DNA from: Sphingobium sp. TKS
GTDB taxonomy: Bacteria; Pseudomonadota; Alphaproteobacteria; Sphingomonadales; Sphingomonadaceae
Direction of reading: 5' to 3'
Length of the DNA stretch: 64,000 bases
NCBI RefSeq assembly: GCF_001563265.1
Contig: NZ_CP005083.1
Coordinates: forward strand, 3,599,001 to 3,663,000
The position numbers were made by a program, and so were the translations under genes. Under the pieces are notes generated by a model, which was not told where the DNA came from, searched no databases, and saw only the letters and a list, made by a program, of their open reading frames with translations. Of the stretch, positions 1-64,000 are shown piece by piece. Positions within the stretch are counted from its first letter, which is position 1. Every line of letters begins with the position of its first letter.

Positions 1-395
1 ACCCGAACGCCCCGGCCGTCTACCAGTGGCAGGATCAGCCACAGATCGACGTCCAGTTCAACATCGGCGCCGACAAGGTGGGCGAGGAGGTCGTTGAAGT
101 CTCGCTGAAGGTCGAGGTCAAGGCGACCGCGCCGCAGGGCACCGCCTTTGCCGTCGAGCTGGTCTATGCCGCGATCTTCGGCATGCGCAACGTGCCCGAA
201 GACCAGATGCAGCCCTTCATGTTGGCCGAAGCGCCGCGCCTGCTCTTCCCCTTCGCCCGCCGCGTACTGGCCGATGCGATCCGCGACGGCGGCTTCCCGC
301 CGCTGCTGCTCGACCCGATCGATTTCGGCGGCCTCTATGTCCAGCAGGCCAATGCCATGGCACAGACCACGGGCGAACCGGCCGGTCACGCCTGA
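1..395 (+). CDS. secB: SecB export chaperone (5' end outside window)
   Basis: The gene enters from the left edge: the frame beginning at base 3 is open from the window start to the TGA at 393-395, giving about 130 C-terminal residues. SecB is a homotetrameric cytosolic chaperone that holds precursors unfolded and passes them to SecA. Visible family marks are the early PQIDVQFNI strand, the FAVELVYAAIFG segment and the C-terminal RVLADAIRDGGFPPLLLDPI helix/loop, all typical of alphaproteobacterial SecB. Only the first few dozen residues are missing. A Met inside the sequence (base 78) is not the start, because homology continues upstream of it. The next gene, murJ, is 147 nt away behind a dispersed repeat. 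Confidence 0.95.
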   Translation, partial: PNAPAVYQWQDQPQIDVQFNIGADKVGEEVVEVSLKVEVKATAPQGTAFAVELVYAAIFGMRNVPEDQMQPFMLAEAPRLLFPFARRVLADAIRDGGFPPLLLDPIDFGGLYVQQANAMAQTTGEPAGHA

Positions 396-420
396 GCAAA
401 GCCAGAACATTCTCCTGTCC

Positions 421-530
421 GTTTGTGCTGAGTAGGGACTGAGCTTGTCGAAGGCCCGTATCGAAGCAGCTCCGCAACCATCCTTCGATACGCCGCTTCG
501 ACTTCGCTCAGCGGCTACTCAGGACGAACG
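421..530. repeat. Dispersed palindromic repeat, family R1
   Basis: Two arms of about 46 nt (421-466 and 483-529) form an imperfect inverted repeat. Both contain the core CTGAGTAG and GTATCGAAG when read in opposite orientations. It fills the gap between secB and murJ. The wording (GTCCTGAGTAG, CGAAGTCGAAG, CGTATCGAAGG) is one I associate with abundant intergenic repeats of sphingomonad genomes. No coding capacity. Confidence 0.75.
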
Positions 531-542
531 GGAAGCCATGGC

Positions 543-2135
543 ATGAAACTGGCCAGGGCGCTGGGCTCGGTCGGCGGACTGACGCTCGCCAGCCGGATAC
601 TCGCGCTGGTGCGCGATTCGCTGGCGGCGCGCTATGTCGGCGCGGGTTTCGCGTCGGACGCGTTCAACGGCGTCGCCTTCCGCCTGCCCAACATGTTCCG
701 CGCCCTCTTTGCCGAGGGGGCCTTCTCCGCCGCCTTCATCCCGATGTTCAACCGCAAGGCGGCGGGACCGGGCGGAATCGCGGAAGGCTATCATTTTGCC
801 GAGCGGGCGCTGGCAGTGCTGCTGCCGGTGCTGGTGGTCTTCACCGCGCTGCTGATCGCGGCGGCCTGGCCGATCACCTGGGCGCTATCCGGCGGCTTTT
901 CGCGCCAGCATCCGACGGCCGAGCAATTCGCCTTCGCGGTCATGCTGTCGCGCATCACCTTGCCCTATCTGGCGCTGATCAGCCTGGCCTCGCTGCTGGG
1001 CGGCATATTGAATTCGCTCGACAAATTCTGGGTGAATGCGGCGGCGCCGATCCTGCTCAACGTCGCCATGATCGCGGGACTTTGGCTGTTCCACGGCGCC
1101 AATGAATATGAAACGGCGCGGGTACAGGCGATTTCCGTCACTGTGGGTGGCGCGCTGCAATTGCTCTGGCTGGTCTGGGCCTGCCGCCGGGCGGGCGTGT
1201 CGATGAAGCTCAAGCGGCCGCGTTTCGACGCGGATGTGAAGGAGTTGCTCCGCCTGATCGTTCCGGCAGCGGCGGGCGCGGGCGCGTCACAGATCAACCT
1301 GCTGATCTCCACCGCCTTGTCGGGCTGGCTGCTCGCTTCGGGATCGATCACCTATATCTATTATGCCGACCGGCTGAACCAGTTGCCGCTGGGGCTGATC
1401 GGCATCGGGCTTGGGACCATCCTGCTGCCGACCATCTCGCGCCTGCTTTCGACCGGGCAGGAACAAGTGGCAATGGACACGCAGAACCGAGGCATCGAAC
1501 TGGCGCTGTTCCTGACGCTGCCCGCCACCGTCGCCTTCATCATTGTGGCCGAGCCGATCGTGCGCGGGCTGTTCCAATATGGCCGCTTCACCGTGGAGGA
1601 CGCGCAGCGCTGCGGCTGGGCCTTGTCGGCCTTTTCCATCGGCCTGCCCTCCTATGTGCTCGTGAAGGTGCTGACGCCGGGCTATTATGCGCGCGGCGAC
1701 ACCCGGACGCCGGTGCGCTATGCGATGCTGTCTATCGTCATCAACATCATCGGCAATTTCGTGCTGATCCCGCTGCTTGGTCAGCTAGGCATGGGCCATG
1801 TCGGCCCGCCGCTGGCGACGGCGCTGTCCTCCACCGTCAATGTCGCCATGCTCTATTCCACGCTGGTGAAGCGCGGACACTTCGCCGCCGATGCGCAATT
1901 GCGGCGGCGGCTGCCCCGGCTGGCCGTGGCCGCTGTCGCCATGGGCGCGGCGCTTTATGCGGGCGAAGGGCTGCTCGACCCCTGGCTTGGCGGGGTGATG
2001 ATCCAGCGCTATGTCGCGCTGGCCGTGCTTGTCGGCGTGGGGATCGCGCTGTACGGGGTGGCCTGCTTCGTCACGGGCGCCTATCGGCTGTCCGACCTCA
2101 AGGCGCTGATGCGCCGCAAAAGTGCAACCTCATAA
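543..2135 (+). CDS. murJ: Lipid II flippase MurJ (MviN)
   Basis: MurJ is the inner-membrane MOP-superfamily flippase that moves lipid II to the periplasm for peptidoglycan synthesis. The 530-residue length is normal for the family. The N-terminus (MKLARALGSVGGLTLASRIL) and the following RDSLAARYVGAG and NMFRALFAEGAFSAAFIP segments are the conserved MurJ start. The protein has about 14 hydrophobic spans, and the LTPGYYARGDTRTPVRYA segment in the second half is also typical. The start is the second of two close ATGs and matches the family N-terminus. trpS follows after 15 nt, so the two are probably co-transcribed. Confidence 0.95.
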   Translation: MKLARALGSVGGLTLASRILALVRDSLAARYVGAGFASDAFNGVAFRLPNMFRALFAEGAFSAAFIPMFNRKAAGPGGIAEGYHFAERALAVLLPVLVVFTALLIAAAWPITWALSGGFSRQHPTAEQFAFAVMLSRITLPYLALISLASLLGGILNSLDKFWVNAAAPILLNVAMIAGLWLFHGANEYETARVQAISVTVGGALQLLWLVWACRRAGVSMKLKRPRFDADVKELLRLIVPAAAGAGASQINLLISTALSGWLLASGSITYIYYADRLNQLPLGLIGIGLGTILLPTISRLLSTGQEQVAMDTQNRGIELALFLTLPATVAFIIVAEPIVRGLFQYGRFTVEDAQRCGWALSAFSIGLPSYVLVKVLTPGYYARGDTRTPVRYAMLSIVINIIGNFVLIPLLGQLGMGHVGPPLATALSSTVNVAMLYSTLVKRGHFAADAQLRRRLPRLAVAAVAMGAALYAGEGLLDPWLGGVMIQRYVALAVLVGVGIALYGVACFVTGAYRLSDLKALMRRKSATS

Positions 2136-2150
2136 AGAACGGATCAAGAC

Positions 2151-3155
2151 ATGCGCGTCCTTTCCGGCATCCAGCCGACCGGCAATCTGCACCTGGGCAA
2201 TTATCTGGGCGCGATCCGCAACTGGGTGCGGATGCAGGACGAAATGGACGCCGACAGCCAGTGCTTCTTCTTTCTGGCCGACATGCACTCCATCACCGTG
2301 CATGAGGGGCGCGAGCAGCGCATCCGCAACGTCCGCGACATGGCCGCCGCGCTGGTCGCCGCCGGGATCGATCCCGACCGCTCGGTCCTCTTCAACCAGG
2401 CGCGAGTGCCGGCCCATGCGGAACTCTGCTGGCTGCTGAACGGCACGGCACGGATCGGCTGGCTGAACCGCATGACCCAGTTCAAGGACAAGGTGGGCAA
2501 GGACCGCGAGGGCGCCTCCATCGGCCTGTTCGTCTATCCGGTGCTGCAAGCGGCCGACATCCTCGTCTACAACGCCACCCATGTGCCGGTGGGCGAGGAC
2601 CAGAAGCAGCATCTGGAACTGGCGCGCGACATCGCCACCAAGTTCAACACCGATTTCGGCGTGGAACTCTTCACCCTGCCCGACCCGATCATCCCCAAGG
2701 AATCGGCGCGCATCATGTCACTGCGCGACGGCACGGCGAAGATGTCCAAGTCCGACCCTTCCGACATGAGCCGCATCAACCTGACCGACGATGACGATGC
2801 CATCATGCAGAAGGTGAAGAAGGCCAAGACCGATCCCGAGCCGCTGCCCGAAACCGCCGCTGGGCTGGCCGGGCGTCCGGAAGCGAACAATCTGGTCGGC
2901 ATCTATGCGACGCTGGCGGGCACCACTGCCGACGCCGTCTGCGCCGAGTTTGCGGGCAAGGGCTTCGGCGCGTTCAAGCCCGCGCTGGGCGAGCTGTTGG
3001 TCGAAACGCTTCGGCCGATCCGGTCGCGGTTCATGGAATTGCGCACGGATGACGCCGCGCTCGACGCGATCCTGGAAAAAGGCGCGGCCAAGGCATCCAC
3101 CGCAGCCGCGCCGACGTTGCGTGCCGCTTATGACGCCATGGGACTGATGCGCTGA
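2151..3155 (+). CDS. trpS: Tryptophanyl-tRNA synthetase
   Basis: Class I aminoacyl-tRNA synthetase that charges tRNA-Trp in the cytosol; 334 residues, the usual size. It opens with MRVLSGIQPTGNLHLGNYLG, where HLGN replaces the classic HIGH ATP-binding motif, and carries the second class I signature as AKMSKSDPS near residue 197. It starts 15 nt after murJ ends and is followed by a stem-loop. This is a complete, ordinary housekeeping gene. Confidence 0.97.
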   Translation: MRVLSGIQPTGNLHLGNYLGAIRNWVRMQDEMDADSQCFFFLADMHSITVHEGREQRIRNVRDMAAALVAAGIDPDRSVLFNQARVPAHAELCWLLNGTARIGWLNRMTQFKDKVGKDREGASIGLFVYPVLQAADILVYNATHVPVGEDQKQHLELARDIATKFNTDFGVELFTLPDPIIPKESARIMSLRDGTAKMSKSDPSDMSRINLTDDDDAIMQKVKKAKTDPEPLPETAAGLAGRPEANNLVGIYATLAGTTADAVCAEFAGKGFGAFKPALGELLVETLRPIRSRFMELRTDDAALDAILEKGAAKASTAAAPTLRAAYDAMGLMR

Positions 3156-3161
3156 TGCCAC

Positions 3162-3189
3162 AGGGGTCGCCAAAGCGGCGGCCCCTTCC
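3162..3189 (+). terminator. Probable trpS transcription terminator
   Basis: GGGGTCGCC pairs with GGCGGCCCC (one T-G wobble) across a five-base loop, starting 7 nt after the trpS stop. The U-tract after it is weak (TTCCC), so it may be an imperfect intrinsic terminator. Confidence 0.5.
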
Positions 3190-3353
3190 CTGTCCGCGAC
3201 GGAATAATCCTGCCCGCGCCGTCGTAAGGTTGGCAGGACATGGTTTGCGCCCATTCGCCCGTTACGCGCGTTCAAACGATGTTCAGTTGCGTTTTGCTAT
3301 GGCACGACGCAAGATGTTTGGCAGGCGTAGTGCCTGATACAGGACGCAGAAAA

Positions 3354-4004
3354 ATGACCCGTTTCAAAAAGATCGGCCTGATCGCGGCGCCCGCCCTGGC
3401 GCTCGTGGCGCTGTCGGGCTGCGCAACTTCCTTCAAGGCGGATGTCGCCCGCTTTCAGCAGCTCCCGGCGCCCGCCGGGCAGAGCTTCACCATCGTTGCG
3501 GACGATCCGCGTCTCGCCGGTGGTCTTGAATTTTCGCACTATGCCGATCTCGTCGGCCAGCGCCTGACCCAGACCGGCTATGTCGCGGCCGGTGACCCGG
3601 CGCGGGCCGACCTGATCGTTCGGGTTTCCTACGGCGTGGACAATGGGCGCGAGAAGGTGCGCTCGACCGGCGTCGGCGCGCCCGATCCCTTCTTTTACGG
3701 CGGCTGGGGCTGGCGCGGGCGCTGGGGCCGTCCCTGGGGCTATGGCTTTTATGATCCGTGGCTGTTCGGACCCGGCGGCTATAACGACATCAGCAGCTAT
3801 ACGGTCTATACCAGCGACCTCAGCATGAAGATCGACCGCGCCGCCGACCATCGCCGCCTGTTCGAAGGCAAGGCGCAGGCCCAGTCCCTGTCGAACAAGC
3901 TAACCTATCTGGTGCCGAACCTGATCGACGCGATGTTCACGGGATTCCCCGGTCAGAATGGCGAGAATGTGAAGATCACCCTGCCGCCCGAAAAGAAGGG
4001 CTGA
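3354..4004 (+). CDS. DUF4136-family outer-membrane lipoprotein
   Basis: A 216-residue exported lipoprotein: the N-terminus MTRFKKIGLIAAPALALVAL is followed by the lipobox LSGC, so Cys23 should be lipidated. The body (FTIVADDPRLAGGLEF, a tandem GWGWRGRWGRPWGYGFYDPW aromatic/glycine stretch, then a DRAADHRRLFEGKAQAQS helix) resembles DUF4136 proteins, whose function is not established. An upstream in-frame ATG at 3240 would add 38 residues before the signal peptide and was rejected. The gene is probably monocistronic and is followed by a clear terminator. Confidence 0.8.
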   Translation: MTRFKKIGLIAAPALALVALSGCATSFKADVARFQQLPAPAGQSFTIVADDPRLAGGLEFSHYADLVGQRLTQTGYVAAGDPARADLIVRVSYGVDNGREKVRSTGVGAPDPFFYGGWGWRGRWGRPWGYGFYDPWLFGPGGYNDISSYTVYTSDLSMKIDRAADHRRLFEGKAQAQSLSNKLTYLVPNLIDAMFTGFPGQNGENVKITLPPEKKG

Positions 4005-4044
4005 ACGGCATTTCGGAAGGGCGGCTCCCAACCATGCCCCTTTG

Positions 4045-4075
4045 CCCGGCGGTCGATGATCGCCGGGTTTTCTTT
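4045..4075 (+). terminator. Intrinsic terminator after the DUF4136 gene
   Basis: CCCGGCG (4045-4051) pairs with CGCCGGG (4061-4067) and is followed by TTTTCTTT. It lies 40 nt after the stop codon. Confidence 0.8.
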
Positions 4076-4111
4076 GGGGGGGTGTTGGCCAATTGCTGAC
4101 GTTGATAATAT

Positions 4112-4192
4112 CGTCATCCCAGCGAAGGCTGGGATCTCGTGAGGCTAGACCGTGCGCTATCGCCTGAGATCCCAGCTTTCGCTGGGATGACG
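4112..4192. repeat. Dispersed palindromic repeat, family R2, copy 1
   Basis: The arms CGTCATCCCAGCGAAGGCTG and GATCCCAGCTTTCGCTGGGA are inverted copies enclosing a spacer that contains GTGCGCTATCGCC. A second copy with the same arms and the same spacer core lies at 54047-54126, so this is a dispersed element and not a local hairpin. Confidence 0.85.
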
Positions 4193-4229
4193 GAAATGGG
4201 GTCCGCAACCCACCCTAAACCACCATCCT

Positions 4230-4835
4230 TCAGGGCATGCGCCGCACCGTCAGAATCTTCACCGGCTGCTCCAGCATCTGTCCCTTCATCACGCCCTCGC
4301 CAGCCGTGGGCGATTTGGGCGCGGCCAGGATCGCCTTCACCACTTCCATGCCTTCGACAATATGGGCGAAGACGGCGAAACCCTGATTGTCTCCCGCCGC
4401 CTCCGGATGCGCATCCATGCCCGGCATCTTGCCCAGCACGATGAAGAAATCGCCGGTCGCGCTGCCCGGCGCATAGCGGGCCATGGAAAGCGCGCCGTCA
4501 TCATGGGTAAGGCCCGTCTGGCTTGTCGGTTCATGCTTGATCGGCGGCAGGACGCGCTTGGGATCGTTCTGCGCGCCACCCTGCACGAAGCCATAATCGG
4601 CCGTGCCGACACCGCGATAGAATAGCGTGCCGTCCAGCCGCTTCTGATCGACATAGCGCAGGAAGTTCGTGGCCGTGACCGGCGCCTTGGCGACATGCAC
4701 GGCTACAACAATGCGCCCGACGCTGGTTTCGAGCGCGACCCGCACATCGGCGGGTGACGGCGCGGCAGCGGTCTGCGCGAAGGCAGAGCCAAGACAGAAA
4801 AAAGCGGCGAGGAAAAGAGAAAGCTGTCGGATCAT
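4230..4835 (-). CDS. Exported cyclophilin-type peptidyl-prolyl isomerase
   Basis: A 201-residue protein with an N-terminal signal peptide (MIRQLSLFLAAFFCLGSAFA) followed by a cyclophilin fold. Family marks are VALETSVGRIVVAV, TATNFLRYVDQ, a GALSMARYAPGSATGDFFI core and QGFAVFAHIVEGMEVV. Cyclophilins catalyse cis-trans isomerisation of X-Pro bonds; the signal peptide puts this one in the periplasm. The catalytic Arg-rich FYR and QFFI-like motifs are recognisable, though the latter reads DFFI. It lies 32 nt downstream of the dnaA stop on the same strand. The start codon is preceded by TTGGATTAG and 10 nt, a weak relative of the element described for ubiE. Confidence 0.88.
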   Translation of the reverse strand: MIRQLSLFLAAFFCLGSAFAQTAAAPSPADVRVALETSVGRIVVAVHVAKAPVTATNFLRYVDQKRLDGTLFYRGVGTADYGFVQGGAQNDPKRVLPPIKHEPTSQTGLTHDDGALSMARYAPGSATGDFFIVLGKMPGMDAHPEAAGDNQGFAVFAHIVEGMEVVKAILAAPKSPTAGEGVMKGQMLEQPVKILTVRRMP

Positions 4836-4867
4836 GGCGTGAAGCCTAATCCAAAGCCCCGCCCCTG

Positions 4868-6283
4868 TCAGCCTTCCAACTGGCGCTGCAGAGCGCGGAT
4901 ATCGGCGTCGATATCCGGATTGCTCTGCCGCAATTCCTCGATCGTGCGCACGGCATGGATAACGGTGCTATGGTCGCGTCCGCCGAAGATGCGGCCGATC
5001 TCCGGCAAGGAGCGCGGCGTCATCTTCTTGGCGAGATACATCGCCACCTGGCGGGGACGAGCCACCGCGCGCGCCCGGCGCTTGGAGCGCATCTCCGCCG
5101 CGTCGATCTTGTAATGCGCGGCGCAGGCCTTCTGAATTTCGTCGACGGTGATCCGGCGGGCATTGGCGCGCACCGCGTCGGCCAGCATCCCCTGCGCGAA
5201 CTCAAGGTCGATCGACCGGCCGGTGAGCTGGCCGTATGCGATGAGCTTGTTGAAGGCGCCCTCCAGCTCGCGGACATTGGAGCGGATCGAGCGCGCCAGG
5301 AAATCCACCACAGCGTCGGGGACCGGCGGGTCGCCGGCAATGGCGCGCTTGGCCTCCAGGATCGCAAGACGCAGGTCCAGCCCGGCCGGGCGGATGTCCG
5401 CGACCAGCCCGCCCGCCAGGCGCGAGAGAATCCGCGGATCGATCGCGTCCAGCATCTGCGGCGCGCGGTCGGCGGTGACGACGATGCGGGCGCCGGCATC
5501 GATGAGGTCGTTGATCGTGTGCAGGAACTCTTCCTGCGTCGACCCCTTGCCGGCAATGAACTGGATGTCGTCGATCAGCAGCAGCCGCGCCGCGCGCAGC
5601 CGCGCCTTGAACATCATGGTCTCATTGGCGCGCATCGCGTTCACAAATTCCATCATGAACCGCTCGGCCGACATGTAGAGGACCGGGGCCGAGGGCGAAT
5701 GGCTTGAGAAAAGCTGAGCGATGGCGTGGAGCAGATGCGTCTTGCCCTGGCCGGTGCCGCCATGGATGAAGAGCGGGCTGAAACGCGGCTGGCTCTTGCC
5801 GGCCATGGCCTGGGCTGCCGAAAAGGCGAGATGATTGGTGTCGCCCGTCACGAACTCGTCGAAGCTGTGGCGCGGCTGAAAGTTCGAAGCTGGACCCTGG
5901 GCATCCGCAACGGCGTGATCGGGACTGACAGCCGTTTCCGCCTGATGCAGTTCCAGAATGCGGGGACCGACCGCATTGGGCGCACGTAGAAGGCGCACTT
6001 CGCGCACGCTGGCTCCTGCACAACGCCACGCCATCCGCAACCGGTCGCCAAACTGACCCGAGACGAAGTTCGCCGTGAAGTCGGAGGCGAACAGCAGATC
6101 GAGCGTCTGCGATTCGGGGCAATAATCGCCCAATTGCGCGGCCTTCAGCCACTGATCGAACATGCGCGCGCCGATGTCGCGGCGCAGACCGGCGCGAATG
6201 GTCGCCCAGGCCGTCTCCAGGCGCGCAGTCTGCTGCGTGTCGAGACCGCTGAAACTTCCAATCACTGCCGTAATATCCTTCAT
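4868..6283 (-). CDS. dnaA: Chromosomal replication initiator DnaA
   Basis: DnaA is the AAA+ protein that binds DnaA boxes and melts oriC. The 471 residues show domain I (1-80), a linker, the Walker A motif GGTGQGKTH near 175, Walker B LLLIDDIQFIAGK near 235, and the C-terminal DNA-binding domain ending in the DnaA signature GGRDHSTVIHAVRTI near 435. The length is typical of alphaproteobacteria. The upstream gap of more than 400 nt has no TTATCCACA-type boxes, so oriC appears not to be adjacent. The neighbouring rpsT-mutM-ubiE-ubiB genes are the common alphaproteobacterial dnaA context. Confidence 0.97.
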   Translation of the reverse strand: MKDITAVIGSFSGLDTQQTARLETAWATIRAGLRRDIGARMFDQWLKAAQLGDYCPESQTLDLLFASDFTANFVSGQFGDRLRMAWRCAGASVREVRLLRAPNAVGPRILELHQAETAVSPDHAVADAQGPASNFQPRHSFDEFVTGDTNHLAFSAAQAMAGKSQPRFSPLFIHGGTGQGKTHLLHAIAQLFSSHSPSAPVLYMSAERFMMEFVNAMRANETMMFKARLRAARLLLIDDIQFIAGKGSTQEEFLHTINDLIDAGARIVVTADRAPQMLDAIDPRILSRLAGGLVADIRPAGLDLRLAILEAKRAIAGDPPVPDAVVDFLARSIRSNVRELEGAFNKLIAYGQLTGRSIDLEFAQGMLADAVRANARRITVDEIQKACAAHYKIDAAEMRSKRRARAVARPRQVAMYLAKKMTPRSLPEIGRIFGGRDHSTVIHAVRTIEELRQSNPDIDADIRALQRQLEG

Positions 6284-6655
6284 AAACAGTCGACCCCCAT
6301 CAACTGCACCCCCATAGGCAGGGGCGATGCGACGCAGAAACCCGTTCCGGAAAAGCCCCGCCTTCCCGAGTTTCGTGCATCAACTAACCTTCTGATGGCC
6401 GCCGGAAATTCGATTCGAGTGGCGGCCGGAGGATCAAAATAGACAGGCCTGCTTCGCCGGATCAAGGGCACTGGCAGTCAAAAATGTGAAATAAAGCCGT
6501 TGACTCGGCAAACCCGCAGAAAAGGCCGGGTTGAATAAATTCATATATATATCAGATACTTAATATAGCGCCTTGGGTGCCACCTGTCTCGAATCGAGAG
6601 AGAATCGCCGGAAATGGGCACTTCCTCCAAAATGACCCTTTGGTGAACGAAACAT
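6284..6655. other. dnaA upstream regulatory region, no gene seen
   Basis: This 372-nt gap holds no convincing gene. It contains an A+T-rich tract (about 6533-6570) that reads TATATATAT on both strands, and a 13-bp near-palindrome TCTCGAATCGAGA at 6587-6599. Either may belong to the dnaA promoter, which must fire toward lower coordinates. I found no DnaA-box cluster, so I do not call it an origin. Confidence 0.5.
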
Positions 6656-6691
6656 GAAAAAGCCCGCCCCGCTGAGAATCGCGGGGCGGGC
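6656..6691 (-). terminator. rpsT intrinsic terminator
   Basis: On the minus strand GCCCGCCCCGC pairs perfectly over 11 bp with GCGGGGCGGGC across an 8-nt loop and is followed by a run of five T. It begins 35 nt beyond the rpsT stop. Confidence 0.88.
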
Positions 6692-6726
6692 GTATTTCTT
6701 CTGACGAGTTTGAAAGTGGCTGGGGC

Positions 6727-6990
6727 TTAGCCCAGCGCGCCGACGCGCTTCGTCAGGCGGCCGAACTTGCGAGCCGCGGTATTCTTGTGCAGCACGCCGC
6801 GGGCCACGCCACGCGCGAGTTCCGGCTGGACCGACTGAAGCGCCGTGGTCGCAGCCGCCTTGTCGCCGGCGGCGAGGGCGGTTTCGACCTTCTTCACCAG
6901 GGTGCGAATCCGGCTGATGCGGGCGCCGTTGATTTCGGCGCGGCGGGCGTTGCGGCGGATGCGCTTCTTGGCTTGCGGCGTATTGGCCAT
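6727..6990 (-). CDS. rpsT: 30S ribosomal protein S20
   Basis: S20 is a helical 16S rRNA-binding protein. The 87 residues begin [21 protein letters not shown], the conserved S20 start, and end with the [17 protein letters not shown] helix. Size and basicity are normal. It is transcribed alone: a strong terminator lies downstream and the mutM stop lies 119 nt upstream of its start. Confidence 0.97.
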
Positions 6991-7109
6991 TTACTGTCCT
7001 CGGTTCTCGTCAAATCTCATGAAAAGGCCCGCCGGGAATCGCCAGCCAGCCCTGTGAAGGTGCGCCCCTTACAGGGGATCATGAGGGGCGTCAACCGCTG
7101 AACGCCCCG

Positions 7110-7922
7110 CTATCGCTGGCATTTCGGGCAGAAAAAGGTCGATCTGCCTCCATCCACCCGGCGGCTTATGGGCGTGCCGCAGTGGCATGGCTGCCCTTCG
7201 CGGCCATAGACCCGCCATTGTTTCGAGAAATAGCCCAGCTCCCCATCGGGCCGCGCATAGTCGCGCAAGGTGGAGCCGCCAGCGGCAATGGCGGCGGTCA
7301 GCACCTCGCGAATCGCCTCGACCAGCAAAGTAAGGCGCGGGCGGCTGATCTTGCCCGCTTCGCGGGTCGGGGCGATGCCCGCCATGTTGAGCGCTTCGCA
7401 GACATAGATATTGCCCAGGCCCGCGACGATGCGCTGATCGAGCAGCGCGGCCTTGATCGAGGTCGCCTTGCCATGGAGCCTGGCCGTCAGGGCAGCGGCG
7501 GTGAAGTCCGGACCCAATGGTTCCGGCCCCATGCGGGTGAACGGGCTGTAGCTTTCCCAAACCTCGCTGCGGACGAGATCGAGCGAGCCGAAGCGGCGTG
7601 GGTCGTTGAGGGAGAGCAATCGCCCGCCCGAGGTCTCGATCAGCAGATGGTCGTGCGCACCGATCTCCGCCGGATCGATTCGCCAGCGGCCGGACATGCC
7701 GAGATGGAAGATCAGCGTGTCGCCCCGGTCGGTGTCGATCAGGCCATATTTGGCGCGGCGGGACAGTGCCGTGATCGTGGCGCCGGTCAGCCGCTGGCGC
7801 AGGTCGACGGGAATCGGGAAGCGCAGGTCGGCGCGGCGCGGCTCGACACGGGTGAGGACGGCGCCCTCAAGAACCGAGCGGAGGCCCGCGACCGTGGTTT
7901 CGACTTCAGGGAGTTCGGGCAT
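7110..7922 (-). CDS. mutM: Formamidopyrimidine-DNA glycosylase (Fpg/MutM)
   Basis: Base-excision repair enzyme that removes 8-oxoguanine and formamidopyrimidines and nicks at the abasic site. The mature N-terminus PELPEVETTV supplies the catalytic Pro and Glu. The conserved Lys lies in SRRAKYGLI near residue 58, and the C-terminal zinc finger is intact (CHCGTPI...FFCPKCQR). The 270-residue length is normal. It is divergent from ubiE across a 126-nt promoter region. Confidence 0.96.
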   Translation of the reverse strand: MPELPEVETTVAGLRSVLEGAVLTRVEPRRADLRFPIPVDLRQRLTGATITALSRRAKYGLIDTDRGDTLIFHLGMSGRWRIDPAEIGAHDHLLIETSGGRLLSLNDPRRFGSLDLVRSEVWESYSPFTRMGPEPLGPDFTAAALTARLHGKATSIKAALLDQRIVAGLGNIYVCEALNMAGIAPTREAGKISRPRLTLLVEAIREVLTAAIAAGGSTLRDYARPDGELGYFSKQWRVYGREGQPCHCGTPISRRVDGGRSTFFCPKCQR

Positions 7923-7989
7923 GGCCTTTCTATGTCGTGCGTCAACCGGCCGGGCAACAGGCGACTTGATGCATGCGCCGCTCCCCGGA

Positions 7990-8037
7990 CATTTTAGCTG
8001 ATCTCAGATGTTTCCTCTCCCCGGGAAAATGCTCTAG
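7990..8037 (+). promoter_or_regulatory. Palindromic start-proximal element before ubiE
   Basis: The arm ACATTTT (7990-7996) and the arm AAAATGCTCTAG (8026-8037) face each other, with CTCAG between them. The right arm ends 11 nt before the ubiE ATG at 8049. Matching elements precede nadE, hisN and the second exbD at the same spacing. TGCTCTAG may be an extended -10 hexamer, or the TAGAG may serve as a weak ribosome binding site. Confidence 0.55.
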
Positions 8038-8048
8038 AGCGTGCGCCC

Positions 8049-8780
8049 ATGAGTGAAACCGCTTCCTTTGGCTATCGCGATGTCGAAGCCACCGACAAAC
8101 AGGGGATGGTCCGCGCCGTCTTCTCCAACGTGGCGTCCAAATATGACCTGATGAACGACGCCATGTCGGCGGGCGCTCATCGGTTGTGGAAGGACCAGTT
8201 CGTCAATCGCGTGAAGCCACGGCGGGACGAGCAGATCCTCGACATGGCGGGCGGCACCGGGGACATTGCTTTTCGGATGCACAAGCATGGCGCGCAGGTC
8301 ACGGTGTCGGACATCAACCCCGAAATGCTGGCCGTGGGCGTCGAGCGGGCACAGAAGAAAGGCTATGAAGGGCTGATCTGGTCGGAGCAGAATGCGGAAG
8401 TGTTGAGCTTCGGGGAACGCGCTTTCGACGCTTATACGATCGCGTTCGGCATCCGCAATGTGACGCACATCGACAAGGCGCTGCGGGAAGCGCATCGGGT
8501 GCTGAAATTTGGCGGGCGCTTCTTCTGCCTCGAATTTTCCACCACGACCTGGCCGGGCTTTTCCGATGTCTATGACGTCTATTCGCATCGGCTGGTGCCC
8601 AAGCTCGGCAAGCTGCTGGCGGACGATGAGGACAGCTATCGTTACCTGATCGAATCGATCCGGCGCTTCCCGCCCATGCCGGAGTTCGAGCGGATGATCC
8701 GGGAAGCCGGGTTCGTGCAGACCAAGGTCGAGCCGATTCTCGGCGGGCTGGTCGCAATCCATAGCGGCTGGAAGATTTGA
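8049..8780 (+). CDS. ubiE: Ubiquinone/menaquinone methyltransferase UbiE
   Basis: SAM-dependent C-methyltransferase of ubiquinone biosynthesis acting on the benzoquinol ring. The 243 residues contain SAM motif I as ILDMAGGTGDIAFRM near 62, the NPEMLAVG post-motif, the family block AFGIRNVTHIDKAL, and the C-terminal YRYLIESIRRFP and PILGGLVAIHSGWKI. The start codon follows the palindromic element by 11 nt. ubiB follows in the same orientation, so the pair may act as a ubiquinone operon interrupted by a repeat. Confidence 0.97.
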   Translation: MSETASFGYRDVEATDKQGMVRAVFSNVASKYDLMNDAMSAGAHRLWKDQFVNRVKPRRDEQILDMAGGTGDIAFRMHKHGAQVTVSDINPEMLAVGVERAQKKGYEGLIWSEQNAEVLSFGERAFDAYTIAFGIRNVTHIDKALREAHRVLKFGGRFFCLEFSTTTWPGFSDVYDVYSHRLVPKLGKLLADDEDSYRYLIESIRRFPPMPEFERMIREAGFVQTKVEPILGGLVAIHSGWKI

Positions 8781-8796
8781 TGGGCATGCAAGTAAA

Positions 8797-8896
8797 GCCC
8801 CTCCCCTTCAGGGGAGGGGTTGGGGTGGGAGCCATCCATTTTGCACAGCGCTTGGGGCACTCCCCCACCCCCAACCCCTCCCCTTCAGGGGAGGGG
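8797..8896. repeat. Nested palindromic repeat between ubiE and ubiB, family R4
   Basis: Two copies of the hairpin CCCCTCCCCTTCAGGGGAGG lie at the two ends, and the inner flanks (TTGGGGTGGGAG and CTCCCCCACCCCCAA) are inverted relative to each other, so the whole 100 nt forms a larger cruciform. It lies inside the apparent ubiE-ubiB transcription unit. Confidence 0.8.
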
Positions 8897-8906
8897 AGCA
8901 AGTAAC

Positions 8907-10448
8907 GTGGCCTCCCATATCACGCATATCTGGCGGCTGGTTAAGTGGAGCCGTATCCTAGCGCGCCATGGAGCCTTGCGGGGAATTGAGCGCGATCCCT
9001 TGACCCCGACGCCAGTGCGGCGGCTGATCAAGGTGGCGCGTTTCGGCGCGCGCGTGCCCAGGCAACCACGCTATGCCGACGCCTTTCAGTCCATCGGCCC
9101 GGCGGCGATCAAGCTGGGGCAGACGCTGGCGACGCGGCCCGATCTGGTGGGCGACGAGGCCGCCAACGATCTGCTGCGCTTGCAGGACGCGCTGCCGCCC
9201 GTGCCCTTTGCGACCATCAAGGCGCAGATCGAGCAGAGTTTCGGGCGACCGCTGGAGGCGCTGTACAGCCGCTTCGATGAGGAGCCGGTGGGCGCGGCCT
9301 CCATCGCGCAGGTGCATCGGGCGGTCACTACGCAGGGGCGCGACGTCGCGGTCAAGGTGATCCGCCCCGGCGTCACCGATCAGTTCAATCGCGACATCCA
9401 GACCTATGAATGGGCCGCCGCCCATGTCGAGATGCTGGGCGGGGAACTGGCGCGGCTGCGGCCCCGGCTGGTGATCGCGAACATGAAGCGCTGGACGGCG
9501 CGGGAACTCGACCTGCGGCGCGAGGCGGCTTCCGCCTCCGAATTGGGCGAGGCGATGGAGGCGATGCCCGGCTATCGCGTGCCCGCCATCGACTGGGACC
9601 GCACCAGCGGCAAGGTCATGACCATGGAGTGGATCGACGGGGTCAAGATCTCCGATCGGGACGCGCTGATCGCCGCCGGGCATGATGTGAAGGAGATCGC
9701 GTCGCGGCTGGTGAACGCTTTCCTGCGGCAGGCGATTGCCGAGGGCTTCTTCCATGCCGACATGCATCAGGGGAACCTGTTCGTCACCGCCAATGGCGAT
9801 ATCGTCGCCATCGACTTCGGCATCATGGGGCGGATCGACCGTCGGGCGCGCATGTGGCTGGCGGAGATTCTCTATGGCCTGATCACCGGCAACTATAAGC
9901 GCGTGGCGGAAATCCACTTCGAGGCGCAATATGTGCCGGGCCATCATAATGTGGAGGAGTTCGCGACGGCTCTGCGGGCCGTGGGCGAGCCGATGCGCGG
10001 CAAGCCGGTGCGGGAACTGTCGGTCGGCGGCATGCTGGACGGGCTGTTCGCGATCACCCGCGATTTCGACATGCAGACCCAGCCGCATCTGCTGCTGCTG
10101 CAAAAGACCATGGTGATGGTGGAGGGCGTGGCGACCTCGCTCGATCCCGACATCAACCTGTGGGAGACGAGCGGGCCTTATGTGAAGGAATGGCTGCGAT
10201 CGGAACTGGGACCGGAGGCGAAGGCGGCCGATGCGCTGATCGAAAATTGGCGGATTTTGCAGCGGCTGCCGGGACTGGTGAAGCGGATCGAGGAGGCTTT
10301 CCCCGAAAAGGGTGGCGCGCCGCCGCCGCCGCCTTTGCCGGAGGTGCGGCTGATCCGGGTCGGGGCCGGGTGGCGCTATGTGGTGGTGGCGTTGCTGGCC
10401 GGAGCGATCGGGGCTGGCGCGATGGCGGCGGTGACGTCCTTTCTGTAG
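8907..10448 (+). CDS. ubiB: UbiB-family atypical kinase for ubiquinone biosynthesis
   Basis: UbiB is an ABC1/ADCK-type ATPase needed for aerobic ubiquinone synthesis. The KxGQ motif appears as AIKLGQTLATRPDL, the ATP lysine as VAVKVIRPGV, the catalytic loop as FFHADMHQGNLF and the metal site as AIDFGIMG. Two C-terminal hydrophobic helices (WRYVVVALLAG...) anchor it in the membrane. I place the start at GTG 8907, giving 513 residues beginning VASHITHIWRL. An ATG at 8820 would require translating the upstream repeat. Confidence 0.93.
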   Translation: MASHITHIWRLVKWSRILARHGALRGIERDPLTPTPVRRLIKVARFGARVPRQPRYADAFQSIGPAAIKLGQTLATRPDLVGDEAANDLLRLQDALPPVPFATIKAQIEQSFGRPLEALYSRFDEEPVGAASIAQVHRAVTTQGRDVAVKVIRPGVTDQFNRDIQTYEWAAAHVEMLGGELARLRPRLVIANMKRWTARELDLRREAASASELGEAMEAMPGYRVPAIDWDRTSGKVMTMEWIDGVKISDRDALIAAGHDVKEIASRLVNAFLRQAIAEGFFHADMHQGNLFVTANGDIVAIDFGIMGRIDRRARMWLAEILYGLITGNYKRVAEIHFEAQYVPGHHNVEEFATALRAVGEPMRGKPVRELSVGGMLDGLFAITRDFDMQTQPHLLLLQKTMVMVEGVATSLDPDINLWETSGPYVKEWLRSELGPEAKAADALIENWRILQRLPGLVKRIEEAFPEKGGAPPPPPLPEVRLIRVGAGWRYVVVALLAGAIGAGAMAAVTSFL

Positions 10449-10575
10449 GGGTTGTTTTCGGCCGGAGGTGGACGTTGATAATAGGCTACATATATCTTTT
10501 CAGTTACCGTTCATCCCGTTCAAGGCATTGACAGTCAGCGATGGAGCCTCTTCCCCTGTCCCGGACCGCCCTCGC

Positions 10576-11946
10576 ATGCCGAACCATGATCGCATGAGCG
10601 CCCGCTGGCTTCGCGTCGCCGCCATTGCCGTGGCGTCACTCGCCTTGATGGCGCGCCCGGCGGCGGCGCAGCAGATCTTGCGGGACGCGGAAACGGAAGC
10701 CTTCATGGCCGATATGTCCGCGCCCTTGGCCAAAGCGGCGGGCATGGAGCCGCGCAATGTCCAGGTGCTGGTCATCAATGACCCGGATATCAATGCCTTC
10801 GTCGCGGGCGGCCAATATGTCTGGGTGCATAGCGGGCTGATCGCCGCGGCCGACAATGTGAACCAGGTGCAGGGCGTGGTCGCGCACGAAATCGGCCATA
10901 TCGAGGGCGGCCATGTCATCCGCTATGGCGAAGGGATGAAGGAGGCGACCGGCATCACCCTGCTCAGCCTGGTTCTGGGCGCTGCGGCGATCGCGGCGGG
11001 CGGCGCGGAAGCGGGCATGGGCATTTTGGGCATGGGGCAGCAGGCGGCGATGGGCAAGTTCCTCGCCTTTTCGCGCGCGCAGGAAAGCTCCGCCGATCTG
11101 GCCGGCGCGCGTTATCTCAGCAAAGCCGGGATTTCGGGCAAGGGCAGCCTGGAATTTTTCAAGAAGCTGCAGAACCAGGAATATCGCCTCGCCATCCCGC
11201 AGGACGACAGTTACGGCCGCACCCACCCGCTGTCGGGCGAACGCATCAATGTGCTGCGGGAGGTTTATAGCGTCGATCCCGCCTGGGACAAGCCGATGGA
11301 CCCGAAGCTGGAGGCGCGGTTCGAGCGGATCAAGGCGAAGCTGGTCGGCTTCGTGTCGGAGCCTAATCAGACCCTCATCAAATATCCCGAAAGCGACCAG
11401 TCGATCCCGGCCCATTATGCGCGCGCCTATGCCTGGCACAAGAGCGCCTATCCGGACAAGGCGCTCAGCGAGGTCGACGCGCTGCTGACCGCTGCGCCGC
11501 ACGATCCCTATTTTCTGGAGTTGAAGGGGCAGGTGCTGCTGGAAAGCGGCAAGCCCACCGATGCCATTCCGCCATTGCGGGAAGCGGTGCAGCTTACCAA
11601 CCAGCCGCTGATCGCCACCCTGCTCGGCCATGCGCTGATCGCGACGGAGAATGACGCGAATTTCGCGGAAGCGGAAAAGGTCTTGCGCAACGCCATAGCG
11701 CGGGACCGGGAAAATCCCTTCGCCTGGTATCAATTGGGCGTCGTTTACGAGCATCGCGGCGACCTGCCCCGCGCGGCGCTGGCGACGGCGGAGCGCTATT
11801 CGATGATAGGCGAGGACCAGATGGCGCTGCGCAGCGCCGACGCCGCGATGCAGGGGTTGAAGCCAGGCACGGTTGACTATCTGCGCGCACAGGATATCGC
11901 CATGGTCTCCCGCGCCGCCGTCGAACAGAAGCGAAAGAAAAAATGA
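10576..11946 (+). CDS. Periplasmic M48 metalloprotease with TPR domain (BepA-like)
   Basis: The protein has a signal peptide (WLRVAAIAVASLALMARPAAA, cut before QQ) followed by an M48 peptidase domain with the zinc motif HEIGH in VVAHEIGHIEGGH, and a C-terminal TPR-rich half. This architecture is that of BepA/YfgC, which assists or degrades outer-membrane proteins such as LptD. The start may be ATG 10576 or ATG 10594; both precede the signal peptide, and an earlier in-frame ATG at 10468 is unlikely. The stop overlaps the next start (ATGA), linking the protease to a thiol-disulfide protein. Confidence 0.9.
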   Translation: MPNHDRMSARWLRVAAIAVASLALMARPAAAQQILRDAETEAFMADMSAPLAKAAGMEPRNVQVLVINDPDINAFVAGGQYVWVHSGLIAAADNVNQVQGVVAHEIGHIEGGHVIRYGEGMKEATGITLLSLVLGAAAIAAGGAEAGMGILGMGQQAAMGKFLAFSRAQESSADLAGARYLSKAGISGKGSLEFFKKLQNQEYRLAIPQDDSYGRTHPLSGERINVLREVYSVDPAWDKPMDPKLEARFERIKAKLVGFVSEPNQTLIKYPESDQSIPAHYARAYAWHKSAYPDKALSEVDALLTAAPHDPYFLELKGQVLLESGKPTDAIPPLREAVQLTNQPLIATLLGHALIATENDANFAEAEKVLRNAIARDRENPFAWYQLGVVYEHRGDLPRAALATAERYSMIGEDQMALRSADAAMQGLKPGTVDYLRAQDIAMVSRAAVEQKRKKK

Positions 11947-12713
11947 CCGAAAATTCGCGACCCGGCTTTCGCGCGGCGCTTTCCAACAGGACCATATTGA
12001 TGACCCTTGGCGTTTTCGCCTTCATCGCCGTCACCGCGACCGGCGCTGCGCTAGGCACGCAGAGCACTGGCCGCGTGGATGCGAGCGACAAGGCTGCGAT
12101 CGAGCAGATCGTCCACGACTATATATTGGAGCATCCCGAGATCATTCCGCAGGCGGTCGAGAAATTGCAGACCAAGCGGATGGCCGGCACGATCGACGCC
12201 AGCCGCCAGACCATCGAAACGCCCTATGCCGGGGCATGGGAGGGCGCGGCCAAGGGCGATGTGACAGTGGTCGAGTTTTTCGACTATGCCTGCGGCTATT
12301 GCCGGGCTTCGCTGCCTGACCTTGCCAAGCTGGTGGGTGAGGACAAGGGGGTCAAGGTCGTCTATCGCGAACTGCCGATTCTGTCCGACGAGAGCATCAA
12401 TGCCGCGAAGGTGTCGCTGCTGGCGGCGGAGAAGAACCAATATATGCCTTATCACCGGGCGCTTTATGCAGCGGGGAAGGTGACGCGCGAGACGATCCTG
12501 GCTGCGGCGGCCAAGGTAGGCATCGATGCAAAAGCTGCACAGGCGGCGATGGCGGACAGCAAATATAATGCGGAGATCCAGTCGAATATCGGACTTGCGC
12601 AGAAATTGCAGGCTAGTGGCACGCCGACCTTCGTGATCGGAGGACAGGTGCTGAACGGGGCTGTGGGTTATGATGCGTTGAAGGCGGCGGTGGCTTCGGC
12701 GCGGGGGAAATAA
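11943..12713 (+). CDS. DsbA-family thiol-disulfide oxidoreductase
   Basis: A 256-residue protein with one N-terminal membrane anchor or uncleaved signal (ILMTLGVFAFIAVTATGAAL), a helical region, and a thioredoxin-fold domain with the active site CGYC (FFDYACGYCRASLPDL) and the cis-Pro loop GTPTFVIGG. This matches the Com1/DsbG-like DsbA branch found in alphaproteobacteria, likely periplasmic. It is translationally coupled by a 4-nt overlap to the M48 protease, which suggests joint work on envelope protein quality. Confidence 0.9.
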   Translation: MTENSRPGFRAALSNRTILMTLGVFAFIAVTATGAALGTQSTGRVDASDKAAIEQIVHDYILEHPEIIPQAVEKLQTKRMAGTIDASRQTIETPYAGAWEGAAKGDVTVVEFFDYACGYCRASLPDLAKLVGEDKGVKVVYRELPILSDESINAAKVSLLAAEKNQYMPYHRALYAAGKVTRETILAAAAKVGIDAKAAQAAMADSKYNAEIQSNIGLAQKLQASGTPTFVIGGQVLNGAVGYDALKAAVASARGK

Positions 12714-12760
12714 GCGGCGGTTTTGGGTGGGGGCGGACATTCTGCTTGCGCCGTTTCCCA

Positions 12761-12815
12761 GAAACGCAACGTACTCCTGCGCAGGCAGGAACACGTTGCG
12801 CCTAATGTCCCGTAC
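12761..12815. repeat. Degenerate hairpin related to repeat family R3
   Basis: CAACGT...ACGTTG arms enclose CTCCTGCGCAGGCAGGAAC, which resembles the GTTCCTGCGAAGGCAGGAAC unit of the R3 repeats at 25190, 27501 and 48492. It lies in the gap after the DsbA-like gene; otherwise I see nothing in the 210 nt before the terminator. Confidence 0.5.
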
Positions 12816-12923
12816 TGACCAAGAACGGACATTCCGCTCCACCATTTTCAAAACCATGACCTCCTGCCTCCTCCGCCATTGACTCAGCCATGCCTTTTGC
12901 CTATCGGACGCCCCCTGACATGC

Positions 12924-12949
12924 GGCCGCCCGCCCGGCGGCCCTTTTTT
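12924..12949 (+). terminator. Intrinsic terminator before rpmH
   Basis: GGCCGCC (12924-12930) pairs with GGCGGCC (12936-12942) across a 5-nt loop and is followed by a run of six T. It separates the protease/thiol operon from rpmH. Confidence 0.85.
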
Positions 12950-12987
12950 GTCACGCCCGATTCTTTAGATTTTTTGAGGAATGAACG

Positions 12988-13122
12988 ATGAAGCGCACCT
13001 TTCAGCCAAGCAATCTGGTTCGGAAGCGCCGTCACGGTTTCCGCGCCCGCATGGCGACCCCCGGCGGCCGCAATGTGATCCGCGCACGCCGTTCGCGCGG
13101 CCGCAAGAGCCTGAGCGCCTGA
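12988..13122 (+). CDS. rpmH: 50S ribosomal protein L34
   Basis: The 44-residue product [20 protein letters not shown]... ending GRKSLSA is unmistakably L34, a small basic protein of the large subunit. The start is supported by GAGGA 8 nt upstream. It heads the conserved rpmH-rnpA-yidD-yidC block. A second reading frame, that of rnpA, is open across its entire length. Confidence 0.97.
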
Positions 13123-13154
13123 ACGACGCGCCGCTAGCGAGCGCGCCTGCCGTC

Positions 13155-13673
13155 ATGGCACGGCGCGCCGATTTTCTGGCGGCGAATCGCGGGCGGCGCG
13201 CGCCCATGCCGGGCTTTGTCCTGCTGGTGCGCGAACGTGGCGATGGCGATCCGGCGATGCGCATCGGCATCACGGTCACGAAAAAGATTGGCGGCGCTGT
13301 CATCCGCAACCGGATGAAGCGCCGTTTTCGCGTCCTCGCGCGGGAACTGCTGCCGTCGCTTGGCGTGCCGGGGGCCGACCATGTGCTCATCGGGCGCGTC
13401 GAGGGGATCGAGCGCGATTTCGGCCTGCTCCGTGGCGAGATGGAGAAGGCGCTGCGCAAGGTGATGAGCCGGCCTGTTGGCGAGGCGCCGCGCAGGAAGG
13501 GGCGGCCTTCTGCCCCGAAGGATAAGGCGCTTTTGCGAAAGCACCCGACCGAAACCGTCGGCTCGGGAGAGCCTGGTCCAGACACAGCGATTCCAGGCGA
13601 CGACCGAACCGGGCCGCCGCGAGCCGGTCTCGCTCCAGTGCCTTCGCAGGAACATGGAGCGGAAAAGCCTTGA
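13155..13673 (+). CDS. rnpA: Ribonuclease P protein component
   Basis: RnpA is the protein subunit that helps RNase P RNA cleave tRNA 5' leaders. The core is clear: RADFLAANRGRRAPMPGFVL, the strand MRIGITVTKKIG and the RNA-binding RNR box VIRNRMKRRFRVLAREL. From ATG 13155 the protein has 172 residues. About 60 of these form a C-terminal Pro/Gly/Lys-rich tail beyond the usual end. The frame is open upstream to an ATG at 12981, but those residues would be an out-of-frame reading of rpmH. The stop overlaps the yidD start (TTGA). Confidence 0.9.
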   Translation: MARRADFLAANRGRRAPMPGFVLLVRERGDGDPAMRIGITVTKKIGGAVIRNRMKRRFRVLARELLPSLGVPGADHVLIGRVEGIERDFGLLRGEMEKALRKVMSRPVGEAPRRKGRPSAPKDKALLRKHPTETVGSGEPGPDTAIPGDDRTGPPRAGLAPVPSQEHGAEKP

Positions 13674-13882
13674 TCGGGCGCATCCTCATCCTGATCGCGC
13701 GCTTCTGGCAGCTTGGTCCTTCGCGCATTTTACCGCCCAGTTGCCGCTATGCCCCCTCCTGCTCGGAATATGCCATTCAGGCGATCCGCAAATATGGTGC
13801 TGTGAAGGGTAGCTGGCTGGCCACGAAGCGGCTAATGCGATGCCACCCTTGGGGCGGTTCGGGTTACGACCCGGTCCCCTGA
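13670..13882 (+). CDS. yidD: Membrane protein insertion efficiency factor YidD
   Basis: YidD is a small membrane-associated protein that assists YidC-dependent insertion. The 70 residues contain the family core LPPSCRYAPSCSEYAIQAI with its three cysteines, and the C-terminal HPWGGSGYDPVP. The start is a TTG at 13670 that overlaps the rnpA stop by four bases. Position between rnpA and yidC is canonical. Confidence 0.95.
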   Translation: MIGRILILIARFWQLGPSRILPPSCRYAPSCSEYAIQAIRKYGAVKGSWLATKRLMRCHPWGGSGYDPVP

Positions 13883-13917
13883 CACAGATTTCAAAAGATA
13901 CGGCGGAGCCGACAAGC

Positions 13918-15621
13918 GTGGACGACAAGAAGAATATCATTCTGGCGGTGCTGCTGACCGCGGCGATCCTGTTCGGCTGGCCCTATGTCACCAAACATTT
14001 CTTCCCCGCCGCCAATCCGCCCGCGACCAAGGTCGAAAGCGGCAAGACCACGCCGCTGACGCCCTCCGGTTCCACTCCGGCGGCCGAAGGCTCCGCCGCG
14101 GTCCGCGATCTGGCGCTGGTGTTGAAGGACAGCCCGCGTATCCCGATCCGCACGCCCAAGATCACCGGCTCGATCAACCTCAAGGGCGCGCGCATCGATG
14201 ACATCGTGCTGCCGACCTACAAGGAAACCATCGCCAAGGATTCGCCCGCGATCCGCCTCTACAGCCCGAGTGGCACGAAGGACGCCTATTTCGCAGGCTT
14301 CGGCTGGCAGGGCGAAGGGGTAAAGACGCCCGATGGCAGCAGCGTCTGGACCGCGCAGAGCCAGGAACTGACCCCGACCAGCCCCGTCACGCTGACGTGG
14401 AACAATGGCGCGGGCCAGACCTTCGAGATTCGCTATGCGATCGACGAAAATTACATGATCACCGCGCAGCAGAAGGTGTCGAACAGCAGCGCCGGCGCGG
14501 TGGGCGTAAAAAGCTATGGCTATGTCAGCCGGGCGCATCCTTCGGTCGATCCCGACACCTGGACGATTCACGTCGGCCCGATGGGCGTGTTCAACGGCGC
14601 GGCCAATTATGACGTGAATTACAAGGATCTGGCCAAAGGACCGGCGAGCCAGAGCTTCCAGTCGACTGGCGGCTGGATCGGCTTTACCGACAAATATTGG
14701 CTGTCCGCGCTGGTGCCTGATCAGAAGGCCGCCTTCTCCGGCCAGATGCGCAAGGGTGCGGGGACTCAGTTCCAGACCGACGTGTCGCTGGCCCCCGTGA
14801 TGCTCGCGCCCGGCAAGGCGGTGACGCAGACCAACCGGCTGTTCGTCGGCGCCAAGGAAGTGAAGACGTTGCAAGCCTATGAGCGGGCGGGCGTGCCGCT
14901 GTTCGACCGGGCGATCGATTGGGGCTGGTTCTACTGGTTCGAACAGCCGATCTTCGCGTTGCTGCACTGGCTGTTCACGGTCATCGGCAATTTCGGCGTG
15001 GCGATCATCTGCCTGACCTTCGTGGTGCGCGGCCTGATGTTCCCCGTCGCCCAGCGCCAGTTCGCCAGCATGGCGGCGATGCGCGCCGTGCAGCCCAAGA
15101 TGAAGGCGCTGCAGGAAAAGCATAAGGACGACAAGCAGAAGCTCCAGCAGGAGATGATGGAGCTGTACAAGCGCGAGAAGGTGAACCCGCTCGCCGGCTG
15201 CCTGCCGATCTTCATCCAGATTCCGATCTTCTTCGCGCTGTACAAGGTGTTGCAGCTCACCATCGAAATGCGGCACCAGCCCTTTGTCCTGTGGATCAAG
15301 GATCTCTCCGCGCCCGATCCGTTGCACATCGTCAATCTCTTCGGTCTGCTGCCGTTCACGCCGCCCGCTTTCCTCGGCATCGGCCTGCTGGCGCTGCTGC
15401 TCGGCATCAGCATGTACTTCCAGTTCAAGTTGAACCCGGCCCAGATGGACCCGATGCAGCAGCAGGTGTTCGCGATCATGCCGTGGATGATGATGTTCAT
15501 CATGGCGCCCTTCGCGGCGGGCCTGCTGGTTTACTGGATCACCAACAACTGCCTGTCGATGTTGCAGCAGTGGTTCCTCTACAAGCGCCACCCGCAGCTC
15601 AGCGCAGCGACCGCGAAATAA
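13918..15621 (+). CDS. yidC: Membrane protein insertase YidC
   Basis: YidC inserts and folds inner-membrane proteins, alone or with SecYEG. From the GTG at 13918 it has 567 residues: an N-terminal helix ([20 protein letters not shown]), a large periplasmic domain (about 60-330), and the conserved five-helix insertase core with [20 protein letters not shown], the [20 protein letters not shown] segment and a basic C-terminus. GGAG precedes the GTG at suitable distance. An ATG at 13840 lies inside yidD and is not favoured. Confidence 0.96.
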
Positions 15622-15634
15622 GGCTGCAATCTCA

Positions 15635-16294
15635 GTGACCTCCGAATTGACCGAACAGGAACAGGCCGATCTGATCGAGGAAGCGCGCAAGGTCTTTGCC
15701 GGACCGATCGCCTTCCTCAAATCCGCGCCCGACCTCAAATTCCTGCCCGACATGGCGGTGAATGAGGTCGCGTTCGCGGGCCGGTCCAATGTCGGCAAAT
15801 CCTCGCTGTTGAATGCGCTGACCAATCGCAACGGGCTGGCGCGGACTTCCAACACGCCGGGGCGGACGCAGGAGCTCAATTTCTTCGACGTGGGCGATCC
15901 GCTGCGGTTCCGGCTGGTCGACATGCCAGGCTATGGTTATGCGAAGGCGCCCAAGGACATGGTCCGCAAGTGGCGCTTCCTGGTGAACGACTATCTGCGC
16001 GGGCGGGCGAAGCTCAAGCGCACGCTGGTACTCATCGACAGCCGCCATGGGATCAAGGATGCCGATACCGACATTCTCGACATGCTGGATGCGGCGGCGG
16101 TCAGCTATCGCATCGTGCTGACCAAGGCGGACAAGGTGAAGGCCAGCCATCTGGCCGAAATCTCCCAGGCTGTCGCGGAAGCCATTCGCAAGCGGCCTGC
16201 CGCCCATCCCGACATCATCGCCACATCAAGCGACAAGGGCATGGGAATAGCGGAACTGCGCGCGGCTGTGCTGGAAAGCGTGATGCAAGGATAA
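15635..16294 (+). CDS. engB: Ribosome biogenesis GTPase EngB (YihA/YsxC)
   Basis: Essential TRAFAC GTPase involved in late 50S assembly; 219 residues. The G1 motif is [10 protein letters not shown]2/G3 are [12 protein letters not shown] and [13 protein letters not shown]4 is TKADK and G5 is the ATSSDKGMG region. The start is a GTG at 15635, 13 nt after the yidC stop, so it belongs to the rpmH-yidC block. It is followed 6 nt later by a PhnA-domain gene. Confidence 0.95.
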
Positions 16295-16300
16295 GCCGCC

Positions 16301-16603
16301 ATGACCGACGACGATTACATCTATGACGAAGCCAGCGGGGAATGGATCAGCGCGGCCGAGGCAAGTTCCAAGGCCAGCGCCGCCGACAGCATCGAGGTTC
16401 GTGATGCGGTCGGCAATCTGCTGGCCGATGGCGATCAGGTGACGCTGATCAAGGATCTGGCCGTCAAGGGCGCGGGACAGACGCTCAAGCGCGGGACGCT
16501 CATCAAGTCGATCCGTCTGACCGGCGATCCCCAGGAAATCGACTGCCGCTATGACGGCATCAAGGGGCTGGTGTTGCGCGCAGAATTTGTGCGCAAACGC
16601 TGA
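16301..16603 (+). CDS. PhnA-domain (YjdM-like) protein
   Basis: A 100-residue cytosolic protein whose second half (VRDAVGNLLADGDQVTLIKDLAVKG ... GTLIKSIRL ... IDCRYDGIKGLVLRAEFVRK) is the C-terminal PhnA/YjdM domain. The zinc-ribbon half of E. coli YjdM is missing; instead there is a short acidic N-terminus. The function of YjdM is not settled despite its old link to alkylphosphonate metabolism. It follows engB by 6 nt and is probably co-transcribed. Confidence 0.8.
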   Translation: MTDDDYIYDEASGEWISAAEASSKASAADSIEVRDAVGNLLADGDQVTLIKDLAVKGAGQTLKRGTLIKSIRLTGDPQEIDCRYDGIKGLVLRAEFVRKR

Positions 16604-16609
16604 CTCACA

Positions 16610-17164
16610 TCAAAACAGGCTATATTGCCCGCTGCCGTTCAATCCCCAGGTCGCCAGCGTTTCATGATGGGTACGGCCGACATGGCTGCACACCAGCATG
16701 AACTGGTCGACATGCCAACTGAACCCGTCAACGGGGCGCACCTCTGATCGGCCGTTTCGGTAGAACAGCGTCTGGTGCGGGCTGAAGCTCCAGCCGGGCC
16801 GCAGCATCACCCCTGCCTCTTTCATGCCGGCCACGATCTGCCTTTGCAGCGCATTCAGCAGCGGCATGGCGTGCGATGGGCGCAGAGCCGCCGAGCGATT
16901 GCCGATGCTGAGCTGGTCCAGCCGCAGGTCGAAGGGTTCGGCCATCACGCCTGTCCCGGCGCGTATCAGCGCCTTGATGACCGCATTGGGATAGTCGACA
17001 TAATCGCTGCTGATCGCCAGCGTCACATGTTGATGATCCACGGCAATGCGCCGGGCGCCCTGGGCGATGGTTTCAGCGAAATGGTCTGTTTGGCGCGCGA
17101 TCAGCGGGCTGGGCTTCAACGCGAAGAAGAGACGGAAGAGGGTCTGGGTGGACCGGCTTTCCAT
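16610..17164 (-). CDS. 2'-5' RNA ligase family (2H phosphoesterase) protein
   Basis: A 184-residue member of the 2H phosphoesterase superfamily, which includes the RNA 2',3'-cyclic phosphodiesterase ThpR. The two histidine motifs are visible: QHVTLAI near residue 45 and PHQTLFY near 130. Substrate cannot be read from sequence. A GGAG lies about 12 nt before the ATG. The gene is convergent with the PhnA-domain gene and divergent from the next oxidoreductase. Confidence 0.82.
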   Translation of the reverse strand: MESRSTQTLFRLFFALKPSPLIARQTDHFAETIAQGARRIAVDHQHVTLAISSDYVDYPNAVIKALIRAGTGVMAEPFDLRLDQLSIGNRSAALRPSHAMPLLNALQRQIVAGMKEAGVMLRPGWSFSPHQTLFYRNGRSEVRPVDGFSWHVDQFMLVCSHVGRTHHETLATWGLNGSGQYSLF

Positions 17165-17286
17165 GGCATTTTCTCCATGCGACTCGATACTATTTGTTCA
17201 TGATATGTTCTTTTTTCCCGCAAGGCGAATCTGCGGGAGCCGCCCATGATTTCATGCGTTTGCGCAAAATGGGACAAGGAGAGTGG

Positions 17287-17727
17287 ATGATGATGCAGTT
17301 GACGCTCGCCAGCCTGGCGGAGAAGATGAAGGATATTGATTTCGCGATGCTGTCGACCCACGCGGACGACGGCCAGATCGGCGCCCGGCCGATGAGCAAC
17401 AATCGGGATGTCGCCTATGGCGGCGACAGCTATTATTTCACCACGGAAGACACGCTGATGGTCAAGGATATCGAGCGCGATCCACGCGTCGGCCTGTCCT
17501 TTCAGGGGCGAACGGGGTTGCTCAAGCAGAACCCGCTGTTCATCGCCGTGGAGGGCCGCGCCGACCTGATCCGCGACCGCGATGCGTTCGAAGCGCATTG
17601 GAACAGCGATCTGCAAGGTTGGTTCGAGGAAGGACCGGACACGCCGGGCCTGGTGATGATAAGGGTCCATGCCGAACGCGCCCATGTCTGGGACGGCGAG
17701 AATGAGGCTGAAATGGAGCTTGGATGA
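17287..17727 (+). CDS. Pyridoxamine 5'-phosphate oxidase-fold (general stress protein 26-like) protein
   Basis: A protein of about 146 residues with the split-barrel flavin-binding fold: IDFAMLSTHADDGQIGARPMSN at the N-terminus, YYFTTEDTLMVKDIERDPRVGLSFQG in the middle, and a C-terminal VHAERAHVWDG strand. This pattern matches the general stress protein 26/PPOX-like family, which binds FMN or F420. A true PdxH role is unlikely given its short length. The start is one of three consecutive ATGs at 17287, preceded by AAGGAG; an ATG at 17194 is less likely. The stop overlaps the DoxX gene by 4 nt. Confidence 0.85.
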   Translation: MMMQLTLASLAEKMKDIDFAMLSTHADDGQIGARPMSNNRDVAYGGDSYYFTTEDTLMVKDIERDPRVGLSFQGRTGLLKQNPLFIAVEGRADLIRDRDAFEAHWNSDLQGWFEEGPDTPGLVMIRVHAERAHVWDGENEAEMELG

Positions 17728-18152
17728 CATTCGACCGCAAGGTGCCGGAAAGGCGGGGAAGACGGATCGGGCGGATCGTTCTGGCGGCGGCTTACGGATT
17801 GGCCGGGGTAGCGCATCTGGCCCGGCCCGGCGGCTTCGTGGCGATCACGCCTGAATGGGTGCCAGCGCCGGAGATGGTGGTGGCGCTGACCGGCGCGGCG
17901 GAGATTGCCGGGGCGGCCGGGTTGATGATCCCGGCGCTGCGCAAGCCGGCAGGGATTGGACTGGCTCTATATGCGCTGTGCGTCTGGCCGGCGAATTTCC
18001 ACCATGCGCTGGACGATATTGCCTTGAGCGGAGTGCATTTGAGCTGGTGGTATCATGGGCCGCGGTTGGCGGTGCAGCCGGTGATCATCTGGTGGGCGCT
18101 TTGGGCGAGCGGGGTGGTGAATTGGCCATTCAGGGGTGATTGGAGACATTAA
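17724..18152 (+). CDS. DoxX-family membrane protein
   Basis: A 142-residue inner-membrane protein with about four hydrophobic helices; AAYGLAGVAHLARPGGFVAITPEWVP and the ALYALCVWPANFHHAL segment are typical of DoxX/DoxD relatives. Members are linked to redox or thiosulfate metabolism, but most have no defined role. The ATGA overlap with the preceding flavin-fold gene suggests translational coupling and a shared redox or stress function. Confidence 0.8.
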   Translation: MTFDRKVPERRGRRIGRIVLAAAYGLAGVAHLARPGGFVAITPEWVPAPEMVVALTGAAEIAGAAGLMIPALRKPAGIGLALYALCVWPANFHHALDDIALSGVHLSWWYHGPRLAVQPVIIWWALWASGVVNWPFRGDWRH

Positions 18153-18178
18153 GCTCCTCGCCCGAAGGGAAGGCGCGG

Positions 18179-18201
18179 TGCAAGAGACGATTGTCTTTGC
18201 A
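18179..18201. promoter_or_regulatory. Imperfect 23-bp palindrome upstream of cstA
   Basis: TGCAAGAGAC and GTCTTTGCA are nearly complementary around a short centre, about 54 nt before the cstA start. It could be an operator or an mRNA hairpin; no specific regulator can be named. Confidence 0.35.
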
Positions 18202-18254
18202 AGGCGCGGCTTTACTGTGGCGGCCTTCGGACGAACAGGCGGCCAGAGAGAGTG

Positions 18255-20303
18255 ATGACCCGGCATATTCCATGGATAATGATCGCGATCGTCGGTGCGG
18301 TGGCGCTGTCGGTCGTTGCCGTGTCACGCGGCGAAGCGGTCAATGCGCTGTGGATCGTGGTGGCGGCGGTCAGCAGCTTCCTCGTCGCCTATCGCTATTA
18401 TGCGCTCTATATCGCGCAGAATGTGATGCGGCTGGACCCATCGCGGCCCACGCCCGCGATCCGGCGGGCCGATGGGCTGGACTATGTCGCGACGGATCGG
18501 ACGGTGCTGTTCGGGCATCATTTCGCGGCGATTGCCGGCGCTGGGCCTCTGGTGGGACCAGTGTTGGCGGCGCAGATGGGCTATCTGCCCGGCACGCTCT
18601 GGATCATCGTAGGCGTGGTACTGGCGGGCGCGGTGCAGGACTTCATGATCCTCTTCATCTCCATGCGACGCGACGGCAAGTCGCTGGGCGAGCTGATCCG
18701 CATGGAAATGGGGCAGGTCGCGGGCGCCATCGCCCTGTTCGGCGCCTTCATGATCATGGTCATCATCCTCGCCGTGCTGGCGCTGATCGTGGTCAAGGCG
18801 CTGGCGGAGAGTCCCTGGGGCATGTTCACCGTGGCGGCTACCGTGCCGCTCGCCATGTTCATGGGCGCCTATACGCGCTGGATAAGGCCGGGGCGGATCG
18901 GGGAAGTCTCGCTGCTGGGACTGGTCGGGCTGCTGGCGGCGATCGTCTATGGCCAGAGCATAGCGCAATCGCCGGTCTGGGCTCCGGTGTTCACCTTCAC
19001 GCCGGTGCAGCTCTGCTGGATCTTGATCGGCTATGGCGCGGTGGCTTCGGTGCTGCCGGTGTGGCTGTTGCTGGCGCCGCGGGATTATCTGTCGACCTTC
19101 CTTAAGATCGGGGCGATCGCGGCATTGGCGATTGGGATCGTCATCATGGCGCCGCCGCTGAAAATGCACGCCGTCACCCAGTTCGTGAACGGCAATGGGC
19201 CGGTCTGGGCGGGCGGGCTGTTCCCCTTCCTGTTCATCACCATCGCCTGCGGGGCGGTGTCGGGGTTCCATGCGCTGATCGCCAGCGGCACCACGCCCAA
19301 GCTGATCGCCAGCGAGGCGCATGCGCCGATGATCGGCTATGGCGCGATGCTGATGGAGGCTTTCGTGGCGATCATGGCGCTGGTCGGCGCGTCGATCCTC
19401 GATCCGGGCATCTACTTCACGATGAACAGCCCGGCAGCAGTGATCGGCAAGGATGCCGCCAGCGCGGCGGCGGCGGTGACGGCAATGGGTTTCCCGATCT
19501 CGCCCGACCTGATCCTCCAGACCGCGAAGGATGTGGGCGAGCACAGCATCATATCCCGCGCGGGCGGCGCGCCGACCTTGGCGGTGGCCATGGCGGAGAT
19601 ATTCTCCCATGTCGTGGGCGGGCCAGCGATGAAGGCATTCTGGTATCATTTCGCGATATTGTTCGAGGCGCTGTTCATCCTGACCGCCGTGGACGCGGGC
19701 ACCCGCGCCGGACGCTTCATGCTGCAGGATCTGATCGCGCTGCTGGTGCCGGGGTTCAAGGAAACGAAGAGCATGGCGCCAGGGATCGTCGCGACGGCGC
19801 TGACCGTCGCGGCCTGGGGCTTCTTTCTCTATCAAGGCGTGACCGATCCGTTGGGCGGGGTGAACACGCTCTGGCCGGTGTTCGGCATCTCCAACCAGAT
19901 GCTGGCGGCGATCGCGCTGATGCTGGGGACGGCGGTGCTGTTCCGGATGAAGCGGGATCGGTTCGCCTGGGTGACATTGGTGCCGACGGCCTGGTTGTTG
20001 ATCTGCACCCTGTCGGCGGGGTTCCTGAAGCTATTCTCGGCCGATACCAAGCTGGGGTTCCTGGCACATGCGGCCAGATTCAGCGCGGCGGCGGACGAGG
20101 GTCAGGTGCTGGCGCCGGCCAAGTCGATGGCGGAGATGCGGCAGATCATCTTCAACGACCGGGTCGACGCCGGGCTGGTGGCGATCTTCCTGTTCGTGGT
20201 GCTGGCCGTGCTGTTCTTCACCATCCGAACCTGTCTGGCGGCGCGGAAGGTGACGGCGCCCACTGCTCGGGAAATTCCGGCGCGACTGGTGCCGGCGGAA
20301 TGA
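18255..20303 (+). CDS. cstA: Carbon starvation protein CstA (pyruvate/peptide transporter)
   Basis: CstA-family carriers import pyruvate and, in some bacteria, peptides. About 682 residues with some 16 transmembrane spans. The family core GHHFAAIAGAGPLVGPVLAAQMGYLPG lies near residue 86, followed by QDFMILFISMRRDGKSLG; ACGAVSGFHALIASGTTPK is also typical. The start is ATG 18255, or the adjoining GTG 18252. The stop overlaps ybdD by four bases, the usual cstA-ybdD arrangement. Confidence 0.95.
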   Translation: MTRHIPWIMIAIVGAVALSVVAVSRGEAVNALWIVVAAVSSFLVAYRYYALYIAQNVMRLDPSRPTPAIRRADGLDYVATDRTVLFGHHFAAIAGAGPLVGPVLAAQMGYLPGTLWIIVGVVLAGAVQDFMILFISMRRDGKSLGELIRMEMGQVAGAIALFGAFMIMVIILAVLALIVVKALAESPWGMFTVAATVPLAMFMGAYTRWIRPGRIGEVSLLGLVGLLAAIVYGQSIAQSPVWAPVFTFTPVQLCWILIGYGAVASVLPVWLLLAPRDYLSTFLKIGAIAALAIGIVIMAPPLKMHAVTQFVNGNGPVWAGGLFPFLFITIACGAVSGFHALIASGTTPKLIASEAHAPMIGYGAMLMEAFVAIMALVGASILDPGIYFTMNSPAAVIGKDAASAAAAVTAMGFPISPDLILQTAKDVGEHSIISRAGGAPTLAVAMAEIFSHVVGGPAMKAFWYHFAILFEALFILTAVDAGTRAGRFMLQDLIALLVPGFKETKSMAPGIVATALTVAAWGFFLYQGVTDPLGGVNTLWPVFGISNQMLAAIALMLGTAVLFRMKRDRFAWVTLVPTAWLLICTLSAGFLKLFSADTKLGFLAHAARFSAAADEGQVLAPAKSMAEMRQIIFNDRVDAGLVAIFLFVVLAVLFFTIRTCLAARKVTAPTAREIPARLVPAE

Positions 20304-20485
20304 GCGTCTTTCTCCTCCGACTGCGGCAGATGGCGCGCATGATGGTTGGAGTGCCGGATTATGACGTCTATTTGCGGCATATGCAGGAGCATCATCCCGA
20401 GCATGATCCGATGGATCGAACCGCCTTTTTCCGGGAGCGGCAGGAGGCGCGCTATGGGGGAAAGAATGGGGGGAAGTGCTGTTAG
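20300..20485 (+). CDS. YbdD/YjiX-family small protein (CstA partner)
   Basis: A 61-residue protein with the DUF466 pattern: LRLRQMARMMVGVPDYDVYLRHM, HHPEHDPMDRTAFFRERQEARYG and a C-terminal KCC. In E. coli the homologues YbdD and YjiX are encoded directly after the pyruvate transporters CstA and BtsT and are needed for transport. The ATGA overlap with cstA fits that role. Its TAG stop at 20483-20485 is supplied by the first bases of a large inverted repeat. Confidence 0.88.
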   Translation: MSVFLLRLRQMARMMVGVPDYDVYLRHMQEHHPEHDPMDRTAFFRERQEARYGGKNGGKCC

Positions 20486-20652
20486 GGCCAATCGACATTC
20501 AGCCCTGACGGCCTGCAAATGGCGGTTTTCCGTGCTTCCGGTGCTCACGTACTTTTAGTACGCTGCGTTGAAGCGAGGCACGTGACTCGCTTCAAGGGTC
20601 ACGAAAAACCGCCATTTTCGGCACGTCATCATCTGAATGTCGATTGACCCTA
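20483..20652. repeat. 170-nt nested inverted repeat, family R5
   Basis: The outer arms of 20 nt (20483-20502 and 20633-20652) match at 19 positions. Inner arms AAATGGCGGTTTTCCGTG (20518-20535) and its complement (about 20600-20618) continue the stem, and a perfect innermost stem TTGAAGCGAG/CTCGCTTCAA lies at 20568-20595. The element fills most of the gap between ybdD and the convergent xdhC-like gene and may end both transcripts. Confidence 0.85.
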
Positions 20653-20702
20653 GGACACGGCGTCCTTTCCCCTCCCCGCCCGCTTCGCGATAGGATGGAT
20701 TT

Positions 20703-21620
20703 TCAGCGCGTGACGTTGAAGCCCGCGATCATGCCGGCGGCGATCGACAGCGCGATTTCGGCGGCGCCGATCGCGCCTATGTCGAGGCCAGCGGGACCAT
20801 CTATGCGCGCCAGATCCTCCGGCGAAAAGCCCATTGCGGTCAACCGTTCCAGCCGCGCCGCATGGCTTTTGCGCGATCCCAGCGCGGCAATATAGCCCGT
20901 CGGCGCGCGTAACGCGGCGGCCAGCGCCGGATCGTCGATCTTGATGTCATGGCTGAGCGTCACCACCGCCGTCGATTCGCCGGGAAAGCGGGCGGCGACC
21001 GCTTCATCGGGCCAGCGATCGTCCAGTTCGACGCCGGGAAAACGCTCCTCCGTCAGGAAGCGGCCGCGTGGATCGATGACAACCGGCGTGACGCCGATCG
21101 CCTGCGCCAACGCGCTCAGCGACTGGGCGATCTGCACCGCACCCACGATCAGCACCCGGCGCGGCGGATCGTAGCGGTTGTGGAACCGCCCCTCGATCGC
21201 GCCTTCCCGCGTCAGGCCGGTTGCCAGGTCGGTCGACAGGGTCAGCGCCCTGCCCTTCTCGCTTGCCGTGTCGATCCGATCGAACAGCGCCGGATCGAAG
21301 CCATCCGGCCCGACCGGCTGGACCAGCACGCTGATCTCCCCGCCGCAGGGCAAGCCGACGACCCAGGCGTCTCCATCGGCCACGCCATAAATTTCCAGAT
21401 GGGCCGGACGCCCGGCGATCACCTCGGCAGCGCGCTGGAGCACGTCGGTTTCGACGCATCCCCCGGATATGCTGCCTTCGAATCGGCCATCCTCGTGCAC
21501 GACCATATGGCTGCCACGCGGCCGGGGCGCCGATCCCCAGGTCGACACCACCGTAGCCAGCGCCAATCGCGCGCCGCGCCATTCCCTGGCCTTGCGGATG
21601 ACCGCGCCATTGTCGTTCAA
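20703..21620 (-). CDS. XdhC/CoxI-family molybdenum-enzyme maturation factor
   Basis: XdhC proteins bind molybdenum cofactor and help sulfurate and insert it into xanthine-dehydrogenase-type enzymes. The N-terminal XdhC/CoxI domain reads LATVVSTWGSAPRPRGSHMVV ... GSISGGCVETDVL ... LPCGGEISVLVQPV, and the C-terminal Rossmann domain has RVLIVGAVQIAQSLSALA. I place the start at the TTG at 21620 because AGGAGG lies 7 nt before it; this gives 305 residues. An ATG 36 nt upstream lacks such a site. It follows the LexA-like repressor directly. No Mo-hydroxylase large subunit is in the window. Confidence 0.88.
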   Translation of the reverse strand: MNDNGAVIRKAREWRGARLALATVVSTWGSAPRPRGSHMVVHEDGRFEGSISGGCVETDVLQRAAEVIAGRPAHLEIYGVADGDAWVVGLPCGGEISVLVQPVGPDGFDPALFDRIDTASEKGRALTLSTDLATGLTREGAIEGRFHNRYDPPRRVLIVGAVQIAQSLSALAQAIGVTPVVIDPRGRFLTEERFPGVELDDRWPDEAVAARFPGESTAVVTLSHDIKIDDPALAAALRAPTGYIAALGSRKSHAARLERLTAMGFSPEDLARIDGPAGLDIGAIGAAEIALSIAAGMIAGFNVTR

Positions 21621-21631
21621 AATCTCGCCTC

Positions 21632-22303
21632 CTAAACCAGCCGTCTTCCGGTCCATACCACCCGTCCCACGATCACGACCAGCGCCGGATCGATGTCGAT
21701 CCAGTCGGGATAATGGGGATTATCGCTAAGGACAGAGAAAAAGCCCCGGCGCGGTCCCATGGCAACCCGCTTCACCATCAACACCCCGTCCAGCCTCAAC
21801 ACATAGACGCCATCGCGCAGCCGCGCCGCGTCGTCATCATGATCGACCATGATCTCGTCGCCGTCGCTCAGCGTCGGCGCCATGGATTCGCCGTCGACGC
21901 GGATGATCGATATTTTTTGCGGCCGCACGCCCAGATGGCGCAGCCAGTTGGCGTCGAACGCCATCACGCCGGTCGTCCGCTCATCTTCGTCCAGCGATCC
22001 CGGCCCGGCGGACGCACCCAGGGACAGGCGCGGCACGGTAACGACCGAAGGCAAGGACCGTACCTTGACCGGCGATGTCCCCCGCACGGTCGATCCGCCC
22101 AGCATCTCCTCCGCCACGCCGAAATAGCGGGCCAGGATGCGCCGGTCCTCCTCGTCCAGCTTGCGGGGCGTGCCGCGCTTGATGAACTGCTGGATATAGG
22201 CGGGATTGCGGTTGAGCAGGCGCGAGAGATCGGAATAGCTGTCCCCCCGCTCGGCAATCAGCCGTTCCAGCACGATGCGTGGATCTTCTCCGTTACCGAC
22301 CAT
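21632..22303 (-). CDS. LexA-like S24 repressor with N-terminal helix-turn-helix
   Basis: A 223-residue transcriptional regulator. Residues 1-70 form an HTH-like domain (SYSDLSRLLNRNPAYIQQFI). The C-terminal half is a peptidase S24 domain: the nucleophile Ser lies in RVDGESMAPTLSDGDEIMVD and the general base Lys in VLMVKRVAM. Such proteins cleave themselves when RecA or another signal acts, so it may be an SOS- or stress-linked repressor, separate from canonical LexA. It is divergent from two small genes it might control and is followed 11 nt later by xdhC-like. Confidence 0.88.
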   Translation of the reverse strand: MVGNGEDPRIVLERLIAERGDSYSDLSRLLNRNPAYIQQFIKRGTPRKLDEEDRRILARYFGVAEEMLGGSTVRGTSPVKVRSLPSVVTVPRLSLGASAGPGSLDEDERTTGVMAFDANWLRHLGVRPQKISIIRVDGESMAPTLSDGDEIMVDHDDDAARLRDGVYVLRLDGVLMVKRVAMGPRRGFFSVLSDNPHYPDWIDIDPALVVIVGRVVWTGRRLV

Positions 22304-22415
22304 ATTTCATCCATAATGATAGGAATTTTCCTAGACAAGTAGGAAATAGGGCAACAAGAAAATGACTTCCGGATTCGCAGGGGGCGAATCGAATCGACAG
22401 AGGAGAAACAGGACG

Positions 22416-22601
22416 ATGCTGTTGCGTGCCGTCGAAAAATTTCTGCGAGAAAATGCTATCCCGGCGACCAGATTTGGCCGCGAGAGCGTTCGCGACCCAC
22501 GGCTGGTCTTCGACCTGCGCAAGGGGCGCGAACCGGGCGACAGAATGAGGAGACGCGTAGAACATTTCATGAACACATATCGCAGGAGCGTCAGCCAATG
22601 A
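22416..22601 (+). CDS. Conserved small hypothetical protein
   Basis: A 61-residue basic protein starting MLLRAVEKFLRENAIPATRF and rich in Arg. The start at 22416 is preceded by AGGAG at 22401-22405; an earlier ATG at 22362 lacks one. The repeated pattern FGRESVRDPRLVFDLRKGREPG looks like a short helix-turn-helix-type DNA-binding fold, though that is only an impression. I believe close relatives occur in other sphingomonads. It lies divergent from the S24 repressor and overlaps the next gene by four bases. Confidence 0.65.
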   Translation: MLLRAVEKFLRENAIPATRFGRESVRDPRLVFDLRKGREPGDRMRRRVEHFMNTYRRSVSQ

Positions 22602-22969
22602 CAAGCATCGACATGAACGCCGCCAAGGCAAATCTGGTCCGAAATGGGGAGCCGACGGCGAAGGCGCGCGATCCCCTCCCCCGGCTTCTGGCGCAATTGC
22701 TGGAGCGGGCGGGGGGGGCCGTCACGGTGGAACGCGCCGCCAGCCGCCCCTGGGCCAGCGCGCTGTTTCAGGGACGGCGCCACGTCATCGCGCTGACCCT
22801 TACCGGAGTGGATGCGGCAGAACGATGCGCGGCCTTTGCCGAAGGGATCGAGGAAGCGGAATGGAGCCTGGCCGGCCATTTCGTCGCGGACATCAGCATC
22901 GACGACCGCCATCCGGTGCCGGGCGGCGAATGGATCGAGCTGTCGGCGCTCACCATCGAGGATTGGTGA
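22598..22969 (+). CDS. Conserved hypothetical protein
   Basis: A 123-residue soluble protein with no family I recognise. It has a leucine-rich helix (LPRLLAQLLERAGGAVTVER), a strand-rich middle (RRHVIALTLTG) and an acidic C-terminus ending LSALTIEDW. The start overlaps the stop of the preceding small gene (ATGA), so the two are translationally coupled. Their divergence from the LexA-like repressor suggests a small regulated unit. Confidence 0.65.
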   Translation: MTSIDMNAAKANLVRNGEPTAKARDPLPRLLAQLLERAGGAVTVERAASRPWASALFQGRRHVIALTLTGVDAAERCAAFAEGIEEAEWSLAGHFVADISIDDRHPVPGGEWIELSALTIEDW

Positions 22970-23015
22970 TCATCTTGATCGGAGCGCGCATGGCCGCACG
23001 CTCCCGGCCATCAAT

Positions 23016-23873
23016 TCAACGCGCGCGGCCAGCCATGTTGCGCAAATTCCCCAAGGCGGCGCGCAGGGCTTCGTCGACGCCCTGTTCGACATGGTCGCGC
23101 ACGGGCACGGCGGCCTCGACGGGCATGTCGGCCAGCACCGAGGCGGGGCGTCCCATGCGCTTGCGCTGGGCGAGGCCGCGTTCCAGCCGATGGGTCAGTT
23201 CCGCCAGGGAAAGATGCGCTACGGGGGTGTGAGCGCGAGCGTTAGTGGTCTGGGGCTGCGCGGGCTCCGCGATCTCCTCATAATCGGCGTCGACGGTTTC
23301 CGGGGAAAAAGCGCGCTGAAGGCGGGCGAAAGCGCTCTCTTCCGTCATCTCCTCGGGCATGCTGGGGATGGAAAGGCCGGCGGCGGGCGCGACATCGTCC
23401 GCAACCTCTGCCTCGACCTCGTCACGTCCCGGCGCGGTCCGGGCGAAAATATCCAGCCCGCCAAAGTCACGGCTGGCGAAGATCGGCGCACGTGCGGGCG
23501 CATCGGGATGGGCGTCGGCGCGGCGCAACGCCGGTCCCGACTTGCTCCGGTCACGCGACAGCCAGCTCAGCTTGGACAATGCAAAACCCATCTTGCTCAC
23601 TCCTGCGGCGCCGTTCCCGCGCCCTTGCTTGTCATGCGTCAGCAGAGCGACGCGCTTTTCCCTTTTCCCCGCCCCGATCAGGCCCAACGCCATCACCGCG
23701 CCGAAACCCGCCAGCAGCAGCCGGGCCGTCATCCCCAGCGGCGGCGCGGCGGCGGGGATGGCTTCGCTGAGTCCGCTCGACGCCACCACCGTCTCGACCA
23801 GCCCGACCGGCAGCGAGAACAGCAGCAGCCCGGCCCCCAGCGCGCCCAGCAGCGCCTTTGCCAGCCTACTCAT
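23016..23873 (-). CDS. Hypothetical membrane-anchored protein
   Basis: A 285-residue protein with two N-terminal transmembrane helices (ALLGALGAGLLLFSLPVGLV and MTARLLLAGFGAVMALGLIG) followed by a long, probably cytoplasmic, charged region of low complexity and a C-terminal helical part (LAELTHRLERGLAQRKRMG). No enzyme motif seen. It begins 5 nt after the exosortase-associated glycosyltransferase stop, so it is very likely co-transcribed with it and may serve the same glycan pathway. Confidence 0.65.
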   Translation of the reverse strand: MSRLAKALLGALGAGLLLFSLPVGLVETVVASSGLSEAIPAAAPPLGMTARLLLAGFGAVMALGLIGAGKREKRVALLTHDKQGRGNGAAGVSKMGFALSKLSWLSRDRSKSGPALRRADAHPDAPARAPIFASRDFGGLDIFARTAPGRDEVEAEVADDVAPAAGLSIPSMPEEMTEESAFARLQRAFSPETVDADYEEIAEPAQPQTTNARAHTPVAHLSLAELTHRLERGLAQRKRMGRPASVLADMPVEAAVPVRDHVEQGVDEALRAALGNLRNMAGRAR

Positions 23874-23878
23874 TTTTC

Positions 23879-25105
23879 TCAGGCCGCCGCCCGCACCCTT
23901 TGAGGGCGCGCCAGCAATTGCCGATAGACAGGTTCGTAACGAAGAATGTTTGACGACCAGTTACGCTCGCGCTCCACAAAGGCGCGCGCCACTGTCCGGC
24001 GCTCGTCCCAGAAGCCGCGATCCGCGAACATTTCCGCCAGGGCGGCGGCGATGGCGGGCGGATCGTTGGGTGCGAACAGCGTGCCGGTAACGCCATGCTC
24101 GATCAGTTCGCGATGGCCGCCGACGCTGGACGCGGCGACCAGCCGGCCCTGCGCCATGGCTTCGAGCGGCTTCAAAGGCGTCACCAGATCGGTAAGCCGC
24201 ATCGCCTTGCGCGGGTAAGCCAGGATGTCGACCTGCGCATAATAATGCTCGACCTCATCATGCGGCACGCGGCCGACGAAGACGATATGGTCGGCAAAGG
24301 GCGAGGCCATGGCCTGATCCCGCAGCGCCTGTTCGCATGGGCCGCCGCCTACCAGCAGCAGCTTCGCCTTCGGGCGGGCGCGCACCAGTTTCGGCAAGGC
24401 GGCGATCAGGTCGTCCAGCCCTTCATAATCGTAGAAGCTGCCGATGAAGCCGACGACGTCGGCGCCCTCCAGCCCCAATGCCTTCGTCAGCGCGGGGTCG
24501 CGGGGGACGGGCGTGCCGAACTGCTCCATGTCGACGCCGTTGGGCGAGACGATGATCTTGTCCGCATCGATCCCCCGCGCAACCAGATCGCCGCGCAGCC
24601 CTTCGCAGATCACCGCGACCGCATCGGCGGCGCGCACCGCATGGGTTTCGAGCTGGCGGGTCAGCCAATAGCGGGGGCTGCCCTCCGTCCCCGTACCGTT
24701 GCCGACCGCCGCATCTTCCCAGAAGGCGCGGATTTCGTAGATCATGGGGATCGCATGGCGCTTCGCCACCTTCTGCGCCGCCATGGCGTTCAACACCGGC
24801 GAATGGGCGTGGATGATGTCGGGCCGCCACTGGCGCACCAGCGTTTCGATGGCTTCGGCGTGGGCGGAAATATCGCGCCATTCGCGCAGCAGCGGATTGC
24901 CGCCGGTCGATTCGCCCGGCGTGCGATGGAAATGCAGGCCGTCGACGATTTCCTCCAGCGGCCCCGGCGCGGCGTGACGATGTCCGGTGATGCCGCGCAC
25001 GTCCCAGCCCTTCGCCAGTTGCGCCCGCAGAATAGCGCGGGTGCGGAAGGTATATCCGCTATGCATCGGCAGGCTGTGATCCAGCACATGGAGAATCCGT
25101 GTCAT
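23879..25105 (-). CDS. Exosortase-A-associated family 4 glycosyltransferase
   Basis: A 408-residue GT-B glycosyltransferase. The N-terminus MTRILHVLDHSLPMHSGYTF followed by LRAQLAKGWDVRGITGHRH is characteristic of the glycosyltransferase family that accompanies exosortase A (PEP-CTERM) loci. The donor-binding half shows VGFIGSFYDYEGLDDLI and LKPLEAMAQGRLVAASSVGG. It probably adds a sugar in exopolysaccharide or protein glycan assembly on the cytoplasmic side. No exosortase or PEP-CTERM gene is in the window. It is divergent from the ligase-like gene at 25395. Confidence 0.85.
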   Translation of the reverse strand: MTRILHVLDHSLPMHSGYTFRTRAILRAQLAKGWDVRGITGHRHAAPGPLEEIVDGLHFHRTPGESTGGNPLLREWRDISAHAEAIETLVRQWRPDIIHAHSPVLNAMAAQKVAKRHAIPMIYEIRAFWEDAAVGNGTGTEGSPRYWLTRQLETHAVRAADAVAVICEGLRGDLVARGIDADKIIVSPNGVDMEQFGTPVPRDPALTKALGLEGADVVGFIGSFYDYEGLDDLIAALPKLVRARPKAKLLLVGGGPCEQALRDQAMASPFADHIVFVGRVPHDEVEHYYAQVDILAYPRKAMRLTDLVTPLKPLEAMAQGRLVAASSVGGHRELIEHGVTGTLFAPNDPPAIAAALAEMFADRGFWDERRTVARAFVERERNWSSNILRYEPVYRQLLARPQRVRAAA

Positions 25106-25189
25106 GGCCCTGAGTCTTGCCGGAAAAGGTTTAACGGGCCGTCAACTCTGTTGGGTTAGAGGTGGGATGGTTCGGGGCAAGAGCGCGGT

Positions 25190-25254
25190 GTTCCTGCGAA
25201 GGCAGGAACCCAGTTCCCACGTCCGAGCTGGGCTCCTGCCTTCGCATGAGCACG
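25190..25254. repeat. Dispersed repeat, family R3, copy 1
   Basis: The unit GTTCCTGCGAAGGCAGGAAC, then CCAGTTC, a short spacer, and the inverted unit GGGCTCCTGCCTTCGCA. Two further complete copies lie at 27501-27589 and 48492-48578. It sits in the promoter gap between the divergent glycan genes. Confidence 0.85.
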
Positions 25255-25285
25255 TTGTAGATTATGGATAGACCGCGCACCCGCG

Positions 25286-25402
25286 ATGATCGACGCCCTT
25301 TCCCTTCTCATCAGTCATGGCGTCATCATGCTGGCGGCCTGGCGCCTGCTGTCGCGGCCCGATCTCGACCGCGATCCGGATGAGGTCCGCGAAGATGCGT
25401 GA
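25286..25402 (+). CDS. Candidate 38-residue single-pass membrane protein
   Basis: An open frame MIDALSLLISHGVIMLAAWR... ending DEVREDA: one hydrophobic helix followed by an acidic tail. Its stop lies 8 nt inside the start of the ligase-like gene, an arrangement that suggests translational coupling. The 38-residue length is too short to be certain. It lies exactly where a leader gene of the glycan ligase would be. Confidence 0.45.
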   Translation: MIDALSLLISHGVIMLAAWRLLSRPDLDRDPDEVREDA

Positions 25403-26753
25403 CCTGTTCTTCGTCGCCTTTCTGGGCGTCTTCTTCTTGGCTGGCTTGCGCAGGCCTTTCCTGCTGATCGCGGTCTATGCCTATATCGACATCGTTTCTC
25501 CTCAGCGACTCTCCTATTTCCTGCTGAACAGCATCCCGATTTCCTTCATCGCCTTCCTGCTGGCGGTGGGGACTTGGGCACTGGTCGACGACAAGAAGGA
25601 CTGCCGCTTCTCCGCGCGGCAGGTGATCCTGCTGCTGCTGCTCGCCTGGTGCGGATATACCACGGCGACGGCGGACTTCCCGATCAACGCAGTCACCAAA
25701 TGGGGCTGGGTCTGGAAGGCGATGGTGTTCGCCATCTTCCTGCCCGTCACCCTGCGCACGCGCCTGCGGATCGAGGCGCTGACCCTGTTCATGGTGCTCT
25801 GCGCCAGCACGATCATCATCAATGGCGGCATGAAGACGGCGCTGTCGGGCGGCGGCTATGGCGTGCTGAACCTGATGGTCGACAATAATAGCGGCCTGTA
25901 TGAAGGCAGCATCATCTCGACCGTCGCCATTTCGCTGATCCCGCTGATCCTCTGGCTGTCGCGGCATGGCACCATCTTCCCCCCCGACTGGCGGGTCAGG
26001 CTGTTCGCCTATGCGCTCTGCTTCGCCTGCCTGCTGATGCCCATCGGGACCGAGGCACGCACAGGGCTGGTCTGCATCGCCGTCCTGGCGGGACTGATGC
26101 TGATGCGGTCGAAGCGGCGCTTCATCTATGGTCCGCTGATGGCGGTCGCAGCGCTGGCGGCGATCCCCTTCCTGCCCGCCAGCTTCACCCAGCGCATGTC
26201 GACCATCGAAAATCACCAGAGCGACGAGAGCGCCTCCACGCGCCTCGAAGTGTGGAAATGGACGCTGGACTATGTGAAGGAGCATCCGGGCGGCGGCGGC
26301 TTCGACAATTATCTGCAGAACAAGTTCACCTATGTCATGCAGGAGCGGGTCGTCGACGCCGCCGGATCGCGCATGGAAAAGCGCATCGTCACCGACCATG
26401 GCCGCGCCTATCACAGCGCCTATTTCGAGATGCTGGGCGAGCAGGGCTATTTCGGCTTCTTCCTCTGGGCGCTGCTGCATCTGACCTGCTTCGTCCGCAC
26501 CGAAGCGATCCGGCGCATGTACCGCAAGCGCGAAGGCGATGAGGCCTGGGTCGCGCCCTTCGCCCTCGCCCTGCAACAGGGGCATGTCATCTACATGGTC
26601 GGATCGCTGTTCGTGGGCATCGCCTATCAGCCTTTCATCTTCATGATGCTCTCGCTGCAAATCGGCCTCGACACCTATTTGACCCGCAAACGCAAGTTCG
26701 CGGCGCGCCAGCCGTTATTTCCCGCATCACCAGTCGCGCAGAGGACCGCATGA
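25395..26753 (+). CDS. Putative O-glycosylation ligase, exosortase-A-associated (Wzy/WaaL-like)
   Basis: A 452-residue polytopic membrane protein with about ten hydrophobic spans, beginning MRDLFFVAFLGVFFLAGLRRPF. The segments YIDIVSPQRLSYFLLN, FPINAVTKWGWVWKAMVFAI and IGTEARTGLVCIAVLAGLMLM, and the long periplasmic loop with RLEVWKWTLDYVKEHPGGGGF, match the O-antigen-ligase-like family found in exosortase A clusters. It should polymerise or transfer lipid-linked glycan in the periplasm. ATG 25395 is preferred over 25317, which would add a non-hydrophobic leader. Confidence 0.85.
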   Translation: MRDLFFVAFLGVFFLAGLRRPFLLIAVYAYIDIVSPQRLSYFLLNSIPISFIAFLLAVGTWALVDDKKDCRFSARQVILLLLLAWCGYTTATADFPINAVTKWGWVWKAMVFAIFLPVTLRTRLRIEALTLFMVLCASTIIINGGMKTALSGGGYGVLNLMVDNNSGLYEGSIISTVAISLIPLILWLSRHGTIFPPDWRVRLFAYALCFACLLMPIGTEARTGLVCIAVLAGLMLMRSKRRFIYGPLMAVAALAAIPFLPASFTQRMSTIENHQSDESASTRLEVWKWTLDYVKEHPGGGGFDNYLQNKFTYVMQERVVDAAGSRMEKRIVTDHGRAYHSAYFEMLGEQGYFGFFLWALLHLTCFVRTEAIRRMYRKREGDEAWVAPFALALQQGHVIYMVGSLFVGIAYQPFIFMMLSLQIGLDTYLTRKRKFAARQPLFPASPVAQRTA

Positions 26754-27445
26754 AGGGCGAGTTGAAGATTTTGGGCGCAGCCCACGGGCTGCTGCTGGGG
26801 CTGGTGCTCGCGTCGCCGCTGATCGCGCCGTCGCTGCTGCCCTGGGGGGCGGAAGCGCTGTTCATCATCGCCGCCTTCCAGTTGCGGCTGGCCGACCGGC
26901 GCTGGGAAACCCGCGCGGGGTTGCACGGCTGGATCAGCCATATCCGCATGGCGCCGCTGCGGCTGGCGCCCTGGGCCGGAACGACGGTCGTCGCGCTGAT
27001 CGCGGGGCCGGAACAGGCGCGGCTCGCCGCCGCGATCCTGATCGCCATCGCCATGAGCGAATTGCTGATCTATCCGGTCATCGCCCATCTGCTCGGCCGT
27101 CTGCCGCGCCTGGGTCTGGCGGGAGCGATTTTGCTGCTGCTCATCGGCTGTGGCCTGACGGAGCCGGGACAGGCGGCGCGCTTCGCCATGGCCTTTGCGT
27201 TGGGAATGGGTGGTTGCGTCTTCTGGCTGCGCGGCCCGGATGGGGAGGCGGGCGCGACACTCGCCGCGCTGGCGGGCGCGGTTGCCGCGCTGATCATCGC
27301 CCTGCTGTGGCCGCTGGCAAAGACAGTGGCTATTCCCGCCGCGATTCTCTGCCTGACGCTGACGCTCGCTCATTTGTCGGTCATGCGCCGCCATCCGCTG
27401 CATTGGCGGCTGCCGAGCGGCATGCGGTTCATGCGGTTTCACTAG
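26750..27445 (+). CDS. Hypothetical polytopic membrane protein
   Basis: A 231-residue, strongly hydrophobic protein with about seven or eight predicted helices (ILGAAHGLLLGLVLASPLIA, LAAAILIAIAMSELLIYPVI and others) and a short basic C-terminus. No family recognised. ATGA overlap with the ligase-like gene makes it part of the same operon, so a role in the same glycan system is plausible. Confidence 0.7.
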   Translation: MKGELKILGAAHGLLLGLVLASPLIAPSLLPWGAEALFIIAAFQLRLADRRWETRAGLHGWISHIRMAPLRLAPWAGTTVVALIAGPEQARLAAAILIAIAMSELLIYPVIAHLLGRLPRLGLAGAILLLLIGCGLTEPGQAARFAMAFALGMGGCVFWLRGPDGEAGATLAALAGAVAALIIALLWPLAKTVAIPAAILCLTLTLAHLSVMRRHPLHWRLPSGMRFMRFH

Positions 27446-27500
27446 GCGGCGTTCGGAAGGCTTTGGCGACGGCTATTGGTCAGTTCCAGCCATTGAGAGG

Positions 27501-27589
27501 CACGTGTTCCTGCGAAGGCAGGAACCCAGTTCCTGCGATGCGACGATCCACGAACGGCAAGGCTGGGCTCCTGCCTTCGCAGGAGCACG
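27501..27589. repeat. Dispersed repeat, family R3, copy 2
   Basis: Same structure as the copy at 25190: GTTCCTGCGAAGGCAGGAAC with CCAGTTC, then a spacer, then CTGGGCTCCTGCCTTCGCAG with GAGCACG. It fills most of the gap before the topoisomerase gene. Confidence 0.87.
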
Positions 27590-27701
27590 GTGCACTTCAA
27601 GGAAAGCGACGCAAAAGCGGATCTTCCACTCTCCACCCAATTCTCCTCCCCCGATCGTGCGTTGCGGAACGAAGCTATAAACGGCGGGTTGAAGAAAAAT
27701 C

Positions 27702-28709
27702 ATGCCGCCAAAGCCCATCGTCCACGCCAATGACAGCCTGCCCGGCATCACGCGCCGGACCCTGAAAAGAGGATGGGCCTATTTCGACGCCAGCGGCGCG
27801 CGCATCACCGACCGGGAAGAGATCGACCGGCTGAACGCCATCGCCATGCCGCCCGCCTATCGCGATTGCTGGTTCTGCTCCACGCCCAATGGCCATATCC
27901 AGGCGACCGGCTATGATGATCGGGGCCGCAAGCAATATCGCTATCACACCGATTTCCGCGCTGCGCGGGAGGCGGAGAAATATGCCGGATGCGCCGCCTT
28001 CGGCCATGCCCTGCCGAAACTGCGCGCCCGGATCGAGGCCGATCTCTCCAAAAGGGGTCTGCGCAAGGAAAGGACGCTGGCCGCCGTCGTGCGCCTGCTC
28101 GATCTGGCCAAGGTCCGCATCGGCAATGAGCAATATGCCGCCGCGAACAAGAGCTTCGGCGCAACCACGCTACGCCGCCGCCATGTCGACCTGCGCGGTC
28201 AGGCGCTGCGCCTGCGCTACCGCGCCAAATCGGGGCGCGAGCATGAGCTGACCGTCACCGACCGCCGCCTGGCCCGCTTCGCGCGCGCGGTGCAGGATCT
28301 GCCGGGACAGCATCTGTTCCAATATCTGGATGAGGAAGGCCTCGCCCGGCCGATCACCTCCAGCGACGTCAACGCCTATATAGCGCAAGCGATGGGCGGC
28401 GATTTCACCGCCAAGCATTTCCGCACCTGGGGCGCTTCCGTCATCGCCTTCGAGGTTTTGGCGGCGGAAAGCCTGTCGCTCAAGCAGATGATCGCGCCGG
28501 TGGCGGAAGCGCTGGGCAACACCCCGGCGATCAGCCGCAAAAGCTATATCCACCCCGCATTGATCGAGCTTTGCCGCAACGGACAGGATGAATGGCGCGA
28601 AGGGCTTCGCCTGCCGCGCGCAACCCGCTATCTGTCCCGTTACGAACGGGGACTGATCGCCTTGTTGGAGAGCCTGGACACCGTTTCCGCGCTCCCGCTG
28701 GCGGCCTGA
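27702..28709 (+). CDS. DNA topoisomerase IB (poxvirus/eukaryotic type)
   Basis: Type IB topoisomerases relax supercoils through a 3'-phosphotyrosyl intermediate. The 335 residues show the DNA-binding N-terminus (WAYFDASGARITDREEIDRLNAIAMPPAYRD), the conserved VRIGNEQYAAANKSFGATTLR segment, a KSGREHELTV strand and the catalytic Tyr in SRKSYIHPALIE near residue 283. The length fits bacterial TopIB. It is monocistronic or leads the mechanosensitive channel gene that begins 27 nt later. Confidence 0.93.
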   Translation: MPPKPIVHANDSLPGITRRTLKRGWAYFDASGARITDREEIDRLNAIAMPPAYRDCWFCSTPNGHIQATGYDDRGRKQYRYHTDFRAAREAEKYAGCAAFGHALPKLRARIEADLSKRGLRKERTLAAVVRLLDLAKVRIGNEQYAAANKSFGATTLRRRHVDLRGQALRLRYRAKSGREHELTVTDRRLARFARAVQDLPGQHLFQYLDEEGLARPITSSDVNAYIAQAMGGDFTAKHFRTWGASVIAFEVLAAESLSLKQMIAPVAEALGNTPAISRKSYIHPALIELCRNGQDEWREGLRLPRATRYLSRYERGLIALLESLDTVSALPLAA

Positions 28710-28736
28710 CCCGCACCCACGGCTTCAAGGATGTTC

Positions 28737-29882
28737 ATGGCCAAGAAAGACCCCGTCGCCCTGCCAGAGATCGACGTCCGCCCGCCTAATCTGGCGGAAA
28801 TGTGGCATTCGACGGTCCACTGGTTCTCGCTCCACTATCTGCAAATCCTGATCGCGATCGGCGCGGCGGTCGTCATCTACAGCCTGCTGACGGCGCTGCG
28901 CAGCGTCGGCGGGCGGCTGAAGGGCGCTCCCGGCGACACGCTGGGCTTTACCAATGTCGCGGGCCGGGCCTTTGCCCGCACCACCCATTTCTTCATGGGC
29001 GCAGTCGCGGCGCGGCTGGTGGTCAGCTATGCCAACCCACCACAGATGGTGCTGAAGACCGTCGCCTTCCTCTTCACCATCGCCGCCGTCTTCCAATGCG
29101 CCATCTGGGCGCGGGAGATCATCCTGGGCCTGGTCGAGCGGCGCACTTCGGCGGATGAAAGCCAGAGCCTGGCCAATGCCATGGGCCTGATCCGGGTGCT
29201 GGTGACTTTTGCGCTGTTCGCGATCGCGCTGATCGTCGTGCTGGACAATCTGGGCGTCAACGTCACCGGCCTGGTCGCGGGCCTGGGCATAGGCGGCATC
29301 GCGATCGGTCTGGCCGCGCAGGGCATCTTCTCCGACCTGTTCGCCGCGCTGTCGATCATCTTCGACAAGCCCTTCCGCCAGGGCGAGGTCATCACCTATG
29401 ACCAGACCACCGCCCGGGTCGAGCATATCGGCCTCAAAAGCACGCATCTGCGCGCGATGAGCGGTGAGAAGAAGGTGATCTCCAACGCCAATCTGCTGCA
29501 GAAGGAGATCACCAGCCTTCAGATGCTGACGCAGCGCCGCGTGACCTTCGCGATCGGCATCATCTACCAGACTCCCGAGGACAAGGCCGATGCGATCACG
29601 GCGATGCTCAAGGAGATCGTGGAGGCGCAGGGGCATATCTTCGTCAATGCGGGGCTGGTGAGCTTTGGCGCCAGTTCGCTCGACTATCAGCTCAATTTCG
29701 ACGTGCTCGACCCCGACACCCATGATTATTTCCTGTCGCGGCACGGGGTCGGCCTCGCCATCTGGAAGCGCTTCAGGGCGGAGGGGATCGAATTCGCCTA
29801 TCCGACGCAGACCAGCTTCACCGCCGCGCCGGATGGCCGGACGGTCATGCCCTATCCGGAAGCGCCTGCCCGACTCGCCTGA
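28737..29882 (+). CDS. MscS-family mechanosensitive channel protein
   Basis: A 381-residue inner-membrane protein with about four N-terminal helices and a C-terminal cytoplasmic MscS beta domain. The pore-lining stretch VTGLVAGLGIGGIAIGLAAQGIFSDLFAALSIIFDKPFRQGEVI is the diagnostic MscS TM3/beta junction. It should open under osmotic downshock. ATG 28737 is preferred over ATG 28731 by spacing from AAGG. An extended N-terminus distinguishes it from minimal MscS. Confidence 0.9.
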   Translation: MAKKDPVALPEIDVRPPNLAEMWHSTVHWFSLHYLQILIAIGAAVVIYSLLTALRSVGGRLKGAPGDTLGFTNVAGRAFARTTHFFMGAVAARLVVSYANPPQMVLKTVAFLFTIAAVFQCAIWAREIILGLVERRTSADESQSLANAMGLIRVLVTFALFAIALIVVLDNLGVNVTGLVAGLGIGGIAIGLAAQGIFSDLFAALSIIFDKPFRQGEVITYDQTTARVEHIGLKSTHLRAMSGEKKVISNANLLQKEITSLQMLTQRRVTFAIGIIYQTPEDKADAITAMLKEIVEAQGHIFVNAGLVSFGASSLDYQLNFDVLDPDTHDYFLSRHGVGLAIWKRFRAEGIEFAYPTQTSFTAAPDGRTVMPYPEAPARLA

Positions 29883-29977
29883 CCGCATATCGGACTCGGC
29901 CCATCATGCTCCTGCTTGCCTGACCCGGCGGCGGGAGTCAGGCCGGGCCGACCATGAACAGACATTTCGGAATTTCC

Positions 29978-30364
29978 ATGAAACCGATCTATTTGCTGGC
30001 CGCGGCAGCATTTGCTCTCGCTCCCGCAGCCCATGCCGAGGGGATCGGCGCCGAACTTGATTATGGTCGGGCCGACGGCCATTGGGGCACGGAAATCGGC
30101 GCGGGCTATGCGCTGGACATTGGCGGCTTCAGCCTGACGCCGGGCGGCGGCGTCTATCTGCGCGACGGCGATGCGAAGCTCTATGGACGCGTGGAGGCAA
30201 GCTATACCCTGCCCGCCTCCGCCACCATCGGCGCGGGCGTGCGCTTCAGCGGCGACAACACGCGGCCCTATGCGACGCTTGCCATGCCGCTGATCCCCAA
30301 GTTGCGCGCCAAGGCCAATGTCGGGCCTAAATATTATGCCGTGGGTCTAACGTTGGGCTATTGA
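29978..30364 (+). CDS. Small exported, possibly beta-barrel, protein
   Basis: A 128-residue product with a clear signal peptide (MKPIYLLAAAAFALAPAAHA). The mature part alternates hydrophobic and polar residues in Gly-rich strands (GGFSLTPGGGVYLR, ASYTLPASATIGAGVRF) and ends in an aromatic residue (YAVGLTLGY), as expected of a small outer-membrane barrel or surface protein. An ATG 24 nt earlier gives a longer start but no improvement to the signal peptide. Function unknown. Confidence 0.65.
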   Translation: MKPIYLLAAAAFALAPAAHAEGIGAELDYGRADGHWGTEIGAGYALDIGGFSLTPGGGVYLRDGDAKLYGRVEASYTLPASATIGAGVRFSGDNTRPYATLAMPLIPKLRAKANVGPKYYAVGLTLGY

Positions 30365-30379
30365 TGATAACCCGGAATT

Positions 30380-31354
30380 CTAGCCCACGCCCCACAGGCT
30401 ACCGGGATGGAGCAGCCCATCATGTAGAGTAAGTGCGCCTTCCCTGTCCTTCGCCAGCAACAGCGCGCCATCCAGATCGATCCAGTCGGCCCCCTGCGCC
30501 ACCAGCGCCGCCGGCGCGATCCCCAGCGACGTGCCCAACATGCAGCCGACCATCACGCGAAACCCCCGCACTCTGGCCTCCCGCGACAGGGCCAGCGCCT
30601 CGGTCAGCCCACCCGCCTTGTCGAGCTTGATGTTCACCGCGTCGAAATTCCCCAGCCGGTCGAGATCGGCCCGCGTATGACAACTCTCGTCGGCGCAAAG
30701 CGGCAGCGGCGACCTGATCCCGGAGAGCCGCTCCTCCCTGCCATGGACGATCGGCTGCTCGACCATCTCCACACCCAGTTCCGCCAGCGCCTGAGCCTCG
30801 GCCACGATATCCAGATCATGCCAGCTCTCATTGGCGTCGACGATCAACCGCACGTCCGGCGCGCCCGCCCGCACGGCGGCGATCCGCGCCCGGTCGCCCT
30901 CGCCGGTCAGCTTGCATTTGAGCAGGCCGAAGCCGCGCCCCGCCGCCGCCCGCGCATCCGCCTCCATCTTTTCCGGCTCGCCCAGGCTGATGGTGAAGGC
31001 GGTCGGCAAGGGCTGCGGCTCCTCCAGCCCCGCCAATTTCCAGACCGGCACCCCGGCGCGCTTCGCCTCCAGATCCCAGAGCGCGCAGTCCAGCGCATTG
31101 CGCGCCGCCCCACGCGGCATCGCCTCCAGCAACGCCTCGCGCTCCAGCGGCCCGGCATAGGCGTCGATCGCCGCCGCGCAACCTTCCGCCGTCTCGCCTT
31201 CATAATAGATCGCCGTGCCCTCGCCCCGGCCGACATGCGCGCCGTCGCCCACGGTGCAGACGACGACGTCCACCGATGTCTTCGCTCCCCGGCTGATGAT
31301 GAAGGCTCCCGCGACCGGCCAGCGTTCAACAGTCGCGGATATGATGCGTGTCAT
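30380..31354 (-). CDS. dgcA: Enolase-superfamily dipeptide epimerase / N-acetyl-D-Glu racemase-like
   Basis: A 324-residue member of the muconate-lactonising/dipeptide epimerase branch. The catalytic Lys pair is in LLKCKLTG near residue 145, metal ligands are in RLIVDANESW and the MVEQPI and CADESCHTR segments, and the second catalytic Lys is in VNIKLDKAGG. The N-terminal RWPVAGAFIISRGAKT is the pattern I associate with the DgcA group. Members act on L-Ala-D/L-Glu in murein recycling or on N-acetyl-D-Glu. A DgcN partner is not adjacent, so the substrate is not certain. Confidence 0.85.
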   Translation of the reverse strand: MTRIISATVERWPVAGAFIISRGAKTSVDVVVCTVGDGAHVGRGEGTAIYYEGETAEGCAAAIDAYAGPLEREALLEAMPRGAARNALDCALWDLEAKRAGVPVWKLAGLEEPQPLPTAFTISLGEPEKMEADARAAAGRGFGLLKCKLTGEGDRARIAAVRAGAPDVRLIVDANESWHDLDIVAEAQALAELGVEMVEQPIVHGREERLSGIRSPLPLCADESCHTRADLDRLGNFDAVNIKLDKAGGLTEALALSREARVRGFRVMVGCMLGTSLGIAPAALVAQGADWIDLDGALLLAKDREGALTLHDGLLHPGSLWGVG

Positions 31355-31449
31355 CGGCGTTCCCTGTGCTGAATATGGTCGGGCCTATGCGAACCGGCTA
31401 TCCCGCCGCATAACCAGTCTCAACCCGCAGATAAAGGATAGGCGCACCC

Positions 31450-32736
31450 GTGACCTCCAGAGAATTGACCGGCTTCCTGTCCCTCAGCGATGCCGACGCA
31501 CTGGCGGCCCGGCGCCGGCTGTCCGATATGGCCTGGCGCATCGGCTTCGGCGCAATCACCTGGCCCTGGCTGCTGGCGAGCCTGTCGGGCGGGCGCAAGG
31601 CGGACAAGCGCGCCTTGCTCGATGAACTCGGCCTGCCCCATGACGCCCTGCCGCATCTGGGCAGTTGGAAGGCCGATGTCGGCTTCCTGCGCCATATCGT
31701 CAGGGAAATCGCCCGGCTGCGGCCCGCCCATGTGGTCGAACTGGGCGCGGGCGCTTCCACGCTGATCGCGGCGCGCGCCCTTGCGCTGCATGGCGGGGGA
31801 CGGCTGACCAGCTTCGACCAGCATGACGGTTTCGTGCAGGCGACTCGCAACTGGCTTGCCGATCATGGCCTGACGGCCGATTTGCGCCACGCGCCCCTCG
31901 CGGTCGAGAGCCGGGATTGGCCGGGCCGCTGGTACGATATCGACAGCCTGCCCGACAGCATCGACCTGCTGATCATCGACGGACCGCCCTGGGCGGTGCA
32001 CCCGCTGGTGCGCGGCGCTGCGGACAGCCTGTTCGCGCGCCTTTCACCGGGCGCGGTCGTGCTGCTCGATGACGCCGCCCGCCCCGGCGAGCGGCTCGTC
32101 GCCCGGCGCTGGCGCAAGCGCTGGCCGCATATCGACTTCCGCCTGAAGCATGACGGGACCAAGGGCACGCTGGTAGGGCGCCGCCGCGACACCTCAATCC
32201 CCGTCGCCAACGACAATGAACAGGGCCGCGCCTGGCGCCATCTCGCCCGCGCCGCTGGCATCGCCGCGCTGATCGCCACCGGCTGGATCGCCCGCGGCGA
32301 ACTGGGTGAATTTCCCCAGGCGGCACAGGCCAGCACCTTCCTGGACGAAGCAGCCGCGTCCCACCGCACGGGGCTGCTGCGGCAGCGCATGGCGTCGCAG
32401 GTGGAAAGCGCCACGCTCAACCCCTACGAAATCCAGCGATCGACCGGCATCATCCTGCCTCCGCTGCCCGCAAAGTGGCGCATCCATGACGTGCAGCTTT
32501 ATCCGACGCCCGACAGCCCGGCCGTCGCCGTGTCGATCACCACGCCGGAGGGCGAACAACTGTCCTTCTTCGCGGACCGGGCCGAAACCCCGGCGGAGGC
32601 GCGTCCACTGCTCGCCCGGCGCGCGGACGACGTCATCGCCTATTGGGAAGCGGGCGACATGGCCTATGCCCTGACCGGCCGCGCCGGGCCGCAGCGGATC
32701 ATGGCGCTGGCGGCGGAGATCGCGCCCGCCGGTTGA
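31450..32736 (+). CDS. SAM methyltransferase fused to an anti-sigma-factor-like membrane domain
   Basis: A 428-residue protein with two unrelated halves. Residues 75-245 form a class I methyltransferase domain: motif I is VVELGAGAST at 96-105 and a later IDLLIIDGPPW strand lies at 171-181. Residues 262-280 form a transmembrane helix (WRHLARAAGIAALIATGWI). The remainder (FLDEAAASHRTGLLRQRMA ... EGEQLSFFADRAE ... DDVIAYWEAGDMAYALTGRAG) resembles the periplasmic part of alphaproteobacterial anti-sigma factors. The zinc-binding or sigma-binding N-terminal domain is absent, and no sigma factor gene is nearby. The start is a GTG after AAAGGATAG. Confidence 0.7.
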   Translation: MTSRELTGFLSLSDADALAARRRLSDMAWRIGFGAITWPWLLASLSGGRKADKRALLDELGLPHDALPHLGSWKADVGFLRHIVREIARLRPAHVVELGAGASTLIAARALALHGGGRLTSFDQHDGFVQATRNWLADHGLTADLRHAPLAVESRDWPGRWYDIDSLPDSIDLLIIDGPPWAVHPLVRGAADSLFARLSPGAVVLLDDAARPGERLVARRWRKRWPHIDFRLKHDGTKGTLVGRRRDTSIPVANDNEQGRAWRHLARAAGIAALIATGWIARGELGEFPQAAQASTFLDEAAASHRTGLLRQRMASQVESATLNPYEIQRSTGIILPPLPAKWRIHDVQLYPTPDSPAVAVSITTPEGEQLSFFADRAETPAEARPLLARRADDVIAYWEAGDMAYALTGRAGPQRIMALAAEIAPAG

Positions 32737-32805
32737 CGCGATCCGGGTGGGACCGGATTATATGACACCGAGATTTCGGCGTCGTGCAATGTTCCATTTC
32801 TCGCG

Positions 32806-32817
32806 AAATCCCTTTAG
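32806..32817 (+). promoter_or_regulatory. Weak variant of the start-proximal element before the ABC exporter
   Basis: AAATCCCTTTAG ends 11 nt before the chosen ATG at 32829, the same spacing as the stronger elements at ubiE, nadE, hisN and exbD. A short inverted repeat ATTTC/GAAAT precedes it. The match is partial. Confidence 0.35.
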
Positions 32818-32828
32818 AGCCCGGCGCC

Positions 32829-34616
32829 ATGGAGGATGTGGAACAACCATCGCCGCGCGGCAGCGCGCGCCCCGCACTTGGCAGCCTGGCGATGATCTGG
32901 CGTTTCGCCAGCCGCTATCCGGGCCGCATTGCCGGGGCGATGGCCGCCCTGATCGTCTCGTCCGCCGCGACGCTGGCGATCCCCAGCGGTTTCCGGCTGG
33001 TCATCGACCGGGGCTTCATGGGCGGCGGGGACATCAGCCGCTGGTTCGAATATCTGTTCCTGATCGTCGCGATCCTGGCATTGGCCACGGCGGCGCGCTT
33101 CTATTTCGTGTCCTGGCTGGGCGAACGCGTCGTCGCGGACATCCGGTCGGCCACCCAGGCCAATCTGCTGCGGCAGGAACCGCGCTTCTTCGAGGAAAAC
33201 CGCCCCTCCGAAATCGCATCCCGCATGACCGCCGACACGGCTATCATCGACCAGGTGGTGGGCTCGACCGTGTCGATCGCACTACGCAATCTGGTGACGG
33301 GCACCGGCGGGCTCATCTATCTCTTCGCCCTGGCGCCCAAGCTCGCCGGACTGCTGCTGCTCGGCATTCCCGTCATATTGGTCGCGATCGTCGGTCTGGG
33401 ACGCCGCGTGCGCGCGTTGTCGCGGGCGAGCCAGGACCGGCTGGCCGATGTCGGCAGCGTCACCTCGGAAACCCTGGGCGCGATGAAGATCGTCCAGGCT
33501 TTCGGCCAGGAAGGCCGGGAAGCAGCGCGGTTCGACACGACCGTCGAGGCGGGCTTCACGACCGCAAGGCGGCGGATCGCCCTGCGCGCAGCGATGACGG
33601 CGATCGTCATCGCTCTGGTCTTCGGATCGATCACCGCGGTCATGTGGCAGGGTGCGCTGGACGTCGCCGCCGGACGCCTGTCGGGCGGCAGCATCGCCGC
33701 TTTCGTCCTGACCGGCGGCCTCGTCGCGGGCGCGTTCGGCGCGCTGTCCGAAACCTGGGGCGACCTGCTGCGCGGCGCGGGGGCAGCCGGACGGCTGCAT
33801 GAACTGATGATCGCGACGCCGCAGATCATGGCTCCGCCCCGCCCCGTTCCAGTGCCGCGAACCGAGCATGGCGCGCATCTCCAGTTCGAGGATGTGCATT
33901 TCCGTTACCCCACCCGGCCCGATCAGGCGGCCCTGCACGGCATTTCGATCGACATCGCGCCGGGCGAAACCGTCGCGATCGTCGGCCCGTCCGGCGCGGG
34001 AAAATCGACCCTGATCCAGTTGACGCTGCGCTTCTACGATCCGGATTCGGGTGTGATCCGCCTGAACGGCGTGCCTTTGCCTCAGGCCGATCCAGCGGCG
34101 GTGCGCGACATGATGGCGATGGTGCCGCAGGAAAGCATCATCTTCGCCGCGTCGGCGCGGGACAATCTGCGCTACGGACGATGGGACGCCAGCGACGACC
34201 AGATCTGGGCAGCGGCCCGCGCCGCCAATGCGGAAGCTTTTCTGCGCACCCTTCCAGAAGGCCTCGACAGTTTTCTGGGCGAAGGCGGCGCCCGGCTTTC
34301 AGGGGGCCAGCGCCAACGCCTTTCGATCGCCCGCGCACTGCTGCGCGACGCGCCGATCCTGCTGCTGGACGAAGCAACCTCCGCGCTGGATGCCGAATCG
34401 GAGCGGCTGGTGCAGGACGCGCTGGGGCGGCTGATGCAGGGCCGCACGACCATCGTCATCGCCCATCGCCTGGCGACGGTCAGGGCAGCGGATCGCATCC
34501 TGGTGCTCGATGAAGGGCGGCTGGTCGAACAGGGCGATCATGCCACGCTGATGGGGAAAAAGGGTCTCTACGCCCGGCTGGCCAATCTCCAGTTTCAGGA
34601 TGCGCCTGCGGCCTGA
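32829..34616 (+). CDS. ABC exporter, fused permease and ATPase
   Basis: A 595-residue half-transporter: six transmembrane helices in residues 20-320, followed by the nucleotide-binding domain with Walker A GPSGAGKST near 386, signature LSGGQRQRLSIARALL, Walker B ILLLDEATSALD and the H-loop IVIAHRLATV. It forms a homodimer and exports a lipid, drug or peptide that the sequence does not reveal. An ATG at 32784 is possible, but ATG 32829 gives the natural N-terminus. Confidence 0.92.
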   Translation: MEDVEQPSPRGSARPALGSLAMIWRFASRYPGRIAGAMAALIVSSAATLAIPSGFRLVIDRGFMGGGDISRWFEYLFLIVAILALATAARFYFVSWLGERVVADIRSATQANLLRQEPRFFEENRPSEIASRMTADTAIIDQVVGSTVSIALRNLVTGTGGLIYLFALAPKLAGLLLLGIPVILVAIVGLGRRVRALSRASQDRLADVGSVTSETLGAMKIVQAFGQEGREAARFDTTVEAGFTTARRRIALRAAMTAIVIALVFGSITAVMWQGALDVAAGRLSGGSIAAFVLTGGLVAGAFGALSETWGDLLRGAGAAGRLHELMIATPQIMAPPRPVPVPRTEHGAHLQFEDVHFRYPTRPDQAALHGISIDIAPGETVAIVGPSGAGKSTLIQLTLRFYDPDSGVIRLNGVPLPQADPAAVRDMMAMVPQESIIFAASARDNLRYGRWDASDDQIWAAARAANAEAFLRTLPEGLDSFLGEGGARLSGGQRQRLSIARALLRDAPILLLDEATSALDAESERLVQDALGRLMQGRTTIVIAHRLATVRAADRILVLDEGRLVEQGDHATLMGKKGLYARLANLQFQDAPAA

Positions 34617-34633
34617 GCGGGGCGGGCAGCCCG

Positions 34634-35962
34634 TCAGAATTTCAGGCGGGTCAGTGCCTCTTTCTTGCCGATCAGCGGCAGTATCTGTCCCATGTCGGGG
34701 CCGTGATCCATGCCCGTCAGCGCGCGGCGCAGGGGAAGGAACAGCGCCTTGCCCTTGCGGCCGGTTTCCACCTTCAATGCCTCGGTGAGCGTCCGCCAGA
34801 CGGCGGCGTCGAAAGTCGCTTCCGACAAGGCGGCGTGCGCCAAGGCAAGGAAGTCGCGATCTTCTTCCGCAGGGGTCGGGGTGTCGATCGGGCCGGTGAC
34901 GATCCGCCACCAGTCGGCCACACCCGCAACCGTTTCAAGGTTGGGCCTGATAACCTCCCACGCCGCTTCGTCCATCCCTTTGGGCAGACGATCAGCGACG
35001 GCGGCATAGGGCAGGAAGTGGACGATCTTCTGATTGAGGGTCGCCAGTTCCGCCTCATCGAAGCGCGCGGGGGCACGGCCGAAATGAGCGAAGTCGAAGC
35101 TGTCGATCAGCGGCTCAGGGCTTGTGAATGGCTCGACCGGCATGGAACTGCCCAGGCGGGCCAGCAGCGAGGCGATGGCCATGGGTTCAAGGCCGATCTC
35201 GCGAAAATGAGCGACGCCGAGCGAGCCAAGGCGCTTGGAGAGCTTGCCTTCGCTGCCGGTGAGCAGCGCTTCATGAGCGAATGCGGGGAGCGGCGCGCCC
35301 AAAGCCGTGAACATCTGGATCTGGGTGGCGGTGTTAGACACATGGTCCTCGCCGCGCAGGACGTGGGTGACGCCCATGGCGATGTCGTCAATCACCGATG
35401 GGAGCATGTACAGCCAGCTTCCATCGGCGCGGCGGATCACCGGGTCGGACAGCAGCTTGGGGTCGAAGCGCTGCTCACCGCGGATAAGGTCGGTCCAGGC
35501 GATGGGCTGGTCATGATTGAGCTTGAAGCGCCAATGGGGCTTGCGGCCTTCGGCTTCGTAGGACGCGATCTGGTCCGGGGTCAGGGACAAGGCCGTACGG
35601 TCATAAACAGGAGGCAAGCCGCGACCGAGCAGCACCTTGCGGCGCAGGTCCAGTTCCTGGCTCGTTTCATAGGCCGGATAGACATGGCCTGCGGCTTTGA
35701 GGGCTTCGAATTTCTCTTCGTAGAGGGCGAAGCGGTCGGACTGCTTTTCCTCGCCGTCCCAATGGAGACCAAGCCATTTGAGGTCCGCCTTGATCGACTC
35801 CGCATATTCAGGACGCGAGCGTTCGAGGTCGGTGTCGTCGAGGCGCAGCAGGAATTGGCCACCACTCTTCCTCGCCCACAGCCAATTGTGAAGCGCGGCG
35901 CGGATATTGCCGACATGGAGATTGCCGGTGGGCGACGGGGCGAAGCGGGTGATGACGGTCAT
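34634..35962 (-). CDS. gltX: Glutamyl-tRNA synthetase
   Basis: Class I synthetase of 442 residues. The ATP motif is FAPSPTGNLHVGNIRAALHNW with HVGN, and the KMSKS counterpart is GKLSKRLGSL near 247. Alphaproteobacteria often carry two GltX paralogues with different tRNA preferences; whether this one charges tRNA-Glu or tRNA-Gln cannot be decided here. The C-terminal anticodon domain is present. The nadE stop lies 5 nt upstream of its ATG, making these two genes an operon. Confidence 0.94.
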   Translation of the reverse strand: MTVITRFAPSPTGNLHVGNIRAALHNWLWARKSGGQFLLRLDDTDLERSRPEYAESIKADLKWLGLHWDGEEKQSDRFALYEEKFEALKAAGHVYPAYETSQELDLRRKVLLGRGLPPVYDRTALSLTPDQIASYEAEGRKPHWRFKLNHDQPIAWTDLIRGEQRFDPKLLSDPVIRRADGSWLYMLPSVIDDIAMGVTHVLRGEDHVSNTATQIQMFTALGAPLPAFAHEALLTGSEGKLSKRLGSLGVAHFREIGLEPMAIASLLARLGSSMPVEPFTSPEPLIDSFDFAHFGRAPARFDEAELATLNQKIVHFLPYAAVADRLPKGMDEAAWEVIRPNLETVAGVADWWRIVTGPIDTPTPAEEDRDFLALAHAALSEATFDAAVWRTLTEALKVETGRKGKALFLPLRRALTGMDHGPDMGQILPLIGKKEALTRLKF

Positions 35963-35967
35963 GGCCG

Positions 35968-37629
35968 TTACAACGTCCGGAAGGCGTTGGTGATCGGATA
36001 GCGGCGGTCGCGGCCGAAATTGCGCATGCCAAGCTTCACGCCGGGGGGCGACTGGCGGCGCTTATATTCGGCCACGTAGAGCAGACGTTCGATGCGGGCG
36101 ACGGTATCACGGTCGAAGCCACGGGCGACGAGTTGTTCGACCGATAATTCCTCTTCCACCAGGCCGTAGAGGATCGGGTCCAGCAGCTCATAGGGGGGCA
36201 GGCTGTCCTCATCCTTCTGATTGTCGCGCAGTTCGGCGCTGGGCGGCTTGGTGATGACGCGCTCCGGCATGACCGGACCCTTGGAACCTAGGCCCAAGCC
36301 CAGCGACGGCACATTCTCGTTGCGCCAGCGGCAGAGGTCGAACACCGTGGTCTTATAGGCGTCCTTGAGCACCGAATAACCGCCCGCCATGTCGCCATAA
36401 ATGGTGGCATAGCCGACCGACATCTCGCTCTTGTTGCCGGTGGTCAGCAGCATATGGCCGAATTTGTTGGACAGGCCCATCAGCGTAAGCCCACGAATGC
36501 GGGACTGGATATTTTCTTCGGTGAGGTCGCGCTGGCGGCCGGTGAAGACATCGGCCAGCATGGAATCGAAGGCTTCCACCGCCGGTTCGATCGGAATGGT
36601 GTCATAACGAACGCCGAGCAGCCGGGCGCATTCTACCGCATCGTCCAGACTTTCCTGACTGGTGAAGCGCGACGGCATCATCACGCACCAGACGCGATCG
36701 GCGCCCAGCGCATCCACGGCGACAGCGGCGGACAAGGCGGAATCGATGCCGCCGGACAGGCCGAGGACCACGCCCGGGAAACGGTTCTTGTTCACATAGT
36801 CGCGCAAGCCGAGAACCATGGCGTTATAGATGTCGGCCGGGCGCTCATCGAGGATATGCCGCTCGCCGGGCAGGCAGACCCACTGGCCTTCCCATTTTTC
36901 CCAGTTGGTGAGGACCAGGGCTTCTTCCCAGTCGGGGAGCTGCTGGGCAAGGCTGAGATCGCCGTTCATCACGAAGGACGCGCCGTCGAACGCCAGCTCA
37001 TCCTGGCCGCCGACGCGGTTCAGATAGATGAGCGGCAAGCCCGTTTCGCGGACGCGCGTGCCGGCCACGGCGTTGATGCGGCGGTCATCCTTGTCGACCT
37101 CGAACGGGCTGCCATTGGGGCTGATCAGGATTTCAGCGCCCTCCGCCCGCAGATGCGCGGTGACGAAGGGGAACCAGATATCCTCGCAAATGGGGACGCC
37201 GATCTTGACGCCCCGGAAGTCGATCGGCGCGGGCAGCGGACCGGGGGCGAAGAGGCGCTTTTCATCGAAGGTGCCGTAATTGGGCAGTTCGCGCTTCTGG
37301 CGGATGGCGGTGACGGCGCCATTTTCCAACAGGGCGACGACGTTGAAAAGGACGCCCTGCGAGGCGACGACCGTGCCCACCAGCATGGCCGGGCCGCCAT
37401 CTGCGGTCGCCTGGGCCAGGCGGTCGAGTTCATGGTTGGCGCGGTCGACCAGAGCGGGCTTCAGCACCAGATCCTCAGGCGGATAGCCGATCAGTTGCAG
37501 TTCGGGATAGACGATGAGGTCAGCATCCATGGCGCGGGCGCGCCATTCCAGCATCGCATCGGCATTGGCGGACAAGTCGCCCACCGACTGCGTCATCTGG
37601 GCAAGGGCTATCACGAGTTTGTCGGTCAT
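35968..37629 (-). CDS. nadE: Glutamine-dependent NAD+ synthetase
   Basis: Last step of NAD synthesis: amidation of deamido-NAD with glutamine. The 553 residues combine an N-terminal nitrilase-type glutaminase domain (ALAQMTQSVGDL; Glu in YPELQLIGYPPEDL; Lys in YGTFDEKRLF; Cys in GVPICEDIWF) with a C-terminal synthetase carrying the ATP loop LGLSGGIDSALSA. The start is ATG 37629. An extension to 37665 reads through the palindromic element. gltX follows 5 nt downstream. Confidence 0.96.
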   Translation of the reverse strand: MTDKLVIALAQMTQSVGDLSANADAMLEWRARAMDADLIVYPELQLIGYPPEDLVLKPALVDRANHELDRLAQATADGGPAMLVGTVVASQGVLFNVVALLENGAVTAIRQKRELPNYGTFDEKRLFAPGPLPAPIDFRGVKIGVPICEDIWFPFVTAHLRAEGAEILISPNGSPFEVDKDDRRINAVAGTRVRETGLPLIYLNRVGGQDELAFDGASFVMNGDLSLAQQLPDWEEALVLTNWEKWEGQWVCLPGERHILDERPADIYNAMVLGLRDYVNKNRFPGVVLGLSGGIDSALSAAVAVDALGADRVWCVMMPSRFTSQESLDDAVECARLLGVRYDTIPIEPAVEAFDSMLADVFTGRQRDLTEENIQSRIRGLTLMGLSNKFGHMLLTTGNKSEMSVGYATIYGDMAGGYSVLKDAYKTTVFDLCRWRNENVPSLGLGLGSKGPVMPERVITKPPSAELRDNQKDEDSLPPYELLDPILYGLVEEELSVEQLVARGFDRDTVARIERLLYVAEYKRRQSPPGVKLGMRNFGRDRRYPITNAFRTL

Positions 37630-37640
37630 GAGGAGCGCCC

Positions 37641-37673
37641 CTAGAGCATTTTGGCCGTGAGCCAAAATGCTCT
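37641..37673 (-). promoter_or_regulatory. Palindromic start-proximal element before nadE
   Basis: Read toward nadE: AGAGCATTTTGGC, a 5-nt loop, GCCAAAATGCTCTAG, and then the ATG 11 nt later. A second, looser inverted pair with the same GCATTTT/AAAATGC wording lies at 37687-37735, so the element may be duplicated in this divergent nadE-prs gap. Confidence 0.6.
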
Positions 37674-37752
37674 GTCATTTGTTGCCGCATTTTCAAACCC
37701 GATGCCCCGTTTCAGGACCGTTCTAAAAATGCTCGGGTTCATTTTGCCGCGA

Positions 37753-37770
37753 GGCGCGAAAGCGCCTTTT
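37753..37770 (+). terminator. Terminator-like hairpin in the prs leader
   Basis: GGCGC-GAAA-GCGCC followed by TTTT: a GNRA tetraloop stem with a U-run, 72 nt before the prs start and on its strand. No gene ends here on the plus strand, so it may attenuate prs transcription or end a small upstream RNA. Confidence 0.45.
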
Positions 37771-37841
37771 CAGGAGAGACCTCCGCCGCTAAAGGGGCCG
37801 CGTTCTCGCCATCGTCATCAATTCGTCACGGGGGTTTGGCC

Positions 37842-38777
37842 ATGAAGCTCATGACCGGCAATTCCAATAAGCCGCTCGCGGCCGCCATCGCCGACTATAT
37901 CGAGATTCCCCTGACCGACGCGAGCGTCCGCCGCTTCGCGGACGAGGAAGTTTTCGTGGAAATTCATGAGAATGTCCGCGGCGAAGACGTGTTCGTGCTG
38001 CAATCGACCAGCTATCCGACGAACGACAATCTGATGGAATTGCTGATCATGATCGATGCGCTGAAACGCGCGTCGGCCAAGCGAATCACGGCAGTCGTCC
38101 CCTATTTCGGCTATGCCCGGCAAGACCGGAAGCCCGGCCCCCGCACCCCGATCTCGGCCAAGCTGGTGGCGAACCTGATCACCACGGCGGGCGCCAACCG
38201 CGTGCTGTCGGTCGACCTGCACGCCGGACAGATCCAGGGTTTCTTCGACATCCCGACCGACAATCTGTTCGGCGCGCCGGTCATGTCGGCGGATATCCAG
38301 GCGCGCTTTGGCGATCGCAACCTGATGGTCGTGTCGCCCGACGTCGGCGGCGTGGTGCGTGCGCGGGCGCTCGCCAAGCGGCTCGACAACGCGCCGCTGG
38401 CCATCGTCGACAAGCGCCGCGAGCGGGCGGGCGAATCGGAAGTCATGAACATCATCGGTGACGTGAAGGGCCGCTTCTGCGTGCTGATCGACGATATCGT
38501 CGATTCGGCGGGCACGCTCTGCAACGCCGCCGCCGCGCTGAAGGCGGCAGGCGCCGAGGAAGTGGCCGCCTATGTCAGCCATGGCGTGCTGTCGGGCGGC
38601 GCGGTGGCTCGCGTCGAAGCGTCGGAGCTCAAGGAACTGGTCATCACCGACACGATCCAGGGCACCGACGCGGTGAACGGCGCGAAGAGCATCCGCCACC
38701 TGCCCATCGCGCCCCTGCTGGGCGAAGCGATCAAGCGCATCGCGGACGAAAGCTCGGTTTCCAGCCTGTTCGACTGA
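37842..38777 (+). CDS. prs: Ribose-phosphate pyrophosphokinase
   Basis: Makes PRPP from ribose 5-phosphate and ATP for nucleotide, His and Trp synthesis. The 311 residues start [20 protein letters not shown], contain the [12 protein letters not shown] and [20 protein letters not shown] motifs, and carry the PRPP loop [20 protein letters not shown] sits 8 nt before ATG 37842; a TTG at 37836 is not needed. A good terminator follows. Confidence 0.96.
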
Positions 38778-38803
38778 GACCGACGGATTTTCCGATTTCA
38801 AAC

Positions 38804-38832
38804 GCCGCCGGTGGAAACATCGGCGGCCTTTT
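38804..38832 (+). terminator. prs intrinsic terminator
   Basis: GCCGCCG (38804-38810) pairs with CGGCGGC (38821-38827) and is followed by CTTTTC, 26 nt after the prs stop. Confidence 0.75.
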
Positions 38833-38866
38833 CATGCGCGATGAAGCAAGGTCGCGCGGCGCGTCT

Positions 38867-39142
38867 TCAGGCGGTCGGCAACAGCACCGCTGGCACGCTA
38901 AGGAAGAGGATCAAGGCGACAAGGATGCGCTGGCTCCGCGAGATCCCCAGCGGATTTTCCCGCCAGATCATCGGGCAGCTCAGCAAGGCAAGCAGGAACA
39001 GCATGTTCGACAGCGTGATGGCCCCGTCAACGGGGATGTCCTGCCGCAGCGCCAGAGCGCCGAAAAGGGCAACGAAACTCAAGATCCAACCGATCAACGC
39101 CACGCCCAACTCCTTGCCGATACAGAAGAATAGACGGCTCAT
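38867..39142 (-). CDS. Hypothetical three-helix membrane protein
   Basis: A 91-residue protein dominated by three hydrophobic helices (VALIGWILSFVALFGALAL, NMLFLLALLSCPMIW and ILVALILFLSVPAVLLPTA). No family recognised. It lies between prs and a glyoxalase-like gene on the minus strand, 12 nt after the latter's stop, so it may be co-transcribed with it. Confidence 0.6.
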   Translation of the reverse strand: MSRLFFCIGKELGVALIGWILSFVALFGALALRQDIPVDGAITLSNMLFLLALLSCPMIWRENPLGISRSQRILVALILFLSVPAVLLPTA

Positions 39143-39154
39143 GTTGCGGAAGAT

Positions 39155-39583
39155 TTAAAGCCCGCTCGCCCAGGGATCATAGGTGCCGAAGCTCCAGACG
39201 TTACCCTCCGGGTCCAGCGCCTCGTAACCGCGGCCGGGATAGCCGTCATTATCGTGCGGTTCGCTCACCACCACCGCGCCTTCGTTGCGGGCATGGAGGC
39301 AGTGGGCATCGACGTCGGGCACAACCACATAGATGCAGGTGGTGACGCCGCCCAGATCCTTCGGCGTCGTCCAAATGTAAAGCGACTCCCCTTCCCCGTC
39401 GCGGACGCTGCCCAGCATCACCATGCCCTCGCCCAGCGCCAGTTCGGCATGATGGACGATATGGGGATCGGCTTCATCCTCGTAGCAGGCGCGCAATTCA
39501 AAGCCGAAAGCGTCGCAGAGAAAGCGGATGGCGGCGGGCGCATCGGCATAGCGCAAGCCGGGGATGACGGGTGAACCGGGCAT
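39155..39583 (-). CDS. VOC-family (glyoxalase/bleomycin-resistance fold) protein
   Basis: A 142-residue vicinal-oxygen-chelate protein: PGLRYADAPAAIRFLCDAFGFELR is the first beta-alpha module, and the second has TTCIYVVVPDVDAHCLHARNEGAVVV with a metal-type Glu in GYEALDPEGNVWSFGTYDPW. VOC proteins include dioxygenases and resistance proteins; the substrate is not evident. Possibly in operon with the membrane protein at 38867. Confidence 0.82.
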   Translation of the reverse strand: MPGSPVIPGLRYADAPAAIRFLCDAFGFELRACYEDEADPHIVHHAELALGEGMVMLGSVRDGEGESLYIWTTPKDLGGVTTCIYVVVPDVDAHCLHARNEGAVVVSEPHDNDGYPGRGYEALDPEGNVWSFGTYDPWASGL

Positions 39584-39662
39584 CTTTTCCTTCCTTCATT
39601 TTAAAGGAATCGGGCGGGATTAACCTAACCTTTCCGTCCCTTTGCCGCGATATTTGTTTTCC

Positions 39663-39711
39663 GCATTTTCTTGGGCCGTCAGGCGTTCCGCCCGACTTGA
39701 AAATGCTTTAG
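39663..39711 (+). promoter_or_regulatory. Palindromic start-proximal element before the hisN-like gene
   Basis: GCATTTTC (39663-39670) and GAAAATGC (39699-39706) are perfect inverted copies around GGGCCGTCAGGCG. The right arm continues as TTTAG and ends 10 nt before ATG 39722. The middle GGCCGTCAG also occurs, in gene orientation, in the element before the second exbD. Confidence 0.65.
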
Positions 39712-39721
39712 GTCGAGGCGC

Positions 39722-40507
39722 ATGACGACCCGCGATGACCTGACCCTTGCCAACCGCCTTGCCGACGCTGCCGGTGCGGCGATCCGCCCTTTTTTCCGTG
39801 CCCGCTACGACATGGAATTCAAATCCGACAAGTCGCCCGTGACCGAGGCCGACCGCGCCGCGGAAGCGGCGATCCGGACGATATTGGAAAAGGAACGGCC
39901 GCAGGACGGCATCATCGGAGAGGAATATGGCGCGACGCGCGAGGATGCGGAACGGGTGTGGATACTCGATCCGATCGACGGGACGCGCAGCTTCATCGCC
40001 GGTCGGCCGATTTTCGGGACGTTGGTGGCGCTGACCCAGGCGGGTTGGCCGACCATCGGCATCATCGACCAGCCGATCGCCGGAGAGCGCTGGGCAGGGA
40101 TGATGGGGCAGCCGACCACCTTCAACGGCAAGCCGGTGACGACGCGGGCGTGCCGGGGTCTGGATCAGGCGATCCTGGCTTCAACCGCGCCGCAGCTTTT
40201 CCCCGGCTGCACCGCCGAGCATTTCTCCCGGCTGGCGGGACAGTGCCGGGACACGGTCTGGGGCGGCGATTGCTATAATTACGGGCTGATCGCCTCTGGT
40301 CATGTCGATATCGTCGTCGAGGCGGGATTGAAATTGCACGACATTGCCGCGCTGGTGCCGGTGGTCGAGGGCGCGGGCGGGCGCATGTGCGATTGGGCGG
40401 GCGATCCGTTGACGCACGACAGCGCCGGGCAGGTGATCGCGCTGGGCGATCCGGCCCGGCTGGACGATGTGCTGGAGGCGCTGGCTGAGGGGCATGAGGG
40501 CCATTAA
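39722..40507 (+). CDS. Inositol-monophosphatase-family enzyme, probably histidinol-phosphatase HisN
   Basis: A 261-residue Mg-dependent phosphatase. Metal motifs are DGIIGEEYG, WILDPIDGTRSFIAGRPIFG (DPxDGT) and GGDCYNYGLIASGHVDIVVEAGLKLHDIAALVPVVEGAGG. The RSFI and FGTL context suggests HisN-type histidinol-phosphate phosphatase over SuhB or CysQ, but substrate is not proven. Its ATG follows the palindromic element by 10 nt. Confidence 0.85.
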   Translation: MTTRDDLTLANRLADAAGAAIRPFFRARYDMEFKSDKSPVTEADRAAEAAIRTILEKERPQDGIIGEEYGATREDAERVWILDPIDGTRSFIAGRPIFGTLVALTQAGWPTIGIIDQPIAGERWAGMMGQPTTFNGKPVTTRACRGLDQAILASTAPQLFPGCTAEHFSRLAGQCRDTVWGGDCYNYGLIASGHVDIVVEAGLKLHDIAALVPVVEGAGGRMCDWAGDPLTHDSAGQVIALGDPARLDDVLEALAEGHEGH

Positions 40508-40623
40508 GAAGCCCATTCTGAAGAGTGGCTTTTTAAGGTGACGGCCGGTTAACAGCCGGATGACTGAACATGGCTAAAAACTCGCCAATGCGGGAAAAGC
40601 CCCCCATGGCGGAGCCGAAAAGC

Positions 40624-40941
40624 TTACTGGCTGATCTTGAGGATATGGTCGAGAATCGCCGGATGTAACGGACGTTCGAAAACGCAGCCCGACTCGTGGG
40701 ACCGGCTCCACAGCACGCGGGCGCGGCGGCCTTCGAAGCCCGGCAGCATTATCCATACATCATCGTCCGCCGTGAGCTTCATGAAGCTTTTCAGACGAAA
40801 GCCGATTTCGGAAACGTCGGTAATGTGGCTCTTGAACCAGGTTTCGCCGGGCCGGCGGACCCGAACGCCGATCAAAGCCGTGCGGCGATCCGCTAGACGG
40901 TTATTGCCGCGATACAGGTTTGTCTGAACTTTAGCGCCCAT
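40624..40941 (-). CDS. PilZ-domain protein
   Basis: A 105-residue protein with a PilZ c-di-GMP-binding domain: RRTALIGVRVRRPG and a core DVSEIGFRLKS (compare the D/N-x-S-x-x-G consensus), then MLPGFEGRRARVLWSRSHESGCVFERPL. The RxxxR motif is represented by NNRLADRR. It could link the diguanylate cyclase encoded at 48624 to motility or envelope output. Single gene, transcribed alone. Confidence 0.82.
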   Translation of the reverse strand: MGAKVQTNLYRGNNRLADRRTALIGVRVRRPGETWFKSHITDVSEIGFRLKSFMKLTADDDVWIMLPGFEGRRARVLWSRSHESGCVFERPLHPAILDHILKISQ

Positions 40942-41015
40942 GATCCCATGCCGATTTGACCGTCGGCATCATCGCCCATCACGGTGAAGAAAGCATTAAG
41001 CCGGACCGTGCGGAG

Positions 41016-41045
41016 CAAAAATAAGGGGCCGCCGAAGCAGCCCCT
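41016..41045 (-). terminator. Intrinsic terminator of the tonB-exbB-exbD-exbD operon
   Basis: On the minus strand AGGGGC...GCCCCT forms a stem with an inner GC-CGAA-GC part and is followed by TTATTTTTG. It lies 224 nt beyond the last exbD stop. Confidence 0.65.
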
Positions 41046-41230
41046 GTCCAGGTCGGCGCATTGCAAGGCCGATTGCGTCACCCCAGCCCGCGCCCGGAAA
41101 CGGGAAGTCGAACATTCCCGGCCAAACGGCGGCGGCGTATTCGTGCCTTGAGAGCCCGGAAACCATCGGATGATCCCATCCGACGGCGATCGCGCGCTCC
41201 TGTCCGATGCGCATTTCCCTTTTTTCCGAA

Positions 41231-41257
41231 CCGGGTTCCGGCAATGCCGGAACCCGG
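41231..41257. repeat. 12-bp perfect hairpin after the second exbD
   Basis: CCGGGTTCCGGC-AAT-GCCGGAACCCGG begins 12 nt past the exbD stop. On the minus strand it lacks a following T-run, so it probably protects the mRNA 3' end and does not terminate. Confidence 0.6.
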
Positions 41258-41268
41258 TCCCGATGGCT

Positions 41269-41691
41269 TTAGAACTTGCCGTACTGTTCGTTGCCGACGA
41301 AGCCGAGCTTCGTCACGCCAGCACGCTTGATCTCCGCCAACACCTGGTCGACCACGACATAGCGGGTCGCCGCATTGGGCTGGAACTGCAGTTCGGGTTC
41401 GACCGGCAACCGCAGCGACTGCTGCAGATACTGACGCAGGGTCAGCAGGTCGATGGCCGAACCGTTCCAGGTGATGATGCCGCTGGGATCGATAGCCACC
41501 TTGTTCTTGACAGGGTCAATGACGCTGTCGGTCGGCGGCGCGTTCTGCGGCAGGTCGATCTTGACCGCGTGGGTCTGGATCGGGATGGTGATGATGAACA
41601 TGATGAGGAGAACGAGCATGACGTCGATAAGCGGCGTCGTGTTCATTTCCACCATCGGTTCGCCATCGTCTCTTCCGGCACTCATTGCCAT
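41269..41691 (-). CDS. exbD: ExbD-type biopolymer transport protein (second copy)
   Basis: A 140-residue protein with a cytoplasmic N-terminus, one transmembrane helix (TPLIDVMLVLLIMFIITIPI) carrying the conserved Asp, and a periplasmic domain with ITWNGSAIDLLTLRQYLQ and YVVVDQVLAEIKRAGVTKLGFVG. ExbD couples the proton gradient to TonB. It starts 80 nt after the first exbD stops, with the palindromic element between them. Confidence 0.93.
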   Translation of the reverse strand: MAMSAGRDDGEPMVEMNTTPLIDVMLVLLIMFIITIPIQTHAVKIDLPQNAPPTDSVIDPVKNKVAIDPSGIITWNGSAIDLLTLRQYLQQSLRLPVEPELQFQPNAATRYVVVDQVLAEIKRAGVTKLGFVGNEQYGKF

Positions 41692-41701
41692 GGCGATACT
41701 C

Positions 41702-41752
41702 CTAGAGCATTTTCAACAATGGTCGTCTGACGGCCATTCGGTTCGAAAATGC
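41702..41752 (-). promoter_or_regulatory. Palindromic start-proximal element before the second exbD
   Basis: Read toward exbD: GCATTTTC, then GGCCGTCAG within the arms AATGG/CCATT, then GAAAATGCTCTAGG, ending 10 nt before ATG 41691. The AGGAG inside TAGGAG could also serve as ribosome binding site. Its position inside the operon allows an internal promoter. Confidence 0.6.
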
Positions 41753-41771
41753 GTCAACAAAGGACATTAAC

Positions 41772-42260
41772 TTAAAGCCGGCGGGTCGTCGTGCCCGGTT
41801 CAGGCTCGGAGATGAAGCCGACCTTCGGGAAACCGGCGCGCTGCATCGTGTAGATGGTGCCGCCGATGCACCGATAGGGGACGTTGATGTCACCGCGGAT
41901 ATGCACTTCGGGCAGATCCTCGGGCGTCATATTTTCAACGCCGCCCGCCTTCTTGATGTCCGCTTCCAGCTTCGCGACCGCGCGGTCGAGCAGCTCGTCG
42001 GAGGACACACGAGTCAGGTTCCAGTAGACCGCGCAGCTACCGTCGGAGCTCTGCGTGACCGACAGGGAGACGTTTTCCGGTTTCGTCGTCGTCGGCTCGA
42101 ACGCGACCTTGGGAAGCTGTAGCTGAACCGTCTGGACGACGACCGGGACCGCGATAAGGAAGATGATGAGCAACACCAGCATGACGTCGACGAGCGGCGT
42201 CGTGTTGATGTCGGACATCGGCTTGTCTTCACCGCCGTCAGAGCCAACACTCATTGCCAT
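41772..42260 (-). CDS. exbD: ExbD-type biopolymer transport protein (first copy)
   Basis: A 162-residue ExbD with the same layout: SDINTTPLVDVMLVLLIIFLIAVPV membrane helix with the essential Asp, then a periplasmic domain including LPEVHIRGDINVPYRCIGGTIYTM. Two cysteines in the periplasmic part are unusual among ExbD proteins. Follows exbB, preceding the second exbD. Confidence 0.93.
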   Translation of the reverse strand: MAMSVGSDGGEDKPMSDINTTPLVDVMLVLLIIFLIAVPVVVQTVQLQLPKVAFEPTTTKPENVSLSVTQSSDGSCAVYWNLTRVSSDELLDRAVAKLEADIKKAGGVENMTPEDLPEVHIRGDINVPYRCIGGTIYTMQRAGFPKVGFISEPEPGTTTRRL

Positions 42261-42374
42261 TGATTATTTCCTAACATGCTTGTCGAGGGCGCCCCGGCAT
42301 TTCGGGACCCACGTCCGATAAGGGGGACCAGGCGTCGCAGCCGCCGCCGGCCCCCTTGCCGGCATCTCAGCCTA

Positions 42375-43139
42375 TCAGGCCTTGGTCGGGGCAGCGGCGG
42401 GCTTGGCAGCCGCAGCGGCCGGGGCAGCGGCGATCGCGGGCTTCACGGCGCCGTTCGACACCAGATAAGCCAGCAGGTCGACGGTGAAGCCGGCGAGCTG
42501 CTCGGAGATCGACTTGTTGCGGCGCTGCAGGAAGTTGTAGGCGAGCACCGCGGGAACGGCCACGGCCAGACCCAGGGCGGTCATGATCAGAGCTTCACCG
42601 ACCGGGCCGGCGACGGCGTCGATCGAGGCCTGACCGGCGGCGCCGATCTTGATCAGAGCGCGGTAGATGCCGATAACCGTACCGAACAGACCGATGAACG
42701 GCGAGGTCGAACCGACGGTCGCGAGGAACGCCAGCCCACCGTTCAGCTTCGAGTTGATCGCGGCTTCCGAACGCGCCAGCGAGCCGTGCAGCCAGTCATG
42801 CGCTTCGACCGGGTCGGTCAGCTTGGTGTGTTCTTCCTGCGCCTTGATACCGTCGTCGACGATCTGCTTGTAGGCCGAGTTCTTTTCGAGCTTGGCGGTG
42901 CCTTCCTTCAGCGAAGCGGCGCGCCAGAAGGTCGCACGAACCTTCTTGCCCTGGTTGATCACCTTCTGCTGTTCGATCAGCTTGGTGAACAGGATGTAGA
43001 AGGTACCGACCGACATACCGCAAAGGATGATGAAAACGGTCCAGGCGATGGTGCCGCCCTGCTGGAGCGCTTCCATCAGGCCGTACGGGTTCTCCGACTT
43101 CGGCGCGGCGGCCGCTGCGATAGACATCAACATGTTCAA
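42375..43139 (-). CDS. exbB: ExbB/TolQ/MotA-family proton channel protein
   Basis: A 254-residue inner-membrane subunit with three transmembrane helices (IAWTVFIILCGMSVGTFYILF, FLATVGSTSPFIGLFGTVIGIYRAL and LIMTALGLAVAVPAVLAYNFLQRR). The GLFGTVIGI helix is the family signature. The protein ends in an unusual Ala/Pro/Lys-rich tail. It forms the pentameric channel around ExbD that energises TonB. Confidence 0.95.
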   Translation of the reverse strand: MNMLMSIAAAAAPKSENPYGLMEALQQGGTIAWTVFIILCGMSVGTFYILFTKLIEQQKVINQGKKVRATFWRAASLKEGTAKLEKNSAYKQIVDDGIKAQEEHTKLTDPVEAHDWLHGSLARSEAAINSKLNGGLAFLATVGSTSPFIGLFGTVIGIYRALIKIGAAGQASIDAVAGPVGEALIMTALGLAVAVPAVLAYNFLQRRNKSISEQLAGFTVDLLAYLVSNGAVKPAIAAAPAAAAAKPAAAPTKA

Positions 43140-43217
43140 GACTTCCCTCTCAAAGGATCAATAACAAGGGGCAGGCGGCTTCCAGTCATTCGGAGGCGCG
43201 CGCCTGCCCTTTCAAAA

Positions 43218-43874
43218 TCACTCCGGCAGACGCCAGGTAATGCGGCCATTGTACGTGTCCGACATCGGACCACCCCCGGCTGCTACCGCGGGCTTGAACC
43301 TCGCGCGCTTCGGCAACAGGCGGCAGGTCGCCTCATCGAGGTCGGCATGGCCGGTCGAAGAGGTGATCGTGCAGTTGGTCACGCGACCATCCGGACCGAT
43401 TTCCAGCCGGAACCCAGCCGTGCCCGAGCGTTCTTCACGCTGCGCGCGGCTCGGATAGTCGGCGTCGCTGAGCCAGCTGCCGGGGCTGCTGCGCGGAGAC
43501 GCACGAGAGGCGGGAACCTCCGGCGGCGGCGGAGCAGGCGGCGGCGGAGCAGCAACCGGAACCGGGTTGAAGACCGGCGGCGGAGTCCGAACCGTCTGAA
43601 TCGGCGGTGCGGGGGCCGGGGTCTGAACGATCGGCGGCGGCGCGACGACCGGCGGCGGTTCAATCGGTTGATCCGGCGGGGGCGGCGGCGGCTCCTCGTC
43701 CGGTGGCGGCGGTTCCTCCTTCACGTCGATCACGTTCAGCTGTTCCGCCGCCTTTTTGACATATTTCATGCCAAGACCGGTGACGAAGGCATAACCCAGA
43801 ACAGCGTGAATCAGGGCGACGATAATGATCGAGATCGTGCGACTCGATCCTTGCGAGTGGTCAGCATAGGCCAT
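43218..43874 (-). CDS. tonB: TonB energy-transducing protein
   Basis: A 218-residue protein: a short cytoplasmic start, one anchor helix (TISIIIVALIHAVLGYAFVTGL), a proline-rich periplasmic spacer (EEPPPPDEEPPPPPPDQ and following VAPP repeats), and a C-terminal TonB domain (YPSRAQREERSGTAGFRLEIG ... DEATCRLLPKRARFKP). It delivers proton-motive force to TonB-dependent receptors, which sphingomonads carry in large numbers. It heads the exbB-exbD-exbD operon; AAGGAG lies upstream. Confidence 0.95.
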   Translation of the reverse strand: MAYADHSQGSSRTISIIIVALIHAVLGYAFVTGLGMKYVKKAAEQLNVIDVKEEPPPPDEEPPPPPPDQPIEPPPVVAPPPIVQTPAPAPPIQTVRTPPPVFNPVPVAAPPPPAPPPPEVPASRASPRSSPGSWLSDADYPSRAQREERSGTAGFRLEIGPDGRVTNCTITSSTGHADLDEATCRLLPKRARFKPAVAAGGGPMSDTYNGRITWRLPE

Positions 43875-44085
43875 TCGGCAACGACACTCCTTAACTCAGC
43901 TTTACCAGTTGATTATCGGCAAATAAGCCAAAAACGGCCCGAGCTGGCCGGGTCATCCCGGTCATCTTGGCCCCTATCCGTTCATTTGCTACCGTGCGAA
44001 CTCCTATCGCGGCGCATCGTGGCACGCAAACGCTTTATCGATATGATCATTTGCGACCACCATTACACAGCAGAAAGACTTGCAT

Positions 44086-44101
44086 GTGACAAAGATGTCA
44101 C
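44086..44101. promoter_or_regulatory. GTGAC-N6-GTCAC inverted repeat
   Basis: A 5-bp perfect inverted repeat 23 nt before the start of the next gene, which resembles a CRP/FNR-type half-site spacing. It could equally be chance. Confidence 0.25.
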
Positions 44102-44124
44102 GGCCTGCCATCATTAGGACGAAG

Positions 44125-45003
44125 ATGAAAAAGAAATCCACCATGACCTTGCGGAAGCTGGCCCTGCTCTGCCTCATTTCCGCCGCACAATCGCAGATTT
44201 CCGCGGCTCAGACGACCGTCGACAAAATGGCGGCGCGACCATCCGAACGGGTCGCCGGTCTCGCTTATGCCGATATCGCGGACCTCGCGGACGCCGCGTC
44301 GCTGGTGGCACAGGCGCGGATTGGCAACATCATCAAATTGAAGCCCGGGCAGGCCGGCACCGTCCCGGCAGGGTATCAAAGGGTCTATGTCGAGGCGAAT
44401 GTCGCCAATCTGATTCGCGGCGAGGGAGGAATCACCCCTACGGTCCGCTATCTTTACGACGCGCCGCTCGATGCGCGGGGCAAATTGCCCAAGCTCAAGA
44501 AGGCGCAGGTCATTCTGTTCGCCCGCCCGGGCACGCGGCCTGGCGAAATCCAGCTCGTCGCGCGCGACGCGCAGGTCATCGCCTCTCCCGCCGAAATTGC
44601 GCGGGTGAGGGCGATTCTGTCCGAACTGGTCGCCAATGACGCTCCCCCGCGCATCATGGGGCTGGGCGATGTCTTCCATGTCGCGGGCACGATTGCCGGC
44701 GAAGGCGAGACCCAAATCTTCCTGCGCACGGAAAATGGCGATCCCGTCTCGCTGTCCATCCTGCGCCGGCCCGGGCAGGAACCGCGCTGGGCCGTGGCGC
44801 TGGGCGAGATCGTGGATGAAGCCGCCCGCCCCCCGGCACGCGGCAGCCTGCTTTGGTACCGTCTTGCCTGCGGCCTGCCCGACGCGCTGCCAGCCCGGTC
44901 GGTGCGCGCCCTTTCCCCGCAGGATGCAGAGGCGGCCCGTGCCGATTATCAGGTGGTTCTGAGCGCTCTGGGGCCCTGCGGCCGGACGCGGGCGGCTCGC
45001 TGA
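44125..45003 (+). CDS. Exported hypothetical protein
   Basis: A 292-residue protein with a signal peptide (MKKKSTMTLRKLALLCLISA, cut near SAAQ) and a mature part without a family I recognise. It shows a run of strands (YQRVYVEANVANLIRGEGG, AQVILFARPGTRPGEIQLV, GEGETQIFLRTENGDPVSL) and ends in a short Cys-containing tail (LGPCGRTRAAR). The ATG at 44125 is preceded by AGGA and precedes the signal peptide directly. It lies alone between tonB and hom. Confidence 0.65.
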   Translation: MKKKSTMTLRKLALLCLISAAQSQISAAQTTVDKMAARPSERVAGLAYADIADLADAASLVAQARIGNIIKLKPGQAGTVPAGYQRVYVEANVANLIRGEGGITPTVRYLYDAPLDARGKLPKLKKAQVILFARPGTRPGEIQLVARDAQVIASPAEIARVRAILSELVANDAPPRIMGLGDVFHVAGTIAGEGETQIFLRTENGDPVSLSILRRPGQEPRWAVALGEIVDEAARPPARGSLLWYRLACGLPDALPARSVRALSPQDAEAARADYQVVLSALGPCGRTRAAR

Positions 45004-45100
45004 TCGCTCGGAACGGCCCTCTGGTTCCTTTTCCTTGGACAGAAACGCAGAGGCGGCTATCAGCGCGGCGTCCCGTGATCAGGAAGGATGAAGAGAAGCC

Positions 45101-46420
45101 ATGACCAATCTGCACCGCCATGCCCCGCTGCGCGTCGCGCTCGTCGGCCTCGGCACGGTGGGCGGCGGCGTCATTCGGCTGCTTCAGACCAATGCGGACC
45201 TGATCGCCCGCCGCGCCGGATGCCCGATTCAGATCGTCGCCATTTCCGCGCGCGACCGGAACAAGGATCGCGGCGTCGACCTGTCCCCCTATGAATGGGT
45301 GGACGACATGACGACGCTGGCGACCCGCGACGACATCGACGTGGTGGTGGAGCTGATCGGGGGGGCGGACGGCCCGGCCCTCACCCTCGCCCGCCAGTGC
45401 CTGACCGTCGGCAAGCCTTTCGTCACCGCGAACAAGGCGATGCTGGCCCATCATGGGCTGGACCTCGCCGGTCTGGCGGAGAAGGCCGGCGTCGCGCTCA
45501 AATATGAAGCGGCGGTGGCGGGCGGCATCCCGGTCATCAAGGGCATGCGCGAAGGCGCCGCCGCGAACGAGATCAGCCGGGTCTACGGCATCCTGAACGG
45601 CACCTGCAATTACATCCTCACCACCATGGAGAAGGCCAAGGAATCCGGAAACCCCCGGGGCTTCGACGAGGTGCTGAAGGAAGCGCAGGAGCTGGGCTAT
45701 GCGGAAGCCGATCCCAGCTTCGACATCGATGGCGTCGACGCCGCGCACAAGCTGACCATCCTTGCCAGCCTGGCCTTCGGCACGGAGCTGGATTTCGATG
45801 CGGTCGCGACCACCGGCATCCGCCATGTCATCGCCGCCGACATCGCGGAAGCGGCAGCGTTGGGATACCGCATCCGTCTGGTCGGCATGGCGGAGAATGG
45901 CCCTGAGGGTCTGTTCCAGCGCGTCCACCCGATGCTGGTGCCGCTCGACCATCCGCTCGCCCATGTCGATGGTTCGCTCAACGCCGTCGTGGCGGAGGGC
46001 AATTTCGTCGGCCGCCTCTTCTTCCAGGGGCGCGGCGCGGGCGATGGCCCGACCGCTTCGGCCGTGGTCGCGGACCTGATCGACGTGGCCCGCGACGAAT
46101 ATGGCGACGCGCTGGCGATGCCTGTCGCCGCCCTGGCGCAGCAAAAGCCCGCCGATGCCGGCAAGCGCGTGGGCCGCGCCTATCTGCGCTTCAAGGTGCA
46201 GGACCGGCCCGGCGTGCTGGCGGAGATCGCGGCGGCAACCCGCGATGCGGGCGTGTCGATCGAAAGCATGATCCAGCGCGGCGCCAATCAGGCGGACGGC
46301 GTATTGGTCGCCATCGTCACCCACGCAGGCGAGGAGCGCTGCGTCCTCGACACGCTGAACCGTCTGGCGGGTTCCGAGAGCCTGCTCCAGACGCCGATGG
46401 TGATGCACATATTGGACTGA
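45101..46420 (+). CDS. hom: Homoserine dehydrogenase
   Basis: NAD(P)-dependent reduction of aspartate semialdehyde to homoserine, the branch point to Thr and Met. The 439 residues show the nucleotide loop VALVGLGTVGGGVIRLL, the catalytic domain with GGIPVIKGMREGAAANEISRVYGILNGTCNYILT and the EVLKEAQELGYAEADPSFDIDG signature, and a C-terminal ACT domain (FKVQDRPGVLAEIAAATRDAGVSIESMIQ) for allosteric feedback. Strong GAAGAGAAG before the ATG. Single gene. Confidence 0.96.
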   Translation: MTNLHRHAPLRVALVGLGTVGGGVIRLLQTNADLIARRAGCPIQIVAISARDRNKDRGVDLSPYEWVDDMTTLATRDDIDVVVELIGGADGPALTLARQCLTVGKPFVTANKAMLAHHGLDLAGLAEKAGVALKYEAAVAGGIPVIKGMREGAAANEISRVYGILNGTCNYILTTMEKAKESGNPRGFDEVLKEAQELGYAEADPSFDIDGVDAAHKLTILASLAFGTELDFDAVATTGIRHVIAADIAEAAALGYRIRLVGMAENGPEGLFQRVHPMLVPLDHPLAHVDGSLNAVVAEGNFVGRLFFQGRGAGDGPTASAVVADLIDVARDEYGDALAMPVAALAQQKPADAGKRVGRAYLRFKVQDRPGVLAEIAAATRDAGVSIESMIQRGANQADGVLVAIVTHAGEERCVLDTLNRLAGSESLLQTPMVMHILD

Positions 46421-46424
46421 TCCG

Positions 46425-46736
46425 TCAGTCCAGCCCGAAACTCCGCGCCAGCGTTTGTTCGATCGGCTCGCCAAGCCGAAAGATCCGACGATTGGCGCGC
46501 TTGGGGCAATTCATATTGCCGATGATCCGGCATGGCCGCGCATCGAAGCGATAGGCATTCATCTTGCCATCACCGCCCGGCGCGACGCTGCTGCCGAGGC
46601 GCGGTCCTTCCGTCTCCCCGCCCCCCAGGCAGAGCGACGGCACGGCCTGACAGGGCGCCGGACGGACCTTGCCGATCCGGCGCGTGACGCCTTCGGGTTG
46701 AGCGGCAAGGCTGGCGGCAATCAGCAGGAAGATCAT
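46425..46736 (-). CDS. Small exported hypothetical protein with four cysteines
   Basis: A 103-residue protein with a short signal-like N-terminus (MIFLLIAASLAAQ) and a basic mature part with two cysteine pairs (APCQAVPSLCLGG and RPCRIIGNMNCPK). No family recognised. It ends 4 nt from the convergent hom stop. Codon pattern looks genuine, but with no homology to cite this is a moderate call. Confidence 0.5.
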   Translation of the reverse strand: MIFLLIAASLAAQPEGVTRRIGKVRPAPCQAVPSLCLGGGETEGPRLGSSVAPGGDGKMNAYRFDARPCRIIGNMNCPKRANRRIFRLGEPIEQTLARSFGLD

Positions 46737-46948
46737 TTGCGCGGCCCTTGAGCGATTCCGACCGGCCGGAATCGATCGCCGGTCAAGAAATCGCGTAAAA
46801 TCAAAGAAACGGAGCGGTTCTTGCTCTTGTTATCCTGCGAACGTGACAAACGTGCTTCCGTTGCATGGGCCTGCTGAAAAGCGCACCCTCGACAAGGATC
46901 GGCCGACATCCTATCGCGCTTCACAATAGCGATAGAAGAGGAAACGAC

Positions 46949-47932
46949 ATGGTGCAGGCAAGCTCGATACTCGATCGTGTGCTGGTGCTGGAGATGGTGC
47001 GCGTGACCGAAGCGGCCGCCATCGCCGCATCGAAGCTGATCGGACGCGGCGATGAAAAGGCCGCCGACGCCGCAGCGGTCGAAGCGATGCGCCTGGCCTT
47101 CAACGACCTCTATATGGACGGCACCGTCGTCATCGGTGAAGGCGAACGCGACGAAGCGCCGATGCTCTATATCGGGGAGAAGGTCGGCAATGCGATCGGC
47201 ACCGGCCCCCGGATCGACATCGCGCTCGATCCGCTGGAAGGCACGACCATCACCGCCAAGGCCGGTCCCAACGCGCTCGCCGTGCTGGCGATCTCGGAGG
47301 AAGGCGGCCTGCTGAACGCGCCCGACGTCTATATGGAAAAGCTGGCGGTCGGTCCCGGCCTGCCCGACGGCATCATCGACCTCAACAGGTCGGTGCAGGA
47401 GAATGTCGAGGCCGTCGCCAATGCCAAGGGCGTCGACCCGCATGAGATCATCGTCTGCGTGCTCGACCGGCCGCGCCATGAAAAGCTGATCGCGGAATTG
47501 CGCGCCATCGGCTGCGGCATCATGCTGATCCCCGATGGGGACGTGGCGGGCGTGATCGCCACCACCAATCCTGAAACCAATATCGACATGTATATGGGTT
47601 CGGGCGGCGCGCCCGAAGGCGTGCTGGCTTGCGCGGCGCTGCGCTGCGTCGGCGGGCAGTTCAAGGGCAAGCTGCTGTTCCGCAATGATGACGAGCGCGC
47701 CCGCGCCCGCAAATGGGGCATTACCGATCTCGACAGAATCTATGACCTCAAGGAACTGGCCAAGGGCGACTGCATCTTCGCCGCGACCGGGGTCACTGAC
47801 GGCTCGCTGCTGAACGGGGTCAAGCGGCTGCCCGGCGGCAAGCTCACCACCGACAGCGTCGTGATGCGCGCCAGCACCGGTACGGTGCGCTGGGTGAAGG
47901 GCGAGCATCGGCTGGACCGGAAGCCGATCTGA
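46949..47932 (+). CDS. glpX: Class II fructose-1,6-bisphosphatase GlpX
   Basis: Gluconeogenic phosphatase; 327 residues. Metal and substrate motifs are VVIGEGERDEAPMLYIGEKVG and DIALDPLEGTTITAKAGPNAL, and MGSGGAPEGVLACAALRCVGG is also conserved. ATG 46949 is preceded by AGAGGAAA; an ATG at 46865 would add an unsupported leader. It works in glycerol-derived carbon flow together with glpD and glpK encoded a few kb downstream. A strong terminator follows. Confidence 0.95.
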   Translation: MVQASSILDRVLVLEMVRVTEAAAIAASKLIGRGDEKAADAAAVEAMRLAFNDLYMDGTVVIGEGERDEAPMLYIGEKVGNAIGTGPRIDIALDPLEGTTITAKAGPNALAVLAISEEGGLLNAPDVYMEKLAVGPGLPDGIIDLNRSVQENVEAVANAKGVDPHEIIVCVLDRPRHEKLIAELRAIGCGIMLIPDGDVAGVIATTNPETNIDMYMGSGGAPEGVLACAALRCVGGQFKGKLLFRNDDERARARKWGITDLDRIYDLKELAKGDCIFAATGVTDGSLLNGVKRLPGGKLTTDSVVMRASTGTVRWVKGEHRLDRKPI

Positions 47933-47951
47933 TCGATCATGAAGGGGTAAG

Positions 47952-47981
47952 AAAAAAGGGACTCGCTTGAGTCCCTTTTTT
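47952..47981 (+). terminator. glpX intrinsic terminator
   Basis: AAAAAAGGGACTC-GCTT-GAGTCCCTTTTTT: a 13-bp perfect stem with a U-run, symmetrical and so bidirectional. Confidence 0.93.
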
Positions 47982-48003
47982 CATGCGCGGCGTCGGCGCT
48001 TGC

Positions 48004-48381
48004 CTATCGCCCTGCGCGGTGGTTCAGATCGTGCCCGAGCGCCAGGATCGCGACGCCCAGCAGCGTATAGGCGCTTTCCTGCCAGCCATGATCCATGGTG
48101 AGCGCGCCCGCCATGATGCCCAGGCCCAGCGATCCGATAGCGGCGGGCATCATATAGCCATGCGCCACCGCGCCATGGCCGAGCGCCACGGCGCCGAGCA
48201 GGATCGCCAGCACAAGGCCGGTCTCATGGAAGATCGGGCTTTCGAAAATCCCGCCCGCCGAGGCCAGCACACCCAACAAAACGGCGGTGCCGAAGCAATG
48301 GGCCACACACATGCCCGACAGCACGATCGCAATGCGATCGATCCGACCGTTGAGCAAATGCTGGCGAAGGCTGATCGGCAT
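48004..48381 (-). CDS. MerC-domain membrane protein
   Basis: A 125-residue protein with four hydrophobic spans and the MerC-type metal motif CVAHC in GMCVAHCFGTAVLL. True MerC imports Hg2+ in mer operons, but no other mer gene is present, so this member may handle another divalent metal such as zinc. A palindrome resembling a Zur operator lies 27 nt upstream of the start. Single gene. Confidence 0.82.
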   Translation of the reverse strand: MPISLRQHLLNGRIDRIAIVLSGMCVAHCFGTAVLLGVLASAGGIFESPIFHETGLVLAILLGAVALGHGAVAHGYMMPAAIGSLGLGIMAGALTMDHGWQESAYTLLGVAILALGHDLNHRAGR

Positions 48382-48407
48382 GGTGTGAGCTACATAGGCG
48401 AGGCGGA

Positions 48408-48425
48408 GGAAAGTTACAACATATC
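48408..48425 (-). promoter_or_regulatory. Candidate Zur box upstream of the merC-like gene
   Basis: Read toward the gene, GATATGTTGTAACTTTCC matches the palindrome GATATGTTATAACATATC at 14 of 18 positions. That form is my recollection of a Fur-superfamily zinc-repressor site, not a database result. Position just upstream of a metal-protein gene fits. Confidence 0.4.
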
Positions 48426-48491
48426 ATAACCTGATTTTTGCGATGTTGTGACAAAGGGACGTTCATGGCCAATGCAAGCCATTAAAGTGAT

Positions 48492-48578
48492 ACGTGTTCC
48501 TGCGAAGGCAGGAACCCAGTTCCGCCGCTTGTGGATCATGCACCTTAGAAACTGGGCTCCTGCCTTCGCAGGAGCACG
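48492..48578. repeat. Dispersed repeat, family R3, copy 3
   Basis: GTTCCTGCGAAGGCAGGAAC with CCAGTTC, spacer, then ACTGGGCTCCTGCCTTCGCA with GGAGCACG; same structure as copies at 25190 and 27501. It lies between the merC-like gene and the end of the cyclase gene. Confidence 0.87.
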
Positions 48579-48623
48579 ATGCGCTTCAAGAAAAAGCGCG
48601 AAGCAGACCGTCCGCTCTCTACC

Positions 48624-50405
48624 CTATGCCGCCAGCCGCAGGCAGTTCCGCCCGCTATGCTTGGCGTTGTAGAGCGCCTTGTCCGCTGCCTCCAGCACCG
48701 CCTGGTCGTCGCTTTTCCCGTCCAGCCCCACCAGCCCCGCGCTGAACGTCACCGGAATCGCCTCGCCCGAATCGATCTGCACCGGATGGGCCGCCACCAT
48801 TTCGCGCAGCCGTTCGCAGATCATGCTCGCGCGCCCGACATCGGTGCCGCTCAGCAGGATGGCGAACTCCTCGCCCCCCAGGCGGCCGATGCTGTCGACG
48901 CTGCGCAGCCCCGGACGCAGCCGCTCGACGAAACCGGCCAGCACGCGGTCGCCCGCGCCATGACCGTAGCAATCGTTGACCGCCTTGAAATGATCGATGT
49001 CGATCAGCAGCAGGCAGGCGCGGGCGCCCAGGCGAACGCGCAACATCTCCTCCTCCAGCTTTTCGAGGAAGGCGCGCCGCGTATCAGCCCCGGTCAGCGA
49101 ATCCAGCGCGGCTTCCTGCTGCAAAGCGCGTTGCCGCGCCTTGTGCCGGGACATGTCGCGGATCGTGCTGACCAGGCCAGTGGGCAGGCCGCGTTCATCG
49201 ACCACCGCGCGCGCCACCATCTCGCACCATTCCCGGCCCTGGGCGGAGATGAAGGGGCGAAATTCCACCGTCTGCACGTCGCCCGGCTGGGCCAATGCCC
49301 GATCCAGCGTGGCGATCACCTGTTCCCGGTCCTCCGGATCGACCAGATTGGCGGCATCCTGACCGACCAGCAATTCCGGCGCGCAACCGATCTGCTCGGC
49401 CGCGGCGGGCGAGGCATATTCGATCACCCCCTCGACGCTGATGTTGAGCACGACGTCGCCGCTATTTTCCGCGATAGCGCGATAGCGCGCCTCGCTTTCC
49501 TGCAGCATCTGGAACAGTCGGCGGCGGCTGTTCAATTCCGCCGCGATCGGCATGGACAACAGGAAGCAAAAGGCAAGGAAAAGCTGAAAATACTGCATCC
49601 GCTCGCCCAGGGTGCCGGGGATCATGTGCAACGGCCCATGGCCGGTCATGGTGGCCATACCGCCGATGATCGCCAGGATCATGACCGATGCCGCCGCCCC
49701 CAGATTGCCCAGGCGGAACACGATGGCGACCATCGGCAGCAACAGCGCGAACAGCATCGGATAGCGCGCGACATAGAAGACATAGGCAGTCGCCAGGGCG
49801 AACAGCAGCAACAGGCCCAGCGCTTCCCATTTTTGGCGATGGCTGGTTTGGCCGAACCAGCGCCGCAATTCGCCCTGCATCAGCATCATCAGGATCGGCG
49901 TGCAGGTCAGCCCGCCCAGCACATGCCCGGTATACCATTGCAGCAGGGCCGCGCCGAAGGACACGGCAGTCAGCGTCGACGCGACCGACGCCGCGGCCAT
50001 GCCCGCAATCAGATTGGCCGGGCCGCAAAGCGCCAGGATGAAAACGAACAGCGGCTGCATCGATCCGGCGAATTTGCCGCCCGGCGCGAATCGGCGGCAG
50101 AGCAGCGCGACGATCAGCCCTTCCAGCAGGTTGATGCCCGCCATCGGCGCGGCGGCAAGCGGCCCCATGCCCCACAGCGTCGTCGACAGCGCGCTCGCCA
50201 CGCCGCAGGCGATGAGAGCCCATGGCCAGCTATTGGTCCGCGACGTCAGCAGATAGGCCATCAGCAACGCGTTGGCGCCCCAGATGAAGGCCAGCCCCCC
50301 TTCGAAGCGCGAACTGGCGAGCGCCAGCGACGCCATCAGGAAATAAGCGCAACCCAAGGCGATCGGCGCCAGGCGGGAAGAAGGATGTCGAAGAGACGTC
50401 TGCAT
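48624..50405 (-). CDS. MASE1-PAS-GGDEF diguanylate cyclase
   Basis: A 593-residue sensor that should make c-di-GMP. Residues 10-300 form the MASE1 membrane sensor with eight or so helices, followed by a PAS domain (SEARYRAIAENSGDVVLNI ... REWCEMVARAVVDERGLPTGL) and a GGDEF domain (DSLTGADTRRAFLEKLEEEML; active site GRLGGEEFAIL near 511). An RSVD sequence five residues before GGEEF is a typical inhibitory I-site. The PilZ protein at 40624 is a possible downstream effector. Confidence 0.92.
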   Translation of the reverse strand: MQTSLRHPSSRLAPIALGCAYFLMASLALASSRFEGGLAFIWGANALLMAYLLTSRTNSWPWALIACGVASALSTTLWGMGPLAAAPMAGINLLEGLIVALLCRRFAPGGKFAGSMQPLFVFILALCGPANLIAGMAAASVASTLTAVSFGAALLQWYTGHVLGGLTCTPILMMLMQGELRRWFGQTSHRQKWEALGLLLLFALATAYVFYVARYPMLFALLLPMVAIVFRLGNLGAAASVMILAIIGGMATMTGHGPLHMIPGTLGERMQYFQLFLAFCFLLSMPIAAELNSRRRLFQMLQESEARYRAIAENSGDVVLNISVEGVIEYASPAAAEQIGCAPELLVGQDAANLVDPEDREQVIATLDRALAQPGDVQTVEFRPFISAQGREWCEMVARAVVDERGLPTGLVSTIRDMSRHKARQRALQQEAALDSLTGADTRRAFLEKLEEEMLRVRLGARACLLLIDIDHFKAVNDCYGHGAGDRVLAGFVERLRPGLRSVDSIGRLGGEEFAILLSGTDVGRASMICERLREMVAAHPVQIDSGEAIPVTFSAGLVGLDGKSDDQAVLEAADKALYNAKHSGRNCLRLAA

Positions 50406-50472
50406 GTTCCGCCCCGCCCTAGACGCTTATCGTTAAAATATACTCACGATAATGATTTTACACAGAGGAAAA

Positions 50473-51939
50473 TCATGCGGAGGCCAGCAAAGCCTGCCAT
50501 CCCCGCAGCCTTTCCCGTCGGACGTCATCCGGCAAGGCCGGGGTGAAGCGCTGTCCTCCCGCCCCCATCGCCGCCGATGCCGTAGCAAGCGAGGGGAACA
50601 GGCCGCTGCCCACCGCCGCCAGCATCGCCGCCCCCTTGGCGGTCGTCTCCACATCGGCCGGACGATCGACGGGCAGGTCCAGAATATCGGCCAGATCCTG
50701 CGCGATCCAGTCGTTGGCGCTCATCCCGCCGTCGATGCGCAACGTCCGCCAGGGCACGCCGTCAGCAGCGAAAGCCCCGGCCAGGTCATGAATCTGGTGC
50801 GACAGCGATTCGAGCGCCGCGCGCACGATATGCGCCCGCTTCGTGCCCAGCGTCAGGCCGTGGATCATGCCCTTGGCCTCCGCCCGCCAGTGCGGCGCGC
50901 CCAGCCCCGCCAGCGCGGGCAGCATGGCGACGCCACCGCTGTCCGGCACCGACCGCGCCAGCCCCTCCGTTTCCTCCGCCGAGGCGATCAGGCCCAGCTC
51001 GTCGCGCAACCATTGGATCAGGCTGCCCGCGACGAACAGCGATCCCTCCAGCGCATAGCTCGTCTCGCCCGGCAGCCGGCAGAGCAAAGTCCCGAGCAGG
51101 CGATGCCGCGAAACCGGCACGGCGCTGCCCATATGGGCAAGGACGAAGGCGCCGGTGCCCAATGTCGCCTTGGCATCGCCCGGCGTCAGACAGCCCTGGC
51201 CAATCGTTGCCGCCTGCTGATCCCCCATCAATCCCCGGATCGCAATCGGCCGCCCGAACCATTCCGCCCGCGTCTCGCCAAAGGCACCGATATTGTCGGC
51301 AATCTCCGGCAAAGCCCGCAACGGCACGCCGAACAGGTCGCATAGACCCCGATCCCATTCCGTCCCGTCCAAAGCCATCAACTGGGTGCGGCTGGCATTG
51401 CTGGCGTCGCTGACATGCAGACCGCCGGTCAGCTTCCACACCAGCCAGCTTTCGACCGTACCAAAGGCCAGAGCGTCTCCCGCCTCGACCACCGCAGGCG
51501 CATGATCCAGAAGCCAGCGCATCTTGGTCGCGGAAAAATAGGGATCGAGCACCAGCCCGGTCCGTCGCTGGATCGCCCCCTCCTCGCCCGCCTCCCGCAA
51601 TGCGGCGCAATGATCGGCGGTGCGGCGATCCTGCCAGACGATGGCGGGGGCCAAAGGCCGCCCCGTCCGCCGGTCCCACGCCACCATGGTTTCGCGCTGG
51701 TTGGTGATGCCGATCGCGGCGATGTTCTCCGCCCCGCCCGCCAGCGCCACCATCTCGCGCGCGCAGGCCAGGGTCTTCTCCCAGATCTCCGCCGCGTCAT
51801 GTTCGACCCAGCCGGGCTGCGGATAATATTGGGTTAGCTCCGCCTGCGCCATGCCCAGCCGCCGCCCGTCCGGCGCATAGAGCATCGCCCGGGTCGACGT
51901 CGTGCCTTCATCCAGCACCAATATGTGCGGCTCGCTCAC
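50473..51939 (-). CDS. glpK: Glycerol kinase
   Basis: Phosphorylates glycerol to glycerol 3-phosphate. From the GTG at 51939 it has 488 residues, starting VSEPHILVLDEGTTSTRAML, with MGDQQAATIGQGCLTPGDAKATLGTGAFVL and LRIDGGMSANDWIAQDLADIL. The long open frame continuing upstream of this GTG lies inside glpD and is not coding. The GTG overlaps the glpD stop (GTGA). No glycerol facilitator gene is adjacent. Confidence 0.95.
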   Translation of the reverse strand: MSEPHILVLDEGTTSTRAMLYAPDGRRLGMAQAELTQYYPQPGWVEHDAAEIWEKTLACAREMVALAGGAENIAAIGITNQRETMVAWDRRTGRPLAPAIVWQDRRTADHCAALREAGEEGAIQRRTGLVLDPYFSATKMRWLLDHAPAVVEAGDALAFGTVESWLVWKLTGGLHVSDASNASRTQLMALDGTEWDRGLCDLFGVPLRALPEIADNIGAFGETRAEWFGRPIAIRGLMGDQQAATIGQGCLTPGDAKATLGTGAFVLAHMGSAVPVSRHRLLGTLLCRLPGETSYALEGSLFVAGSLIQWLRDELGLIASAEETEGLARSVPDSGGVAMLPALAGLGAPHWRAEAKGMIHGLTLGTKRAHIVRAALESLSHQIHDLAGAFAADGVPWRTLRIDGGMSANDWIAQDLADILDLPVDRPADVETTAKGAAMLAAVGSGLFPSLATASAAMGAGGQRFTPALPDDVRRERLRGWQALLASA

Positions 51940-53444
51940 GCCCTCTCCCCCAGCCACCGTTCGACGCGCGCTTTCTGCTGTGCGTCCAGGCGCAGGCCCA
52001 GCTTGGTCCGGCGCCACAATATGTCGTCGGCGGTGATCGCCCATTCCCGCTCGACCAGATAGCGCAGCTCCGCCTCGGTCAGGCCATGGCCGAAATGAGT
52101 CCCCAGCCCATCCATGCCGTGCGCCGTCCCAAGCCAGTCCCAGGCGCGGGTGCCATAAGCGCAGGCGATGCGCTGCAATGAGGCATAATCGAGAAAAGGA
52201 TAGTCGCAGCCCAGATCCGCGATGAGCTGATCGCGCCCCTGCATCGGGAAATCGCCGCCCGGCAGCGGAGCCTTTGCGGTCCAGTCGCCGCCCGACAGGC
52301 TGGGGAGAAAGGGTTTCAGCATCGCCACCGCTTCGGCGGCGAGGTGGCGATAGGTGGTGATCTTGCCCCCGAACAGGCTGATCAGCGGCGCTTCCCCCTG
52401 CGGCGCGTCCAGCTCCAGCCGGTAGCCACGCGTCGCCGCCTCCGGCCTGGCCGAACCGTCGTCGATCAACGGGCGCACCCCGGCATAGGACCACAGCACA
52501 TCCTGCGGCGCGATCGCCTTTCTGAAATAGCGATTGGCCGCGTCGCAGAGATAGGCGATCTCCTCCGGCTCCGGCCGCACATCATCGACTGGTCCGGCAT
52601 GATCGCGGTCGGTCGTGCCGATCAGGGTGAAATCCCGCTCATAGGGCAGCGCGAAGAAGATGCGGCTGTCGGGCAGTTGGAAGAAATAGGCGAAGCCATG
52701 ATCGAACAGGCGGGGCACGACGATATGCGATCCGCGTACCAGCCGCATGTGGCGCGCCGTGTCGCCATGGGCGCGATGGAGCAGGTCGAGGACCAACGGC
52801 CCGGCAGCGTTGACCACGGCGCTCGCCCGGAATCGGGCCGCCGATCCATCCGGCCCCTGCGCATGGATCGTCCAGCCGCCGCTTTCCCGCTCCAGGCGCT
52901 GCACCTCGGTCCGGGTGCGGACGTCCGCGCCCCGGTCGGCGGCGTCGCGGGCGTTCAGGATGACAAGGCGCGCATCGTCCACCCAGCCGTCGGAATAGAC
53001 ATAGGCCTTGCCGAAGCCGGATTTCAGCGGCTGCCCGGCGGGATGGCGGCGCAGGTCGACGCCCTCCGTCGGCGGCAGGGCGCGCCGGCCGCCAATATGG
53101 TCGTAAACGAAAAGGCCAAGGCGCAGCATCCAGCGCGGCCGCAGACCCGGCACCCAGGGCAGCACGAAGCGCAGCGGATGGATGATATGCGGCGCGATCG
53201 CCCAGAGCCGCTCGCGCTCGGCCAGCGATTCGCGCACCAGGCCGAATTCGCGATGCTCCAGATAACGCAGCCCGCCATGGATGAGCTTGGTGGAAGCGGA
53301 GGATGTGCCTTGCGCCAGATCGCCGCGCTCCAGCAGCAGCACCCTCCCGCCTCGCCCGGCGGCATCGCGGGCGACGCCGCAACCATTGACGCCGCCGCCG
53401 ATCACGGCGAGGTCATAGGCGGCTGGGTCCGTCTCCCTTGTCAC
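51936..53444 (-). CDS. glpD: Glycerol-3-phosphate dehydrogenase (FAD)
   Basis: Membrane-associated flavoenzyme that oxidises glycerol 3-phosphate to dihydroxyacetone phosphate, feeding electrons to ubiquinone. The 502 residues start with the FAD-binding loop DLAVIGGGVNGCGVARDAAGRG, then LLERGDLAQGTSSASTKLIHGGLRYLE and VNAAGPLVLDL. It is the first gene of the glpD-glpK operon, with translational coupling to glpK. No regulator gene is nearby. Confidence 0.95.
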   Translation of the reverse strand: MTRETDPAAYDLAVIGGGVNGCGVARDAAGRGGRVLLLERGDLAQGTSSASTKLIHGGLRYLEHREFGLVRESLAERERLWAIAPHIIHPLRFVLPWVPGLRPRWMLRLGLFVYDHIGGRRALPPTEGVDLRRHPAGQPLKSGFGKAYVYSDGWVDDARLVILNARDAADRGADVRTRTEVQRLERESGGWTIHAQGPDGSAARFRASAVVNAAGPLVLDLLHRAHGDTARHMRLVRGSHIVVPRLFDHGFAYFFQLPDSRIFFALPYERDFTLIGTTDRDHAGPVDDVRPEPEEIAYLCDAANRYFRKAIAPQDVLWSYAGVRPLIDDGSARPEAATRGYRLELDAPQGEAPLISLFGGKITTYRHLAAEAVAMLKPFLPSLSGGDWTAKAPLPGGDFPMQGRDQLIADLGCDYPFLDYASLQRIACAYGTRAWDWLGTAHGMDGLGTHFGHGLTEAELRYLVEREWAITADDILWRRTKLGLRLDAQQKARVERWLGERA

Positions 53445-53511
53445 GGAGGCATGTTAGCGTGGTTAGGCGGTGGGGGGAACCTTGATGCCGCGTCAGCACG
53501 CAAGCGCTAAC

Positions 53512-53544
53512 TTAAAATCCCCCTGCGCGAAGCGTGGGGAAGGA
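53512..53544 (-). terminator. Possible clpS terminator
   Basis: On the minus strand CCCCACGC and GCGCAGGGG form a stem with the loop TTC, followed by GATTTTAAG, about 9 nt past the clpS stop. Confidence 0.4.
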
Positions 53545-53552
53545 AAAATCTC

Positions 53553-53927
53553 CTACGCCTTTTCCAGCGTGCACTGAAGCGGATGCTGGTTCTGCCGGGC
53601 GAAATCCATCACCTGGTTCACCTTGGTTTCCGCCACCTCATAGCTGAAGATGCCGCAGACGCCGACGCCGCGCTGGTGGACATGCAGCATCACGCGGGTC
53701 GCTTCCTCCATGTCCATGCGGAAGAATTGCTGGAGGACATGGACGACGAATTCCATCGGCGTGTAGTCGTCGTTCAGCATCAGCACCTTGTAGAGCGAGG
53801 GCTTTTTCGTCCGGGCGCGAGTGCGCGTAGCGATGCCGACATTGGGACCGCCCGAGCCGTCGCCCTGGTCGTCCTGATCCCTGCCCGCCATCATTGCGGG
53901 ATATGCCGATATCGAAATGCTGCTCAT
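53553..53927 (-). CDS. clpS: ClpS adaptor for N-end-rule proteolysis
   Basis: ClpS brings N-degron substrates to ClpAP. The core [20 protein letters not shown] ... [39 protein letters not shown] is fully conserved. Several in-frame ATGs could start it: 53891 gives 112 residues, 53927 gives 124, and longer forms reach 54041. None has a strong ribosome binding site. I choose 53927, but the exact start is unsettled. No clpA gene in the window. Confidence 0.9.
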
Positions 53928-54046
53928 AATGCGGAAGGATATGGCGATTTGGTCTTGCATGGCAAGAGGGCGGGCGGGCCGTAAACCATGCTTCTCGATA
54001 GGAATGGCTCGGGAAAGTGGAAATGGGTGGAAGGCGGTCATTATAT

Positions 54047-54126
54047 CGTCATCCCGGCGAAAGCTGGGATCTCATGGGGCCAGGTCGTGCGCTATCGCCC
54101 GAGATCCCAGCTTTCGCTGGGATGAC
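54047..54126. repeat. Dispersed palindromic repeat, family R2, copy 2
   Basis: CGTCATCCCGGCGAAAGCTG and GATCCCAGCTTTCGCTGGGA with a spacer containing GTGCGCTATCGCC, the same design as 4112-4192. It lies between clpS and the phasin gene. Confidence 0.88.
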
Positions 54127-54178
54127 GGAAATGATCAAACCGTCCACTTTTGGCCATGTGCCGCCTTGGGTTCGCCGG

Positions 54179-54222
54179 AAAAGGAAACGGCCTCCGCGCT
54201 AGGCGAAAGCCGTTTCCTTTTT
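54179..54222. terminator. Bidirectional terminator after the phasin gene
   Basis: AAAAGGAAACGGC pairs with GCCGTTTCCTTTTT over 12-13 bp, giving U-runs in both directions. It lies 20 nt past the phasin stop. Confidence 0.85.
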
Positions 54223-54241
54223 CCAAAGCCCGAAGGCAAGA

Positions 54242-55147
54242 TCAGGCGGCGAGCGACTTCACCTTGTCGGTCACCACGGTCACGCGGGCGGTCAGCGGCG
54301 ACGCCACGTCGCCGGCCAGCTTGATCAGCGCTTCGCTGCTCTTGGCCGCTTCCTTGGTGAATTCGTCGAAGCTGCTCGAAAAGAGCTGGCTCTGGAGCTG
54401 GAAGAATTCGGTCGGGGTCTTCACGGTCGAGAAGCTCTTGAAAGAGGCGGTCGCCTTTTCGAAGCTCTTCTTGCTGTAATCGACAGCTTCCTGGCCCAGG
54501 GTTTCAAACCCCTTGGCCGCGATCTTGCCGGATTCGACCAGCGCTTCGACATTGCCCTTGGCGATGTCGCTGAACTCTTCGATCGCCTTGGTCGACTTCT
54601 CGACGCTCACCTTCGCCTTCTCGTTCAGGTCGGCATAGACCGTTTCGAGCTTGGCCTTGGTTTCTTCAGCAAACTTCTTTCCGGTTTCGATCACGTCGTT
54701 CATCATCTTTGTTCCTTCTGTGGCGGGCAGCAATGTGGGCTCTGACGGCCCGGCCTTCGGCAGGCTCTTGACTTCCTTGGGCTCCGGAGGCGCAGCCTTT
54801 GCCACCGGCTCAATCTTCGGCGTTTCTACCTTCGGCGCCGCAACAACCGGCGGCGGCGCAGGCGCAACGGGGGTCGGTTCGGGCTTGGCTTCCTTGACCG
54901 GTTCAGGCTCAGGCGCTGCATCGACGGCGGTGGTCGCCGCGATCACCGCCACCGGATCGGCCTTGGCCACTGGCGCCGGTTTGGCGACAGGGGTTGCAGG
55001 CTTGGGGGGCGCCGGTTTTTTCGCGGCAGGCTTCGCCGGTACATTGATCGCAGCTTCGGCGGCCTTCAGCGCCTCACTGGCGGACAGGGTCGACGATGCC
55101 TTCTTCGCGACGGGTTTCTTACGCACTGGCTTTGGGGTAACGGCCAT
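54242..55147 (-). CDS. Phasin-family protein with long Ala/Lys/Pro-rich N-terminus
   Basis: Phasins coat polyhydroxyalkanoate granules. The 301-residue product has an N-terminal region (residues 1-140) dominated by Ala, Pro, Lys and Val, with low complexity resembling histone H1-like tails. A C-terminal helical phasin domain follows (MMNDVIETGKKFAEETKAKL ... NVEALVESGKIAAKGFETLG ... FQLQSQLFSSSFDEFTKEAA). The start at 55147 follows GGGAGG; an upstream ATG at 55249 lies inside the operator palindrome region. It is transcribed away from phaC's end in the same direction. Confidence 0.88.
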   Translation of the reverse strand: MAVTPKPVRKKPVAKKASSTLSASEALKAAEAAINVPAKPAAKKPAPPKPATPVAKPAPVAKADPVAVIAATTAVDAAPEPEPVKEAKPEPTPVAPAPPPVVAAPKVETPKIEPVAKAAPPEPKEVKSLPKAGPSEPTLLPATEGTKMMNDVIETGKKFAEETKAKLETVYADLNEKAKVSVEKSTKAIEEFSDIAKGNVEALVESGKIAAKGFETLGQEAVDYSKKSFEKATASFKSFSTVKTPTEFFQLQSQLFSSSFDEFTKEAAKSSEALIKLAGDVASPLTARVTVVTDKVKSLAA

Positions 55148-55160
55148 GGACCAACCTCCC

Positions 55161-55225
55161 TTTGTTGCAGTGCACAATATGACTTTTGCAGCGCCGTTGC
55201 AAGCACTTTTGTGCACTGCAACAAA
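55161..55225. promoter_or_regulatory. 17-bp perfect inverted repeat between phaC and phasin genes (candidate PhaR operator)
   Basis: TTTGTTGCAGTGCACAA (55161-55177) and its exact complement (55209-55225) flank a 31-nt spacer that holds further TGCA and GCAAGCAC words. PhaR, the granule-linked repressor of phasin genes, is known to bind TGC-rich palindromes. The left arm lies 14 nt before the phasin start codon, inside or near its promoter and leader. Confidence 0.6.
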
Positions 55226-55290
55226 TTTGACATATGCATATGACCGCAAGGAAAAGGCGGACTACCGCAAATTTCCGGCAAGCGGATGAT

Positions 55291-57030
55291 TCAGCGCGTT
55301 TTCACGTAACGGCCCGGCGCATCCTCGATCGTCTTGAGTCGGCCCTTGCCCGGCTGGCGCGCGCCTTTCGCCGGCACGGTTTCAGGATTTTGCCCGCGAA
55401 TCCACTCGATCCAATCGGGCCACCAGCTTCCCTTTGTCTCCTTTGCCTGCGCAAGAAAGGCGTCCAGAGTCGGCTGCGATTCGTCGCAGGCCCAATATTG
55501 ATATTTCCCCGCCGCCGGCGGGTTGACCACGCCCGCAATATGCCCCGATCCCGCCAGCAGGAAACGGATCGGCCCGGCAAGATGCTCGGTCAGCTTCCAC
55601 ACGCTTTCCAGCGGAGCGATATGGTCCTCACGCCCCGCCTGCACATAGGCAGGGGTCTTGATCTGGCGCAGATCGATCGGCGTGCCCGCCACGCTGATCG
55701 CGCCCGGCTGCACCAACAGATTGTCGCGATAGAGCTGGGTCAGATAATCCCTGTGCCAGCGCGCCGGCAGATTAGTCGTGTCGCCATTCCAGTAGAGCAG
55801 GTCGAAGGGCGGATAATCCTGCCCCAGCAGGTAATTATTGACGACATAGTTCCAGATCAGGTCGCGCCCGCGCAGCAGGTTGAAGGTCGCGGCCATATAA
55901 CGCCCGTCAAGGAATCCGCCGGTGGAAAGCTGCTCCACCATCTTCATCTGCTCATCGTCGACGAACAGGGTCAGATCGCCCGCCTGGGCAAAATCGACCT
56001 GGGCGGTGAAGAAGGTGGCGCTGGCGACCTTGTCCGCCTCCCCCCGCGCCGCCAGCAGGGCCAGCGTGGCGGCGAGCGTGGTGCCCGCGACGCAATAGCC
56101 GATGGCGTGGACGCTCGGCACCTTCAGCAGATCCCGCACCGTGTCGATCGCGTCGATCTGGCCGTCCAGGATATAATCGTCCCAGATCAAATCCTTCATC
56201 GAGGCGTCGGCCGACTTCCAGGAGACGAGGAAGACGCTGAGCCCCTGATCCACCGCCCATTTGACGAAGCTCTTTTCCGGCGAGAGGTCGAGAATGTAGA
56301 AGCGGTTAATCCAGGGCGGGAAGATGATCAGCGGCGTTTCCAGCACCGTCTCCGTCGCCGGCGCATAATGTATGAGCTGGTAGAGCGGCGTCTCCTTGAT
56401 CACCTTGCCAGGGGTCGAGGCGATGTTGCGCCCCACTTCGAACGCCATGCCGTCCGTATGGGTGAGCTGGCCCTTTTCCAGATCGGCCAGCATGTGCTGC
56501 AGACCCTTCACCAGATTTTCGCCGCCGCTCTGAATCGTCCTCTGCACGACCATGGGGTTGGTCAGCGGGAAATTGCTGGGCGCCATGGCGTCGAGCATGC
56601 CGCTGGTGGCGAAACGCAGCTTCGCCTTCTGCTTCGGATCGACGCCGTCGACCGCATCGGCCAGCTTCATCAGATAATCCGACAGCAGCAAATAGCTCTG
56701 CCGGATCAGGTCGTAAAAGGGATGTTCGGTCCAGGCCGGGTCGGCAAAGCGCCGGTCCCTGGCGGCGGCGGGGCTGCCGGGCGGCGGCGGTTCGGGCTGG
56801 TCGCGCAACAGCCCGCCCGAATCGAGGAAACGCTGCCACAGGGCGAGCCCTTCATCGGCAAAACTGGTCTGGATGCGGGACACGGCTTCAGGATCGAACG
56901 GCAAGGTGCGGCCGGTCGCGCCGGCCGCCTGTTCCAGCAGCAATTGCTGCGCGCGGCCAAGCACCTGGGTCCATTGCTGCATTTCTTCGAGCGTGGGGAG
57001 ATGGGGTTCCATGATGTCCTGTGCTTTCAT
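55291..57030 (-). CDS. phaC: Class I polyhydroxyalkanoate synthase
   Basis: Polymerises 3-hydroxyacyl-CoA into PHA. The 579 residues from ATG 57030 have the alpha/beta-hydrolase fold with the lipase-like box GYCVAGT around Cys313 (Ala replaces the usual second Gly), catalytic Asp in AGREDHIAPLESVW and His in AGSGHIAGVVNPP, plus PPWINRFYILDLSPEKSFVKWA. The start at 57030 follows a GGAGG-GAAGG stretch and avoids a 19-residue poorly conserved leader. No phaA or phaB is adjacent. Confidence 0.95.
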   Translation of the reverse strand: MKAQDIMEPHLPTLEEMQQWTQVLGRAQQLLLEQAAGATGRTLPFDPEAVSRIQTSFADEGLALWQRFLDSGGLLRDQPEPPPPGSPAAARDRRFADPAWTEHPFYDLIRQSYLLLSDYLMKLADAVDGVDPKQKAKLRFATSGMLDAMAPSNFPLTNPMVVQRTIQSGGENLVKGLQHMLADLEKGQLTHTDGMAFEVGRNIASTPGKVIKETPLYQLIHYAPATETVLETPLIIFPPWINRFYILDLSPEKSFVKWAVDQGLSVFLVSWKSADASMKDLIWDDYILDGQIDAIDTVRDLLKVPSVHAIGYCVAGTTLAATLALLAARGEADKVASATFFTAQVDFAQAGDLTLFVDDEQMKMVEQLSTGGFLDGRYMAATFNLLRGRDLIWNYVVNNYLLGQDYPPFDLLYWNGDTTNLPARWHRDYLTQLYRDNLLVQPGAISVAGTPIDLRQIKTPAYVQAGREDHIAPLESVWKLTEHLAGPIRFLLAGSGHIAGVVNPPAAGKYQYWACDESQPTLDAFLAQAKETKGSWWPDWIEWIRGQNPETVPAKGARQPGKGRLKTIEDAPGRYVKTR

Positions 57031-57170
57031 GGCCACCTTCGTCCTCCTGGCATGGTCCGGTTCGCCGCTTTCACTGGCGTGTCGCAAGTTGGCGAGTTAT
57101 AGCCAGATTGTGACGCGTCGAATGCGCATCACGCACTATTCCTTACCGAGAGCTTTCAGGAAAGCCCCAA

Positions 57171-58379
57171 ATGTCTGAAGAATTCTACCGCATGAAGCGT
57201 CTGCCGCCCTACGTCATCGCTGAAGTCAATGCGATGCGGGCCGCCGCGCGAGCCGCGGGAGAGGACATTATCGATCTGGGGATGGGCAATCCCGACCTGC
57301 CGCCGCCCGACCATGTGATCGCCAAGCTGTGCGAAGTCGCGCAGAAGCCGAGCGCGCATGGCTATTCCCAATCCATGGGCATTCCGGGGCTGCGCAAGGC
57401 GCAGGCCAATTATTATGGCCGCCGCTTCGGCGTCGATCTGGACCCGGAAACCGAGGTCGTCGTGACCATGGGGTCGAAGGAAGGCCTCGCCAGCCTCGCC
57501 ACCGCGATCACCGCGCCGGGCGATGTCGTGCTGGCGCCCAATCCCAGCTATCCTATCCACATGTTCGGCTTCATCATCGCGGGGGCGACCATCCGTTCCG
57601 TGCCGACCACGCCGGACGAGCATTATTGGCAGTCGCTGGAACGGGCGATGGCCTTCACCGTGCCGCGCCCCTCGATCCTGGTGGTGGGTTATCCCAGCAA
57701 TCCGACCGCGGAGACAGTCGACCTCGCTTTCTATGAGCGGCTCGTCGCCTGGGCGAAGGAGAACAAGGTGTGGGTGCTGTCCGACCTTGCCTATTCCGAG
57801 CTTTATTATGACGGCAATCCGACACCCTCCATCCTGCAGGTGCCGGGCGCCAAGGATGTGGCGGTGGAATTCACATCGCTGTCCAAGACCTACTCCATGG
57901 CGGGTTGGCGCATCGGCTTCGCGGTCGGCAACAAGCAGTTGATCGCCGCGTTGAAGCGGGTGAAATCCTATCTCGATTATGGCGCCTTCACCCCGATCCA
58001 GGCGGCGGCCTGCGCAGCCTTGAACGGGCCGCAGGACATCGTGCAGAAGAACCGCGAACTTTATCACAAGCGCCGCGACGTGATGGTGGAGGCTTTCGGC
58101 CGGGCGGGATGGGACATTCCCGCGCCCAAGGCATCGATGTTCGCCTGGGCGCCGCTGCCCCCTGCCCTCAAGGAGATGGGGAGCCTGGAATTTTCCAAGC
58201 AGCTCCTGACCCATGCCAAGGTCGCGGTCGCGCCGGGCGTCGGCTATGGCGAGGATGGCGAGGGCTATGTCCGCATCGCCATGGTCGAGAATGAGCAGCG
58301 GCTGCGGCAGGCCGCGCGCAACATCAAGCAGTATCTCAAATCCATGGGCGTCAACACACCCGCCCAAGGCGCAGCCTGA
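57171..58379 (+). CDS. AlaC-type aminotransferase (class I/II fold, PLP)
   Basis: A 402-residue fold-type I aminotransferase. The start MSEEFYRMKRLPPYVIAEVN and IIDLGMGNPDLPPP, VVVTMGSKEGLASLATAI, GYPSNPTAETV, SDLAYSELYYDG and the PLP lysine in TSLSKTYSMAGWRIGF are shared by alanine aminotransferase AlaC and LL-diaminopimelate aminotransferases. Which of the two it is cannot be settled from sequence; the RLPPY start favours AlaC-like glutamate-pyruvate transamination. Divergent from phaC; transcribed alone. Confidence 0.9.
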   Translation: MSEEFYRMKRLPPYVIAEVNAMRAAARAAGEDIIDLGMGNPDLPPPDHVIAKLCEVAQKPSAHGYSQSMGIPGLRKAQANYYGRRFGVDLDPETEVVVTMGSKEGLASLATAITAPGDVVLAPNPSYPIHMFGFIIAGATIRSVPTTPDEHYWQSLERAMAFTVPRPSILVVGYPSNPTAETVDLAFYERLVAWAKENKVWVLSDLAYSELYYDGNPTPSILQVPGAKDVAVEFTSLSKTYSMAGWRIGFAVGNKQLIAALKRVKSYLDYGAFTPIQAAACAALNGPQDIVQKNRELYHKRRDVMVEAFGRAGWDIPAPKASMFAWAPLPPALKEMGSLEFSKQLLTHAKVAVAPGVGYGEDGEGYVRIAMVENEQRLRQAARNIKQYLKSMGVNTPAQGAA

Positions 58380-58391
58380 GAGAATAGATGG

Positions 58392-58417
58392 CATGCTCCT
58401 GCGCAAGCAGGAGCATG
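58392..58417. repeat. 11-bp hairpin related to repeat family R3
   Basis: CATGCTCCTGC-GCAA-GCAGGAGCATG: perfect stem, 12 nt past the aminotransferase stop. It has no U-run. Confidence 0.65.
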
Positions 58418-58498
58418 ATTCCCAAGGACATAATGGCGCGCAGCCCATAGAAGCATTTCGGTCCTTGCCATTTCCCTCGCTCTGCGCTGTTTGAAACC

Positions 58499-58975
58499 AT
58501 GATCGCACTCCCACAGGTTTCCCAGGTCGCGCAGACCATCCAGCTCGCCTTGGCGCCCGTCTTCCTGCTCGCGGGCATCGGGGCGTTCCTGAACGTCTGC
58601 GTCGGCCGGCTGGCGCGCATCATCGACCGGGCACGGAAGATAGAGGAGAAGATACTCGCCTCCCGCGGCAAGGAGCATGACCGCATGGTGAGCGAGATCC
58701 GCGTGCTCGACCGGCGGATGAGCGTGGTCAATGGCGCGATCTTCCTGTCGGTGGCGTCGGCCTGCGCGGTCTGCCTGGTGGTCATCCTGCTTTTCGCGGC
58801 GAACCTGTTCGGCGTGCATCTGGGCACGCCGATCGCGATCCTCTTCATCCTGGCCATGGTGTTGCAGGCGGCGGCCTTCGGCACCTTCATCCAGGAAATC
58901 CGGCTGGCCTCGCGGACCATCCACATCCGCAATGAAGTGCTCTACCATCAGGTGGAGGAAGAGAGCGCGGCATGA
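58499..58975 (+). CDS. DUF2721 membrane protein
   Basis: A 158-residue protein with three hydrophobic helices: LALAPVFLLAGIGAFLNVCVGRLARIIDRAR, then a charged loop, VNGAIFLSVASACAVCLVVILLFAANLF and TPIAILFILAMVLQAAAFGTF. This is the DUF2721 pattern; the function is unknown. The stop overlaps the start of the [2Fe-2S] protein (ATGA), a pairing worth noting because the two are not an obvious functional pair. Confidence 0.83.
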   Translation: MIALPQVSQVAQTIQLALAPVFLLAGIGAFLNVCVGRLARIIDRARKIEEKILASRGKEHDRMVSEIRVLDRRMSVVNGAIFLSVASACAVCLVVILLFAANLFGVHLGTPIAILFILAMVLQAAAFGTFIQEIRLASRTIHIRNEVLYHQVEEESAA

Positions 58976-59508
58976 CGAAATTCACGGTCAACGACCGGCC
59001 TGTCCAATATCGCATGGACCCGGCGACGCCGCTGCTGTGGGCCTTGCGCGACGCATCCAACCTGACCGGGACGAAATATGGCTGCGGGACCGGGGATTGC
59101 GGCGCCTGCACCGTCGATATCGATGGGGAGGCCGTGCGGTCCTGCCAGGTGACGATCGCCGCCACCGAGGGGAAGTTCGTCACCACGATCGAAGGCCTGT
59201 CGCCCGATCGGGGCCATCCGCTGCAACAGGTGTTCGCGGCGGACAATGTGTCGCAATGCGGCTATTGCATTCCCGGCGTCATCATGACGGCCTCGGCGCT
59301 GCTGCGGCGGACCAGCGATCCGAGCGACGAGGAGATCGACGCCGCGCTGACCAACATCTGCCGTTGCGGCATCTATCCCCGATTGCGGGGCGCGATCCAG
59401 CGCGCCGGAAGGGTGATGCGGGGCGAGGAAGTGGTGGACGCCGTCCCGCCCTCAGGGATCACGCCCGATGAGGCGGCCAAGGCAGTTCCGGCGCTGCGAA
59501 AGCCTTAG
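58972..59508 (+). CDS. [2Fe-2S] small subunit of a molybdenum hydroxylase (isoquinoline 1-oxidoreductase alpha type)
   Basis: A 178-residue electron-transfer subunit: the plant-type [2Fe-2S] cluster is bound by YGCGTGDCGACTVDIDG and the second one by CGYCIPGVIMTASAL ... NICRCGIYPRLRGAIQ, the IorA/XdhA small-subunit layout. Normally it pairs with a molybdopterin large subunit encoded next to it, but no such gene is present in the window. The XdhC-like gene at 20703 could serve the same enzyme class. A long C-terminal tail is present. Confidence 0.9.
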   Translation: MTKFTVNDRPVQYRMDPATPLLWALRDASNLTGTKYGCGTGDCGACTVDIDGEAVRSCQVTIAATEGKFVTTIEGLSPDRGHPLQQVFAADNVSQCGYCIPGVIMTASALLRRTSDPSDEEIDAALTNICRCGIYPRLRGAIQRAGRVMRGEEVVDAVPPSGITPDEAAKAVPALRKP

Positions 59509-59517
59509 ATGCGTTAT

Positions 59518-59537
59518 GTTCCTGCAAAGGCAGGAAC
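59518..59537. repeat. Half-unit of repeat family R3
   Basis: GTTCCTGC-AAAG-GCAGGAAC: one 8-bp hairpin unit of the R3 design, 9 nt past the [2Fe-2S] subunit stop. Confidence 0.6.
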
Positions 59538-59563
59538 AGGTTGCTCCTCATATAATAAGCCAG

Positions 59564-60373
59564 CTAACCGAAGCGATAGCCGGACACGGTCCAACCCAGC
59601 ACTGTGCTGGCATGATCGCGCACCGCCGCATCCTCTCCGCCCGCGCCCAGGGCGACCATCAGGGGAAGGAGATGCTCCTCTCGCGGATGGGCGAAATGGG
59701 CTTGCGGCAGGGCGGCCCAGGCAGCGACGCGCCGGGCGCGGCTGGCCGGGTCGGGATCGGTGACGGCGGCGGTCAGGGCGTCGTCCCACAGCTTGGAGGG
59801 CGCGGTGGCCTGCGCGCCGCGGACCCGGAGATTATGGAAGCTCATGCCCGAACCGATGATGAGGACGCCTTCGTCGCGAAGCGGCGCGAGCGCTCGACCA
59901 GCGGCGATATGCGCTTCAGGATCGAGATCGCGGCGGAGCGAAAGCTGGGCAAGCGGGATGTCGGCGTCGGGAAGCGCCACCTTCATCGGGATGAAGACGC
60001 CATGGTCCCAGCCCCTCTGCTCCTCCGTGCCGGTGGGGAAGCCCGCCTGTTCCAGCAGGCTCGCGGCGCGGCGGGCTAGCGCGGGCGCGCCGGGTGCATC
60101 CCAGCGCAGCGTGTAGCTGTGCGGGGGAAAACCATAATAGTCGAACAGCAGGCCCGGCTTTTCGCCGCTGAGGACCGTGAAGCGGCTTTCCTCCCAATGG
60201 CCGGAGATCAGCAGGATCGCGCTGGGGCGTTCAGGCAGGGTAGCAATAAGCTTCGCCAGATAGTCCTGCATCGGATGCCACATCGGGTCGCTGTGCGGAC
60301 GATCGGGATCACTGGGGTCCATGAAGAAGCACGGGCCGCCACCATGGGGGATGAAGAGGGTCGGTTGTCTCAT
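59564..60373 (-). CDS. DODA-type extradiol ring-cleavage dioxygenase-like protein
   Basis: A 269-residue class III (LigB-fold) extradiol dioxygenase of the YgiD/DODA branch. The metal His residues are in LFIPHGGGPCFFMD and LLISGHWEESRF, and DHGVFIPMKVALPDADIPLAQLSL is the core motif. YgiD in E. coli cleaves DOPA-type catechols; the natural substrate here is unknown. ATG 60373 is chosen because the family begins near RQPTLFIPHGGG; a longer frame to 60475 has no support. Confidence 0.87.
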   Translation of the reverse strand: MRQPTLFIPHGGGPCFFMDPSDPDRPHSDPMWHPMQDYLAKLIATLPERPSAILLISGHWEESRFTVLSGEKPGLLFDYYGFPPHSYTLRWDAPGAPALARRAASLLEQAGFPTGTEEQRGWDHGVFIPMKVALPDADIPLAQLSLRRDLDPEAHIAAGRALAPLRDEGVLIIGSGMSFHNLRVRGAQATAPSKLWDDALTAAVTDPDPASRARRVAAWAALPQAHFAHPREEHLLPLMVALGAGGEDAAVRDHASTVLGWTVSGYRFG

Positions 60374-60504
60374 GGCCCATAGATCGGAGCCGTTGCGGGC
60401 AGGCGCAAGCTGGCGGGTGGAAACGAATTGTTTCGAGTGATGTGGGGCGGGATCGAGCGGCTTCCCACCACTCATGGGAGCGAAGCGCCAGTCGCCCGGA
60501 GAGG

Positions 60505-63075
60505 CTAAAGTTCGGCTTCTTCCAGGACGGGGGCAATCGCCTGCGCCAGCGTCGCGCCGGAATAGGGCTTTTTCAGCAGCGTCACATCACCGAACCGTTC
60601 CGGCAAATCCAGCCCATCGCCATAGCCGGTGGCGAAAAGAAAGGAGACGCCCTTTTCCGCCAGCATGTCCGCCACCGGAAGGCTGGTTTCATTGCCGAGG
60701 TTGAAGTCCAGCACCGCCAGGTCGACATCATGGATCGCAAGCGCTTCCCGCGCGCGGCCCACGCTGGCGGCGGTGATCACTTCGGCGCCCAGATCGCGCA
60801 GCGCATCCTCGCCATCCATGGCGATGATCATATTATCCTCGACCAACAGGACGTTGCGGCCCTTGAGCAGCGTCGGGGTCGGCGCTGGCGCAGGCCTGGC
60901 GCGTTCCGTGCCCACCACGTCCGGCAGGATGGAGGCGACATGGGCGGAGGGAATGCAGAAATGCGCCTCCACCCCCGAGAGGCGGTAATTGACCTCCGCC
61001 CGGCCACCCAGATCATAGGGGATGGAGCGTTCGATCACCGTCGAGCCGAAGCCCCGGCGCGTGGGCGCGACGACCGCCGGGCCGCCGCTCTCGCACCAGT
61101 GAAGCAGCAGACTGCCGTCGCCGTCGACCTCCCAGTCGATCGCCACGCTGCCATTGTCCGACAGCGCGCCATATTTGGCGGCATTGGTCAGCAGTTCGTG
61201 GATCACCAGCGCCAGCACCGTGAAGGCCGCAGGGGTGAGCAGCACATTGGGGCCGGTCAGCTTCACCCGGTCGCGGCGCTCGCCCAGATAGGCAGCCGCC
61301 TCCACCTCGATCAGGTCATAGAGCCGCGCGGGCGCCCAGCGATCGGCGGTGATCTGGTCATGGGCGCGGGCAAGCGCATGGACGCGGCTTTCCAGCGTGT
61401 CGATGAACTGGTCGACCGACTGGGCATTGTCGCGAGTCTGGGACAGCAGACCCCGGATCAGCGAAAGGATGTTGCGAACGCGGTGATTGAGTTCCGCGAT
61501 CAGCAATTCCTGCTTTTCATGCGCCTTCTGCCGTTCCTCATGGGCGGAATCGGACAGGCGCAGGACGACTTCGAGCAGCGCCGTCCGCAACGCTTCGGCC
61601 ACGCGCAATTCGGCGGCGGTGAAGGGCACGGCGGTGCCGCGCACCAGTTGCGACCATTCCTCAAAGCTTTTGCGTGGGGTCAGCCGCGGGCCGTTGGGAC
61701 CATATTCGACATGCTTTTCCGGGCTTCCCGCCCAGCGCACGGAGCGGAGCTGTTCGGCCCGGAACAGGACCACATAGTCGCGCGGACGGCGCGACAGCGG
61801 AATGGCGAGCAGTCCCGCCGCCCGATCGGCATAGGCGGATGCTTCAGGCATCAGGCCCGGCAGATGGTCGGTGGTGAAGACCTGGCTGGCCGCCGCCTGG
61901 TTCAGCATGGCGACGATCGCCGCGAAGCTCGGCCCGTCCGGGGTCAGGCCGGAAAAGGTCATCTGGCCGTCAATATAGACGCCGACCCCATCCGCGGGAA
62001 TGGTGTCGAAGATCACATCGCCCAGCCAGCGGGCGTTGGACAGCAGGTCATGGTCCTGCGCGACCGCCGACATCAGCCGGTCGGCCACCTGCCGCGCCTT
62101 GCCCTCATAGGCGGCGGTTTCGCTGCGCTCGCGATTTTCGAGCATCATCGAGAAGATCTGGCCGAACAGTTCGGCCGCGCTGCGCTGCGCGAAACTGGGC
62201 AGGCGCGGGGCATAATGGTGGCAGGCGAACAGACCCCAGAGCCGCCCCTCGACGATGATCGAGATGGAGAGCGAAGCCCCCACCCCCATATTGCCGAGAT
62301 ATTCGATATGGATGGGCGATACGGCGCGAGTGAGGCACAGCGACATGTCCAGCGCCGCGCCCGAAGGGTCGAGCTGCGGCACGACGGGAACCGGCTTCGC
62401 CCGCACGTCGGCAATTACGCGAAAGATGTTGCGCAGATAGAGCGCGCGCGCCTGGGCCGGAATATCCGAAGCCGGATAGTGCAGGCCGAAAAAGCTGTCG
62501 ATGCCGGGACGGAGCGCTTCGGCCACGACTTCGCCGTCGCCGCCATCAGCGAAGCGATAGACCATCACCCGGTCGAAGCCGGTCAGCGCCCGCACCTGCC
62601 GCGCGCCATCGCGCAGGAAGGCGGCCATGCCCTCCGTCTGGCCCAGGCGCGACACCATGGAGCGGACCATGCTGCTCGCTTCCATCTCGTCATGAGCGGC
62701 GGGTTCCGCCTCGATCACGACCAGCGATCCGGAGAAATGCACCGCCACATCGAATGGAGCGATCCCATCGACCAGGGCGAGCGAGAAGATGCGTTCCACC
62801 GCGTCGGGTCCGCGCAACAGGGTGATGCGGTTGCGCAAGGAATGGACCGCCTCCGCATTGAAGATGCCGCTGACCGGCTGGCCCAGCATCTGTTCGGGCG
62901 AAAGGCCGATATGGTCGGCGCTGTTGGCCGAAACGCGCGACACCAGCCAGTCGGCGGTCAGTGCGATCAGAAAGCCGAAGGGTTGGACGGCGCCCAGCAC
63001 ATGGATCGGCTCCCGGTCGCAATTGCTGAGGTCGACGGCGAAATCCCCGGCCGGAATATTGCCGCCATCAGCCAT
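60505..63075 (-). CDS. bphP: Bacteriophytochrome with HWE histidine kinase and receiver domain
   Basis: An 856-residue red/far-red photosensor kinase. PAS domain (residues about 20-110) with the biliverdin-binding Cys19 in DLSNCDREPIHVLGAVQPFG. GAF domain with the conserved PASDIPAQARALYLRN. PHY domain about 330-500. HWE-type kinase: LNHRVRNILSLIRGLL H-box, HELLTNAAKYGAL N-box and HWCESGG. A C-terminal receiver (LLVEDNMIIAM; phosphoacceptor Asp in LAVLDFNLGN) makes it a hybrid. It starts at ATG 63075 and overlaps the heme oxygenase gene by 8 nt. Confidence 0.95.
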   Translation of the reverse strand: MADGGNIPAGDFAVDLSNCDREPIHVLGAVQPFGFLIALTADWLVSRVSANSADHIGLSPEQMLGQPVSGIFNAEAVHSLRNRITLLRGPDAVERIFSLALVDGIAPFDVAVHFSGSLVVIEAEPAAHDEMEASSMVRSMVSRLGQTEGMAAFLRDGARQVRALTGFDRVMVYRFADGGDGEVVAEALRPGIDSFFGLHYPASDIPAQARALYLRNIFRVIADVRAKPVPVVPQLDPSGAALDMSLCLTRAVSPIHIEYLGNMGVGASLSISIIVEGRLWGLFACHHYAPRLPSFAQRSAAELFGQIFSMMLENRERSETAAYEGKARQVADRLMSAVAQDHDLLSNARWLGDVIFDTIPADGVGVYIDGQMTFSGLTPDGPSFAAIVAMLNQAAASQVFTTDHLPGLMPEASAYADRAAGLLAIPLSRRPRDYVVLFRAEQLRSVRWAGSPEKHVEYGPNGPRLTPRKSFEEWSQLVRGTAVPFTAAELRVAEALRTALLEVVLRLSDSAHEERQKAHEKQELLIAELNHRVRNILSLIRGLLSQTRDNAQSVDQFIDTLESRVHALARAHDQITADRWAPARLYDLIEVEAAAYLGERRDRVKLTGPNVLLTPAAFTVLALVIHELLTNAAKYGALSDNGSVAIDWEVDGDGSLLLHWCESGGPAVVAPTRRGFGSTVIERSIPYDLGGRAEVNYRLSGVEAHFCIPSAHVASILPDVVGTERARPAPAPTPTLLKGRNVLLVEDNMIIAMDGEDALRDLGAEVITAASVGRAREALAIHDVDLAVLDFNLGNETSLPVADMLAEKGVSFLFATGYGDGLDLPERFGDVTLLKKPYSGATLAQAIAPVLEEAEL

Positions 63076-63613
63076 GGACGATCGCCACTTCGTCGCCGGC
63101 GGCGGTCGCGAACAGATCGAAGGCTGCTTGCGCGCCACGAATCGCCTCGTCAATCCATTGGTCGCCCCCTTCGGCTGCGGCCTCGTCCAGCGTCCGCTGA
63201 AAATCGGCCCATCCCCCCTTGTCATGCGTGGCCGACAGATAGGCATGCGGCAAACCCGGCGCGACCCGGCGAGCGAGCACCGCCCCGCCCAGCCGCGACC
63301 CTTCCAGCGTGTAGCGCGCGCCCCAACGAAAGGCATCGGGCAGCGGCATGGGCATCGAAATGGCGAAGGGCATGGGCAAGGCTTCGTCCAGCGCCGCGAG
63401 ATCCTGCGCCACCATCGGCAGGCGCGGCGCATCGGGCTGGGCGATCTCCTCCAGCGGGGCCAGCGCCCTGGCGTGCGCCTTTAGGAAAGCGGCATAGCTG
63501 GACCGTTCCTCAAGCGAAAAACGCGAGAACAGGTCATCCACACGCTGATGGCTTTCCATCGTCGCTTGGCGCAAGGCTTGTCGGGCGCGGCCGGCATTGG
63601 GCGTTCTCGTCAC
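63068..63613 (-). CDS. bphO: Heme oxygenase BphO supplying biliverdin
   Basis: A 181-residue alpha-helical heme oxygenase. The proximal His lies in ATMESHQRVDDLFSRF near residue 22, and the distal helix appears as LEGSRLGGAVLARRVA (the G-x-x-x-G pattern). It opens heme to biliverdin, the chromophore of the phytochrome encoded directly downstream and overlapping it by 8 nt, so the two are translationally coupled. The start could be the first ATG or Met19. Confidence 0.92.
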   Translation of the reverse strand: MTRTPNAGRARQALRQATMESHQRVDDLFSRFSLEERSSYAAFLKAHARALAPLEEIAQPDAPRLPMVAQDLAALDEALPMPFAISMPMPLPDAFRWGARYTLEGSRLGGAVLARRVAPGLPHAYLSATHDKGGWADFQRTLDEAAAEGGDQWIDEAIRGAQAAFDLFATAAGDEVAIVHG

Positions 63614-63856
63614 TCGACGGTCCTAATGTGGTTCACGGGGCAGCGCACTGATCTGGATCAGCTTTCATTTCCTCCTGTCCCATTTCCAGGATTCCCGCCG
63701 CGAAGCGAAATTGTGCGGCGGTCGTGGACCGATGTCCATCGCGCATCAAAAGATTCTTTCAAATCGCTGACAGACAAGTTCAGCATCGCGACATCGCCCG
63801 AGTCTTAAAAGCGACATATGAGGGGCAATGGCCCCGTGAAAATGAAGGCTAATGGC

Positions 63857-64000
63857 ATGTTGAGGAAAATGATGCTGGCGGGGTTGATGACCGCGACGGT
63901 GCTGGGCGGGATCGCCCCGGCCTACGCCCAGCGAGGCGATGACAACGGCTGGCGCGGACGCGGCGGCGAGCGGTCGGGACGGCCCGATGGCGGGCGCGGC
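63857..64000 (+). CDS. Start of an exported RcnB-like protein (3' end outside window)
   Basis: The last 144 nt encode a signal peptide (MLRKMMLAGLMTATVLGGIA, cut after AYA) followed by a Gly/Arg/Asp-rich segment (QRGDDNGWRGRGGERSGR). Such a start is common in RcnB-family periplasmic proteins of sphingomonads, but only the N-terminus is visible. GAAGG lies 8 nt before ATG 63857; ATG 63842 is an alternative in the same frame. Confidence 0.6.
   Translation, partial: MLRKMMLAGLMTATVLGGIAPAYAQRGDDNGWRGRGGERSGRPDGGRG

Follow-up and report, generated by a model that had tools for sequence, protein, structure and literature searches.

Several families of small dispersed repeats and of insertion sequences resemble the element considered here. 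The Caulobacter CcrM-associated intergenic repeats (CIR; Chen and Shapiro 2003, via excerpts of the review PMC2229807) are about 110 bp long, consist of two inverted-repeat arms and a linker, and occur in many alphaproteobacterial copies; in the same excerpts, the mechanism of their mobility is said to need more information. The RUP element of Streptococcus pneumoniae (excerpts of PMC2229807) has 107 bp, ends similar to those of the IS630 family and a TA target. The Correia elements of Neisseria are small mobile repeats, often located before genes, which can supply promoters and for which promoters of their own have been reported (excerpts of PMC10969869 and PMC2229807). ISY100 follows a TA duplication rule, and the preferential transposition of IS630 to the TA in 5'-CTAG-3' is announced in the title of Tenzen and Ohtsubo 1991, cited in PMC2170065 (consulted in part). 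Palindromic REPs tagged with GTAG/CGTC are found in alphaproteobacteria too (excerpts of PMC3733652). In related bacteria, leaderless mRNAs number 375 in Caulobacter and 171 in S. meliloti (excerpts of PMC4117421 and PMC3616915, respectively).

The element of Sphingobium sp. TKS is likened to CIR by its anatomy, not by its sequence: its full copies are two-hairpin composites of 107 bp, many of them contain GANTC as CIR do, and, whereas the excerpts on CIR leave the question of mobility to further information, CTAG/TA-like junctions and a candidate IS630-type partner are seen here. It has the length of RUP, and would have IS630-like ends and a TA target as RUP does, a comparison made by description and across different hosts, and the excerpts of PMC2229807 do not mention landing in a promoter box for RUP. 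IS630 and ISY100 are autonomous, whereas the Sphingobium element is geneless; TA duplication would be common to both. Contrary to the Correia elements, which are reported to have their own promoters, it is the native -10 box that is apparently rebuilt at the junction. The tag of the GTAG/CGTC REPs differs from CTAG, and the text of PMC3733652 contains no word beginning with CTAG or Sphingo. No description of this element in Sphingobium was recognised in open-licence literature listings. The kind of element is already known; what would be new is a landing that rebuilds a promoter box. We consider it likely that the element is a MITE of the IS630/Tc1-mariner type with a CIR-like two-hairpin anatomy, lodged in a CTAG that would be a native -10 box, and that its end rebuilds the core of the promoter.

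The window, i.e. the 64,000-nucleotide stretch of DNA that was analysed (C1:3599001-3663000), had been the subject of a sequence-only reading, which noticed the same motif just before four unrelated genes. Exact copies of AAAATGCTYTAG do occur at 8026-8037 (+) before ubiE, 37641-37652 (-) before nadE, 39700-39711 (+) before hisN and 41702-41713 (-) before the second exbD, and the gaps to the ATG are those that had been given (11, 11, 10 and 10 nt). The whole genome (6,228,879 bases, 11 contigs) contains five exact matches, four of them inside the window, and none of the reversed control pattern; the fifth, at C1:1721530, has the ATG of a CrcB-family gene (PF02537) 10 nt downstream, and in the genome-wide check of spacing that had been proposed, all five copies end 10-11 nt before an ATG. 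When two mismatches are allowed, the window alone gives six matches for 3.0 expected from shuffles, which is not unusual, so that the evidence rests on exact matches, the genome-wide count and position. Four of the five exact motifs fall within 34 kb, a grouping that is outside what the MITE reading accounts for.

The inverted GCATTTT arm upstream of the motif, which had also been reported, is a perfect 7-nt arm at hisN and exbD, where GGCCGTCAG is shared as claimed; at ubiE it reads ACATTTT, as described, and the outermost pair is broken. At nadE, a short hairpin (37644-37672) adjoins a second, full palindrome (37687-37732). AAAATGCTYTAG is one end of a dispersed palindrome at nadE, hisN and exbD, and of a degenerate copy at ubiE.

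The pattern GCATTTTN{15,40}AAAATGC retrieves 14 palindromes genome-wide, all of 42-46 bp, most of which contain further complementary sequence inside, and its control retrieves none. Eight of these 14 exact-arm palindromes lie within 100 kb (C1:3593184-3692779, which spans the window), including two close pairs. When 34 copies are aligned, they form a two-part hairpin whose bulge is asymmetric, preceded on the left by a conserved T-rich flank (TTnnTTGnC) and ending on the right in GCTCTAG. Two-sided changes are seen in 10 of its 17 pairs; the outer arms are invariant, since identity in these arms was the criterion by which the copies had been chosen. In copies found later, these arms vary too, with compensation (GCATTTT, GCGTTTT, GCGATTT, GTGATTT). 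Recent full copies are 107-bp composites bounded by CTAG, in the order CTAG, hairpin A, second CTAG, T-rich 14-nt linker, hairpin B, CTAG. The element is short, dispersed and geneless, as expected of a MITE. Hairpin A has 13 matches in the own genome (with at most three mismatches), 12 of which adjoin a listed hairpin B and one a truncated B. GANTC occurs anywhere in hairpin A in 22 of 37 copies (4.8 expected from shuffles) and anywhere in hairpin B in 33 of 103 (16.8 expected).

Some copies of hairpin B are longer by about 21 nt (89 vs 68 nt), with the same insert in three places (for example C1:911451, C2:253954 and C1:2388612). In 33 of 103 copies, a TTCC in the loop ends 17 nt from the end of the stem, which is the spacing of a -35 to CTCTAG and is possibly due to chance. 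A scan of eight loci with Rfam matched no family to the element and returned one sub-threshold match elsewhere in L049.

The bases at the junctions agree with a C-TA-G target whose TA is duplicated, the flanks being CTAG or close variants: on the left, C precedes TAGAG in 27 of 37 copies, and on the right, where 82 of 103 copies have TYTA, it is followed by G in 65 of them. The genome contains seven matches to DDE_3 (PF13358), six of them above the cut-off. Two elements with this domain, L254 and L255, have TAGAGCGGTTTCC as inverted ends; the junctions are CTAG at either end of L255, and TTAG and CTAG at those of L254. L255 shares 96.5% identity with a region that is annotated, on a plasmid of S. 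yanoikuyae, as IS630 family transposase. Two other DDE_3 elements (L256 and L257) have different ends and are likewise framed by CTAG. The A end of the repeat starts with GAGC, as do the ends of the IS630-family element in the same genome, the match being partial in most copies; in a shuffle test of the ends, no more than 2 of 200 shuffles did as well for 13 of 116 end pairs. An exact match to the 11-nt GAGCGGTTTCC is found in hairpin A of L353 and L360 only, and our confidence in the MITE reading is slightly lowered because these two copies look like one orthologous locus.

A different transposase has to be considered, since a conserved tetranucleotide adjoining a hairpin and composites of two hairpins are also what is expected of REP/BIME-type repeats, which would be moved by a RAYT (Y1) transposase, CTAG being the tetranucleotide beside the hairpin. 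However, Y1_Tnp (PF01797) has no match at E<=0.001 either in the own genome or in G020, whose copies are near-identical, and no element lies beside ten Y1 loci from elsewhere (L130-L139, nine from Sphingobium and one other), where a single partial match of 9 bits (E=1, at L139) was obtained. We rejected a RAYT/REP origin on these two grounds and consider it unlikely.

Regarding the distribution of the MITE, as we read it, a covariance model reports at least 45 rows in the own genome, at least 41 of them at E<0.01, on C1, C2 and C3; such counts are lower bounds, 150 of 3210 own-genome candidates having been scored. The own genome carries about 40 copies, again as a lower bound. At least one copy is present in at least 91 of 94 Sphingobium genomes, and the richest contains at least 51. 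Among 385 alphaproteobacterial genomes, 13, including the own one, match a pattern of spacer plus CTAG; single matches mean little because the reversed control matches once in each of 14 genomes. Five genomes have two matches or more (own genome 8, G504 20, G354 5, G244 4 and G394 2), and the same plan of hairpin, linker, CTAG and hairpin is seen among the loci read in L268, L275, other loci of G504, L265 and L267, while the others look like chance. G504 belongs to another alphaproteobacterial family; those of its 20 matches that were read are near-identical repeats with the two-hairpin plan.

The sites occupied by the element can be compared with the corresponding sites of relatives. Whether the element is present or absent, CTAG lies between -17 and -7 at 30 of 30 ubiE loci (own genome included; the best 30 loci of 61 genomes), 25 of 39 nadE loci and 30 of 44 hisN loci; the remaining 14 nadE and 14 hisN loci of relatives do not have it there. 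The nadE and hisN counts are for relatives' loci, mostly from Sphingobium, for which protein identity reaches at least 74% and the upstream sequence is long enough. The hairpin test that accompanied the counts (8-nt arms, at most one mismatch) misses the degenerate ubiE copies. In many element-free relatives, nadE is preceded by TTTTGCGC and then, at about 10 nt from the ATG, by AAAATGCTCTAG, AAAATGGACTAG or a comparable sequence, and many relatives have CGCTAGG at the corresponding position of hisN. The -10-like CTAG predates the insertions at ubiE, nadE and hisN, since element-free relatives carry CTAG before these three genes. It has the appearance of a native -10 box, situated near the ATG, into which the element landed; our reading of CTAG as a putative -10 box is guided by the sigma-73 consensus of Caulobacter.

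Three pairs of empty and filled sites (L088/L087 for nadE, L050 and the window for hisN, L211/L215 for ubiE) place the element directly 5' of CTAG or TAG, and the presence of the element at a given gene differs between species. The ubiE pair is nested, the second element being inside the TCTAG of an older one. The same ubiE CTAG is abutted by three different element sequences (L211, L213 and L215), and possibly by a fourth in L234, a AACCGGTT-type element whose left flank is altered; in L237, an insert of about 84 nt occupies this CTAG, and it is not clear from its sequence that it belongs to this family. In none of the three insertions with an empty site is the left TA preserved (CCCG, CCGG, lost); the copies that have CTAG at both ends all lack a proven empty site.

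Part of the sharing of the motif is native, as seen from the nadE loci of relatives, 9 of 39 of which have AAATGCTYTAG without a hairpin. This observation and the ancestral position of CTAG would also suit an explanation by native promoters only, in which AAAATGCTYTAG is just the usual extended -10 of leaderless genes and the palindromes are a coincidence or a secondary feature, but the AAAATGC at hisN, exbD and nadE in the window is part of an element of which the genome contains about 40 relatives, and it is absent from hisN of L050 and of other relatives. We regard native promoters as very improbable as the sole explanation: the empty site of L050 contradicts them for hisN, and they may apply to ubiE.

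The copies in the window illustrate different states of what is probably the MITE. A degenerate one precedes ubiE at 7989-8032 (+; ACATTTT ... AAAATGC in the own sequence), followed by the CTAG common to the ubiE loci at 8034-8037 (+), the putative native -10 box, and by the ATG at 8049. The same degenerate block is found in nine further loci of the 30, and, older and further upstream, in L215; in the remaining ubiE loci, this CTAG either adjoins another element or stands without one. This old element retains much of its loop sequence (around GATCT and TGTTTCC) in 10 of 30 loci (L211, L212, L216-L220, L223, L224 and L233) and in L215. It may have acquired a function.

Before nadE, the composite consists of hairpin A (37644-37672, -; GAGCATTTTGGC..GCCAAAATGCTC) and of hairpin B in the opposite orientation (37687-37732, +; model match C1:3636671-3636740, 49.3 bits). 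The CTAG at 37641-37644 (-), conserved at most of the relatives' loci, is the putative native -10 box, with the ATG at 37629. The CCCG at the outer end (37734-37737, -) is read as a decayed CTAG from the comparison of the empty L088 (GGA-CTAGGG, the hyphen marking the insertion point) with L087 (GGACCCGGCATTTT..TGCTCTAGGG). Before hisN, which codes for a protein of the inositol monophosphatase family, the left linker GATATTTGTTTTCC (39649-39662, +) leads to a hairpin B (39663-39706, +; 65.6 bits) that is absent in L050; the TTTAG that follows (39707-39711, +; ATG at 39722) would be an altered target or -10 box, and L050 has CGCTAGG instead. Before the second exbD, a hairpin B (41707-41752, -; 63.7 bits) with the conserved left linker TTTGTTGAC (41753-41761, -) adjoins TCTAG (41702-41706, -), the putative -10 box, and the ATG is at 41691. 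No empty site is known for exbD: L050, the only other locus with this exbD, carries the same copy.

A weak, diverged copy (46744-46810, -; 24.6 bits) precedes a small frame (46428-46736) that has no match in Pfam. The sequence-only reading had mentioned a weaker version before the ABC exporter; the sequence is present, as an element-like remnant of uncertain status at 32772-32817 (+; GATTTCG..CGAAATC) whose TTTAG lies 11 nt before the ATG at 32829, but the covariance model does not report a copy there.

Landing in a promoter is a minority fate of the copies. In the own genome, where 43 of the 45 model rows were used (two were opposite-strand readings of listed copies) and gene starts come from a codon-score caller, not from annotation, an ATG lies exactly 14 or 15 nt from the end of the stem in 6 of 43 copies, among 17 starts spread over 0-80 nt; at the other (left) end, no ATG is closer than 25 nt. 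The statement that it is a minority fate comes from the genus, where the distance to an ATG is 14-16 nt in only 3 of 60 copies (taken from the head of the list, L311-L370, after removal of own copies and of some close to contig ends; one orthologous locus, other than ribH, accounts for seven of the 60). In 400 kb sampled evenly from C1, only one tetramer is rarer than CTAG, which has 140 sites for 1356 expected from base composition. CTAG occurs 9-12 nt before the start in 7 of 262 starts of this sample, a modest excess, for about 1.4 expected by a hand calculation from noncoding density; the sample was preferred because the CTAG peak of another count is inflated by the orthologs of nadE and hisN.

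The TAG stops embedded in CTAG may be a second safe site. The right CTAG is intact in 43 of the 60 genus copies, and in 22 of these 43 a convergent gene has its TAG stop within it, a figure that the restriction to intact CTAG may inflate and in which some loci are counted repeatedly (L338/L340; L347/L358/L359); the background, from one genome, is 12 of 140 CTAG sites in the own sample, or 12 of 92 outside coding sequence. The sole ortholog test of a landing preference for stop codons, made on ribH, does not support it: of 30 loci (L371 being the filled one, and L398 dropped as its frame ended early), the 28 others end with 19 TGA, 6 TAA and 3 TAG, one of them in CTAG. This preference was not retained.

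The operator of a shared regulator that the sequence-only reading had proposed, i.e. a protein binding the GCATTTT/AAAATGC dyad over the -10 and co-regulating the genes, could draw on the perfect 7-nt arms at hisN and exbD and on the fixed place over a putative -10 at several genes, but we rejected it, as very improbable, because relatives without the dyad at the same genes retain CTAG, the arms, inner ones included, occur in compensated versions, and in 37 of 43 own copies no ATG stands at a distance of 14-15 nt.

Of the options in that reading, a promoter-carrying mobile repeat comes closest: the repeat is dispersed, and its right end together with CTAG gives TGCTYTAG at a -10-like distance. 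However, CTAG is older than the insertions, and the element seems to target and rebuild the box rather than to bring a whole promoter. In the mechanism that we propose for the MITE, an IS630-type transposase would move the element in trans. It would cut at C^TA^G and duplicate TA, and the terminal G and C of the element would thereby restore CTAG on both sides. The CTAG located about 10 nt before the ATG would be the -10 box of leaderless or very short-leader promoters, and very short leaders fit the spacing observed in the sequences. Insertion would displace the -35 region and rebuild an extended -10 (TGCTCTAG). No -35 was clearly recognised in the filled promoters. Such insertions would be tolerated, the end of the element becoming a working promoter core of unrelated housekeeping genes. 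Several copies now look like the upstream part of apparent -10 boxes of housekeeping genes, and, because the ends of the element would restore CTAG, the genes that have it in their promoter box can probably still be switched on.

More tentatively, with a little less than an even chance in our opinion, this would be a transposon family whose CTAG target coincides with the -10 box of its host and whose ends restore that box. Each insertion would exchange what lies upstream in a promoter and leave the core in place, and in this way housekeeping genes would be rewired again and again across the genus without being inactivated. If our reading is true, it would explain how CTAG, a rare tetranucleotide, can serve as a safe landing site, and it would suggest a mechanism for the mobility of CIR-like repeats, a point left open in the excerpts of PMC2229807. 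It would also make ubiE, nadE and hisN cases in which the upstream half of a promoter has been replaced naturally and repeatedly, and it makes the -10 code of the short-leader genes of sphingomonads directly testable.
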